Part shown: piece after piece, positions 1 to 47,440 of the stretch
How the letters are laid out: each line of letters begins with the position of its first letter
Numbering within the stretch: the stretch's first letter is position 1
IMG/VR virus record: IMGVR_UViG_3300047157_000125
Span: 1 to 47,440 of that record
DNA length: 47,440 nt
From: a virus
Direction: 5' to 3' (one strand)
Notes under the pieces: model-generated
What the model was told of the DNA's origin: nothing
The model's database searches: none
The model's input: only the letters and a program-made list of their open reading frames with translations
Made by a program: the position numbers and the translations under genes

Positions 1-105
1 CCAAGCAAGCCACTCGATAGGAACGTCACGGACTGGCAGACCCTTCCACCTTCCAAACTCCATCGGTGTTCCACTTGAGTATTTACTTCCCGCATGTATC
101 TTCAT
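1..105 (-). CDS. DUF3820-like small protein, N-terminal part (cut by window edge)
   Basis: Reading from an ATG at 103-105, the first 35 codons are visible before the window ends. Residues from about Met12 read MEFGRWKGLPVRDVPIEWL, which matches the start of the DUF3820 family pattern (small F-G-x-x-K-G, then V-x-D-V-P, then E/Y-x-L-x-W). The start is chosen because an AGGAGG Shine-Dalgarno sits nine bases upstream, within the end of the preceding gene; the 3' end of that gene overlaps this one by 23 bases. A shorter start at Met12 (61-63) is possible but has no good ribosome site. Members of the family are common in phages; their function is not established. The family call rests on one short motif. 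Confidence 0.5.
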   Translation of the reverse strand, partial: MKIHAGSKYSSGTPMEFGRWKGLPVRDVPIEWLAW

Positions 106-437
106 CGTCGTCTATCCTCCTTGCTCGTCTCTTGACCCAGCCATCGGAGTATCCGTCCTGAACACCCGACGCTACATCCCATTGCTCATCTTCGTGTATC
201 TTGAAGATTGCTTGACAGAATTTAATAACACCCTTCCTGTCCTCGTAGTGTATTGATTCAGGTAATTCAGTAAGCCATTCGATTACAACTGACCAGTACT
301 GGTGGTACACCTGCCTTCCACTGCACACTAATACAAACCCTGTGTTCTTGCCCCGGTAACAAGTACCTCTCAATAACTCGGTAACTCTGCTTAGTTTCAA
401 AATCAAAGATAACTGCCTCGCTCCAATCCACACCCAT
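83..437 (-). CDS. Unknown phage protein, about 117 aa, one frameshift
   Basis: The open frame at 83-496 is only partly right: its first 40 codons are an out-of-frame read. The true start is the ATG at 435-437, preceded by a strong AAGGAGG five bases away. From there the protein begins MGVDWSEAVIFDFETKQSYR, then loses frame at a run of four G (351-354 on the plus strand, as C). Removing one base of that run joins it to KNTGFVLVCSGRQVYHQYW and the rest of the open frame, and gives exactly 118 codons including the stop. The product is rich in aromatic and charged residues, with no signal peptide or membrane helix. I do not recognise the family. It lies downstream of the helicase and overlaps the DUF3820-like gene. 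Confidence 0.5.
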
Positions 438-496
438 CGTAACCTCCTTGTGTATAGACCCGGCCTAAGTGAGATAGGGTAACCTACCTCTGGCAA

Positions 497-671
497 CTTG
501 TGCCGGGAACCTTAGCAACCTTAGTAGTGGGAACATCTCACTTCGCCAGTACCGCCGGTTAGTATCTGGACTTCGTGTTGCATCGGAGTCACCCTCGGTA
601 TAGGGAGGATGGTTCTTTAGGCTCGGTGGTTTTGATAATGCTGATCCAACGAGAATGTCGCAGCAGTAATT
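497..671. other. Short non-coding gap with possible decayed small ORFs
   Basis: Between the helicase stop and the ribosome site of the next gene there is no open frame with a convincing start. A 20-codon minus-strand frame begins MQHEVQILTGGTGEV and ends quickly; one indel could extend it. Indels are common in this part of the window, so a small gene may be hidden here, but nothing can be called. Confidence 0.3.
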
Positions 672-2239
672 TCATTCGCCATTCTTACGACGTTGCAGTT
701 CTTTACGCAAGGCCGGAAAATAATTTGGGTGTTTGTTCGGTGACTTGCAGTTGTTCAACGTCCACTGAATGTATGACGAGGGAACCTTGAAGAACGGGCA
801 ACGCTTGTACTTACCCCACAGCATGACAGTGTACCTGCGTCCGCTCTCCACTGGCTCGGCATCTGCTAGGTGATCCCTCTCATAAGCCGTGACGTTGGCC
901 TCTACACGGATGTGCGCCCGCCTCTTGAGTTCCATGTCCTCTAAGGCTCGTTGCTCCTTTACGAGGGCAGCACGCTCCTCCTTGATGATGCTGTCTATCT
1001 CTGCCTTACTTGTAGTCTTTTTCTCTACACGCTTCCTAACCTTGTCCATCAACTTGTCGTCAAGGTTTGGGTAAAGTACATCGAGTGCGCACTTTAGGTC
1101 GTTGTGTCTTGATGAATCGGTTATGTCGTACACTTCAAAGAAAGGCTTTGGACTTGCCGCGATAGCAGCCCGTCTTTCTTCCGGCGTCTTACACTTCGCA
1201 ATGCAATTGCCGGGGAAGATTCTTGTCCCTCTTCCGAACTGCTGACAGTACAACTGAGCCGATGCGGTGCAGCGTGCAAGAAAAAGTTTTTGTACATGAG
1301 GTGCATCCCATCCGAGAGTTAGTATCCCCACGTTAACTATTACATCTGACTCGCCAGACATGAAGTCGCTCATGTGCATCTTGACTTCAGTCTCATCCAT
1401 GTTGGAGTGGACGATGCTCACTCGTATCTCCCTTGACCGCAGGTCAGTGGCAACAAGTTCGGCATGCTCAATGCTTGAAACAGAATACGACACTTGGCTT
1501 CTTGTCGTAATACTTCTCAACCATTGCACCAACGCCAGCAACAGACGCACGCTTCTTCATCAGCCTGTTTAGTTTCTCCTGATCGAAGTCTCCAAACGAT
1601 GCCTTGAACTTTGATAGGTCAAGGTCTTCTAGGACACACAGGTGCATCTTGCAATCAACAAGGTATCCTTCTTGACAAGCCTTCTGATAGTCATAGATAA
1701 ACGCTGGGCTTCCGTAGTGTTCTGTTAGGTCGATGCTTTTTTTTTGTAGGTGGTGAGGCTGTCATCCCACACACCTTCGCACCCCATGACCTGAACTCTT
1801 CCAGCATCTGCAAGGCAGCAGTCGAGAAGTTCATGTGAGACTCATCAACGATGATGAACTTAACTGCCTTGAGAAACTTCTTGTATCTTTCCTTTGACAT
1901 GAGGCTGGCATAGCAGGCGACAGTAATGTCTTCGTCGCTGTACATCTCAGCCATCTCAATGCCACACTCGATGCCACGCTGTCGCAAACGATTCGCAGAC
2001 TGGGTTACTAATTCCCTACGTGGTGTGATAAGTAACGATCCGCCGCCCCAATCCCGACGAAGCAGGAGTGCTGCAATCTCAGTCTTGCCAGTGCCGGTAG
2101 CGAGATAAGCACCGCATCTATCTGTGTCTTGCAGGCAACCCCATATGCTTTCGTCGGCCTCCATCTGATAGGGACGGGGATCGAAACTATCATCCGTGTC
2201 TACACAGTCATCTTCAATATCATCGAATAGCCAATTCAT
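672..2239 (-). CDS. SF2 DEAD/DEAH-type helicase (two frameshifts)
   Basis: An ATP-driven DNA or RNA helicase of superfamily 2, of the ResIII/UvsW type that phages use in recombination and replication-fork processing. Visible motifs: Q-motif-like RPYQ at residues 22-25, Walker A ATGTGKT at 47-53, motif Ia TPRREL at 72-77, motif II DESH at 132-135, motif III TAS at 160-162, and in the C-terminal half VGILTLGWDAP and motif VI QQFGRGTR. The gene is split by two one-base insertions: a run of nine T at 1737-1745 and a TTT at about 1482-1488. Removing one base at each place joins the N-terminal (1691-2239) and C-terminal (672-1550) open frames through a plausible linker (IDLTEHYGSPAFIYDYQKAC and on to KKPSVVFCSSIEHAELVA) and gives 522 codons including the stop. 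An AAGGGA site precedes the start. It lies downstream of the RecE-like and ERF-like genes, which fits a recombination module. Confidence 0.85.
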
Positions 2240-2276
2240 GACATCCCTTTCTTATCGCTTTGTACCAATCCTTGAG

Positions 2277-2735
2277 TTACTTGCTGCTATCCACCGGCTG
2301 CTCAACTGCTGCGGTGTCCAACTCTCCTTTCTTCTTTCTGCTTCCCCTCTTATTTCTTGTGGCGGCGGGTCGTGCCTTTCTCTTTTGACTAGCCCCTGCC
2401 TTTCCATTATCTCCATCAGTTGGTTGTGCGTCAGCGTCTTGCTTGTCAGCAGATGCTTCACTGTCTCCTTGTCCAACAAGTTTTTCACCAGAGTCCTCCG
2501 TGTCTTTCTGGATTAAATTGAAGTCACCAGTGATCATGCCTCGCAAGACATCGTAGTCACTGAATAACGAACGAACGTCGCCATCAAGCATAGCCAAGCA
2601 GTTCATGCTCTGCTCGTACTTCTCAACAGTAAGTTGTATCGGCTCGCCATTCTCTTGTTTGCAGAGAAGCGAACCGATCTGACCGCACAAAAGAAGACGC
2701 GACTTAATCTGTAGAACCTGATCTTGAGTCAACAT
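2277..2735 (-). CDS. Unknown protein with charged, disordered C-terminal tail
   Basis: A 152-aa product. Residues 1 to about 85 look like a folded helical domain (MLTQDQVLQIKSRLLLCGQI). From about residue 90 the sequence is low-complexity, rich in D, Q, K, A and R, with a strongly basic patch RKARPAATRNKRGSRKKKG near the end, typical of a flexible nucleic-acid-binding tail. It sits four bases after the ERF-like gene and 37 bases before the helicase, so it is probably co-transcribed with the recombination genes. A single-strand-binding or accessory role is possible but there is no motif to prove it. Confidence 0.7.
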   Translation of the reverse strand: MLTQDQVLQIKSRLLLCGQIGSLLCKQENGEPIQLTVEKYEQSMNCLAMLDGDVRSLFSDYDVLRGMITGDFNLIQKDTEDSGEKLVGQGDSEASADKQDADAQPTDGDNGKAGASQKRKARPAATRNKRGSRKKKGELDTAAVEQPVDSSK

Positions 2736-2738
2736 ACC

Positions 2739-3365
2739 CTACTCCTCCTTGGTAAACTTTCTCTCAACGATAGCCTTCAACTCTTTAAACGCATCAGGGT
2801 GCATAGTCCCTGCTGCAACATGATCCTCAACACGCTTTAGTATTCTTGCTGTGTCGCCCATTGTTTCCGCAAGGTGTACCTTCTGGGCAGCAGCCTTGAA
2901 GTTTGTATCCCACTCCTTGTTCTTGGCAGGTACGTCTTCCAGTTCCTCGGGCTGACTGTCCGGGTCGTCCTGCACTACAGGCTGTAACTGTGCATCGCCT
3001 AGTTCTTTTTGTGCCTGTGTCTTCCATGCCCTGTCGTCCATCAGGTCGTACCCATCCCTGACTACCAAGCAGGACTCCTTCCACTCCTCATCAAGACTAA
3101 GCACCGCTACACAGTATGTTCTGTCTTTATCGGAAACAAAGTCACACTCCCATGTCACGTTATGTTCCGCCAAGGGATTGACGATACACTTTCGGAACTC
3201 GTTCATAGACCAGTAGTGAAACTGTTCACCTCTTCGAGTTCCAACTTTGTCAAGGCTCATCACCTTAAAAGACTTGCGTGCCTTATTAATTGCAGCATTC
3301 AACTTCTTGACGCTAGCACTTTGACTACGAAGTATAGGGCTAAGTAGCCCACCTATCTGTGGCAT
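2739..3365 (-). CDS. ERF-like single-strand annealing protein (tentative)
   Basis: A 208-aa product. Residues 18-80 follow the ERF-superfamily pattern seen in phage annealing proteins: LNAAINKARKSFKVMSLDKV, then a short loop and FHYWSMNEFRKCIVNPLAEH, then NVTWECDF and YCVAVLSLDEEW. The central part (about 120-160) is acidic linker and the C-terminal 50 residues are helical and charged. Annealing proteins of this kind pair complementary single strands after a 5'-3' exonuclease has resected ends. The immediately upstream gene, one base away, encodes a RecE-like PD-(D/E)XK nuclease, which is the classic partner, and this context raises confidence. The canonical G-S-A-x-T-Y-x-R-R-Y segment is not evident, so a divergent or unrelated protein remains possible. 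Confidence 0.55.
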   Translation of the reverse strand: MPQIGGLLSPILRSQSASVKKLNAAINKARKSFKVMSLDKVGTRRGEQFHYWSMNEFRKCIVNPLAEHNVTWECDFVSDKDRTYCVAVLSLDEEWKESCLVVRDGYDLMDDRAWKTQAQKELGDAQLQPVVQDDPDSQPEELEDVPAKNKEWDTNFKAAAQKVHLAETMGDTARILKRVEDHVAAGTMHPDAFKELKAIVERKFTKEE

Positions 3366-3366
3366 T

Positions 3367-4203
3367 CTATTCTCCTTTCAAGAGATACGCAGGGAAAGCC
3401 AGTTCCGTAACGCCCTGCGATTCATATCGCTCCCAACAATCCCACTCCTTGCGAGACTGCAATTCATCTAACAAGTTCATACACTTGCTGTAGCCTTGTT
3501 GCAAGACCTGTTCAGGAAGTACGACTACGGCATTCTCATAAGGCCATATCGTACTGGTTACTATGAACCGCATGCGTTCAGTTCCCATCCCGATATTCAT
3601 TTGTGCATTCTGATACATAGCACTCTGCATATCGTAGCCCCACTTGAGGCAGGACTTGTACCAAGTGGCGATTGGATTATCATCACGGCATGTCTTCCAG
3701 TCATAGAACGCATCATGTGTCCTGCCATCTACCCTACAACGAACTGCATGGTTGTTCCACTTCCACCGTATATTGAACTCTGTGTCTTCAGTATCTGCCA
3801 ACAGCATCCTGACTTCAGAGTTTCTTAGCAAGGCTTCTGTCTGGTGTCGAAGTTTCTTATCGTCCGATGGTGATATCACAATGTCATCTGGGTCTTGGTC
3901 TTTTATCCAAGCGTCTGCTTTCTTTGACACTGCACCAGTGGCAGTACACAGAGAGAGCGGGACGACTTTAACAAGAGGCCAGAATGCTTCGCCTCCTATC
4001 TCTCCCCACATATGTAACAACGAACCATAAGACAAAGAAGTACTTTGCTTGGGAGGTGCAGTCTTTGCAATATGCCTCCAGTAAAAAGCAATAGGAGATT
4101 CACGTAATGCTTTCAGCATGCTGCATGAAGTCTCAGGCCACTGGTGATATGTGTCCGCCTCGGTGTGGCAGATAGTAGGCTCTTCGGCTAGGCTTGTGTG
4201 CAT
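3367..4203 (-). CDS. RecE-like PD-(D/E)XK exonuclease
   Basis: A 278-aa protein matching the exodeoxyribonuclease VIII/RecE-like PD-(D/E)XK family (the RecB-like nuclease fold). Visible signatures: the N-terminal SMLKALRESPIAFYW and LSYGSLLHMWGE (residues 58-68, with a metal-site His64), the core VRCRVDGRTHDAFYDWKT (residues 154-171) giving the catalytic D159, D168 and K170, and the downstream YDMQSAMYQNA (190-200), the Y-x-x-Q-x-x-x-Y motif. The family degrades one strand of duplex DNA from an end and leaves a 3' single strand for an annealing protein. The next gene looks like such a protein. D-W-K replaces the usual D-L/I-K, which is within the range for the family. Confidence 0.8.
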   Translation of the reverse strand: MHTSLAEEPTICHTEADTYHQWPETSCSMLKALRESPIAFYWRHIAKTAPPKQSTSLSYGSLLHMWGEIGGEAFWPLVKVVPLSLCTATGAVSKKADAWIKDQDPDDIVISPSDDKKLRHQTEALLRNSEVRMLLADTEDTEFNIRWKWNNHAVRCRVDGRTHDAFYDWKTCRDDNPIATWYKSCLKWGYDMQSAMYQNAQMNIGMGTERMRFIVTSTIWPYENAVVVLPEQVLQQGYSKCMNLLDELQSRKEWDCWERYESQGVTELAFPAYLLKGE

Positions 4204-4235
4204 TACGCAATTAGATTACAAGTTGTAGAAGACTG

Positions 4236-4715
4236 TCAAGTGGTGTCTTTCCAGTTCTTGCTGATCAGCAGTTTGGTAACATGCTGGCTGCTTCCGTGTA
4301 TCCAGATCGCAGGCTCCTCGCCATCTAGTTTATAGTAGTCTTCCAGCACAGTCTCGTGTGCTTTACAGAAACCCTTTAATCGATTCAGGTTAACTACTTT
4401 ATTTCTTTTAGCATACGACTCTTCGATCATAAAGTCGTCTGCCTCTAGTTGGATTACAATGTCAGGCGGTGGCAACTTCAACTGCTTCAACTTGCGTAGC
4501 AGACGGTAGCCGATCATTCCTTCGATGATGTAACCTTCGTCACCTGCTGCGTCTATCACACTATATAAAGCCTTAACGTGACCGTCGCCTAAGAACTTGT
4601 CTGTTCTATATATAGGGAGGTCAGCCGATTCACCTAGCACTGTGGCTACGTGGGTCTTACCTGATCCCGGTGGGCCTATGATGACGACTTTATTCTTGTC
4701 GTTTAGGTGAAGCAT
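4236..4715 (-). CDS. P-loop NTPase / kinase-like ATP-binding protein
   Basis: A 159-aa single-domain nucleotide-binding protein. The Walker A motif GPPGSGKT is at residues 14-21 after a hydrophobic strand (KVVIIG). A YIIEGMIGYRLLR segment and a DIVIQLEADD strand follow, as in adenylate-kinase-like or shikimate-kinase-like P-loop folds, and a lid-like basic helix (SYAKRNKVVNLNRL) is present. No helicase or AAA+ arginine finger is seen. The substrate cannot be told; small phage kinases and ATP-dependent packaging or metabolism proteins share this outline. It lies between the DUF6321-like gene and the nuclease gene, with a 32-base gap to the latter. Confidence 0.75.
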   Translation of the reverse strand: MLHLNDKNKVVIIGPPGSGKTHVATVLGESADLPIYRTDKFLGDGHVKALYSVIDAAGDEGYIIEGMIGYRLLRKLKQLKLPPPDIVIQLEADDFMIEESYAKRNKVVNLNRLKGFCKAHETVLEDYYKLDGEEPAIWIHGSSQHVTKLLISKNWKDTT

Positions 4716-4716
4716 G

Positions 4717-4995
4717 CTAGCACTTCCACTTCCGTAGGCTTTTGTTGATGCGGCTGTTCGGATCGTTAGCAGTTTTCTTTGAGGTCAACTTTTTCTTCAT
4801 GCCTTTCATCCGAGCGCAGAAGGACTTCTTTCGGCTGCCGCCTTCGGGCTGTGGTGCTTTCAAGTTAGCACCATGCTTCTTGTTGTACGACGCACGCCCC
4901 TTGGCATTCAGCCCGCCTTCAGGGTTCTTCCCTTCCTTGCGTGTCCATGCTGCTGTCTTTGCTTTGCGTACTCGGTCGCCAGACTTGTCGCTCAT
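4717..4995 (-). CDS. DUF6321-like basic protein
   Basis: A 92-aa, strongly basic protein. It matches the phage DUF6321 pattern closely: NPEGGLNAKGRASYNKKHGA near residue 25, then GSRKKSFCARMKGMKKKLTS and a closing DPNSRINKSLRKWKC. The conserved Cys-Ala-Arg-Met and terminal K-W-K-C are both present. The family's function is unknown; the charge suggests DNA binding, and members are found near late genes in many marine phages. Its ATG overlaps the stop of the preceding gene as ATGA. The opening GDRVRKAK is shared with the basic protein at 5861-6070. Confidence 0.75.
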   Translation of the reverse strand: MSDKSGDRVRKAKTAAWTRKEGKNPEGGLNAKGRASYNKKHGANLKAPQPEGGSRKKSFCARMKGMKKKLTSKKTANDPNSRINKSLRKWKC

Positions 4996-5558
4996 GTGTC
5001 TATGTTCATGTAGTTAATGTGTTGGATTTGCAAGTGGGACAATAGTTCTAGACTTCTCGTGAAGGCTTCGGTCGATGGTTGGAAATGACCGGAGTGGTTA
5101 TCGATGTACGATATAACTCCTTCTCTTGATACCATCAGTCGGCCTGCACCATATACAAACGTGTGTCCTTCCGATAACCAGTAATGCTTTTGTCCTAAAC
5201 GTAAGTCATGGTCTGGAGTAATAACATAATCTAGTAGTCCTTCGGATATATCATGCCCCCTGTAATCTCTTGCGTTGATTAAACTTATCCTGCCGTTTTC
5301 TATTTCGTAGTTAATCCCGCACGATTGTTCGTAAGCGACCGTGGCTCTGATGCCTATGCTGTACAAGGGATGCCGTGCAAATGGGTTTGGGCATATGGCA
5401 TACCGCTTGTGCTTTTGAATAAACTTGTTGCACTCATTCCAATCTGCATGTTCCTTTTCAGTGAAAGCAGTTTTGTCCATGTTCCTAAACACACCAAGAC
5501 TCAAGCCGCACGCTGGGTACAGTTTCAAGTAGTCATATATTTCTTGGTGTGTTATCAA
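4992..5558 (-). CDS. Unknown protein with SGHF motif
   Basis: A 188-aa soluble protein with no signal peptide or membrane helix. Its C-terminal third contains HTFVYGAGRLMVSREGVISY followed by IDNHSGHFQPS at about residues 151-161. An N-x-S-G-H-Y/F-x-P-S motif of this shape occurs in otherwise unrelated bacterial and phage proteins of unknown or effector-like function. I cannot assign a reaction. The N-terminal part includes a Cys-Pro-Asn-Pro segment and a likely helix. The gene is coupled to the DUF6321-like gene by an ATGA overlap. Confidence 0.7.
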   Translation of the reverse strand: MITHQEIYDYLKLYPACGLSLGVFRNMDKTAFTEKEHADWNECNKFIQKHKRYAICPNPFARHPLYSIGIRATVAYEQSCGINYEIENGRISLINARDYRGHDISEGLLDYVITPDHDLRLGQKHYWLSEGHTFVYGAGRLMVSREGVISYIDNHSGHFQPSTEAFTRSLELLSHLQIQHINYMNIDT

Positions 5559-5561
5559 TGA

Positions 5562-5864
5562 TTACTTTTCCTTTGCCTGTTCTTTGTGTAACCTCTTGGC
5601 GTACCGTGTTGCTTGGTGTGGTGTCGCAAACTTCCCAAGGTGTTTGCCTGTCTTGTGGTATCTATCAACTGCTTGCTGATCGCCTAGTATCTTGCCATCA
5701 GCAGCAGTAGGTACTAACACTTCCTTCCCGTCTTCGTTGAAAGACATGCTTAACACTGTTGCGTAACCACCATCAACAGGAATCTTTTCCCTGCCCTTCA
5801 GGTTTATATTTCCCGGCTCTCTTTTTCGTAGAGACTTAACAAGGTAAGGAATCATTCTGCTCAT
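5562..5864 (-). CDS. Conserved phage protein with EVLVPT and TGKHLGKF motifs
   Basis: A 100-aa product with the pattern YATVLSMSFNEDGKEVLVPT, then AVDRYHKTGKHLGKFATP and a closing YAKRLHKEQ. This arrangement (a strand pair on 'S-x-S-F..G-x-E-V-L-I-P-T', then 'Y..T-G-x-H-L-G-x-F', then 'A-x-x-Y-A..L-H..Q') recurs in many phage proteins, sometimes as a small stand-alone gene and sometimes as a module within large virion proteins. Function is not established. The start codon overlaps the stop of the gene upstream. Confidence 0.7.
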   Translation of the reverse strand: MSRMIPYLVKSLRKREPGNINLKGREKIPVDGGYATVLSMSFNEDGKEVLVPTAADGKILGDQQAVDRYHKTGKHLGKFATPHQATRYAKRLHKEQAKEK

Positions 5865-6070
5865 ACTGTAGTGTTCTTATTTTTAGATGGCTTCTTCTTT
5901 GCTGTCTTCGCTGACTTAATGAAGTCTGCCTTGGTAGGCGCACCCGCTGCCCCCGGCTTCTTCATCTTCTCGCCACTACCTGCGGCAATGCGTTTCTTCT
6001 TTTGGTTTATGTTGTAGTACAAGCCCTTCTTGGCCTTACGAACACCATCACCTTTTTTATCCTTTGCCAT
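5861..6070 (-). CDS. Small Lys-rich phage protein (GLYYNI family)
   Basis: A 69-aa, highly basic protein. The core KGLYYNINQKKKRIAAGSGE and the following MKKPGAAGAPTKADFIKSAK are typical of a small conserved phage family of unknown function. The N terminus has the GDGVRKAK motif also seen in the DUF6321-like protein 1 kb downstream. It is expected to be cytoplasmic or packaged with DNA, judged only from its charge. The gene sits between two late-type genes with single-digit spacing. Confidence 0.7.
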   Translation of the reverse strand: MAKDKKGDGVRKAKKGLYYNINQKKKRIAAGSGEKMKKPGAAGAPTKADFIKSAKTAKKKPSKNKNTTV

Positions 6071-6072
6071 TA

Positions 6073-6705
6073 TTAATACCTCCTACTTTGTTCGGCTATT
6101 GCTGCCATCCGTGTTGGCGAGTAGCCCGGTGCATCTCGCTGAGTCATTAGACTAGACAGTACGCCACCGTCGCCAATTGCATTGTCCATCGCATCGGCTG
6201 CTGTTATTCCAACTTGTATCGCATTGCCGTACTTGCTTCTTCCGAGTGGCAATGACTTTGTTGCAAGCCTTGTGTTTGCCATCTTGAATGGAGAGATCGG
6301 TGCGGTTGGTTTGGCTACATACTTACTGATAGCGGGCAGACCATCAGCGGCTGCCTTTACCTTGTCTACTGTTTCAATAGTTTTGTCTTTACCGCCACCA
6401 CCAAAGGCTTCGTTGATGTTGTTGTACGCAGTGCCTGCTGCCTGTGTCATCATTTCATCAACATCTACTGTGCCTGACATAACCTTTGGGGGTACTCCAA
6501 GCGTGCCGTACCTGCCATCGTCCTGTTCAATCTGTTTGGCAAACTCAGGGTTAGCAGCCAGTTTCTTTTCATATTCCTCTTGCCGCCTAGCATTGTCGAA
6601 GTTCAAAGCATCCACTGAATCAGTGGGCCTTGTTGCAGGCGTACCTCTTATCAACTCACCTAAAAAACTAATGTTGTTAGGTTTGTAGTTTTTGCTGCTT
6701 GGCAT
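6073..6705 (-). CDS. Unknown protein, 210 aa, probably virion-associated
   Basis: A product rich in Ala, Gly, Thr and Pro with short helical segments (for example ARRQEEYEKKLAANPEFAKQ). It has no membrane helix or recognisable domain. A TPRTP-type low-complexity character is shared with the neighbours. It belongs to the run of four small genes between the 1265-aa virion protein and the basic proteins, and its start overlaps the stop of the gene upstream by one base. A virion or assembly role is inferred from position only. Confidence 0.65.
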   Translation of the reverse strand: MPSSKNYKPNNISFLGELIRGTPATRPTDSVDALNFDNARRQEEYEKKLAANPEFAKQIEQDDGRYGTLGVPPKVMSGTVDVDEMMTQAAGTAYNNINEAFGGGGKDKTIETVDKVKAAADGLPAISKYVAKPTAPISPFKMANTRLATKSLPLGRSKYGNAIQVGITAADAMDNAIGDGGVLSSLMTQRDAPGYSPTRMAAIAEQSRRY

Positions 6706-6974
6706 CAGGGAGTCCTTGGAGTCATTGGAAGTTGATCAAGTTTTCTTAGAGGGTCATACTTGTTTTTCTCTTGATCGAACATCTGTTGAAACTGTTCCAT
6801 GCGATACCTGTCTAACGCAGGGTTTGGCTGCTGCTGTTGTTCCATCGGCATGCCTGCTCTGCCCATGCGTTCTTCTTCTGCCATAATATTCTCGCCATCA
6901 GTCAGTCCGCTGAGTGGACTCACTCCATTCATCATTCCGGGCATAGGCATCTGAGGTCTATTCTGCTGGTACAT
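6705..6974 (-). CDS. Small Met/Gln/Pro-rich protein
   Basis: An 89-aa product with a low-complexity start (MYQQNRPQMPMPGMMNGVSP) and a central glutamine run (MEQQQQPNP). The last 40 residues are a probable amphipathic helix ending in Pro/Thr. No domain is recognised. The composition resembles flexible virion-internal or linker proteins. It shares one base with the next gene, so translation is probably coupled. Confidence 0.6.
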   Translation of the reverse strand: MYQQNRPQMPMPGMMNGVSPLSGLTDGENIMAEEERMGRAGMPMEQQQQPNPALDRYRMEQFQQMFDQEKNKYDPLRKLDQLPMTPRTP

Positions 6975-6975
6975 T

Positions 6976-7236
6976 CTATCTCCTTGTTCCTAGTGGAAGT
7001 ACTGGTATCACGCCTTGGTCTAGTGCGACAGGGCGAACACCACTGCCAACCGATGGTATCTTTTGTTTGCCTGCACGTATCGAAGCATTGACTTGCGACT
7101 GCTGCTGTCTCTGCTGTGACTCGATCTGGTTTTGCGTAAACCGATAAACGTCTGGTGGCACATGCACACGGGGGTCGAGGGACATACCCGGCATGGGTGT
7201 CCAACTCTGCTTGACATGTCTTATTATGTTACTCAT
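6976..7236 (-). CDS. Small unknown protein, 86 aa
   Basis: The product begins MSNIIRHVKQSWTPMPGMSL and contains a glutamine-rich helix (QIESQQRQQQSQVN). No domain is recognised. An overlapping frame (6932-7204) on the same strand is longer in parts but Cys/Arg-rich and looks like a shadow. The tight spacing with neighbours on both sides (one base on one side, a four-base overlap on the other) supports this frame. Confidence 0.6.
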   Translation of the reverse strand: MSNIIRHVKQSWTPMPGMSLDPRVHVPPDVYRFTQNQIESQQRQQQSQVNASIRAGKQKIPSVGSGVRPVALDQGVIPVLPLGTRR

Positions 7237-7655
7237 CTCAATACCTTGACTACATTGCCGTTCGGGTCTTTACCAATAGCGAAACCCTGACCGCTCTGCT
7301 CATCAATGCCACTACTTACTGTCTTTATCCCACTCTGCATTGCTGATTGTACAGCAGGAACCGCTTGTTTCTGTACCATGTTTGTGGCTAGGGCAAGGGG
7401 AGTTGGTACAAACGGTGCAGCAATAGTTCCATCGTCCCTGATAAGAGACTTCATAGCCAGCAATTCCCTAGGCCCGCCGTTAGATAGTGCTGCTACACGC
7501 TCTGGGCTGTACACATCTTCCGGGTTCCCGCCTGCCGAAACATACTGGGCTTTGGTATGACTAGCCTCGTCATTCAACCTCCCATACTCAGGCCCGTATA
7601 GCGATTTGGCTAATCTGATAATGGCTGCTGTGCTTTGTTTTTCTGGATTAATCAT
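7233..7655 (-). CDS. Unknown protein, 140 aa
   Basis: A product with an N-terminal helical part (STAAIIRLAKSLYGPEYGRL) and a Gly/Ser/Gln-rich remainder ending in GFAIGKDPNGNVVKVLR. No domain or membrane helix is recognised. Its ATG overlaps the end of the 1265-aa gene by eight bases (ATGATTAA), which implies coupled translation and favours a role in the same particle. Confidence 0.65.
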   Translation of the reverse strand: MINPEKQSTAAIIRLAKSLYGPEYGRLNDEASHTKAQYVSAGGNPEDVYSPERVAALSNGGPRELLAMKSLIRDDGTIAAPFVPTPLALATNMVQKQAVPAVQSAMQSGIKTVSSGIDEQSGQGFAIGKDPNGNVVKVLR

Positions 7656-10600
7656 TTCTCGCCTTGTATAAATCTCGCTTTTGTTTCTGTAATGTTCTAA
7701 GCAAGAGGTAGTCTTCTAGTTTATTGACTGGCAGATTATTCATCCGATCTTTTGGAATGTAAGTTGTAGTGTGGTTTGTGAGGAACCCACTAAGTTCATC
7801 TTCCAAGTTCCTGCTTGCTTCACTTAGTTGCCACTCAGGCGAAACGTCTTGTACTTTCATTCCGGTAAACGTGTTAAACAGTTGCTTGGCTATCCTTTGT
7901 TTCATTGGCAGGCGTTCATCTGCTAGACCGCCAAGTATGCCTGCGACACGGGGAGTAGGTATGACATCCATGATAGCCTTAGCCATAACTGGGAGGTTGC
8001 CTTGCCCGCCAAGTTTTTGGTATATCCTATCGACTGGTGCAGTTGACTCAGTTAGAGGTCGTCTTGTAAACAAATCTCTTCCTGTCATTAACTCTGCACC
8101 TGTCTGAATAAGTGGATTCGTTTGCAGCCCAACATTCTGCATCGTGCTTTGTATCGACTGGTCGTAGGTTGGCTTGAAGGAAAGTAGGGATAGTACATCA
8201 ACACCCGGTACATCTAAGTCCTTGAAGAACGGAGTTGTTTCTCCTTCGCCTAACCCTAGGTACTTCAGTGCGCCACCAATCATAGGCACATCTTCAGGGA
8301 TACGGACAGCAAACTGCTGACGTAGGCTTTCTGGTATGTACGTCTCTTCATCCGGTGTCTGGGCTACTCGCATGGCACGTATCATCTGTGCATAGCCACC
8401 ACCCGGTTTCTCAATTAGCGATTGAACTGCATACTTTCCAATACGAGAGTTGTAACTCCACCAAGGAAATACAAACCTTTTTATAATTGCACGCTCGAAA
8501 GGTGTGAGACTACTGTAGTCAACAAGTGACGCTGTCATTCTCTGTGCCGCATACTCTGGAGATGCACCTCTTCGCATCATGGCGAGCATGCCACCGAGTC
8601 TTGCCACGCTGTCTGTGTAGTCACTTAACTTTTCTGAAACACCAAGCAAAGGGTTCCTTGTCTCTAAGGCTTGCCGCCCTTGAAAACCCATACCTCTTAC
8701 CGACATGAACTCTTCCGGCGTGTATCTCTTTGGGTCGAAGAAAGGAGCCACCACTTCCATATATCCAGACACGGGGTCGGAACCCGGAACTAGTTGATTC
8801 AGTTTTCCAGAACCCGGCGATGAAGTAACGAGGTCGCTAGATGCTAAGGTTCTAAGAACACCACTCTCTGCAACATCGTCTACAAACTGCCTGCGTATTG
8901 AATCGCTAACACTGAGCCTTACCCCACCCTCAACCATTGGAGAGTTAACAAACCTTTGGTATCTAGGTATTTGTTTAAGTAATTCATCTGATTCCGCAAG
9001 GTTGTTATTTAGCAGTTGCTTGGCAGCGTAGAATCCCCAGTGTGCGTGGTACGGATTGCCTACCTCTAGATAAACAGACAGGGCATTTGAGTACATATCC
9101 CTTGTATGGCGACTCGGGAAAGCCAATAAGAGCGATTTAAATATGCCCGTGTACTGATCAAAGAAACTGATAGCCTCATCTTGAGCCTTCGGATTGGCAT
9201 AGAAGTCCTTGTGCTTTAGCACTCTATTGAATGTATTCTCTCGTAAAGCCATTCGCTTGAGGTTTATTTCTTTTGTTGGATCGAAACCCATTAAGTCTCT
9301 AATCCCCTGCCTCAAGTTTTCCCTAACTATTTCTGCTGCCTCACCACGCTCATTGGTAAGCAGTTGTGTGTCTCTAGCAATTTCATCTAGTGCTTTGTCA
9401 AGTCTTTTGAATCCTCCCCCTAAAGCCTTTGTGTCAACAAATCCCTCTGGGTTTGCGCCAGTCAAACTGTATGCTTCCGGGCCGAAGGACAGGTCAACTG
9501 CATCCTCTGCTAGTTCTCCATATATCTGTGCAGCATTAGATCGAACTCGACCTTGGTTAACTACATTCCTTGCTATAGCCTGCAATGGGTGAGTCTGATA
9601 TACACCAGTACCTGCTGGCAGATTTGTCTTCATCCGCTTCAGGAACCCAGCAATCTCGATAGCCTGACCTGTATCAATACTTACATTAGGATCGTTTAAA
9701 CGCTTGAACCTAAACTCTGGAACTAGTTCATTGGTGTCAGGATCACGCACCATCTTCAAGGTCTGGTCGTCGTTTAAAGCACCTGTTGGCTCCCTTAAAA
9801 ATTTACCCGTTGCAGGATCACGCTGTACGACTTGGGACTTCCAGTTAGTTTGTATGTTCCTTGTTGTCGAACCCGGTGCATGCTTCCTGTTTATAAAGTC
9901 TCGTATTGCTTCACCAGCCCTACGTACTGTGGCCTCATCACCAGTACCCCTAGCAAGGTCTTGTACTTCCTTTAACTCGGACGCTTCTATAAGATCAACC
10001 GTGCCGCCGGGAGTTTCGAGGTACTCTTGGCGAGGCTTCATGCTTCCTTCAAGAGTGTTGTACTCACCCCCGCCCGCAAGTTTGTTGTAGTTTCCAAAGT
10101 CTAGTTCATCATCGAACCTAGGGAAGAACTTATAACCATACTTACTGCTCTGGTATTCCAAGGGACGCAAGCCCAACTGCTGACCGAGTACGTCATTTGT
10201 TTTTCTAATCTCATCAAAACTAGTGAGGTATGAACGGAAGTCATTGCCAAGTAGTTGCGCAACACGTAAGTCGTTAGTGTTGCCTACGCCCTCATGCATC
10301 CTAATAAGGAAGTTCTTTCCATCCTTACTCAGCAAGTCATCCGTTCCCAGTATCTTCTTTGCTTCATCTGGCAGTCTGACCTTGCGTAGTTTCTCAACAT
10401 GTCTCGCCGCAGCAACACTGGACTTTGCCAAGTCTTTGCTATTTCTTTGGTACTTGGAGAGTGCTGCCATTTGATCTGGGATAGATATCGCACCGCCCAC
10501 ACGTTGGTCAAACAATGCGGATACACCACGGGTTGCCGGGTTGTACCGTGCAAACCTACCAAGTGCATCCAGCCCTTCCACCGCAGGGTCTAATACCTTC

Positions 10601-11445
10601 GGGCTAAATGTAGCCATTGGAGTGAAGTAACCTAGGCCAAGCGAACCGCCTAGTTTCTGGTTCTTAACAGCATCATAAGTTGTTGGCTGTCGGAGCAAGC
10701 CCTTTGTCCCGAGATAATCTTCGACAGCCATCCTTCTTTTGACAACCTGCTCTGGCTTCAGTCCGGGCATGTTGACTAGTTCATCAAGCGTAACTTGCGA
10801 CCTTGCTTTTCTTGGGCCTACTACATTGAACCTAGCGAGGTTTTTATCAGTAAGAGGAACACCCTTCTGTACTAGCCTGCTATATGCTCTCCTGCCCTGT
10901 CTGCTTAGTTGAGGCTTGAGTGCTTTGCCTCCACGCTGCATTGCCTTGATTGCAACTTCACCTGCATCGTCAAGTATGTTAGCAGCCTTTGCTGCTTTAC
11001 CTGCCTTGCCAAGAGCGGAGAGCGGGCCGAACACCATGTTCAGGGGGTCGAGTGCTACCTCTGTAGCAAACCCGGCGATTGCTCTTGTGTACGGGTCAGT
11101 TGCATCCCTTACGATACCGAAGTGCCTTAGCAAATCTTCGCCACTAACTCTTGTCCTACCAGTCTGTTCTTCTCCGAACACAGACATGGGGTCGCCAACC
11201 AACGCACCACGCAGTGCTGCACCCGGTGTATCTAGTCCAGTGCCTATAGTCTCAAGCGTACTAAGGCTTTGCCTACCCATCTGCGAAAGCAGGGAGTCTA
11301 CTTCTGGTTGCTCTAGGTATGGGAGTGCTGGGGTCTTGGATGAAAGGCTAGACTTGCCCGAAGCAGGGCGTGCCAGACCGGGCCTAGGCGTGCGACCAAG
11401 CACGTTACGCTGATACGAATCTATCGCTGCACTACGTGGGGGCAT
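7648..11445 (-). CDS. Large internal virion / ejection-type protein, 1265 aa
   Basis: The longest intact gene in the window. The protein is mostly helical and basic, with an N-terminal low-complexity part, a glycine/alanine-rich segment near residues 115-180 (GFATEVALDPLNMVFGPLSA) and a C-terminal region containing FKSLLLAFPSRHTRDMYSN and VDYSSLTPFERAIIKRFVFP. The latter pattern ('V-D-Y-x-x-L-T-P-F-E-R ... F-P-W/F') is typical of very large virion proteins in podovirus-like and related phages, which are thought to be stored in the head and ejected with DNA. No lysozyme or transglycosylase motif was found. The start TAATG overlaps the stop of the preceding gene. The function is inferred from size, composition and the motif. 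Confidence 0.7.
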   Translation of the reverse strand: MPPRSAAIDSYQRNVLGRTPRPGLARPASGKSSLSSKTPALPYLEQPEVDSLLSQMGRQSLSTLETIGTGLDTPGAALRGALVGDPMSVFGEEQTGRTRVSGEDLLRHFGIVRDATDPYTRAIAGFATEVALDPLNMVFGPLSALGKAGKAAKAANILDDAGEVAIKAMQRGGKALKPQLSRQGRRAYSRLVQKGVPLTDKNLARFNVVGPRKARSQVTLDELVNMPGLKPEQVVKRRMAVEDYLGTKGLLRQPTTYDAVKNQKLGGSLGLGYFTPMATFSPKVLDPAVEGLDALGRFARYNPATRGVSALFDQRVGGAISIPDQMAALSKYQRNSKDLAKSSVAAARHVEKLRKVRLPDEAKKILGTDDLLSKDGKNFLIRMHEGVGNTNDLRVAQLLGNDFRSYLTSFDEIRKTNDVLGQQLGLRPLEYQSSKYGYKFFPRFDDELDFGNYNKLAGGGEYNTLEGSMKPRQEYLETPGGTVDLIEASELKEVQDLARGTGDEATVRRAGEAIRDFINRKHAPGSTTRNIQTNWKSQVVQRDPATGKFLREPTGALNDDQTLKMVRDPDTNELVPEFRFKRLNDPNVSIDTGQAIEIAGFLKRMKTNLPAGTGVYQTHPLQAIARNVVNQGRVRSNAAQIYGELAEDAVDLSFGPEAYSLTGANPEGFVDTKALGGGFKRLDKALDEIARDTQLLTNERGEAAEIVRENLRQGIRDLMGFDPTKEINLKRMALRENTFNRVLKHKDFYANPKAQDEAISFFDQYTGIFKSLLLAFPSRHTRDMYSNALSVYLEVGNPYHAHWGFYAAKQLLNNNLAESDELLKQIPRYQRFVNSPMVEGGVRLSVSDSIRRQFVDDVAESGVLRTLASSDLVTSSPGSGKLNQLVPGSDPVSGYMEVVAPFFDPKRYTPEEFMSVRGMGFQGRQALETRNPLLGVSEKLSDYTDSVARLGGMLAMMRRGASPEYAAQRMTASLVDYSSLTPFERAIIKRFVFPWWSYNSRIGKYAVQSLIEKPGGGYAQMIRAMRVAQTPDEETYIPESLRQQFAVRIPEDVPMIGGALKYLGLGEGETTPFFKDLDVPGVDVLSLLSFKPTYDQSIQSTMQNVGLQTNPLIQTGAELMTGRDLFTRRPLTESTAPVDRIYQKLGGQGNLPVMAKAIMDVIPTPRVAGILGGLADERLPMKQRIAKQLFNTFTGMKVQDVSPEWQLSEASRNLEDELSGFLTNHTTTYIPKDRMNNLPVNKLEDYLLLRTLQKQKRDLYKARND

Positions 11446-12116
11446 TATCGGTTCCTATATTTAGCCCTAGGTAATCCTCCCGCTACGGTAGTACCTTGCT
11501 TGTATTGATAACCCATAGTTGGGTTCTCAGCATCGCCGGTATCTACTTGTCTAGCAGCCATGCCTTCTTGGTAATCGAAAGGCTGGTCGTTTGTGCCAGC
11601 ATCCATAATCCTGTTAGGAAGTATCTCTGTTCTTTCTGTTTGAGGTACAGTGCCTAGTGTGTCTTCATCCTGTTTAGCAGTAGGCATGTCAGTGTCAGTC
11701 TTATTAGTAAAGTCTGGTGGCTGGAGTGGCTCACCTGCTTGTGGAGGTGGAGTATCAGCCGCAGGCTTTGTTCCTTCCTCATCTAAAAGATTATTTAAAT
11801 CTACATTTTTCTTCTGGGTGTCGAGTACACCGGCAGGAGTTTCTACATTGTCTAGAACTTGCGATGTTATTGGAGCGTCCTGCTTTGGCTGCTGGGTTGG
11901 GAGAGGCTGTGCTTTTTCAGGTGCTTCCTGTACTGCGGTTGGAGGAGGTGCATCCTGCACAGCCTTCGGTGCTTGTGGAGTTACACTCGGAGTCTGCGAC
12001 TGACCACTGCCTTGGTTGCCCATCAGTCCTTTAAGCGCACCACCGCCCATTGCAAACAAGCCAAAAATGCCCAGCGGCATTAAGGACAACTGAATTATGA
12101 AGTCGAGGTCAAGCAT
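11445..12116 (-). CDS. Single-pass membrane protein with Pro/Gln-rich tail
   Basis: A 223-aa product. Residues about 5-25 (DFIIQLSLMPLGIFGLFAMG) form one hydrophobic segment that could be a transmembrane anchor or fusion-like helix. From about residue 35 the protein is proline-, glutamine- and threonine-rich (for example PPPTAVQEAPEKAQPLPTQQ) and probably disordered. No signal-peptidase site or enzyme motif is seen. Position next to the large ejection-type protein suggests a virion or membrane-channel component, but a holin-like role cannot be excluded. Confidence 0.65.
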   Translation of the reverse strand: MLDLDFIIQLSLMPLGIFGLFAMGGGALKGLMGNQGSGQSQTPSVTPQAPKAVQDAPPPTAVQEAPEKAQPLPTQQPKQDAPITSQVLDNVETPAGVLDTQKKNVDLNNLLDEEGTKPAADTPPPQAGEPLQPPDFTNKTDTDMPTAKQDEDTLGTVPQTERTEILPNRIMDAGTNDQPFDYQEGMAARQVDTGDAENPTMGYQYKQGTTVAGGLPRAKYRNR

Positions 12117-12118
12117 TA

Positions 12119-12322
12119 TCAGTTACCTTTTCCGGGTTCCGGCAGGTTAAGAGAACGAGGTTTGAATGTGCCGCCTCCATTAATATCTGTAAAAATTTTG
12201 TTCCTCCGTGACTCTAGGCCAGCGAGAGGATCAGGGGCGGGTCTGCCTCCTCCACCTCCTCCGCTACGACCTCCCATCAGGCCAAGTATTCTTTTGATTA
12301 GAGTCGGTGTTATCAGTGGCAT
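12119..12322 (-). CDS. Small Gly-rich protein, 67 aa
   Basis: The product opens with a short amphipathic helix (PLITPTLIKRILGLMGG) followed by a run of six glycines and a Pro-rich tail. No domain is recognised. It is placed two bases upstream of the membrane-anchored gene and 12 bases after the 649-aa gene. Its composition resembles the neighbouring virion-like proteins. Confidence 0.55.
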   Translation of the reverse strand: MPLITPTLIKRILGLMGGRSGGGGGGRPAPDPLAGLESRRNKIFTDINGGGTFKPRSLNLPEPGKGN

Positions 12323-12334
12323 AGTTAAACTCCT

Positions 12335-14284
12335 TTAGTTACCCATTGCCGGGAACTCATCTATACTTCCTTGATTCCCCATGAAGGCTCCTGTGCCTAG
12401 GTCGGGAAGATATGGGACAGACTGACTTACTCGTTGTGTGTTTAGGCTTTGTAGGTAGTTAGTGACTCTTGCTTGGATAACAGCCTTTACATCCTGCGAC
12501 TGCTGGAGCAACTCTCCTGCTGTTTGCAAATCGCCAGCATCTTTTGCTTGTGCCGCCATCATGGTGTAATACTTCGCTGTTGCTTTCTCAATCACAGGGT
12601 TAATCCTAGCGACCATAGAGGGAAGGAAGTCAGGATCGCCTACATTTTGCTGCTGACTTTCTTCCAAACCGCCAATAATTCCCGGTAATTTTCCATCGAT
12701 AAATTCATCAACGACCCGTCCAATATCTTGTTTCGCTAACTCTACGTCTGTCATGTCACTGCTACTAGCACGAACTGCAAATGTTTCATCCAAGAGATTT
12801 GGCAGAGTACTCATCACTACTTCAAGTTCAAGGCCAGCGAATATATCGTCCACATCCATTCTTGCTTGCTGTAGTAAAGTTGGGTCAATTTGCCGACGCA
12901 TCATACTTGTTTGTGGATCGCTTGATCCAGCAGCAGCGGCCTCTTGAACCATTACATCAGTGGCATTTGGGGCTAACTGTCGTACAAAACTGTCAAAGAA
13001 ACGTCTTTTAAGATTTGCTACCTGACCCGGCTCATTGTTTTTCATATGCAGGGCTGCTTGGGCTAAGGTTGTATCTTGCAATTCTGCATTAAACTCCGCA
13101 AGGCTTTCTGTAACCTGCTTAGTTTGAGCCTCTATCTGTCCTGTCTCTGCATCCAACTTGCGTGTTTCTGCCGCCAACTTATCACGTTTAAAGGGTGCTT
13201 CTTCAAGAGCAAGTTGTTCTTCAGTCCGAGCCTGAGATGTTTGTGCGCCAAACAGTCCCTGTTGCGCCCTGCTAGTTTCAAGGTCTTGGGCTAGTCTTCT
13301 TTGAGAATCAATGAACTGCTGTGCCGCTATCGCCATCTTCTGTTTGTAAGCGGGAGACTGCTGCTCAAGTGAGTTGTAATGATCGAGATAAACAATACCC
13401 CCTTGCAGTTGCGACTTGTCATTGATCGCCTGCGTAAGAAGATTCTGGGCATGTCTAATCTGAGGAGCCAGTACTTCCATAGCAGCAACAGACTGTTGTG
13501 TCCTTGCCATCGAATCCAATTCTTGAAGTCGTGCGAAAGACTTATTTAAAAAATCAGTGTAACCAACAATTTCTTCTGCCCGGTAGTTAATTATCCGGTC
13601 AGTGACAGACCTTATTATTAATCCATCGCCGGGTTGCTCTGGGGTATTCCGAGCAATTTCAGAAGCCTCTTCTGGACTTAACTCTTTGGCTGCCTCGGCT
13701 ATCTCCGGTGATGCTTGTGGAGTCACGGCATCGGCAGGAAACAATAGTGGATCGTCTAAACTGGTAGGGTCGATCATACCTTCAGTGTTGCCGGGTACAG
13801 AGTCCTCGGTATCTACGACCTCTGGCTCTGCTGCCGTTAACTCTGGCTGTGGCTTTTGCGGTGCTGGCTCATCAATGATAGTAGTGGCTTCAGTCTGACC
13901 GGGTACAGCCCCGAATGTAGGGAATGGTATAGGTTCGGGCATTGGCTCAGAAGCCTGCGGAGTGCCTCTTGTCATCCCGGTAACAACCCTTGAATTTCTT
14001 GGGAAGCAGCCTTCGGGTGTGCATACCCTTCCAGCAGTTTGCTGTACTTCACCACCCTCGCCAGTACCTTCGGTAGTCTGTACTGGTGCAGGCCCACTAC
14101 TGCCGCCAAGTAATCGAAATGGGCTTCCAGAAAGATCGGCAGAATCCATAGGAAGTGGCTGTGTGTCAACAACTGCTGTGTCTGTTGTTACCGCATTTCT
14201 GCCGCCCACAGGAAACTGCTGGTCGTAATACTCCTCAGTCTGACGGCGTATGCCAGAACGTGGGTTTGGTTTCTTTTTTGCCAT
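12335..14284 (-). CDS. Putative virion protein with coiled coil, 649 aa
   Basis: The first about 230 residues are Pro/Glu/Thr/Gly-rich and probably disordered. Residues about 235-420 are helical with heptad-like character and many Gln/Ala (LAQDLETSRAQQGLFGAQTS, KLDAETGQIEAQTKQVTESL), a likely coiled coil. The C-terminal part is again helical (ATAKYYTMMAAQAKDAGDLQ). There is no enzyme motif. Size, composition and location beside the 1265-aa protein suggest an internal or structural virion protein. A ribosome site (AGGAGA) precedes the start. Confidence 0.65.
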   Translation of the reverse strand: MAKKKPNPRSGIRRQTEEYYDQQFPVGGRNAVTTDTAVVDTQPLPMDSADLSGSPFRLLGGSSGPAPVQTTEGTGEGGEVQQTAGRVCTPEGCFPRNSRVVTGMTRGTPQASEPMPEPIPFPTFGAVPGQTEATTIIDEPAPQKPQPELTAAEPEVVDTEDSVPGNTEGMIDPTSLDDPLLFPADAVTPQASPEIAEAAKELSPEEASEIARNTPEQPGDGLIIRSVTDRIINYRAEEIVGYTDFLNKSFARLQELDSMARTQQSVAAMEVLAPQIRHAQNLLTQAINDKSQLQGGIVYLDHYNSLEQQSPAYKQKMAIAAQQFIDSQRRLAQDLETSRAQQGLFGAQTSQARTEEQLALEEAPFKRDKLAAETRKLDAETGQIEAQTKQVTESLAEFNAELQDTTLAQAALHMKNNEPGQVANLKRRFFDSFVRQLAPNATDVMVQEAAAAGSSDPQTSMMRRQIDPTLLQQARMDVDDIFAGLELEVVMSTLPNLLDETFAVRASSSDMTDVELAKQDIGRVVDEFIDGKLPGIIGGLEESQQQNVGDPDFLPSMVARINPVIEKATAKYYTMMAAQAKDAGDLQTAGELLQQSQDVKAVIQARVTNYLQSLNTQRVSQSVPYLPDLGTGAFMGNQGSIDEFPAMGN

Positions 14285-14331
14285 TAATATTATCTCCTGT
14301 ACCTATATATGGTATCAAACTTGGCATCCCG

Positions 14332-15315
14332 TCATTCCACAGGAATGTATCTAGTCAGTTGTTCTGATGAACCAACCCCGTCATCGTCGCGGGCAGCCCA
14401 CCATTCGTCCACCCCCGGCTGTGGCTTTACCCACTCTAACAGCCCGTCATCCCTAGTCCGGCAGGGTTTCCCGATCTCAGGCCAATCTAAATACTTGAGT
14501 CGCGTGGTGTACTGCCTCTTTGCAGGCAGTCCGTGCCATCTGTGAAATATATTGAGATTCCTCGGAACTCCTGCCTTGAAGTCCATTGACTGTATGTTGG
14601 CTTTATAGTCGATGTAATCTGGAGACAGGAAGTGGTTCGCTAGATTCTTCCAGTGCGAGCGTATGTCAGGGTGTATGCCAGACTCAGGGTCATTCAAAGC
14701 CTTGAGACTGAATTGCAGGACGTACTCGACTTGCTTCTGTGGAGTGTGTGCAACACAGAACATATGGTCGCCTTCCCCCATGACCCCGTGTTCGTAGAAT
14801 CCTCCGATTGCATCGAAGTGCTTGCGAGTCATAGCAAAGCCAAAGCCGGGGTGATACGTTTCGGATACTGGTGCGCCACCGTTCAGGATGGCATTGAACC
14901 ACGATGGCTTTCTTACTGTAGGATTAACTTCGCCGCTCCTCATCTCCCAGTTGGCAACGTCGAATGGCTGCACAACATCGTACTCGTCTAACGAACTGCA
15001 TATTATGTCAAGCCAGTTCGGGTCTTTGTAGTACAGGTCAGCGTCTATAAAAAGTAACTTGTCTGCGATAGCGTGTGCTGCCGCTAGGTTCCACAGGTTT
15101 TCTTTGAAGAACACTTTATCTTCGCTCTCGAACACAAGTGAGGTAGCAGCACCAACTGTCGGCACTGGGTCTTGCCCTTCCCTTACGACCTGTGCCACAC
15201 ACACCTCAAGGTCATGACCGTGACCAAGAAGAAAGTCTAGGGTGGATTGGAAATGCTTCTTAGGCAACTGTGCATCAACAGGAGAGAAAGCAGCAAGTAC
15301 TACTGAGAGTTTCAT
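14332..15315 (-). CDS. Family 2-like glycosyltransferase
   Basis: A 327-aa predicted GT-A fold transferase. It opens with a strand (MKLSVVLAAFSPV) and has the DxD motif in LLFIDADLYY (D91 and D93 of the chosen protein), which in this fold binds the nucleotide-sugar and metal. Downstream are a GFGFAMTRKHFDAIGGF acceptor-side segment and a C-terminal RWHGLPAKRQYTTR, a W-H-G...R-x-Y-x-x-R pattern known from GT-A enzymes. The start is the ATG at 15313-15315, which overlaps the stop of the sulfotransferase gene as ATGA; the upstream in-frame codons to 15327 are not needed. No membrane helix is seen, so it is likely cytoplasmic and acts during virion assembly or on host sugars. Donor and acceptor are unknown. 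Confidence 0.8.
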   Translation of the reverse strand: MKLSVVLAAFSPVDAQLPKKHFQSTLDFLLGHGHDLEVCVAQVVREGQDPVPTVGAATSLVFESEDKVFFKENLWNLAAAHAIADKLLFIDADLYYKDPNWLDIICSSLDEYDVVQPFDVANWEMRSGEVNPTVRKPSWFNAILNGGAPVSETYHPGFGFAMTRKHFDAIGGFYEHGVMGEGDHMFCVAHTPQKQVEYVLQFSLKALNDPESGIHPDIRSHWKNLANHFLSPDYIDYKANIQSMDFKAGVPRNLNIFHRWHGLPAKRQYTTRLKYLDWPEIGKPCRTRDDGLLEWVKPQPGVDEWWAARDDDGVGSSEQLTRYIPVE

Positions 15316-15890
15316 GGAGCGTACCAATCCTGATGATTAAAGGAATGGGGCCACGAAGTATCTTCGGGTAGGTCTATTCGTAAGAACTCACACAGTTTAG
15401 CCATGTTTGTTTTTGCACCAGCAACTGTGTCTAGCATTAGCAGGCGACGCGACCTATCAGCAAAGTACTTGAACACATCGTCGTAGTGTCGCCTAACCTG
15501 CCAAAGTTTTTTTAGATAGTGCGGACTGTTTCCACTGAACCCCATCTTCATGCACATCCTGCACCAACTCTGTGCAATATCATCAGGGTTTCTATACGTC
15601 AGTATAAATAGACTGTCTGGATTCTGTTCGTCTAGTTCCTTGAAGTACTGGCTGACGGGCCAATCTGATATGCACTGGTGCGGCACTCCATCAAGAATGT
15701 CCCTGCCCTCTGTATGATTTATGTGCATGTGCCTAGAAAACCAATCGTCTTTTTTATGTATGTCACGTTTGTAGTGACCGTCCGAACCAAGATGGATTGA
15801 GTCTAGACCCAGCCTGTGTAACGCATCATTAAGAGAATGCGTACCGCTCTTAGAAGGCCCGATGCCAAACAGTTTATTAAACTCTCTCAT
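15312..15890 (-). CDS. Sulfotransferase (PAPS-dependent, small)
   Basis: A 192-aa protein of the sulfotransferase superfamily. The PAPS 5'-phosphosulfate loop is seen as GIGPSKSGTHSLNDAL (residues 9-24; family form 'G-x-P-R/K-S-G-T-S/T-S-L'), and the 3'-phosphate-binding segment as LTYRNPDDIAQSW (97-109, with R100 and S108). A W-P-V segment and a C-terminal WPHSFNHQDWY follow. It would move sulfate from PAPS to a hydroxyl or amine, commonly of a sugar. At 192 aa it is shorter than typical 250-300-aa members but keeps both binding sites. It is translationally coupled to the glycosyltransferase, which suggests they act on one glycan. The acceptor cannot be told. Confidence 0.8.
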   Translation of the reverse strand: MREFNKLFGIGPSKSGTHSLNDALHRLGLDSIHLGSDGHYKRDIHKKDDWFSRHMHINHTEGRDILDGVPHQCISDWPVSQYFKELDEQNPDSLFILTYRNPDDIAQSWCRMCMKMGFSGNSPHYLKKLWQVRRHYDDVFKYFADRSRRLLMLDTVAGAKTNMAKLCEFLRIDLPEDTSWPHSFNHQDWYAP

Positions 15891-16564
15891 GTGCCACTTG
15901 GTGGTGGGTACGAAGTTGTGAACGTAGTCTTGACGCTAGTCACAGCCGTGTTGGTGGTGGCAGCGTCAATGTCGATTGCTGCTTTATTCCTTGCTTCCAC
16001 AAGAGTTTGGTTGGTGCTGATTAGTCCAGCACAAACATACTTGAGTTCTGCTAATGATAGAGTGACGCTCGTACCAGCAGCGTCCTTAATAGTCGCACCA
16101 GTGTTGGCGTTCTGTGCTACCAGCAGAACCTGTGCTAGATACCCGCGAGTTTCGTCGTCATACTTTAGGCTGACGTTTGCCCCACCGCTACTCTTTGGGA
16201 AGTTAGTTGCGTCTTGCTGCCTAGCCGATGTGTCTGCTTCAATTTCGCTTTTCTTGTCATCCTTGTGTCTTTGCAATGCAGAGGTGTTGAGGTCTCCCGT
16301 AAGATTAACCGCAGCGTAAGAGGCTTGCAGGCTACCACTCACACTGGCGGCATTCCCAAGTTGAACCCTCTGGTTAAACGCAGGGGTAATGTCGGACTCT
16401 GCATTAGTTATCGTGCATTCAGCATAGCCTACCGCAGAAACAATTGACGCTACGTCTGATAGCGTTGTTAATTCTTCTGGAGGAAACGAATACTGAGTTG
16501 CTATGTTTCGTAACTCATCAAGTACGACTGGAGGGCTACCAGCCTGTGCAATATATGTTGGCAT
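15887..16564 (-). CDS. Unknown tail-region protein, 225 aa
   Basis: The product is Ala/Thr/Ser-rich with a helical middle (LQRHKDDKKSEIEADTSARQ) and repeated short hydrophobic stretches, no membrane helix and no recognised domain. Its ATG shares a base overlap with the preceding fibre-region gene and its stop overlaps the sulfotransferase start, so it is translated as part of the tail operon. A minor virion protein is the likeliest role, by position. Confidence 0.65.
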   Translation of the reverse strand: MPTYIAQAGSPPVVLDELRNIATQYSFPPEELTTLSDVASIVSAVGYAECTITNAESDITPAFNQRVQLGNAASVSGSLQASYAAVNLTGDLNTSALQRHKDDKKSEIEADTSARQQDATNFPKSSGGANVSLKYDDETRGYLAQVLLVAQNANTGATIKDAAGTSVTLSLAELKYVCAGLISTNQTLVEARNKAAIDIDAATTNTAVTSVKTTFTTSYPPPSGT

Positions 16565-17502
16565 TATTCAAACTCCTGTTGAATCACAAAACGCTTGCCC
16601 GCTTCTATTGGGCTTAAATCAAAGTTTACTATTCGTGGTGATGCAGTGTTATATGCGGTAGTTAAGAAGTGACTGCCTACCATTCTTGGGTGCGAGTATT
16701 GATACCACGTAGCCCCGCTGTATGACGAACCTCGAATATCTGATGGAAGGGTGCGTTGTCTTAGGAAATCAGTTTCGTATTGATCGTCAGCCCAGTACTG
16801 CAACTGCGAGCGATTTCCAACTCTTCTGCTGTAATAAAAGTCGGACGCACCTTGTCTGTTCCACCCCGTCAAACCCCTGTACGCATCCCATATCCTGTAC
16901 GTCTGCCCGTCAAATACACTGCTTCCTTTAACCAAAGTACACACGGGCTGAGTTATCACATACCTATTTCCCCACCTTCTTGTTAAAGTCCAACTATTAG
17001 CAAACCGATTGCCACCTGTTGCAGTAGTAATGTCCGCAGCGTCAGTTGTAGTAGGGTAGTACCATCTCGCCATTTCTGTGTGGTATGAACGGCCACTACT
17101 TTTGTAGTAATTTAAACTCTTATGCCGCCTCATATCTTCCTGACCGCCCGTAGCAAGAATGAAGTCTGGATGTATAGGCATGCCTGCCTTAACTTTTATC
17201 TCAATACAATCAATCATCGTTCCGGCAGGTACGACAAGTTTTCCGGCTTCGCCATAATCTGTGACTGTCGCAGTCAAGTTGGCAGCAGGTTCATGCGAAG
17301 TAGCCGGTTGGTACGATGGCATCTGATGAAACCCTTGGGCTGCGGTCTGCTTCCGGGTAAACACAGTCACAGTAAAAGTTGAGGCAGGTCTTGAGCGACC
17401 CAGTCCGGGCCTTGTAATTAAGCCGGGGTTGCGATCTGCGAATTGAACACGCCTTTTACGCTCGCCCTCTGCTGCTATCAAACCTGTTTGTATACCAATC
17501 AT
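16564..17502 (-). CDS. Tail-region structural protein, 312 aa
   Basis: The start is the ATG at 17500-17502, because AGGAGG lies four bases upstream; the longer frame to 17544 runs into the fibre gene with no ribosome site. The protein is Tyr/Arg/Thr-rich with beta character (SWTLTRRWGNRYVITQP, FDGQTYRIWDAYRGLTGWNR) and no enzyme motif. The start region (RKRRVQFADRNPGLITRPGL) is basic. It directly follows the large fibre and may form part of the fibre or its receptor-binding tip, which is inference. Confidence 0.65.
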   Translation of the reverse strand: MIGIQTGLIAAEGERKRRVQFADRNPGLITRPGLGRSRPASTFTVTVFTRKQTAAQGFHQMPSYQPATSHEPAANLTATVTDYGEAGKLVVPAGTMIDCIEIKVKAGMPIHPDFILATGGQEDMRRHKSLNYYKSSGRSYHTEMARWYYPTTTDAADITTATGGNRFANSWTLTRRWGNRYVITQPVCTLVKGSSVFDGQTYRIWDAYRGLTGWNRQGASDFYYSRRVGNRSQLQYWADDQYETDFLRQRTLPSDIRGSSYSGATWYQYSHPRMVGSHFLTTAYNTASPRIVNFDLSPIEAGKRFVIQQEFE

Positions 17503-17510
17503 GCCGCCTC

Positions 17511-20500
17511 CTAGAAGTTTTGACCACCGACATGACCGAGCCATGTACTTCCGTTGTCTAAGGACAAGAAGGTAAATGTATCTGTTTTACCACCAGTGTT
17601 AGTTAGCGTAGGAGCCGTGCCTCCGGGCCACTTGAAAGAAGAAGGCCACTGGACAATGGCAGTGGTTGTTCCGCTTCCGGGGTACTTAATGACTAGCGTG
17701 AAAGAGCAAGAAATCCCAGAGGTTGAAGGTATGTTAAGGAGTATTACCGACTGTATTCCAGAAGAAGCACAAGTCCAACTATGTATCTTGTTGCCGTCTG
17801 CAAGATTTATGACTACGCCGCCACCAGAGGAACTGGTAAAGGAATCTGGGTTGTAGTTTTCAAAAACACTATTGCCCGAGTCGTACCTAAGCAAAGAGTT
17901 GTCGCTTGGCGTTCCGGTAATAGTGACATCGTTAAGGCCATTAAGACTAGACGCACCACCGCCGCCACCACTAGGTGTAGCCGGACTCCAAGCCGATCCA
18001 CTCCATTGCAGCGTTTGCCCTGACGTAGCACCTCCCTGTGCGATCTCGCTAAGTGGCAGCCCTTGAGTGATTGCTACAGCACCATTGAGTGTGGTCGTCA
18101 CATTACCAATGGTAACCCCACCGCTTCCAATTGATATTTTATTCGCACCACCATGCACAAGATTTAAATTGTTGCTTGTGTATGACAGTCCAGTATCTGT
18201 GTCGCTAGTAAAACACAGCGATGGGGCATTTTGAGTGCCGTCCGGTATGCGGGTTTGGTTTGTAAATGTAGTGACTTGTGCTGCAATTGTGATCTTTGCT
18301 GTACCATCAAAACTAAATGCTAACCCGGAGTCGTAGGATATCCCTGTATTAGTATTGCCAATAAAACAAATAGTAGGACTGCTGGCACTACCGTCTGATA
18401 ATCGTATGTCACTGCCAGTGGATATCTCAAAGCGACTGTTGTTGGTGAGGTACATACGATTGCGAAAGTATGACCTACCATCGAACCTGTTGTAGTCAGC
18501 ATCGCCATCTTGGAATATTGCGTATCTGTTATCGATACCGTCTGGCGAAGTTCCGTAAGTCGCTGAAGCACCCGTTGCCATAGAGTCAATATAAAGTGCG
18601 GCAACAGTTGTAACATTACCCGTTGAACTTGTGGGTATGTCTACATTAACACGAACGCCGTAAACATTACTCCACGTTCCTGTAGCACTTTGATGGTAGT
18701 TATGGAAATAGCCTGCGGCAGAAGTTGTTCCGTCTGCACCCTGCGAGTTCATATATGACTTAAAGCCTGCAACATCATTTGATGATGTGCCTCCTTGTGC
18801 TACGCAATAGAACTCACCACCAATCGCTTCGTTTGCCATTGAAGAAGAAGTGTTATAGATGTTGTACCCAAACAAGGAACTTCTTCTTGAGTTACCATTC
18901 AACTCTAGAAGTGCTGCTCTAGCACCGTTGTATATGGTCGGCCTACCGTTACCGATGTGTGACTTGTAACCAAACTCTGCAACGTGATTGTGTGCCGCAG
19001 CGATTGCGAAACCATAGCCAGCATTGTTACCACCATTGACCATGCTGGACGGCGTGTACCATCCAGTACCATCAACAGTCCCGTCAATTTCAAACGCTGG
19101 GTCGGTAGCACTTCCGTTGGTGTCAGCAATATACCTATCGGAATACGTGATGCCCTTAGTCTCAGTATCACCTTCAACTAATAGTTTGCGATTGTCTGGG
19201 TTATAGCCATTCGTGGTGCTAGCACCAATGATCACATCTCCTGAACCACCAAGGGCGTAGCACAAGAAAACGTCATCGCCAACATAGTGATTAAGACTTA
19301 GATGCCCACCGGCAGAGTCAATGACCATGTAGCCAGAATTACCAGTGTCAGCCTTAATTGTTGGCTGACCGGCATTTCTGTGGAACGTAGATGCGTTAGC
19401 GTTAAAGTTGACTCGGTTATTCCCCCCAGAAGATATACCTACTTGGTTGGCGGCAGGGAAATAAATGCCGGTATTCCCATCGCTGGTTCTTCCGTATGCA
19501 GTAGAATCTTTAGTTCCATCGGTGTTTGATCTGTACACAGGTGCGTAAACCGCACCTGCGGTTACTTCGAGTGCCTGACTCGTTATGAGTACCTGCTTAC
19601 TGCCAGCACACGAAACAGCCATCTGATCATTAGCAGGGAAGTAGATGCCAGTATTGCTGTCGCCTTCCACTGAAATTTTTGGCGCAGTAGGTGTGTTACC
19701 TTGAGCGACATAAAGTTCTGTGTTAAAGAATTGATCGCAGTAGTGCCTCGTGAGATTAGAGGAAGCGTACTGCACCATGAGGTTGTCGTTGGCGTAGAGT
19801 TTTAGATTGATCGCACCTTTTGTGCCGACATTCATATTACTGGTGGTGATACCCATGCCAGCATAAGTCGATCCGCTTGTGTATAGTCGGATATAATCAA
19901 AGTCGGTTGCGTTAGCAGAGAATCCTGCCCCTTGCGCACCAAAGTCAATTTTTCTTTTGTTCGTTCCATCCCTGCTAAAAGCAACATCGCCAGTAAACGT
20001 GCCGCCAGCAAGCGGCATCTTGGTTGCAATGCTATTAGTGACTGTTGTGCTAAATGAAGCGTCGTCACCAAGTGCAGCGGCTAATTCATTAAGGGTGTCT
20101 AATGCACCGGGGGCTGAGTCTATTACGTTGTTTATTGCGGTAGTAATGTCAGATGTAGTTGCGTAAGTTCCCGCTACCTGTGCGCCAATGGCTGATCGGG
20201 CATCTGCTTCAGTCGCACTGTCAAGTAAATCTCTGCCGATAGGCTTGCAAGTAATTTCTAGAATTTCCCCGCCAGTTACCGAACCGAGTAGTCTATTAGC
20301 ACTAACATCTTGCATCTTGGCAAACGTAACAGCATCGTCTGCAAGTTTTGCAGTAGATACAGCACCGTTTATAATTTTGTCTTGGTTAACAGCACCATCT
20401 TGCAACTTTGCTGTAGACACACTGTTGTCTGTAGGGACACGCTCATCACTCAAGCGTGCATCAGTGGTGTCAATCTTGGTGAATCTATCTTCTCGCCAAG

Positions 20501-20826
20501 GCTACCAGTAGGATAATTACCCATAGGCAGGGAGCCTACAGCGGCATAGGGAACGTAGGTTTCAGTAAACCTGCCCTCGTTGTTACGGACTAATGTTTTA
20601 CCGTCAGGGCCAATTGGTGCGGTACGAACGTATCAACGTCGGCAAGGTCGCTCAAGCCTTTGGGTTACATACCCTAACGCATTGTAATGAGTTACGCCGT
20701 CACCAATTTTAATTTTCTGAAACCCGTCAGATCTGTTCTTCAATAATCAACTGACCGTCTAACGGTATTTCGTTAGCGGCTGTCTAATTGTGCTTTAGTC
20801 CCTCGTCGCTGCTGGACAAATGGCAT
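17511..20826 (-). CDS. Tail fibre with Mtd-type N terminus, about 1104 aa (five frameshifts near 5' end)
   Basis: A receptor-binding fibre. The intact frame (17511-20453, 980 aa) has repeated fibre units with NTGIYFPA-type cores (DSNTGIYFPANDQMAVSCAG, DGNTGIYFPAANQVGISSGG, and two weaker ones NTNTGISYDSG and DTDTGLSYTSN), then TSGQTLQWSGSAWSPA and a beta-rich C terminus. The 5' 370 bases hold the real N terminus: from an ATG at 20824-20826 (TAATG overlap with the upstream stop) one reads MPFVQQRRGTKAQLDS and later KIKIGDGVTHYNALGY, the RRGT...KIGDG pattern of the Mtd/hyaluronate-lyase N-terminal attachment domain, then IGPDGKTLVRNNEGRFTETY. Five one-base changes (near 20778, 20736, 20678, 20635 and 20490) restore a single frame of 1105 codons. 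The fibre attaches the virion to the cell surface. Confidence 0.8.
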
Positions 20827-21176
20827 TATTCTTCCTCAACATTGTTTCTTCGTAGTGAGTACTCAACAGATAGTTCTGCACGGTGCTGCCCATACTCCAG
20901 CATGAGTGCGGTCAGTTCTTCTATAGACAGTGCGTGAGGCTCTCCGTCTCTGGAGATTACAGGGGGTATGTCTAGGTCTAGTGCGGCTGCTTCTTTTGCA
21001 AGAACAAAGTTGCCAGTTAGTAATGTGACATCGCTATCCGTGAGACCAAGTTTAATACCTTCACTGCTTTCAAAACCCAGTGCAACTTGTTCAGCGAACC
21101 ATTCGTCGGCTTCCCGTTGTGCGACAATCGCATCACACTCTGCAAGTTTTGCCTCGTTCAATGTAAACCTACTCAT
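20826..21176 (-). CDS. Small tail-region protein, 116 aa
   Basis: The start is taken as the ATG at 21174-21176, overlapping the stop of the previous gene (ATGAGTAG), rather than the longer frame to 21209. The product is acidic and helical (FTLNEAKLAECDAIVAQREA, SIEELTALMLEYGQHRAELS) with no known domain. Its TAA is joined to the fibre ATG as TAATG, so it is produced with the fibre; an assembly or chaperone role is possible, by position only. Confidence 0.65.
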   Translation of the reverse strand: MSRFTLNEAKLAECDAIVAQREADEWFAEQVALGFESSEGIKLGLTDSDVTLLTGNFVLAKEAAALDLDIPPVISRDGEPHALSIEELTALMLEYGQHRAELSVEYSLRRNNVEEE

Positions 21177-21552
21177 CTTCCTCGACCTCCGGTTCTGGTT
21201 CTGGATCAATTAGTCCTTCGGCAAGTGCTTTCTCACGTAACTCTTCAGGCAACTCTTGCTCAGGCTCGTCGTCAAATTCAAAAGAAAAGTATGTCCCATC
21301 TTCCTCGGCCTCCTTGCAGGCCAAGAAGACATAAGAACCAAGCCCACGCCCATCTGCGTGCGTGTCAAAGTCAACCTCTATGGCGGATTGATACTTCACT
21401 TCTGGAAGTTCGTGCCGAGGTACGATAATAAACCGCATTCCGAAATCCACATCTTTCTGTGCGATCTCTGCCACGGTGTACTCTGACGTTTTAGAAGGAT
21501 GCATAACCCCGCAAGAGCCATCTTCCTTTTCGTATATTATTGAACTGTCCAT
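21169..21552 (-). CDS. Fibre-associated protein of the 'AxKDVPxG' type, 127 aa
   Basis: The N-terminal half follows a pattern common in phage tail regions: YTVAEIAQKDVDFGMRFIIV, then ELPEVKYQSAIEVDFD, i.e. 'E-I-A-x-K-D-V-x-x-G-x-x-x-x-I-V...L-P'. The C-terminal 35 residues are acidic low-complexity (EPEPEVEEDE). The family accompanies tail fibre genes and may assist fibre assembly; no biochemical function is established. It starts two bases after the preceding 498-aa protein. Confidence 0.6.
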   Translation of the reverse strand: MDSSIIYEKEDGSCGVMHPSKTSEYTVAEIAQKDVDFGMRFIIVPRHELPEVKYQSAIEVDFDTHADGRGLGSYVFLACKEAEEDGTYFSFEFDDEPEQELPEELREKALAEGLIDPEPEPEVEEDE

Positions 21553-21554
21553 TG

Positions 21555-23051
21555 TTACCTCATTGTTTGTACGTGAACCTGTGCGTTGGTTGGAATAGCA
21601 GCCCCATTATGACCGCAAACTTTAAATGTTACTTTATCCACGCTCTTGGTTACCTCGTATCCGATTACGCAATTACCCGTGTTGGCAGAGCCGCCAATCT
21701 GAACAGTGTAGTTTACGTCAGGGTACGGCTTCTCGAAGTGACAGGTGAATAAAGCACTAACACCCGTATTTGTTTGCTCAAGAGTTGTGAATCCACGCAT
21801 CTTCTGAATTGACAAGTCAACAGTTCTATCAATAGGCGTTGCAGTGATTCTCTTAATCATTGTCCTGTTACCAGAACTTGCCCGCTGACTAGTAAAGTTA
21901 GATGGATTGGTGGGGAAGTTTGCGCCAAGGTTGATGAGTGCGTTATCCCACCAAGAGACATAAGCGTGCGTTTGGTGAATCGCTAGACTGTTAGGGTCGT
22001 ACCCCATTTGCTCCAGTCGCTTCTGCATCAGGAATATATTTCCCGATCCCGTGGTAGTTATAGTACTTGTAGATGAGTCACCGTTCACGGGATATGTACC
22101 ACTATTCCATTGTCCAAAGCCACCTGCATACCGAATGTTTGGCCCGTGGTGAATTGTTCCGATTAAAGTACTGGCACGCCGTGATGCAGGTAGACCAAGG
22201 AAGATACCTACGTTTGTTCCACTACTGCCCGAGTCATAGGCAGTGGCTGATGCTGCCTCTGGAGTGAACACTGCATAAGCATTAGAGCCAATGAACTGAA
22301 GCATTCGTGCATTTTGCAGTGTACGGTTAGGGACTGTGTCGCCATCTTCTGTGACTAGGTCTGTGGCACTGTCATCAATTGGCTGACCACTTGCGTTTAC
22401 AGCCTGCTGCTGAAGCACACGTAGTTCCCGATTGGGAGTCAGAGAGAGGACTCTTTGATCAAGGCACGAGAAATTAATCTCTCCACTATCCTCAGAGCCA
22501 CCAAACATGCCCGTCGTCAAGTCACCAGCAAATGTAGACACTCCATCTACATTGGCGTACATGCCAAACGTGTAAGTAGGCCGTATCTGGTAATCGGTTG
22601 TTGATACTGGATTGGCTGGATCAGTATTGTCGATGACAGTAACAGCCTTAATGCCACCAAACGGGACTGTTACAGGCCCGGTAAAGTTTGGTGAAACGCC
22701 CATTGCCGCAAACCATTCTGCTGCTGATGGGAGTTTGAAAAGAACCTGTGCTGTGTAGTCAGATATTTCTGCCTCTGTACCTACATATCTACCTGAAGAA
22801 TTTGTTGATGCTGTCGAACTTGCATATGCAATTTTTTTGGAAGTACTGAAGCCAGTCTTCTCTGCCGTTACTGCACCCGGAGCAAGAGTTGACTCAGTGA
22901 CAGTTCCAGCACCCGGCCCTAAGTCCATGACCTTCTGCAAATCAGCCTTTACTGTCTGTGTGCCTGAAGCATCGACGACAGGTATAAGGTCTGTTGCTTG
23001 TAATGAAGAAACTGCTGGTAATGCTGTTATCTTTACTGCGTTGTCTGACAC
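21555..23051 (-). CDS. Fibre-like / tail appendage protein, 498 aa
   Basis: The N terminus (VKITALPAVSSLQATDLIPV, then VDASGTQTVKADLQKV) has the 'K-I-x-x-L-P...D-L-I-P-V-V-D...K-A-D-L' form of many phage fibre and spike anchors. The middle is beta-rich and Thr/Ser/Gly-rich, and the C terminus (FEKPYPDVNYTVQIGG and later GYEVTKSVDKVTFKV) matches the 'F-x-x-P-x-P-D-x-N-Y-T-V' tip domain seen in other tail fibres. No catalytic residues are recognised. It probably forms a second receptor-binding or decoration appendage. Confidence 0.7.
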   Translation of the reverse strand: MSDNAVKITALPAVSSLQATDLIPVVDASGTQTVKADLQKVMDLGPGAGTVTESTLAPGAVTAEKTGFSTSKKIAYASSTASTNSSGRYVGTEAEISDYTAQVLFKLPSAAEWFAAMGVSPNFTGPVTVPFGGIKAVTVIDNTDPANPVSTTDYQIRPTYTFGMYANVDGVSTFAGDLTTGMFGGSEDSGEINFSCLDQRVLSLTPNRELRVLQQQAVNASGQPIDDSATDLVTEDGDTVPNRTLQNARMLQFIGSNAYAVFTPEAASATAYDSGSSGTNVGIFLGLPASRRASTLIGTIHHGPNIRYAGGFGQWNSGTYPVNGDSSTSTITTTGSGNIFLMQKRLEQMGYDPNSLAIHQTHAYVSWWDNALINLGANFPTNPSNFTSQRASSGNRTMIKRITATPIDRTVDLSIQKMRGFTTLEQTNTGVSALFTCHFEKPYPDVNYTVQIGGSANTGNCVIGYEVTKSVDKVTFKVCGHNGAAIPTNAQVHVQTMR

Positions 23052-23063
23052 TGGTAACTCCTA

Positions 23064-23402
23064 TTAGCCTTTAAGGTAAACTTTGCAGGTTACTGTTTTT
23101 GACGATGGTGCTGTGGCGGCGACTGTGTTCGCACCAAACAACTCCTTCGGTAACTCATAACATCTGTTAGGTTGAACGGTAATTGTGATCGCTGAATTGG
23201 AAGCGTTGTACAATCCATAGTTCTCGGAAGAATCCGAGGCAGGCTTTGCGTAAAAGGTTAGCACCTGTGCAGCACTGCTTGTTGTTGCGGAAACTGCAAG
23301 AACTGCACCTGAGTATTTGCCATAAGCAAAGTTTGCTGTGGTGCTAGTCGAGTCAGTAAAGGTTAGTGCTGACGTACTGTTATATGATCGTGCGGTTTCC
23401 AT
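23064..23402 (-). CDS. Small beta-rich tail/virion protein, 112 aa
   Basis: A Ser/Thr/Ala-rich, probably all-beta protein (AVLAVSATTSSAAQVLTFYA, SNSAITITVQPNRCYELP) ending in TCKVYLKG. It resembles small virion decoration or fibre-tip domains in composition, but no family can be named. It is followed after 12 bases by the 498-aa fibre-like gene. Confidence 0.6.
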   Translation of the reverse strand: METARSYNSTSALTFTDSTSTTANFAYGKYSGAVLAVSATTSSAAQVLTFYAKPASDSSENYGLYNASNSAITITVQPNRCYELPKELFGANTVAATAPSSKTVTCKVYLKG

Positions 23403-24452
23403 TTATCTCTTGGCTCCTTGTTTAGGTGGTTGCGTTATGACCGCATTGTCTTCAGGAAAAATTAATGGGTCATCTTGTGGCAATTGCATGCTTTGCGGTA
23501 CGTCTGGGAGACCTTGTTGTGGCGCAGCGGGCGCAGTGTATAGCCCATCTCTTTTCAGCCTGTCCATCCTTCTGTTAACCATTCTGTCCATAGCAGCATC
23601 ACCGGGGCTTTTAAGTTCTTCAGCAGCCTGCTCTTGTGCCTGCTCTACCTCGGCGGGTCTGGTTCTAATGAACCTGTCGCCTGCTGCTGCGGCTGCTCCT
23701 CCAATAAGCATTGTCTTTAAATATGGTATCCCAAGCGGGTGCTTTTTAGGTGGTTCTTCACCTGTGCCTTTGGGGTTTCCGTCATCCTCTAACTCACCTC
23801 CACCACCTTCACCGTCATCCTCTAACTTACCCCCACCACCTTCACTGCCATCACCTTTCTTAGGTGCTGGGCCATCTGCTGCTTTACCGAAGATAGGGGG
23901 ATTATTCCGAGACTTCTCATATTCATCTATGTCTTCTAGGAATTTATCAAAGTCCTTCTTTTCCATATCTTCATATAGTATTGGCCCTCTACCTGTATCA
24001 GCAGTTGCCTGTCTTATATAGTCCTGTTGATCAGGAGTCATCTTGTCAAATTGTCTTTTACCATATGCTGCCTTCGCCCCCCCAGTCGCCTTCTTGCTAG
24101 TGCTTGCGCCTTTGGCTGCCACCTTAACTTTCTCGCCACGTATCGCTTTGCTGAATGCATCAGTAAATGAAAGGCCATTATCCTTGTGAGACTTCAGTAG
24201 GTCTTTAAATTGTTTTCGTTTTGCAACACCATTTTCAATCGTAGGAAGAGTAGCGTCTGCTCCTCGCCTTGCCTTACTGGTAAAACTTGCCGCTACTAAG
24301 TCTTCGAGTTTTCTTCCAGTCTCACCTGTCAGAACACCTTTATACTTTGAGGAATTTAGCAATCGCGCAACACTACTGTTGCCCTTCCCTCCCTGACCAG
24401 TAAAGGCTGATGCTAACTCGTCTGCTAGTTTCTGAATCTTAGGTTCTGCCAT
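23403..24452 (-). CDS. Unknown protein with Gly/Asp repeat, 349 aa
   Basis: The N-terminal 130 residues are basic and helical (KLADELASAFTGQGGKG, FKDLLKSHKDNGLSFTDAFS). A low-complexity acidic linker at about 207-232 contains two 11-residue copies of GGGG-x-LEDDG, matching the DNA repeat listed separately. Near residue 245-265 a short Ala/Gly hydrophobic stretch (TMLIGGAAAAAGDRFI) could be a weak membrane segment. The rest is charged and Pro-rich. The domain order suggests a flexible virion or assembly protein; function unknown. Confidence 0.6.
   Translation of the reverse strand: MAEPKIQKLADELASAFTGQGGKGNSSVARLLNSSKYKGVLTGETGRKLEDLVAASFTSKARRGADATLPTIENGVAKRKQFKDLLKSHKDNGLSFTDAFSKAIRGEKVKVAAKGASTSKKATGGAKAAYGKRQFDKMTPDQQDYIRQATADTGRGPILYEDMEKKDFDKFLEDIDEYEKSRNNPPIFGKAADGPAPKKGDGSEGGGGKLEDDGEGGGGELEDDGNPKGTGEEPPKKHPLGIPYLKTMLIGGAAAAAGDRFIRTRPAEVEQAQEQAAEELKSPGDAAMDRMVNRRMDRLKRDGLYTAPAAPQQGLPDVPQSMQLPQDDPLIFPEDNAVITQPPKQGAKR
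23781..23846. repeat. Two tandem 33-base repeats
   Basis: Copies at 23781-23813 and 23814-23846 differ at three positions. Each codes for the 11-residue unit with GGGG and LEDDG in the gene on the minus strand, so the repeat is in frame and extends an acidic linker. Confidence 0.8.
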
Positions 24453-24453
24453 G

Positions 24454-25014
24454 TTATTTCATTAACGATCTGAGGGGTGATACTTTATCCATTTTGCTCA
24501 TTGCCGGTCGTCCGGCTTCCATTCCCATATCCATTCCAGCCTGTGGAGGCATCTCTTGAAAGTCACTTAATCCAGCAAGGGGTGTACCCTGCGGCTGCTG
24601 ATCAATGATTAGTTCCGGCGAGTTCTCTAATGCACTAAATGCTTCTGGATTCCCAGCCCGCTCCATAATCATGGATCGCAACTGAGGACTGGCTATCTGA
24701 AGTGCCGCTGCCATTCCACCTATTACAGTAGGAACATCACCGCTGACAGGGTTGTTTTCCCTATCGTGAAGCATGACTTGTTCTGCAATGGCATCAACAG
24801 AAGGGGTTGGGCCACCTTCCTCTAACTCACGCTCTGCTTGTAAAATTAAGTCAGCAAACTCTTCAGCCTGTTTCATGACAGCATCTTGCGATGCACCGGG
24901 CATAACTTCGCTAGACATGTTGCCTTGTTGGTCAATCATGTCTACAGGCTGTCTTATGCCCTGCTCCATTCCATCAGGTATTGATAGATTTCCTAATACA
25001 TCTCTTGGATTCAT
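24454..25014 (-). CDS. Unknown acidic protein, 186 aa
   Basis: A Met/Gln/Glu-rich, mostly helical protein (VMKQAEEFADLILQAERELE) with no membrane helix or enzyme motif. The C-terminal end (MDKVSPLRSLMK) resembles short basic tails of assembly proteins. It is the third of a run of small genes between the fibres and the nozzle; the run may encode head-tail or internal virion proteins. Confidence 0.6.
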   Translation of the reverse strand: MNPRDVLGNLSIPDGMEQGIRQPVDMIDQQGNMSSEVMPGASQDAVMKQAEEFADLILQAERELEEGGPTPSVDAIAEQVMLHDRENNPVSGDVPTVIGGMAAALQIASPQLRSMIMERAGNPEAFSALENSPELIIDQQPQGTPLAGLSDFQEMPPQAGMDMGMEAGRPAMSKMDKVSPLRSLMK

Positions 25015-25334
25015 TTTTTCTTAGGAGGCTTCTTTTTGCCTTCGTCCTTTTGTTTAGACTTTATCTTGTCAATAGACTCGTCTGACATATCCTCGTCATC
25101 CATCTCTACTTCTTTAGAAGAACCACGTTGCTCTTCCACAAGATCGGCTAACTTTTCACGTTCTTCATCCTGCTCTTCATCGGCAGAATCTTTTTCAGAT
25201 CGCTCCTCACCCCGTTTGTGCCTTGGCTTTTGCTTGTCTAACTCTTCCCCGATTACTTCTTCGAGCATTTCAATAAGGCCACCTTTGGTGATCTGCGATA
25301 ACTTTACATTCTTGCCACCATTTATAACTGACAT
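25011..25334 (-). CDS. Small highly charged protein, 107 aa
   Basis: The product opens with a short helical segment (ITKGGLIEMLEEVIGEELDK) and then alternates acidic and basic runs (RHKRGEERSEKDSADEEQDE, ending KPPKKK). It is almost entirely charged, probably a coiled coil or disordered. The first part resembles small phage assembly proteins of the 'I-x-x-x-x-L-I-x-M-I-x-E-E-I' type. Function unknown. Confidence 0.6.
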   Translation of the reverse strand: MSVINGGKNVKLSQITKGGLIEMLEEVIGEELDKQKPRHKRGEERSEKDSADEEQDEEREKLADLVEEQRGSSKEVEMDDEDMSDESIDKIKSKQKDEGKKKPPKKK

Positions 25335-25344
25335 GCTTTATTCC

Positions 25345-25869
25345 TTATATGAGTCCACCAAGTATTGTTGTTTTACGTCTTTCAGCAGCCATTGCTTCCT
25401 TGGTTCTTCTTTCGATATCACCAAGTCTTACGTCAGCAGTACGTTTGTACGATGCCATCCGCTCTCGATTCTGAGTTTGATCTCGGTCAAGCAATAAGTC
25501 CTGAACCCAACCACGTTCTCCAGCAAGCCGTTCTTGAAACTGTAGATCAGCAGATGTTGAGTCCGCCATCTTGTTGAACATGTCTTGCTGTGCTTGGGCG
25601 TATGCCTTACCTGCTGCCGTATCGCCCTGTATCCCGGCACGATAAGCAGCCATCTCGCCACCGGCCTGAATGCCCCGTCCCTGCTGCCCTTCAAACTGTC
25701 GGGTGTCTCCCTGAAAGGCTGCCTGAGCCATCGACTGATTTCGTGCTGTATCAAACAGTCTTTCGTTTTGTTTGATAGGCCCAGAGAATGTGGTAGCAAA
25801 AGTATTGTTAGACCGATACTGTGTCGGTGCGCTACCTGCTGGCTTAGACTGTCCCGGTGAAGCAAACAT
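25345..25869 (-). CDS. Unknown helical virion-like protein, 174 aa
   Basis: A Gln/Ala/Gly-rich helical protein (AYRAGIQGDTAAGKAYAQAQ, DLLLDRDQTQNRERMASYKR) ending in a short hydrophobic tail (KTTILGGLI). No catalytic motif is seen. The composition is like phage internal virion proteins. The stop of the upstream gene runs into this start (TAAATG). Confidence 0.6.
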   Translation of the reverse strand: MFASPGQSKPAGSAPTQYRSNNTFATTFSGPIKQNERLFDTARNQSMAQAAFQGDTRQFEGQQGRGIQAGGEMAAYRAGIQGDTAAGKAYAQAQQDMFNKMADSTSADLQFQERLAGERGWVQDLLLDRDQTQNRERMASYKRTADVRLGDIERRTKEAMAAERRKTTILGGLI

Positions 25870-26451
25870 TTAAATCATGCTCCCTAAGAATGACAGTATC
25901 ATTGCGGTACGCTTCGCTTGTTCATCTTTCTTTACTGTCTCAAAAGATTGGAACATGTCTTTAACACCTTCGGACATTCGCGTCCTTGTGTCTTCATCGA
26001 AGATAGCCTTGAACACATCCATGTTGTACCTGTCCATGTTATTGCCCTTTTGCTGACGCAGGTCTTCAGCACGGGACTTTTCGGCTTGCTTCTGGTAGTC
26101 AGTGCCGTATTTATCAGCAGCCATCTTTACTGTCTGCTCAGATGTGTCTGCTACTGCATCAGCAAACGCTTCCCTTGACATGCCACCAGCACCCTTAAAT
26201 CCTCGAAACTTAGGTACAGGTCGTTTGACTTCAGATATTCTTTTTAGTTGGGCCATATCCAACGGGGCGGAAGTGTCAATAATAGATTGATATCCGCCGG
26301 GAGGAGCCTTGATATCTTTTGGCCCGATAGTTGGAAACCGTGGATTCTCATAGCCAGCCTGCGGCCCCCTGCCTAATGGTTTAGGAGAGGCGGGCCTGCC
26401 ACCGCTATGGGTTGTCCACCCTCCAATTACCTGATCAGACATCGATGCCAT
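25870..26451 (-). CDS. Unknown protein, 193 aa
   Basis: The first 90 residues are Pro/Gly-rich and probably extended (GRGPQAGYENPRFPTIGPKD). The second half is helical and charged (MAADKYGTDYQKQAEKSRAE) with a hydrophobic C terminus (AMILSFLGSMI), the same terminal pattern as in the next gene. No family is recognised. Tightly spaced with both neighbours. Confidence 0.6.
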   Translation of the reverse strand: MASMSDQVIGGWTTHSGGRPASPKPLGRGPQAGYENPRFPTIGPKDIKAPPGGYQSIIDTSAPLDMAQLKRISEVKRPVPKFRGFKGAGGMSREAFADAVADTSEQTVKMAADKYGTDYQKQAEKSRAEDLRQQKGNNMDRYNMDVFKAIFDEDTRTRMSEGVKDMFQSFETVKKDEQAKRTAMILSFLGSMI

Positions 26452-26453
26452 GA

Positions 26454-27112
26454 TTAACCTATTACTGTATTGTTGGTATAATCCACGAAGTAGTACCGCT
26501 TCTCCAACTCGTATGGGAAGCAGTAGAGAATCCGGTCAGCCTTGCTAGCGGGCCTTTTAATCTAATGCGTATAATCGTTCGACCCTCTTCTTCAACAACT
26601 TCCGCTTCTATCAATCTATTTGGTGTGCATTCGACAATAATCGGCACACTTTCTACTTTTCCTGTACTTTTATTAAGACGGGCATGCTCGCCTTCTTTTT
26701 CCTGTACATCTAGTGTAACTTCTGACTGTGCTACTTCTCCATCCGTTTTTCTGTCCGATTGCAGGTACTTGCCTCCTTTAACAGAGGGGATACTTAACGT
26801 CGGATTTGCCGTGGCAGGCTGGCTTCCCTCGTATGGATGCTTCAAATCCCTTGGGTTAAACTGTGATGCTGTGCTTTTGAGGCGGCTCCTGAACCCATCC
26901 CCAGAAGCCTCGTCTAGATTAGTCAGCACATATCTCCTAGTATCACTGTCTATTAGCCGCATACGCTGTGTTGGTGTGGCATCTTCAGTCTGTCTAGACT
27001 GGTAGGTTCTTCCTGTATTAGCGTTGCCGATAGCATTGCTCAGTATCTTTGCTGCTGCCGCAGGAATCCCTCCATCTATAAGACTGGCTTCCAAAGCGTC
27101 TCGGTTACTCAT
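26454..27112 (-). CDS. Unknown virion-region protein, about 219 aa (one frameshift)
   Basis: The open frame 26462-27112 ends in an unconvincing Ser/Thr/Trp tail. Adding one base to the A run at 26555-26558 (T on the plus strand) continues it instead as ADRILYCFPYELEKRYYFVD and a final YTNNTVIG, a far more natural sequence, and places the stop at 26454-26456, two bases before the next ATG. The total becomes 220 codons. The N-terminal half has basic loops (SDTRRYVLTNLDEASGDGF); a beta-rich segment with IVECTPNRLIEAEVVEEEGR follows. No domain is recognised. Confidence 0.6.
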
Positions 27113-28665
27113 TCTTCAATCACTCCTTCAATAACTATTTGATGCAATACGCATGGGAGTGGTGGATTGACAGTTGTATCTGCTTTGAAGAAGTTCGTTC
27201 GTTCCCACTGGCTTCCACGAGAAGGAAGCCCAAAAAGTTCAACTTGTATGTGTTGGTCTGTCCCGGTCATGTCTGCGTTGGATCGACTTGCGAACTTGGC
27301 TTTGGCAACCCCTGTAGCGAACCCAAGGCTAGAGGCTTCTCTATTCATGTTCAGTATGGTGGATGCACTGTCTTGGGAATGCACAAAGGCTCCCGGCCCC
27401 CCTCGTTCTCTTCGCATTTCGTTTGACCTAGGCTCTGTCCAGCCGTTATACCGTTCCAGTAAGGCAATATCCTTATCACCATACGTAGGTGTGTATATCA
27501 AAGAGAATGATCTGTCGATCTGCTTATCAGCACCTTTCATAATATCTTCGTTCACAACCTGCATGTGACCAGTCTGCATTCTAAACGGAACGCTAGTCTT
27601 TGATGGCTTAACAAATCGGACAATAATATTTGATCCACCTTCTTCTAGCCAAGCATTTGGAGTTCCTGCATCTACCTGAACAGGGAACACTTGGTAAGCA
27701 AACGTCAGTACTGTAGATGCTGTTGCGTCAACGTAGTCCTCATTCACGACATCTACCAATACCTGCTCTCCATTAACTGTATGCGTTTCTTGAGTTATAA
27801 ATGTTGGGACATCCAGAAACACGATGTTTGTTTTAGTTTCTTGATGTGAAGGGTCGGCATGATGTGTATGTTCTAGAACCGCTTGCACCGTAGTGCCAGT
27901 AGGCACGCCTGTTCCGGTGACTAGTTCCCCAGAGTCGAGTGCTTCTATCGTGCCGACATGGAATCGTTTCGCTGGGCATAACCCTATCATACTGAATCGA
28001 AGGTATATATCATTGAATGAAGAAGTTGGTATGTTGATTGGCCTAGTTGTGGTGATGACATTTCCATTAATCGCCGCAACCTGCGTGTGGAATGTAAAGT
28101 GAAGCGTTACGTCCTGTGGTACACCGGGATTTACATTCACGCTCCCATAGAAAGTGCTACCACTTATTATTTGCTCTAGTCCCAACTCTCCAGTAATTCT
28201 TGACTCAGGAATGTTTACTGCTTGGTTAAGGGTAAGCACGTTCCCGTTAATAGCCGTGACCGAAGGTCATTGCAGGAACCCCAGGATTCCCAGAAACTAT
28301 ACTTCCAATAAAAATATTGGTTGTGCTTTCTACTGTGATCTGGTTTGTGTTACAGTGCTTCTGCCGCTAGCCTTGTGCGATGTAGTGATGGCACTCCAGT
28401 GCTTCCAGAAATAACACTATTTACTCTTAATCCCAGATGCATCATCAACAGTAATTGTGTACGGCAACGCATTGCCGTCGTCGTCTACTCTGGCCTACTG
28501 TGTTAATGCAGGCATTGTAAGTTTAGCGACAATATGTTAAGTAACTGAGTTGATGTGTAGTTTCACGTTTGGAACAGTCACTTCTGGCAGGGTACTATCT
28601 CAGACCTTGGATGACCATCCTAAGTATTGAGACATCTGTTCCATCGCTGTGCTTTAGGTATACAT
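27109..28665 (-). CDS. Tail appendage protein with damaged N-terminal region, about 518 aa
   Basis: The intact frame covers 27109-28239 (376 aa). It is beta-rich with a repeated segment (AINGNVLTLNQAVNIPES in the first copy, partly upstream of the open frame, and AINGNVITTTRPINIPTS about 50 residues on) and a C-terminal part with NEDIMKGADKQIDRSFSLIY. The proper start is the ATG at 28663-28665 (TAATG with the stop of the nozzle gene). Between it and 28239, pieces of clear coding sequence (VYLKHSDGTDVSILRM, TLPEVTVPNVKLHINS, LPYTITVDDASGIKS, NIFIGSIVSGNPGVP) are in different frames and interrupted by stops; I count at least six lesions. The overall span is a multiple of three. Probably a fibre-related tail protein. 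Whether it is functional depends on whether the lesions are real. Confidence 0.55.
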
Positions 28666-31600
28666 TATTTCTGTCTATCCGAAGAGACGTATGAATTTAA
28701 CGGAATGAAGTCACCTATAGCCTCCATGCCTATCTCTACTGCCGGGGGCTGTGTTCGTATTGTACGATGAACCGTATCTGCTTCAGCACCCCAGTCATCC
28801 CCCAGAACACCTCCTGCAACCCAAGTACTTGTGCCAGAGTGGTATGACCAACTCAATCCATGTATATCTTTATACATATCCCCATTGCTGGGGTTTTCGT
28901 ATTGTGTTCCCGGTGGCCCTGCAACCCGATTGCCTGTGTCTATCCCGATGATTGTCGGGGGGTCATCTTGTGAATACAGAGGAGCGTACAGGTGTCCCTT
29001 GTATGTCTGTTCTATTTCTAGTAAGAACCCTGCTTCATTTGTAATATGATCATGGTAGTCAGGTTCTAATGCGTCTACTTTGCCAGATTCTATGCGAACA
29101 AATGGTTGGCCTGCTGTAACAGTAGCGAACTTTCTGACTTCCGGCATGACTTCCCAGTCCGCCTCGGCCTTAGCCTGTATGCCGCCGGGATCGGGTGGGC
29201 CTATTTCCAGCCGGACTGGAGCGTATTCAGCACCCTGTATGTACTTGCCGTCATGCCCTGCTATTGCGTCACCTGATTCGGTAAGCAAGTTAATGCCGTA
29301 GTCGGTGTCCCAGCCAGCGTTCTCAATTATTACATCTACTAGTTGTCCTTGGGAAACAACACCCTGAACCTTTGCACCTTTAGAGTTAGGAACTGTAATA
29401 GTAGGTGCTTCCCTATATCCACTGCCCACCAACAGATACCGAAGTGCCTGTAAGACAGGCGTTTGGCTCATCACCATCGCCATCGTACTCATACAAGTTT
29501 CCATCAACACTTCCCATGATGATGGTGTTGATACGCTGTTTATCTGGCCTTCCAGTGCAAGCCGCAGTCATGCTGTTTGGGTAACTCTCAGTCCACCAAC
29601 TCTGTGCCTGTATGTCGTAGCACAAAGCCATTGCCGGTGTGTCAGTGGCCTGTTCATGCGTTGTGCAGAAAAACCGAAGGATATGAGTCCGTGGATCAGA
29701 CTGTAAAAAGAATGTTTCTCTCTTAGAGAAGTCTATTATCTCTCCAACAAAGTAATCTCTTACAGGAAGACTTATGTCCGTAACTTCACCATTACTCGAC
29801 ATGGCATATATTCCAGACTCATCAGCTGAGTACAAAATATTTTCGTGAATATCCCAGCACCTCTGGTGCAACGTGCCTCTATGACTCATCATTTGAATTG
29901 ATGCGTCGAGTGCAGGGTCAGAGTTGTAAGTTACGCTATATGTATGAGTGTGCTGCACTGCCAGCAGCATTGACCCAAAAGGAACAAGTGCAGTAAGGAC
30001 ATCATTTGATTTCTGGTTGGACTGAATAGGTAATTCATTAACGTCTGGAACACTCTCGAATTCATCGAACTCACTATAGAAGATAGTGTTGACATCTTTG
30101 CCACTAGTAGACACTGCCATGAAAAGTCTATCTTGAAATGCAACTGCGACAGACATGTCTTTGCGAGGGCTTGCCAAACCTGAAAGCATTGACTGCTGCC
30201 ATTAGGAAGAACAACCGGGAGTGCGGCGTAGTTAGGTCTGTCTGGATCAAACAACTCTTCATCAGTAAGAGTGTCACTCCCTACTATAGTGACCTCCCCT
30301 CCCTCTACCTTCCCAAAAGCCTCACACCTATAAAGCACTAATGATTGGTCTGAACTTGTTCTCCATAGTTCTATGTGGTCGCATCTTTCAGGAGGCTCTA
30401 CTCCTTCTAGCGTCCATTCCATTTCAGAGCATGTGCGCTCTCTCTGCATTTGGGCCAGCATCTACTTCCGTGAAAGGAGACAAGTCGCTGTAAGCCGTTG
30501 GCTCCCTTACATCTCGGACGTTGATATCAGCAAGACCCTTCCGCTCCTAACCTCAAGGTTACCGGAGTCGGTTAGTTCTAGAGTGGCTGGCATCTGGTCT
30601 GCCGGTATAACTACCCCTGTTCCGTATAATGGGTCAGATGTGGGCCAGTCTGAGGGTAGAACATACAGTTGCCCGTCAGTTCCCAAGCATCGCGTATGCT
30701 CCAGCAGTAGGCACGTACCCACTGTCTGAGGCAGCCCAGACCTTTACGTCGTATGCTGAACCGTAGTTTATTGCACCATCCGCAGAAGAGAAGCCTTCGA
30801 TGAAAGTTCTTTTTTTGTACAGGACGAGATCGCCTGTAGACTCCATCGACAAGGCGTAGTGTAGATTGTCGCTATACAGTATGGTTCCAGAATCAATCTT
30901 GAATCCGCTTGTTGTTGTTGCAGTTCCAAGTACTATGCTACCGAGGTCGTTCGTTGACGCCGTTCCAGTTTGCCAGAACACGCTGTAACTTTCTGGCAGT
31001 CCTGTTATCTCTTCACTAACTTCGACCTGATCTTTTATAATACTGACAATTCGGCAAAAGTCGGGCAGCCTTGTGGACTCAAGGATCATCCCTGCTTCTA
31101 AATCATCAGCGTCTGATATTGTGAGGATGTGTACTTGACTCACCACGCTCCGCAGTAATAGTTTTAATTATCTGCTCACTTCGGTCAACAAACCTGTAGG
31201 CACATTGATACATGCCTCGCATTGAAGGCCGCATTACTGGCGTTAACTTTGCAGGTCTTGTTACTGTTGTTAGTACAGGTGCGGATGTGTACTGCTGTCC
31301 CTTGTCTAGTATTGTGACCTTATCTATCCGGCCTTCTTTGACAACCGGGTCAACCTTGAGGCCATATCCATCACCTCCGCCGCTAATCTCTATCTCGGGC
31401 CTCGACTTAAAGTTAACGCCCTTGTTGTAAATAGTTATATAGTCAATGTGTTTTGCGGTCGGAGAACTTAGGGTCGCTAGACTTTTTGCCGTCCACCTAA
31501 TAATCTGGCCTGTCGAAGTTCCGGTAGCACCGATTGTCCTTTTATGTAGAGTGACTCCTACGGCTTCGTTTTCGTTATACCCGTCTCCCGATATGCCTAT

Positions 31601-34210
31601 GGTCGCTGGCTCTATGAGGGTGTGGGGAGGCCCGTGCGGAGTATTCACATCCGCAACGTCTGCCTTGACACGAAACTCAACGTACCTGTCGTTAGTAGAA
31701 TACCTAGAATGCCCACGCTTTTTTGTTGGCTCTGTGACTGCGGTGTTATAGTCATACACCTGCTGATAAGCATTTGCTTGGTACAAGCGAATAACAAACT
31801 CAGTGTCTTTAGCCCACCCACTGCCGGGGTTAGTTATGCCTAGTGCAGTGGTTTCAATTTCATTCGTAATGCCATTTCTGGGAAGATCAACTACTGGTCT
31901 AGGAACGCCTGAAGAACCAGAGTACCAAGGGAGCCTGTTACCTTGCCCGTGATTCCCTGTTTCTTTGTTTGCTGTAGGCACGCACTCGCTGCCATCTACA
32001 AGCCAAGAGTCAGGGCATTCGACAAGATTAATTCTTACCTTCGGAGGCACAGCGTCTGGCAGTTGATTCTCGTCTTCATACTCTGTTGAGTTTACTGAAC
32101 CGCGTGTGTTGGTAACCTTTTTTGCATTTCGCGTTGGCTTTAAATCAAACTCTATATACCTACTGCCACCTCCATCTGTCTGGACAGGAACGTCGAATCG
32201 TGTCCACTGTGACAGTGAACCAGAGCGAACGCCAGTATTGAACCACACGCTTATCTTCGAGTAGTCAGGCCAGTAGACATCTGCTTTCCGTCCACCGACA
32301 GTACCTGAGAATCCGTGAATGAATGTCGAACCGCTTGCCTGCAACCCTCCATACCTAGCATTCTCGGCAGATCGAGGTCTGTCAAAATCTGAGCCGCCCC
32401 AGTACTCCCCATACAGGTATTCCGATAAGGTTGTCTGCGTTATCCACGCCCCACCATCAGAACCAAATATATTAAAGTGTTTGTTGAGGCCAGTATCTAT
32501 AACCCCTTTAGAGTCTTCACTGCTTGTGTTGACGGCATGACCGAGCGGAAGTGGCGAGAACTCTAGCGTCCCGTGTGCGCCTTCGCCGTCGCTGGAACTA
32601 TTGGCAGGTACGTTTGCGAAAAACCTTCTAATGTCCTTGTTGTAAGTGGCAGGTACGGTTGCAACACCATTGTTACTTACTTCTAAGTTAAAAACTTTCG
32701 GAGGGTTTCCATCGATACCCTCGACATCGTGCGACCCATCCCTCCAAGCACCTGTGCCTTTTCCAATAACAAAGGTCTGGTCGAGAAATATGAGATCATT
32801 CTCTGTATCTATTTCAGCGATTTTTGGATTAGTGGCATTAATGGGGGCAAGGTTGCTGTTTTGATAGCCGACTGCGACCGAGGGCAGAAGGTTACTTGTA
32901 ACCGGAACGCAGTCAATAATGTCTGGGTCGAACTGGACGCTATCACCCACTTGCATCCCAGCAGTTGAAGCGACTTTTATACCTGCTCGTTTAGTTGTAT
33001 CTGTTCCCGCTGTGTTTTGAATATTAATCTCATAGTAATATCCAGCATCATTGATGCTGGAATATGGCGCGCCATTAAATGTAATGGTTTTGTTTAAAGG
33101 GTCTACGCCAGTTACCGTTACTGCTTGCCCCCGATTATGGTAAGCCCCGGTGCTTTTAGTCCATGCCGTCATGCTCGCCAGATTGCCGACACGAACGCCC
33201 TCGACGCTGTTTACGTTAACCGCAACTCCAGCACCCAGTGTTATATTTACCCCGCCGTTGTAGTAAATTCGCCACGCCATAAGGCGAGTGGTACTACTTC
33301 TTTCTTCCGTAGAGTATTGTATCTGTTGGTTTTCAGTGCCATCGTTGCTTCCATACGTTTCCGTCTGCGACGGTGCAGTACCTGTTACAATGCCACCTAT
33401 GGTTGGATCAAAACCAATTAGTTTCTGTGCAGCAGAATTTACATGGCCTACCGCACGAAACCCAGAGCCAACATCATCCATCCCTGCTTTTACTTCTGGA
33501 GGTTCTTTGTAGCCGGAGCCACCATCGACAATGTCCACTCCAACAACATTACCTCTTTGCACAATTGCTTTTAGTTTTGCTTCTCTTGCTGGTTCACCCC
33601 CCTCGACAGTCAGGGTCGGCGGTGAGTTATAACCACCTCCTCCTAGAAGTACATCGACCTGTTCTATGAAAAACCCAGAGCCAGTCGGATTGATCTTAGG
33701 CTTAGAGAGCGGTGCTTTTAACCCCATAGGAAGCACGCTGGTTGATAGAAGTTCCGGGCGATACAAACGTGGCTCTAGGCCGTTGCCATAGAAAATAAAT
33801 ATTCTTCCGTGCCTGTCCTCCGCCAAACAGAAGTTCTTGATTGCAGTCCCGTGAGGAGCAATGTCAAATTCATCTACAACTCTTGCGGAGTCATCCAATA
33901 TTCGTTTGACTTGCCACATCTCTTTGAATGGATATACCGACTGACTGATTTCGTTAGCAGACAACTCTCTTTCCACCAATATCTTTTGGAGCCAGATGAA
34001 GTCTGATGGCGTTCCAAGTATTGTCGCCCTGCGATATATTCCGTAGATAGACTCGTCGTCATATCGTCCGTATATTTTTTTAATACCGGGCCTAGTGATA
34101 AGCATCCCCGGCCTTCTCGACTGCAAATTGTTCAATACACGCAGTTCACCCGGTCGCAATAAATACTGCGAGGCATCTTCGTTATAACCTAGCCACTGCC
34201 TTATTTTCAT
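28665..34210 (-). CDS. Giant tail nozzle-like protein (tail tubular B type), about 1847 aa, six frameshifts
   Basis: The protein begins MKIRQWLGYNEDASQYLL and NLQSRRPGMLITRPGIKKIY, a start typical of podovirus nozzle/tail-tube B proteins (T7 gp12 type). The intact first 1034 residues include several 'G-x-G-Y-x-x-x-P-x-x-x-V' repeats (GGGYNSPPTLTV at 191-202, GSGYKEPPEV at 231-240, and copies near 931 and 970). The remaining third is spread over frames 30676-31146, 30507-30722, 29931-30461, 29413-30189 and 28665-29510. Six one-base changes (about 31119, 30686, 30548, 30437, 30193 and 29425) join them into 1848 codons. After an apparent lectin insertion the nozzle resumes with YSDLSPFTEVDAGPN, ERCDHIELWRTSSDQSLVLY and SVAVAFQDRLFMAVS, then a domain with SVDGNLYEYDGDGDEPN and a last GSGYREAPTITV repeat. 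It forms the distal short tail. Confidence 0.75.
30540..30888 (-). other. Bulb-type (mannose-lectin-like) domain inserted in the tail nozzle protein
   Basis: Within the reconstructed nozzle protein, about residues 1108-1224, three sub-repeats follow the beta-prism II lectin layout: ILYSDNLHYALSMESTGDLVLY split over two strands, then VKVWAASDSG followed by AYAMLGTDGQLYVLP, then ATLELTDSGNLEVRSG. In the plant bulb-lectin family the equivalents are 'L-Y-S-G...M-Q-x-D-G-N-L-V-L-Y', 'x-I-W-A-S-N-T-G...L-Q-x-D-G-N-L-V-V-Y' and a third strand set. The canonical sugar pocket Q-x-D-x-N-x-V-x-Y is degenerate in all three copies, so sugar binding and specificity are uncertain. Two frameshifts (near 30686 and 30548) fall at this domain. 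Confidence 0.5.
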
Positions 34211-35682
34211 GTCATGTCTTGCCCGAGGTCAGAATGCCAGCCCATACTTCTTGGCGAACCACCATGCGAATAAGAACCATAAGGCATCCCGCTTATTGGA
34301 GTGACCACATCATTCTCCATAGCAATTCGTAGGTCACGGTTGAAGGCGTTCATAGCACCACCGTAATCCTTGCCTGCTAAACGGGCGTACCACATCTCGC
34401 ATGCCGACAAGACTGCGGTGTACATTTGAGGTGATGCGTTAACAACATCTGTGATTGCGTACTTTGTTAATGCAGGTAGCGGAGTGTTAATGTCGTCAAA
34501 GTCGTTCGTGACATATGGGTTATTCGTGTTGCCTTCTACAGGAATCTCCGATGGGTTCGATATATCGACTTCATTTGCATCAAAGGTAATACCTTCAATT
34601 GGTTCCCCATCGACTCCCGGTCGCTGATAAATACCTGTGCTGCTGATGGCAAGGCTTGTTGTGCTACTCCAGTCCTCAATCCTTCTCTCCATAATAAATG
34701 GCACGTTCGACCCAACAGCGTCTGCTGCCATGCCGAGTGAACCAAATCTTATGTGCGCACCAGCACAGTCTTGTGGGAAATTTGTCCCAGTGCCAACCAC
34801 TCTAACACCTTCGGATATGACAGTTACTTCATCCGAAGACGCTGTGGCCTGTGCATCTAGAACTACTGATGGGTGGACTACACTTAATATTGTTTGGGTA
34901 GCGGATGGGAAGTTAGGGATGATTATTTTCATGCCCTTGGCTAGACCAGACGAGTCCGCCACTATTATGTTGTTTGCTCCCGCAGTTACTTTTGCAGTTG
35001 TAGAAATCTTCCCTACCGTGACAGTGCCTTGACGACAACTCTTTTCATAACCCATGTACTTTATGGGTTTCGGCAACACTCGGTATGTGTAACTAACTCT
35101 CACTGGATTAGTAGGAGTTCCAACAAACCTCACTTGATATCGGTCTGGGTGCGTGTCGCTACGCATGATCGTGTAGAAGTACGGCTCGCCCGATCCTCGG
35201 TGATTTACCTCTAGACGCTGCCACTCTTGAGGAGTTATCCTGCAATGCAACGTGCCTACTGTCTGAGTTGAAAGTGTGTCCAAGTCTTTCAGGTCGTATG
35301 GCAAGTTGTAGTATTGCTGCGGCTTAACCTCAATGTTCGTTGCAGTAGCCTTGGCGATTTGGTTAACGACTATAGAGCCGCCGCGAACCTGTTCTATTCT
35401 TACGGGATCATCAAAGCCACTAACATCAACTATTCTTCCTGCAATGAATCCTGCTGTGCTGGCGACGTTAATTACATTGCTGCCCTTTGTAGTTGATCCT
35501 GTCGTCTTCACAGTTCTTGTGCTGAAAGAATTAGTGCGAAGATGCCAAAGCCAACTCTTGCACTGCATTACTTCTCTTACGCCGTGAAGTACTGCGTGTC
35601 GGACAGCAGAGTGTTCGCCGTCCTGTGCGCCTCCGCCGTTCGAGGCTAGAAGGTAGGCTACAATGTCTTGTGCTGTTTGCAT
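34207..35682 (-). CDS. Tail adaptor / tail tubular protein A-like, 491 aa
   Basis: The N-terminal helical part (AVRHAVLHGVREVMQCKSWL) and the C-terminal TAVLSACEMWYARLAGKDYG with NAFNRDLRIAMENDVV are characteristic of gp11-type adaptors that sit under the portal and hold the nozzle. The middle (about residues 70-330) is a large beta-rich insertion with two 'K-G-S-N-V-I-N-V-A-S-T-A-G' or 'A-G-A-N-N-I-I-V-A-D-S-S-G' turns. YRVLPKPIKYMGYE near residue 200 fits the same family. The stop overlaps the nozzle start as ATGA, and the gene order (adaptor then nozzle) agrees with T7-like short tails. Confidence 0.75.
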   Translation of the reverse strand: MQTAQDIVAYLLASNGGGAQDGEHSAVRHAVLHGVREVMQCKSWLWHLRTNSFSTRTVKTTGSTTKGSNVINVASTAGFIAGRIVDVSGFDDPVRIEQVRGGSIVVNQIAKATATNIEVKPQQYYNLPYDLKDLDTLSTQTVGTLHCRITPQEWQRLEVNHRGSGEPYFYTIMRSDTHPDRYQVRFVGTPTNPVRVSYTYRVLPKPIKYMGYEKSCRQGTVTVGKISTTAKVTAGANNIIVADSSGLAKGMKIIIPNFPSATQTILSVVHPSVVLDAQATASSDEVTVISEGVRVVGTGTNFPQDCAGAHIRFGSLGMAADAVGSNVPFIMERRIEDWSSTTSLAISSTGIYQRPGVDGEPIEGITFDANEVDISNPSEIPVEGNTNNPYVTNDFDDINTPLPALTKYAITDVVNASPQMYTAVLSACEMWYARLAGKDYGGAMNAFNRDLRIAMENDVVTPISGMPYGSYSHGGSPRSMGWHSDLGQDMT

Positions 35683-36215
35683 TAGTTACGCCTTTTGCGA
35701 CCGTACTTCTCTTGCACCATCTCTTTGAGTTCACCTTGTTTCATGGTCGGATGACTCTTCTTCTCTACCTTCATCATTTCTTTAGTTAGGTTTTCGCTTA
35801 ACGCTGGAGACTTTGGCCTTGGCATTTTGCGGCCTTTGTGATTTACTGCCCCTTCTACTGTTAGGTTTCTTTTTCTTGCTACATTCGTTACATCGTTCGC
35901 ACTGTCTATCCACGCTGCTGGGTCTTGTACCCCTCGCTTGTCGGCTAGCCCCGCTGCGTAGTACTTTCCGCTGGGATTGATACCTGCTCGTTTTGCTAGG
36001 GTTATCATGTTTTGTGCATGATCCTTCGGCATCTTGTCGAACTGTTCGTTGTTGTACCTGCCCTGCATCAGGCTCCTGTCTGTTCCCTTTAGACCGGGTG
36101 CGATTTGTAGGGCGCACATTTCTGCGAACCTTGGACTTTGCCCCTCCTCTATCATCTTGTCGTAGTGCCTTTGGACTTCTCTGCTTGCGCACTCTATCTC
36201 TATTGGGTAACTCAT
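35682..36215 (-). CDS. Conserved phage protein of the portal-tail interval, 177 aa
   Basis: A basic protein with a conserved core: IECASREVQRHYDKMIEEGQ, then SPRFAEMCALQIAPGLKGTD, RSLMQGRYNNEQFDKMP and GKYYAAGLADKRGVQDPAAW. I recognise this pattern from other phage proteins near tail adaptors, with no assigned function. The C-terminal 50 residues are Lys/Arg-rich. Its start and stop are joined to the neighbours by ATGA/TAATG overlaps. The long reverse overlap with the preceding frame is addressed under the HNH gene. Confidence 0.75.
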   Translation of the reverse strand: MSYPIEIECASREVQRHYDKMIEEGQSPRFAEMCALQIAPGLKGTDRSLMQGRYNNEQFDKMPKDHAQNMITLAKRAGINPSGKYYAAGLADKRGVQDPAAWIDSANDVTNVARKRNLTVEGAVNHKGRKMPRPKSPALSENLTKEMMKVEKKSHPTMKQGELKEMVQEKYGRKRRN

Positions 36216-36489
36216 TTTGTCCTCTTAGGTAATCTAACGCTCGTTCAAGCCCCTTGACGTTGTCTCCAAGTACTCCTATAGCCCTATTACAGCCAACGCA
36301 TAAATGACCTCGCACTGAACCTGTCTCGTGACAATGGTCTATGCACTTGCCTTTCTTTACATGGCACACATGACACATGCCGTTGTTGCTATCCCTGAGT
36401 AAAGTCCACTCCTCGACTGTAAGTCTGTATCTGCTCCAAAGGTTGTGCGCCCTCTTCTGAAAAGTGGACGGCGATCTTCTCCTTGCCAT
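36212..36489 (-). CDS. HNH / recombination endonuclease VII-like protein, about 92 aa
   Basis: A small zinc nuclease. Visible: CHVC (C39, C42), then CIDHCHETG (D51, H52, H54), then LCVGCNRAIG (C64, C67, N68) and the tail LERALDYLRGQ. This is the endonuclease VII order, C-x-x-C, D-H-C/D-H, C-x-x-C-N. The family cuts branched DNA in T4, and small relatives lie near packaging genes. The raw frame runs on to 35782, overlapping the next gene by over 400 bases with Arg/Lys/Ser-rich nonsense. Adding one A to the four-A run at about 36216-36219 ends it as DYLRGQK and stop, overlapping the next ATG as ATGA and giving 93 codons, so I end it there. Confidence 0.75.
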
Positions 36490-36494
36490 AAAGG

Positions 36495-38516
36495 CTAGGT
36501 CTGTAACTCTGGCGGAACTTGAGCCGGGGGACTCCCCTCTGCTCCCTGTGCTGCCTGTCCCGAGGGGGAGGGAAGTCCGGGCGGCGCATCAGGGGCAGGG
36601 GGAGGTGCAGGTGGAGCAGGAGGCGGCAGCAAGTAGCCACTTGCATCAATGTCAAGTGACTTAGCCCAGTCTTTCATTAAAGCATTAAATGGTTCTGTAA
36701 CTCCTGCACCCGCCAACTGGCTGAGTATAGGCCCAAGAGTTTGAACCGCCATTTGCATTTGTTCGACTCGGCTCGCCTTGTTTGGCTTACGTGCGGAGCC
36801 TGCCTCTACTCGATAAAGTATCTCTCTTGTTAGAGAGGTTATGTCCATCCGTGATACTGTCTGCATCCAACTAGCAGCACCTAACGCACCAAGAACCGGC
36901 TTCACATCATGAGGCTGGAGTAACCAGCGTGCTGCTAAAGCCTCACGCCTTGCTAAAGTACTCATGCAATCTTCCAGTTCATTTGCCATATTGTCTGGAC
37001 GAATGCTGATGTTTTCGTTCTTAATCTGCGCTTCTGCGGCAGATCGGAACATGGCACGGGTGTATCCAAATACTAACTCAGATAAACCTGTTCTTTGTGC
37101 AAACTGATCCATGATTGCTTGAATGATATCCCACAAGTCTTTTGAAACTTGCGGCATCTGAAAGACCGAGACTACATCCTCGACTCGTCTGCCAAGCAAC
37201 TCTGATAACTCAATAACTTTAAATCCACCCTCTGATGGAGCAAGCAACTTGTCCTTGATATCTTGATCCGCTGCCTTCTGGACAGCGACCACTGTTTCGC
37301 AACTTGTTGCAATACGTGTTGCCAGAAAACTAAAGCACCAGTTCAGGAGCCTTAGTTCGCCAATCGCTGGCTTGATATGAGATATAGGCCAAGCGTATCC
37401 CGGCTTTCTGTGGAAGGCCAGCATCGTGAAGGGCCAACCTTGCGGGTCTGCGTAAAACGGAATAGGCCAAGACACTCTAGTTATAAGGCTTGGCGGCAGC
37501 CCGGTTTCGTCCACCTGTTCCTGCATGATCGAAGGCGGAAGGTTAAGCGGATACGGTACACCTTCGCAAACAACTATAAAGCAGTTGTTGCCGACTGAGT
37601 CGAAGAAGCCCTTGTTCTCTTTAGGGCTATCCTTGAACCTGTCACCCATCCCAGTCTTGCTCCATATTTTATAATATGTGACAAGATTATTAGTACCGTC
37701 CTTCTTCTTGCTTCTCTTGTAGTCCCTCTTCAGGGCAGATGTATCCCCCTCTATATGTTTCTTTAAATCTTCCTCCGGTATTCCGTACTCTGCCGCAACT
37801 TCCTGCAAAGGTCTGCAACACTTACGCGAACACCACAGCATATCGTCTTCATTGTCAAAGTCAGGATCAATAAGAAGATTGTCAACGGTATCATAGAAAG
37901 ACCCCACCATTTTCATTGGGGGCTGCATCTGGTCGCCAGAGGTGTCTAGTTGCACCATCTCTGTCCAGAACACACCCCCACCCTTAATCATTGCCTCGTT
38001 AACTACTTTTCTCGCCTGTCTCTTTAAGTCCAGTTCTACAGGACTCCAATTTAGATAGGACTCCAAGAGTTGGGCCGCCGTCTTTCTCTGCTGCTTTTCT
38101 GCTTGCTCCTGCTGCACTGCGGCAAGTATCTGCATCTGCTCTGGTGACGGTTGACCCATTGGGCCTAACGGCTGATCAAGGCCCGCCTGTTCTAAAGGAA
38201 CTTCAGGTGGCTCCTGTACAGTGACGTTTCTTACTGGATTACGATGGTAGATAACGCTGGCAAATATCTCAACAAGTTCAAACACTTTGTTGAGTTGCAT
38301 ACGGAAAGAAGGAGGGGCAATGTTAGAATTATACCCCCGCTCTCCCCGTGCATACGCATCCTTCCACATCCAGTTATGGTCGCCATCAAAGAACTGGCTG
38401 GCTTCTTTAGCAACGTCGTCGAAGTTTTTCTTATACTTCTGTGCTGCTTTAAGTTTTTTAATCCAAGTGCTAACGCACTGCTTCAGTGGATTGTTACTTG
38501 GTAGACTTTCTTCCAC
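36495..38516 (-). CDS. Portal protein, 673 aa
   Basis: The portal forms the dodecameric DNA gate at one head vertex. The protein begins with helices (STWIKKLKAAQKYKKNFDDV), has ASQFFDGDHNWMWKDAYARG, a core with KVVNEAMIKGGGVFWTEM and YDTVDNLLIDPDFDNEDDML, and a C-terminal helical part with FAQRTGLSELVFGYTRAMFR, followed by NIRPDNMA-like segments and a Pro/Ala-rich tail. This is typical of phage portals of about 600-700 aa. The start is GTG at 38514-38516, with AGGAG six bases upstream; the gene overlaps the preceding one by 23 bases. Its position directly after the terminase supports the call. Confidence 0.85.
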   Translation of the reverse strand: MEESLPSNNPLKQCVSTWIKKLKAAQKYKKNFDDVAKEASQFFDGDHNWMWKDAYARGERGYNSNIAPPSFRMQLNKVFELVEIFASVIYHRNPVRNVTVQEPPEVPLEQAGLDQPLGPMGQPSPEQMQILAAVQQEQAEKQQRKTAAQLLESYLNWSPVELDLKRQARKVVNEAMIKGGGVFWTEMVQLDTSGDQMQPPMKMVGSFYDTVDNLLIDPDFDNEDDMLWCSRKCCRPLQEVAAEYGIPEEDLKKHIEGDTSALKRDYKRSKKKDGTNNLVTYYKIWSKTGMGDRFKDSPKENKGFFDSVGNNCFIVVCEGVPYPLNLPPSIMQEQVDETGLPPSLITRVSWPIPFYADPQGWPFTMLAFHRKPGYAWPISHIKPAIGELRLLNWCFSFLATRIATSCETVVAVQKAADQDIKDKLLAPSEGGFKVIELSELLGRRVEDVVSVFQMPQVSKDLWDIIQAIMDQFAQRTGLSELVFGYTRAMFRSAAEAQIKNENISIRPDNMANELEDCMSTLARREALAARWLLQPHDVKPVLGALGAASWMQTVSRMDITSLTREILYRVEAGSARKPNKASRVEQMQMAVQTLGPILSQLAGAGVTEPFNALMKDWAKSLDIDASGYLLPPPAPPAPPPAPDAPPGLPSPSGQAAQGAEGSPPAQVPPELQT

Positions 38517-38820
38517 TGCTCACTCCTGATTCAAGTTCGCGGAATGTGTTAGTAATTGGAGCGAAGTCCCACGCGCCGAGGTCTTCCCAGCCATGATCCC
38601 CTTGTAATGATGGATCGTCTTTGTGATGGCAAGAGTTGTGGACTGTAGCAAACCCGGCGGGCGAGAACGTCAGGATGCTTATGGTCGTATCCCCCGGTTC
38701 AGACGCTACAAAACCGACTTGTTGGTTTTTGAAAGTTTGCCAATCCTTGCTGAACAACACGATATCCCCCATGCTGGGAACCGGCATTGTCCATTGTTTC
38801 TCTTTAGTGGCAGTCATCAT
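38494..38820 (-). CDS. Small conserved protein between terminase and portal, 108 aa
   Basis: A probable compact beta-rich protein. It contains PVPSMGDIVLFSKDWQTF, FVASEPGDTTISILTFSPAG and NSCHHKDDPSLQGDHGWEDL. The first resembles the small SH3-like folds sometimes found beside terminases. The ATG overlaps the terminase stop as ATGA; its function is not known. Cys/His residues near 63-65 are too few for a confident zinc site. Confidence 0.65.
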   Translation of the reverse strand: MMTATKEKQWTMPVPSMGDIVLFSKDWQTFKNQQVGFVASEPGDTTISILTFSPAGFATVHNSCHHKDDPSLQGDHGWEDLGAWDFAPITNTFRELESGVSSGRKSTK

Positions 38821-40514
38821 TCCCCTCCTTGCGGGCCTAAGTAAACATGACCGGGGTCACCTTGCCCCTGTCTTTTTTTTCTTTCTTGCTGCCATTTTAC
38901 CCACCAAGGTTCCTTCTCCCCATTACGAATTGGTGGCTTGTGGTAATGTGGGCGATATGCACATAAGTACTCTAAGCACTGGCACAAATGCACTTCTCCC
39001 TTTGAATTAGGCTTGTCGGTTACTATTGGTGTGCCAGATATGTAATTGACTAACTTCCTGTACCTTTTAATTTCCCTGATTAAATCCGGGCAAGTACCTT
39101 CAAGGACTCGAAGAGTAGGGCTTCCTTGCGGTCTTATATGCAATGCAACCCGTGTGGACTCAGTCCTTGCCTGTATGTCGTCGCACCCTGCTAGAAAACT
39201 AGAGCCTGTTATTTCAGAACGTATTCCATGATGGACTAACTGCTCCGTGTATTGCTCCGATGGCAAACGACCGCTGCCTAAATCTCTAAGCCTTGCTCCG
39301 TGGGCATCAATGATGAAAGCGTGAAAGTGCCAGTCTCGAACCTTCTCAGTAAACCTCTTGCCAAAGATTGTGGCGTTGCATTGGCGTAGGTATAATTGGT
39401 CGTAACAGAGGATGTACGATTCGTCTGGGGGAACAGCCGCAAACAGGATAGCAGTGACTGCATGGCCCGGATCAATAACTGCGTACCGTGTCCACTCATG
39501 GGGTATCTGCCCGTTCGGTAACTCAGCCCTGTCTAGTCCATGTATCCTCATGTCAAAGTTAGGGTACATCAATATGCTATCAGTAACGAAGTCACCCTCG
39601 GCACGCATTCTTAATATGTCGTCGCCTAGAGCAGCCCACCGCTCGATACTCTTTTTCTTTTCTTCCTGATCTAGGTAGGGGTTGTCGAGAAACCTCAACT
39701 TGAACTGTTGTATGTTCGACTCTTTGCCTAGGTCTGCCGTCGATGCCTCCGCCCGCTCCTTTAAACCTAGCAGTGCGTTGTTAGTCGAATGCGGCATAGC
39801 AGACCAGCACAGCATTCCCTTGCGGTCAACTATACGGGCCTGCATTTCAGGAACCCATCTCTCATCCGAAATATCTTCATCGATATGGACACGGTTGCAA
39901 TTGAAGCCTTGTACAGGCTCACCTTCGCTAGAGAAGAAATGTATTTGCCACCCATTGTGCAGCGTACACCTTTGCATATAGTTAGCACTACGCAACAACC
40001 ACGACGTACTTTTGATCATACGTTTTGGTATAAGAGGCGGAGCAGGCTTTGCCTCAGACCTCCTTGGCTCATCAGTCTCTGGATTGTACGCACGCCAGTC
40101 ATTCGTTTTTTCGTCTCGTATGATCTTGAACGCACCTTCATTGAACAGGTACGGCACTGCAACTAGACCTATGTGCTTCCAGTCTTTTCCAACAATGACA
40201 AGGATGCCATCCTTTTCTGGGTACTTCTTAAAAGGGTCTTGTCCTGTAACAGCCCTAGCATCTTCCACAAAAGTGCATAGCGATTTACCTGATCTATTAC
40301 CACCGATGACGAGTACTTCACTTGCTTTTGTTTCGTGTACTTCCGCCTGATTTTCGTTTGGTTGGTACAGCCTCAGTGCCTCTACCTGCCTGTCCTTCAA
40401 TTCCTGCTGGACTTCCTTCAGGTGATCCATTTGATGCTGGGTCATACCCGATTGCACGGGTACTGTTTTCGCCGTCACCTTCGGATGTTTCTTCGATCTT
40501 TTTCGCTGTGGCAT
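38817..40514 (-). CDS. terL: Terminase large subunit
   Basis: The ATPase-nuclease motor that packages DNA. Residues 71-78 carry the Walker A GGNRSGKS, residues 209-214 the Walker B/catalytic VHIDED, and the RNase H-like nuclease half has AVIDPGHA (D348) and FIIDAHGARL (D403) metal ligands. A C-terminal basic region (KKRQGQGD) follows. At 565 aa it is normal for the family. The start ATG at 40512-40514 is preceded by AAGGAAAG; an alternative Met24 (40445) would make the overlap with the small-terminase gene shorter. It lies directly before the 108-aa gene and portal. Confidence 0.9.
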   Translation of the reverse strand: MPQRKRSKKHPKVTAKTVPVQSGMTQHQMDHLKEVQQELKDRQVEALRLYQPNENQAEVHETKASEVLVIGGNRSGKSLCTFVEDARAVTGQDPFKKYPEKDGILVIVGKDWKHIGLVAVPYLFNEGAFKIIRDEKTNDWRAYNPETDEPRRSEAKPAPPLIPKRMIKSTSWLLRSANYMQRCTLHNGWQIHFFSSEGEPVQGFNCNRVHIDEDISDERWVPEMQARIVDRKGMLCWSAMPHSTNNALLGLKERAEASTADLGKESNIQQFKLRFLDNPYLDQEEKKKSIERWAALGDDILRMRAEGDFVTDSILMYPNFDMRIHGLDRAELPNGQIPHEWTRYAVIDPGHAVTAILFAAVPPDESYILCYDQLYLRQCNATIFGKRFTEKVRDWHFHAFIIDAHGARLRDLGSGRLPSEQYTEQLVHHGIRSEITGSSFLAGCDDIQARTESTRVALHIRPQGSPTLRVLEGTCPDLIREIKRYRKLVNYISGTPIVTDKPNSKGEVHLCQCLEYLCAYRPHYHKPPIRNGEKEPWWVKWQQERKKRQGQGDPGHVYLGPQGGE

Positions 40515-41025
40515 CTATGATCTTTCCTTTATATTGCATCGCTGCTTCTGCAAGACGAGCGTCAAGTTCTTGTTCTAGTTCGTCCTCACTCCAGAACTGT
40601 AGAGGCTTCTTCGCCCCACCAGCCTCAACATTCCGAGTAACCATACGACACATGGTTTCAAGAAGTTTATTTCTTTGGCTGCTACCCGGCGGACTGTCCC
40701 AGTACTGCTTGACAATGACTGAGGAGAATCCAGATACGCCACCAAAGTAAGACAAGACTTTCTCTACAACTTCGGCAGTGTGCGGTATATTGTTTCCACC
40801 TTTAGTAATCGAGTTAAGAAAGACATTTACCCCACTTGTCTCGATTTCTTGCAGGGCCATTTTTCTTTTTAACTTACCCTCTTCGATCTTTTTCTGCTTA
40901 TAGATGTAGATGCATTTTTTGCAATCAGTAGTATAAGCCCCCTTGCCGTTGCGTACACGGTATCTGAAATGCTCTTTGTCGAGAGGTTTTTCTTCGCCAC
41001 ATTTAGTGCAGGTTTTATTTTTCAT
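40318..41025 (-). CDS. Small-terminase-like protein with N-terminal zinc ribbon, 235 aa
   Basis: The N terminus has C6-x-x-C9 (TCTKCGEEKPL) and C35-x-x-C38 (TTDCKKCIYIY), a zinc ribbon. Residues about 75-160 (AEVVEKVLSYFGGVSGFSSV, YWDSPPGSSQRNKLLETMCR, MVTRNVEAGGAKKPLQFWSE) follow a helical pattern found in phage small terminase proteins that recognise DNA. The C-terminal 60 residues are Ser/Gly/Glu low-complexity and run 197 bases into the terminase large subunit gene. No Shine-Dalgarno is evident before its ATG; the start follows a hairpin at 41039-41064. Small-terminase identity is inferred from position and this pattern. Confidence 0.6.
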   Translation of the reverse strand: MKNKTCTKCGEEKPLDKEHFRYRVRNGKGAYTTDCKKCIYIYKQKKIEEGKLKRKMALQEIETSGVNVFLNSITKGGNNIPHTAEVVEKVLSYFGGVSGFSSVIVKQYWDSPPGSSQRNKLLETMCRMVTRNVEAGGAKKPLQFWSEDELEQELDARLAEAAMQYKGKIIDATAKKIEETSEGDGENSTRAIGYDPASNGSPEGSPAGIEGQAGRGTEAVPTKRKSGGSTRNKSK

Positions 41026-41038
41026 ATATATATGCTAA

Positions 41039-41064
41039 CAGCCCGCAGGGTGACCCACGGGCTG
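41039..41064 (-). terminator. GC-rich hairpin between decoration gene and small-terminase gene
   Basis: On the minus strand CAGCCCG pairs with CGGGCTG (seven bases) and an inner GGG/CCC pair extends it. It lacks a downstream U run, so it is more likely an attenuator or an RNA-processing or stabilising site that lowers read-through to the terminase genes than a complete terminator. Confidence 0.4.
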
Positions 41065-41092
41065 CTTTGCATTTCCTATCACGGACTGTTCA

Positions 41093-41674
41093 TTAGATGA
41101 AGTTACAGTGAAGGTTGACTCGACCTTTTACTGCTGCTGATATTGATGCTGCAAGAGCAGTGCCATCAACAGTCGCGGAAGCACTTCCAGTGCCTGTCTT
41201 GACTGTTTCGCCAGCAACAGAACCCTGAACGACGTTATCACCAGCAGCAATAGCACTAGAGCCGCTAGTCTTAACTTCGCATGGGCCTTTGACAACGAGC
41301 CACACGATGTCATTCTGTCGGAGTTCCCCGGTGAGGTACTCGTCAAGAACGCCAGAAGGTACTGCTGCGTCAGCATTAGCCTTCGTTCGTGCGGAAGTAA
41401 TCGTGGTCTGATCAGCACTTAGTGCATATCGCACACCAGCAACTGTAGAAGCGTCAGCAACTGTCGATCCAAGGTATCGGACTCCGATGCAGTAAACAAG
41501 TTTGTTACTGTGTCGGGTTCCTTGACCTGTAGGCGAAACGTCTTGGAAGGCTTTCACCTGTCCAATGACCTCCGTGCCTGCAACTGGATTGCCAGAGGCA
41601 TCAAGTTCAATTGGTTCTCCGGTAAGAAGCGTCGAGCCTCTACGCCAGAATGGGTCTGAGAAAATACTTGACAT
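41093..41674 (-). CDS. Head decoration-like protein, 193 aa
   Basis: The product is Ala/Thr/Ser/Gly-rich and beta-rich. It includes ELDASGNPVAGTEVIGQVKA, VPSGVLDEYLTGELRQNDIV and WLVVKGPCEVKTSG, with a Gly-Asp-Asn turn. The pattern (short strand pairs and 'D-x-V-W-L-V-V-x-G-x-x-x-V-x...A-x-G-D-x-V') resembles DUF2190-type capsid decoration proteins encoded beside major capsid genes. It lies 16 bases after the major capsid gene and was probably co-expressed at high level. Confidence 0.65.
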   Translation of the reverse strand: MSSIFSDPFWRRGSTLLTGEPIELDASGNPVAGTEVIGQVKAFQDVSPTGQGTRHSNKLVYCIGVRYLGSTVADASTVAGVRYALSADQTTITSARTKANADAAVPSGVLDEYLTGELRQNDIVWLVVKGPCEVKTSGSSAIAAGDNVVQGSVAGETVKTGTGSASATVDGTALAASISAAVKGRVNLHCNFI

Positions 41675-41690
41675 TTAAGTCAACTCCTTA

Positions 41691-42866
41691 TTAAGCAGGT
41701 GTAGAGATGCCGTCGAGCATGAAGAAGTTACGAGGCGACTTGAAACGCAAGTTGCCAAGGGTTGAACAAGCGTAGCGGTAAGACTGAGTCTCTTCTGAGA
41801 AGAATGGGCCTTCTGCCACCATGAGTTGATTCTCAAGGCAACGCATTTCCATGTTCCCGATTGAAAGGCCATAGCCTTTACCTGCTGGGCAGGCGTACTC
41901 ACTAGTAACTTCAACGCCATCGATTGTGATTGCGTCATTAAATCCTAGAGCCTTGAGACCGTTCTCTTTGCTCACTACGATTCGCTCTTGATCCTTGTAG
42001 GTATTCAACAAAGCGATGTAGAGGTGTCGATCAAGAACAACAAGATCGATCTGTGCTTCGCGGGTATCATTTCGTTTGCACTGATGAATACCTTCACGAA
42101 CAGCAAAGACGCAGTTACTCTTCCAGTTCTGCCCGCCACCAGCACCATTAAATGACGATGCGTTGTAGTTGACGATAACAGGAGAATAGAAATCAAACTC
42201 TGGATCGACTGGTACATCAGGCCATTGACCTGTAGTGCCACTCATGCGACCGCCACCGTAGTAACCAAGTTTGGTACTAAGGCCAGCGTAGGTATCCATT
42301 GGGTGACCGAATCGGTCTGCCGTGCCAGTGTAGTAAGCAGGTGAACCTGCGGTTGCACTGTCAACATCTGCTACGCCTGCTGACGACTCGTCAACAGTAC
42401 CGTTGTACTTGAGAAAACTCTCAAGACCGTGGAAGTCATTTTCGTGACCGGCTGCACTACCATCAGCATACGGCTGATAGGAAAGATGCTGCTCAAGAGA
42501 TTCTTGAAGTCGCTCTGCCATTTTAGAGGCTACATCGACAAGAGCCTGCTGGCCTCGATTTTCTAACATTTCACGGCGGTAAATTGCGTCGGTGGTTGTG
42601 AAACCTCTCCAAGGCAACTCAGCCTTTTTCCACATGTTGACACGGGAAAAGGTTCTTGGTGTATCGCCAGTATTCCCTGTTACGGGAGCATTGCGGTAAC
42701 GAACATTCCAGTCAAAGCCACGGCCTGACTGATTCATCAAAACATTGCCGGATGACTCCAGCATTGCAAAGATTTTAAACTTACGAAACGTAGTCAACTC
42801 CTCCTCGCGGAGATGCTGGACAATCGTTGTCGCAATAACTCGACTCCAATCGGTTGGCGATGCCAT
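41691..42866 (-). CDS. Major capsid protein, HK97-like fold, 391 aa
   Basis: The shell protein. It begins with a helical arm (WSRVIATTIVQHLREEELTT), then RGFDWNVRYRNAPVTGNTGD and KKAELPWRGFTTTDAIYRRE, a fully typical 'E-loop, spine helix' order, then a large P-domain beta part and DLVVLDRHLYIALLNTYKDQ in the A domain. At 391 aa it is the usual size, with no obvious prohead protease site. It is preceded by a scaffold-like gene 24 bases upstream and followed by the decoration-like gene, the classic order. AGAAGGAAA lies upstream of the ATG. Confidence 0.85.
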   Translation of the reverse strand: MASPTDWSRVIATTIVQHLREEELTTFRKFKIFAMLESSGNVLMNQSGRGFDWNVRYRNAPVTGNTGDTPRTFSRVNMWKKAELPWRGFTTTDAIYRREMLENRGQQALVDVASKMAERLQESLEQHLSYQPYADGSAAGHENDFHGLESFLKYNGTVDESSAGVADVDSATAGSPAYYTGTADRFGHPMDTYAGLSTKLGYYGGGRMSGTTGQWPDVPVDPEFDFYSPVIVNYNASSFNGAGGGQNWKSNCVFAVREGIHQCKRNDTREAQIDLVVLDRHLYIALLNTYKDQERIVVSKENGLKALGFNDAITIDGVEVTSEYACPAGKGYGLSIGNMEMRCLENQLMVAEGPFFSEETQSYRYACSTLGNLRFKSPRNFFMLDGISTPA

Positions 42867-42890
42867 ATCTAAATTTCCTTCTATAGGAGA

Positions 42891-43949
42891 TTAAAGGTAA
42901 CCTTGTTCCTGAGCAACTGCTTGCAGTTTTTCAGCGAATGTCATTCCTGTCGTGTCTTGCTCCGCAGCATTTGTTCCCGTTGTTGATCTTTGACTTGGAG
43001 TCCGTGCTGCCTGCTGGCGGAGGTATTCCATGTTTCGTTGATCAGTTGTTGGTTGCGCCTGTTGTGGTGCTTGTTGCATAACTTGTTGCGGTGCTGCCTG
43101 CTGCTGCGGCTGTTGCATTTGATTCACGGCTTGAAGGAGCAAGTCCCTTTCCACCATCTTCGTTGCATAGTCCCAGCGTGCTTCTGCACCTTGGATGCCA
43201 TGACCTTTAGCATCTGCTATATATTTCTGGACAGCCAAGCCCTCCGCAGATACATTTCCTTTTTCGTCATATAACCAATCTTTGTTCTCAGTCTCCAGCC
43301 CAGACACGTATTGCTCGTCTTTCATGCGGCCCATACGCTGATCTATAAGCGTTTCCGCCTGCTGTATAGCCATCTTCTCGACCATTGGGCCTAGTGCTTC
43401 TTGGGGGTTATCCAAGAATTTCTGTGCGAAGTCTGCACGGAAGTTCATGTATTCTTCTAAGGAAGCCTTGGCATCAAGCGGTGCGTCGGGGTGTATTGTG
43501 TCCCGTCCGTTCTCGTCCTTAACGATATACCTCTTGTGTGATTCCTTAACTTCAGGTGGATTCCACCACTTCTTTTCCTCCGGTTCAGGCTGCTGGCTGC
43601 TTGCGACAGGCTGTGCTGGCTGCTGCCCCTGAAACTGCGATGCTTTCCACGCTTCAAACTGTTCCCTGTTCTGTAGATATTCCTGTGCAATCGGCACTAC
43701 CGTCTGGTACTGCTGTAAAGCACGGTTGGCATGCTCTTCCCGTTGCATTGCCTCGTATAAAGACTGAGCAATTGCATTATCTTCTTTGCCTTGAAACTGC
43801 TCCATTTGGCGGAAGTTATTCCAAACGTCCTGCGGCTGCTCGGCTACTTCTGATTCACCTGATTCGCTAGCAACTTCAGGGGTTTCGGCTAGTCCAGATT
43901 CCTCCACCACCTCTTCGGCTGCTGCTTCTTGTATTTCTTCTTCGCTCAT
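42891..43949 (-). CDS. Scaffolding protein-like, 352 aa
   Basis: The N-terminal 45 residues are acidic (EEIQEAAAEEVVEESGLAET), the middle is Gln/Glu-rich helix (EAMQREEHANRALQQYQTVV), and the C-terminal part has glutamine runs (MQQPQQQAAPQQVMQQAPQQ) and a basic end. An acidic helical rod placed just upstream of the major capsid gene is the usual form of phage scaffolds that direct procapsid assembly. No protease motif is present. Confidence 0.75.
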   Translation of the reverse strand: MSEEEIQEAAAEEVVEESGLAETPEVASESGESEVAEQPQDVWNNFRQMEQFQGKEDNAIAQSLYEAMQREEHANRALQQYQTVVPIAQEYLQNREQFEAWKASQFQGQQPAQPVASSQQPEPEEKKWWNPPEVKESHKRYIVKDENGRDTIHPDAPLDAKASLEEYMNFRADFAQKFLDNPQEALGPMVEKMAIQQAETLIDQRMGRMKDEQYVSGLETENKDWLYDEKGNVSAEGLAVQKYIADAKGHGIQGAEARWDYATKMVERDLLLQAVNQMQQPQQQAAPQQVMQQAPQQAQPTTDQRNMEYLRQQAARTPSQRSTTGTNAAEQDTTGMTFAEKLQAVAQEQGYL

Positions 43950-43955
43950 TTGTTT

Positions 43956-43993
43956 CTCCCATAACGAGTTGCCTTAATTATTAGGCATGGGAG
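43956..43993 (-). promoter_or_regulatory. Hairpin/promoter-like site ahead of the capsid operon
   Basis: The 63-base gap before the scaffold gene holds CTCCCAT and ATGGGAG (seven-base stem) around a smaller GCCT/AGGC hairpin. Reading minus, AACTCGTTATGGGAGA ends just before the ribosome site and resembles the second half of a T7-type RNA polymerase promoter (ACTCACTATAGGGAGA) by eye. The other possibilities are a regulatory hairpin or a processing site. No phage RNA polymerase gene is in this window. Confidence 0.35.
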
Positions 43994-44012
43994 TAGGTAG
44001 CAGAAAGCACGT

Positions 44013-45491
44013 TTAGTAAACTCGACCGTCCGAAGGGAGTAACTGCGGTGTCGGGCTGAATCGCTGCATCTCTCGCAGGGATTTAATTAGGTTATTATTC
44101 AAACGAGTACCGCCATCTGTCACGGCTCTATCGAACCCTTCATCCTGAGTTGTCAGGCCAGACCTAGGCTCTACTGCGTTATATGGGGCAGGTTGGTAAT
44201 ATCCGCTGTTAGCAACGGGAGAAATAGCACCTCTTGCTCCGGGTGCAATCGCGGCATCCGCGAGAGTATCATCTATCGGATGGTAGAATGTGCTGCCAAA
44301 GTATTTACCAAACCCACGGACTGGGCCAAGTGCAGTCTTGGCGTTTGTTGCAGCACCAATACCACCAGCCGCGAACGGGGTGACTAGGTTTGCGACATCG
44401 AATGCGGACTGATCCAGAATCTCCCCCGCATCTTTCTGCGATTGGCTGGCAAGCATTCGGTTCTTTCCAGCAAACGGTCGCGTCCCATCAGCATTAGCAC
44501 CGAATGTTTTATCGAGAACCTTTTGCATACCTAGCGTGAAGTCATTGATTGCTGTCGGCTCGTCGGCTGTGGTTAGCGTGGAGTACTGTTGTGCCATTTC
44601 CCTTGCTTTTTGAGGTGTCATGTTAGCAGAAGGAAGTAACGGTGTAGGCTCTTGCTGAAGACCAGCAAAGTCTCTCCGTAATCTAGCAATCTCGGGGCGA
44701 CTCATATCGCTGTTAGAAGCAATATCCGTATCCCTGAATATGTTCCTGAACGACTGAAGCCCCCGTTGCAATTGACCAATAGCATTGTTTCCCTGCTGGT
44801 CACCATAGACCTTGCTCGTTAACCCTTGGTCGTATCTGCCAAACCGTGGTTCCCCTGTAGGAGTCACGGTTTGATACAGGTCTGGGTTAAGTGTTGCTGG
44901 GATATTAGATCGGTTGTACTGATTGACGGCCTGATTTACACGAAAGTCTTCTAACTCTTCTGCTGATGGCAGCGCGGCAGCCACCATTGTTGGCGGGCTT
45001 TCCGGGTTAAGACCTGCATCTATCAACTCAATACCACGAAGATGCATGTGGTTAGAGCGACCATCAGAGGTAAGGGTAGTTCCGGGGTCTAGTCCTCTGT
45101 CGGTAAGACCTTGATTCTCAACTTCTGTCCTACCCGTAGGAATGCTGTACTCTCCATTGAAGTGCTTCTCTGCTAAATCCCTAACACTCTTTAACGTCTG
45201 CTCATCCCCCAGAGCCATACGTTGCTGGAATTGATCTACGTATTCTGGTAATGCCCGATTAAACCTATAGGCGAATGTTGATCCCTGTAGTCCTTCTTGG
45301 CTAGCCGCTTCTTGAGCAGCAAAGAACTGGGCATATGTAGGGCTGTCGCCTATGACCCTCCTGATGAACTGGTTTTTTAATTCACTCGGCGGGTATGTCT
45401 CATCCATTAACTTTTGGGAGACACGGGTGCGTCCAGTAAAATCCATTAACGCTTCTGCGTACTCGCCTTGCGGTGAAATATTAGTCGCCAT
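44013..45491 (-). CDS. Unknown virion-region protein, 492 aa
   Basis: The protein begins MATNISPQGEYAEALMDFTG and is mainly helical with Gly/Gln/Pro-rich stretches (FDVANLVTPFAAGGIGAATN). No enzyme motif or membrane anchor is recognised. It lies upstream of the scaffold and separated from it by the 63-base gap, so it may be head- or internal virion-associated. The C-terminal 50 residues are Thr/Arg/Asn-rich and look extended. Confidence 0.6.
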   Translation of the reverse strand: MATNISPQGEYAEALMDFTGRTRVSQKLMDETYPPSELKNQFIRRVIGDSPTYAQFFAAQEAASQEGLQGSTFAYRFNRALPEYVDQFQQRMALGDEQTLKSVRDLAEKHFNGEYSIPTGRTEVENQGLTDRGLDPGTTLTSDGRSNHMHLRGIELIDAGLNPESPPTMVAAALPSAEELEDFRVNQAVNQYNRSNIPATLNPDLYQTVTPTGEPRFGRYDQGLTSKVYGDQQGNNAIGQLQRGLQSFRNIFRDTDIASNSDMSRPEIARLRRDFAGLQQEPTPLLPSANMTPQKAREMAQQYSTLTTADEPTAINDFTLGMQKVLDKTFGANADGTRPFAGKNRMLASQSQKDAGEILDQSAFDVANLVTPFAAGGIGAATNAKTALGPVRGFGKYFGSTFYHPIDDTLADAAIAPGARGAISPVANSGYYQPAPYNAVEPRSGLTTQDEGFDRAVTDGGTRLNNNLIKSLREMQRFSPTPQLLPSDGRVY

Positions 45492-45861
45492 CGGTGACCC
45501 ACTTCCTTCTCCAAAGTATTATCTTTGCCCTGTTGTCTTTCCTTCTTCTCCACCAGTGGCACATGATTGCGAGCATCTCTGGCAGCAAGCAATCGATTCC
45601 AATAATCCGGTATCCCAGCCAACGCTCTTCCCCATATACAAAATCTAAAACCCTGTGAATGTCAGACACAGTTTCTAGCAACGCTTCTGCTTCAGCCATT
45701 GTCCCCGGTTCTGTTTGGCTTAAAGCCTCTACGGGCCAGCACTGGATAGCAACTAGTATACAGTCATGTATAGACTCTTCATCTACTGCTTCTCGCCTAA
45801 TAGGCAGCATGCCCCAGATATACTTCTGGAAGTTCTGTACGTTGGAAGTAGATTTACGCAT
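45481..45861 (-). CDS. Unknown small protein, 126 aa
   Basis: The start is taken at the ATG at 45859-45861 (MRKSTSNVQNFQKYIWGMLP), which lies just after the stop of the Lys-rich gene; the longer frame to 45936 overlaps that gene. A predicted helical, Trp/Ile-rich C-terminal part (LLPEMLAIMCHWWRRRKDN) follows a central acidic helix (TMAEAEALLETVSDIHRVLD). The last part (RAKIILWRRKWVTDGD) is basic. No family is recognised. A good ribosome site is lacking, so translational coupling is likely. Confidence 0.6.
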   Translation of the reverse strand: MRKSTSNVQNFQKYIWGMLPIRREAVDEESIHDCILVAIQCWPVEALSQTEPGTMAEAEALLETVSDIHRVLDFVYGEERWLGYRIIGIDCLLPEMLAIMCHWWRRRKDNRAKIILWRRKWVTDGD

Positions 45862-45865
45862 GTAG

Positions 45866-46027
45866 TCATTTCTTGGCTTTGCAATCCTTTTCGCCACAAG
45901 CACATTTTGACTTACCCTTGCCCTTGCGGGAATCACCTTTTTTGTAACTGCTCTTCATCTTCGTGTAGGACTTGTCAAACTTATCTTTAAGTTTCTCGCC
46001 CTCAGTCTTTGGTACACCTTTCGGCAT
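45866..46027 (-). CDS. Small Lys-rich protein with Cys cluster, 53 aa
   Basis: The frame runs from an ATG at 46025-46027 (AAGGAG site seven bases upstream) to a TGA at 45866-45868. The product begins MPKGVPKTEGEKLKDKFDKS and ends with KCACGEKDCKAKK, holding three Cys (C-x-C-x-x-x-x-C). It is strongly basic. The Cys pattern could bind a metal with another ligand or a partner. It is the first gene after the strong terminator, so it probably heads the structural transcript. Confidence 0.6.
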   Translation of the reverse strand: MPKGVPKTEGEKLKDKFDKSYTKMKSSYKKGDSRKGKGKSKCACGEKDCKAKK

Positions 46028-46076
46028 TTCTATCTCCTTGTTTAGGGGGTACTCGTTTTACTTATGGTCAGTACAT

Positions 46077-46122
46077 AAAAAAACGCCCCTCAACGTAGAA
46101 AGGATAAAGACGTTGAGGGGCG
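46077..46122 (-). terminator. Strong Rho-independent terminator
   Basis: On the minus strand CGCCCCTCAACGT pairs perfectly with ACGTTGAGGGGCG (13 pairs, 13-base loop) and is followed by seven T. It ends the transcript of the right-hand small genes and separates it from the head/tail operon that begins with the gene starting at 46027. Confidence 0.9.
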
Positions 46123-46189
46123 GACGGTGCGGTTGGCTAGACCGCTTCACTAACTAGGATTTGCAATTCTAAGTTGTTGAACGCTGTTG

Positions 46190-46690
46190 TCAAACAAACC
46201 TTTGGTGAAAGTCACTCTTTTCCCAAGGCTTTGTCAACTTATCTAACGTAACAACAACAATGTCTGTATTCTTATTGGCTAACGCATCGTCTGCTTCAAC
46301 ATACCCTAGCACTTGTATTCTTCTGTACTCGGCATCCATACACCTCGCACCCCACACTCGTTTGCCAGAATCTTTCTTCCTGACAGTGACCCCCTTGGCT
46401 GTACGCACACGACGCACTTCTATGTTCTCCCCCACATCTGCAAGTTGCTTGTAACTACGATGTGCAGATGAACGCCAGATAGATGCATGCCAGTACTGGT
46501 TTAAGTGTTTGGCTACCGCCAACTCACAAAGGGCTGCTGCCGCCTGTGCGTTGCGATCCTCTTCCATCTTGCTACGGTCGTAGTACGACGCATCCTGCCT
46601 GCCCCAGTTCTCTGTAAACCTGCGTATCCCAACATGGTACGCATACTCATATTCCCAAGGCTGAATCTTAACTATCGAAGGATCGTTCAT
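46190..46690 (-). CDS. Possible PD-(D/E)XK-like nuclease-fold protein, 166 aa
   Basis: The core has AALCELAVAKHLNQYW, then LADVGENIEVRRVRTAKG, and later YRRIQVLGYVEADDALANKN. The 'E-x-x-V-A-K-x-L...D-V-G-x-x-I-E-V-R' order is shared by a family of phage proteins and would supply the E, D and E-x-R of a PD-(D/E)XK-type fold; the usual lysine is replaced by Arg or absent, so catalytic activity is uncertain. An AAAGGATA site precedes the ATG. It is the last gene before the terminator at 46077-46122. Confidence 0.6.
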   Translation of the reverse strand: MNDPSIVKIQPWEYEYAYHVGIRRFTENWGRQDASYYDRSKMEEDRNAQAAAALCELAVAKHLNQYWHASIWRSSAHRSYKQLADVGENIEVRRVRTAKGVTVRKKDSGKRVWGARCMDAEYRRIQVLGYVEADDALANKNTDIVVVTLDKLTKPWEKSDFHQRFV

Positions 46691-46770
46691 AGAGATATCC
46701 TTTCTTCTACTAGTTCCTTAGTTGCAATGCTGCTAGCGACTTGCTTCGTAAAATTTTTTAGAATCTGCTC

Positions 46771-46914
46771 CTATGCCGCTAGTATGTACAGTCCAATGTT
46801 ACTAAATGCATACCCCAAGTACGCAATACCTAATCCAATGTTGCCCTCGAACGCTTGCTCGATTGCCACCCATAGGTATATCAAGCCAGTGATAATGATT
46901 AGCCAGCCACTCAT
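46771..46914 (-). CDS. Small two-helix membrane protein, 47 aa
   Basis: From an ATG at 46912-46914 (AAAGGAG, nine bases upstream; ATGA overlap with the upstream stop) the product reads MSGWLIIITGLIYLWVAIEQ, with a second hydrophobic segment IGLGIAYLGYAFSNIGLYIL. These are two predicted transmembrane helices joined by a short acidic turn (EGN). Similar tiny membrane proteins are common among phage early genes and have no established function; a holin-like role cannot be excluded but holins are usually longer. Confidence 0.65.
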   Translation of the reverse strand: MSGWLIIITGLIYLWVAIEQAFEGNIGLGIAYLGYAFSNIGLYILAA

Positions 46915-47141
46915 CTTTGCATGCTCCTTTGCGGTTTGTCCGGGTGTGGTATCCCGTACATCTCGTTACCCATGACACGGATTTCACTTGAATCAATGTG
47001 GGCAACCTTGCCTGTGTCGAATAAGTGTACCAGCCAGACCGTGTTGATACTTGTCCCATAGTCTAAGAGAAACAAGCAGTGGCCCTCTCCAAGAGGAGTT
47101 TGCACGTATATCGGTGGATCACACTGATGTATGCCAGTCAT
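46911..47141 (-). CDS. Conserved small protein, 76 aa
   Basis: The product contains YVQTPLGEGHCLFLLDYGTS, then NTVWLVHLFDTGKVAHIDSS and EIRVMGNEMYGI, a compact beta-rich protein with the 'T-P-L-G-x-G-x-x-x-F/I-D-Y-G...N-x-x-W-x-V' form I recall from phage proteins of unknown function. Its ATG follows AGGAGCCTGACTAG. No membrane helix is seen. It is translationally coupled to the 47-aa membrane protein. Confidence 0.65.
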   Translation of the reverse strand: MTGIHQCDPPIYVQTPLGEGHCLFLLDYGTSINTVWLVHLFDTGKVAHIDSSEIRVMGNEMYGIPHPDKPQRSMQR

Positions 47142-47240
47142 CTAGTCAGGCTCCTCAAGGCTCCATTCCATTTCTAACGCCTCTAGCCTCTCAGCCTCAA
47201 GTTCCCCTGTCAACCACTCAAGCAGGTCTGATATGAGCAT
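47142..47240 (-). CDS. Small acidic helical protein, 32 aa
   Basis: The longer open frame to 47357 lacks a ribosome site; the ATG at 47238-47240 has AGGAGG six bases upstream and gives MLISDLLEWLTGELEAERLE with an acidic end. It is almost wholly helix-forming. Function unknown. The sequence from 47241 to 47440 holds a hairpin with a U run (listed separately) and no other gene. Confidence 0.5.
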   Translation of the reverse strand: MLISDLLEWLTGELEAERLEALEMEWSLEEPD

Positions 47241-47285
47241 TTTGAGCCTCCTAGCATGTATGTGGTAGACCCCTTTGCAAAACTG

Positions 47286-47330
47286 AAAAAAATCCAGCAG
47301 CCAGACATATATATATACTTGACCTGCTGG
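47286..47330 (-). terminator. Probable Rho-independent terminator
   Basis: On the minus strand CCAGCAG (47324-47330) pairs with CTGCTGG (47294-47300), seven pairs around a 23-base AT-rich loop, followed by ATTTTTTT. The large loop weakens it. It would stop transcripts from genes to the right of this window. Confidence 0.5.
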
Positions 47331-47440
47331 GGGGGCCAAGGGTGTGCCATGATGCATGCGTGCCTTGTTTCCTGCGGCGAGTCGCGGGGTTAGTGTGTCC
47401 GCCGACCCCGTGCCGCCGTTGAAAGAAAAAAGAATGTGTG

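Follow-up and report, generated by a model that had tools for sequence, protein, structure and literature searches.

Why would a phage keep a sulfotransferase and a glycosyltransferase among its tail genes, and which molecule could the two enzymes modify? This question is raised by the virus record IMGVR_UViG_3300047157_000125, whose 47,440 bases, analysed here as a whole and called the window, carry nearly every gene on the minus strand, with capsid and terminase-like genes in the right part and a DNA-processing region in the left part. The two genes lie in a minus-strand run that begins with a 980-aa tail fibre (17511..20453; PHROG tail-fibre matches down to 1e-15) and continues with a candidate hypervariable tip, a candidate DUF4376-like chaperone, the sulfotransferase (ST) and the glycosyltransferase (GT), beyond which a 649-aa protein is encoded. 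Both reading frames named in the original prediction are real genes and overlap as ATGA, as was proposed, when ATG 15315 is taken as the GT start instead of the TTG 15327 of the ORF list; a second ATGA overlap joins the DUF4376-like gene to ST. Downstream of the fibre, ST comes third and GT fourth.

The terminase of the window (38817-40514) has relatives at 48 IMG/VR loci (L010-L057) and no detectable match among the 50,697 phage records of INPHARED, in which cultured relatives of the portal and the DUF4376-like protein were not found either. These comparisons place the window's terminase lineage in an uncultured phage group. At two loci of this lineage (L051 and L052, 2001-4085), the terminase large subunit contains an in-frame insertion of ~135 aa in its Walker A motif (GGNR/CIGAG...VINHN/SGKS), which looks like a mini-intein.

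Identity of the sulfotransferase

The 192-aa ST (15312..15890, minus strand) matches the Sulfotransfer_4 family PF17784 with 75.3 bits against a cut-off of 22.8 (E=8e-21), and its copy in G008, a phage of the same terminase family, matches with E 4e-19. Its nearest solved relatives by sequence are SgdX2 (8y9p) and the sulfotransferase 5tiv, with which its GxGPSKSGTxSL loop, D76 and YRNPDDIAQS segment can be aligned. The residues G9-x-G11...K14-S-G16-T17, D76, R100, and S108 are retained at the PAPS and catalytic positions, so that ST keeps the loop for the 5' phosphate of PAPS, the arginine and serine for the 3'-phosphate, and an aspartate preceding the post-loop helix; a homologue at locus L131 also retains the loop core, D76, R100, and S108. 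Taken together, family and motifs identify ST as a PAPS-type sulfotransferase with predicted activity, as originally proposed, and D76 would be its catalytic base. No ST homologue was detected in INPHARED at E<=1e-3, and tblastn searches with E up to 10 gave only chance-level matches. Membrane segments were predicted in neither ST nor GT, and PHROGs and NCBIfam gave no functional assignment for ST, GT or the tip. As a route to the host, a bacterial and archaeal genome collection was searched with GT and ST profiles, and no relative was recovered with the patterns used.

Identity of the glycosyltransferase

The assignment of the 327-aa GT (14332..15315, minus strand) depends on its predicted structure together with its motifs. 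The window copy matches the GT2 family PF00535 with E=0.007 and 16.7 bits, which is under the 23.3 cut-off, whereas its G008 homologue passes it with 24.1 bits. An AlphaFold model built from three sequences is only moderately reliable (pTM 0.68, mean pLDDT 63). Foldseek returned 293 PDB matches to this model at E<=0.001, and the best 50 of them are glycosyltransferases with probability 1.00, albeit with TM-scores of only 0.2-0.6; O-antigen-type and wall-teichoic-acid transferases such as WrtF, TarS, RmlT, and GtrB are included among the matches. The motifs DAD (91-93), HPGFG, GGF...GEGD, and WHG are common to the homologue in the related-terminase locus G001, which is 37-39% identical to the window GT, and in part to that of jumbo phage XaC1, the sole relative in a cultured phage (21% identity), around which no informative annotation was found. 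D91-x-D93 and G-x-GD (180-183) are retained in the window, G001, G008, and XaC1. GT can hence be predicted to be a glycosyltransferase of the GT-A fold, in line with the class given originally, and the catalytic residues whose loss from both proteins would have refuted the original prediction are in place.

The candidate fibre tip and the candidate chaperone

The tip candidate, listed as an ORF of 326 aa (16564..17544, minus strand), has no match in Pfam or PHROG, and its role is suggested by its position and variability. Its true start is likely at 17502 (312 aa), directly past the fibre stop, because the G008 copy lacks ATG 17544 and keeps ATG 17502. The window and G008 copies share 84% of amino acids and 89% of nucleotides; their codon differences, 50 nonsynonymous and 32 synonymous, are clustered and often change more than one base within DNA that is elsewhere almost the same, and the dS of 0.22 is the lowest within the exchanged block described below. 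This variation is likely to reflect diversifying selection, which would make the tip a probable receptor-binding surface. A diversity-generating retroelement was considered as its source and rejected, with no reverse transcriptase noticed among the window genes and codon changes that extend beyond template-adenine positions.

The gene between the tip and ST (15887..16564, minus strand) encodes a 225-aa protein whose residues 100-206 resemble PF14301 (E=0.001; 20 bits, under the cut-off of 25); its G008 copy matches with E=0.002. Its identity to the G008 and G001 counterparts, which lie at the same position, is 96% and 51%. In three published reports, DUF4376 forms the C-terminal part of tail-fibre chaperones (PMC7289586, PMC10579305, PMC7882524), and the match in the window protein is likewise C-terminal, suggesting a candidate chaperone. 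A second protein with weak likeness to DUF4376 is encoded upstream of the fibre (20826-21209) and is kept in G001, G003, G008, and G015.

Exchange of the host-recognition cassette

From 14512 to 17810, the window and G008 share a block of ~3.3 kb with 86.4% nucleotide identity, compared with ~69% across the capsid-to-portal backbone. The fibre-side edge of the block lies at 17810, so that the final ~100 fibre codons fall within it, and at the other side the comparison extends to where the G008 contig terminates inside GT. Since block identity exceeds that of the backbone, ST and GT have moved together with the tip and the chaperone candidate. Identity at 4-fold sites is 0.59-0.86 for GT, ST, the DUF4376-like gene, and the tip, compared to 0.31-0.50 for terminase, portal, and capsid, and this contrast indicates a recent exchange beyond mere constraint. 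From these comparisons, ST and GT are seen to travel within an exchangeable host-recognition cassette; a strong foreign signature in GC or GC3 was not found in these genes. The dN/dS ratios against G008 are ~0.09 for ST (0.068/0.76) and ~0.08 for GT (0.080/1.03), indicating strong purifying selection on both and showing that they are more than chance ORFs.

Gene by gene among the related-terminase loci, many of which are fragments, GT and the DUF4376-like gene were found only in G008 and G001, and the window ST only in G008, an absence elsewhere that is weak evidence in such contigs. The neighbours are conserved to different extents: G008 keeps both enzymes, while G001 keeps the order fibre, tip (264 aa), DUF4376-like gene, and GT, with ST absent. 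ST and GT are therefore separable. This speaks against an obligate two-step pathway, and the coupled route to a sulfated sugar that was first envisaged is not supported.

Sulfotransferase-like genes behind adhesins in other phages

The association of a sulfotransferase with an adhesin recurs in a second protein family. The sister phage G003 carries a 178-aa ST-like gene, different from the window ST, that overlaps the end of the fibre gene as ATGA. Its family has an R-x-PV-x-RF-x-S motif, and the best PDB matches to a model of the G003 protein are mostly sulfotransferases, none of them individually significant (best E 0.02). Sulfotransfer_2 matches were obtained for 11 of 32 family members (best E 1.4e-4), at least one of them above the cut-off. 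Shared ancestry with the window ST was considered and set aside, as no homology is detectable. With 100% identity across 125 nt and 88% across 291 nt, the G003 fibre tip resembles the tip encoded on L105, an unrelated contig of 243,821 bases with an ST-like gene of its own. This provides a second instance of a tip and such a gene moving jointly. Near this tip and ST-like gene, L105 also encodes a GlmS-like protein, a GT2 glycosyltransferase, and a subtilase-like protein. In the more distant G023 of the same terminase family, an ST-like gene overlaps an adhesin-like gene.

A profile search with the ST-like family recovered 43 IMG/VR loci, 27 of them non-redundant, and in all 26 testable non-redundant loci a same-strand gene lies ahead at a gap of -4 to +28 nt. 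Most of the genes ahead resemble genes for tail proteins: many have matches among tail-fibre, minor-tail, or baseplate PHROGs or encode LRR, FN3, F5/8, or lectin-like domains, and a few, for example at L156 and L160, are not adhesin-like. Because the loci are homologous, they count as only partly independent; the linkage to adhesins is made informative by the diversity of their tips and of the phages that carry them. The tie between the enzymes and the fibre module, claimed at first for the window, is thus borne out twice, by a block exchanged as a unit and by similar genes behind adhesins elsewhere.

Two arrangements come close to that of the window. In three loci from different samples (L157-L159), a single fusion protein joins an ST-like domain with DUF4376 (E 7e-17) and is encoded behind an LRR-like adhesin; in the window, the DUF4376-like gene immediately precedes ST. 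In contigs of 146 and 381 kb (L131 and L132), an F5/8-type adhesin shares an operon, in which all genes overlap, with two members of the ST-like family, an oxygenase-like gene, and a Sulfotransfer_4 homologue of the window ST (E 6e-14 to the window ST; PF17784 6e-25). Oxygenase-like genes accompany ST-like genes behind adhesins at L131 and L132 (2977-5111) and at L134 (2426-3552), with weak matches to aspartyl/asparaginyl hydroxylases and WelO5; they might encode further tip-modifying enzymes.

Possible acceptors of the two enzymes

For the window, the reading to which we give an even chance is that ST and GT modify the tail-fibre tip, or the fibre, on the virion during assembly. The cassette would comprise the fibre C-terminus, the variable tip, the DUF4376-type chaperone, ST, and GT, with the enzymes as its cargo. 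Both would be cytosolic and produced late alongside the fibre, and would draw on PAPS and a nucleotide sugar supplied by the host, because no supply pathway was found in the window. While the chaperone folds the protein, they could alter tip or fibre side chains, at the same or different acceptor sites, and thereby shift the charge of the adhesin and the way it binds. The activities, the acceptor, and its place on the virion are inferred; the position of the genes, their co-transfer, the chaperone fusion, and the lack of membrane segments together favour virion modification. Of these, co-transfer fits a host target equally well, and the fusion to the chaperone domain is the only one that points clearly to the virion. 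A broader proposal, which we rate somewhat below an even chance, is that phages widely carry small adhesin-modifying sulfotransferases, directly behind the tip or fused to its chaperone, which would sulfate the tip during assembly and tune host binding, accompanied by GT in the window and by the oxygenase-like enzyme elsewhere.

The same linkage could arise if ST and GT change the host surface glycan bound by the tip, thereby blocking adsorption of progeny or competitor phages; infected cells and debris would no longer adsorb phage, and superinfection or re-adsorption would be prevented. The enzymes would be linked to the cassette because they have to match the receptor, which also accounts for co-transfer with the tip. 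Phage glycosyltransferases in host-recognition regions are commonly read as O-chain modifiers (PMC7029224), and the matches of the GT model to WrtF, TarS, RmlT, and GtrB point in this direction. However, both enzymes are without membrane segments, no GtrA-type Pfam match was found in the window, and expression from a presumably late structural operon would be late for superinfection exclusion. The fusion of an ST-like domain to DUF4376 and the many unrelated adhesins ahead of ST-like genes also suit a virion target better, and we regard masking of the receptor, the main rival, as less likely than virion modification.

It is less likely still that the two enzymes are independent passengers brought together by cassette shuffling, one with its target on the virion and the other with a host or small-molecule target. 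In G001, GT stands without ST, and most ST-like loci have no visible GT alongside; the enzymes thus need not act sequentially. The known PF17784 members, including the closest solved relatives of ST, are presumably enzymes of small molecules. Yet ST and GT overlap and move together in both known copies of the cassette, which argues against separate acceptors. Finally, phage sulfotransferases frequently appear in lists of auxiliary metabolic genes (PMC8290583, PMC12285232), but an accidental placement of genes that tune host sulfur or carbohydrate metabolism is very improbable, given that a Pfam search found no PAPS-synthesis or nucleotide-sugar genes in the window, consistent with the original remark on the absence of metabolic genes nearby, and that such genes repeatedly stand straight behind adhesins and are transferred with the tip.

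Comparison with known systems

Phage sulfotransferases, virion glycosylation, and glycosyltransferases in host-recognition regions are already known, whereas we found no description of sulfotransferases tied to tail adhesins in the searchable literature, which is itself incomplete. The expectation that few phages encode sulfotransferases next to tail genes agrees with the lack of ST homologues among cultured phages in INPHARED, but fails for uncultured phages, in which sulfotransferase-like genes behind tail adhesins are not rare. The adhesin-linked position, the chaperone fusion, and the co-transfer with the tip offer a specific and testable alternative to the label of metabolic gene for phage sulfotransferases, namely that the receptor-binding protein, or the receptor it matches, is chemically modified. 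Should tips prove to be sulfated, phage host range would gain a post-translational layer; fibre sequence alone would be insufficient for reading host range, and recombinant fibres without their partner enzymes could misbind or fail to bind.

The gtr clusters for O-antigen conversion in temperate phages likewise contain a phage glycosyltransferase that could alter a receptor, as GT could, but the membrane flippase and membrane-anchored transferase that characterize them were not found in the window, where GT and ST, free of membrane segments, lie in the tail module and no GtrA-type Pfam match was obtained. SgdX2 and 5tiv are sequence homologues of ST with the same PAPS motifs, and the window protein differs from known PF17784 members in being short and in residing in an adhesin operon. 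Sulfotransfer_3 genes have been reported in marine phages, in genomes of OM43 phages and in S-SRM01, a Synechococcus phage, with a function that the authors call unclear (PMC10580990); in the accessible text of that report they resemble ST as phage-encoded PAPS sulfotransferases, belong to a different Pfam family, and are described without tail linkage. Alteromonas phages V22 and A5 (PMC7289586, PMC10579305) carry, in the gene order seen in the window with its candidate chaperone, a central fibre, a tail fibre or tip, and a DUF4376 chaperone in a module common to distantly related phages, just as the window cassette is exchanged; the likeness at the protein level is given by the weak DUF4376 match. 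Unlike the window, no sulfotransferase or glycosyltransferase is mentioned behind the chaperone in the accessible parts of these reports. In mycobacteriophages such as Che8, glycans covalently attached to virion proteins have been attributed to phage glycosyltransferases (Freeman 2023, cited in PMC11256854). As far as that account goes, they are capsid glycans, with no mention of a sulfotransferase or of a fibre-tip cassette, unlike the window, and they nevertheless provide a precedent for phage enzymes that modify the virion, as is proposed here for ST and GT.
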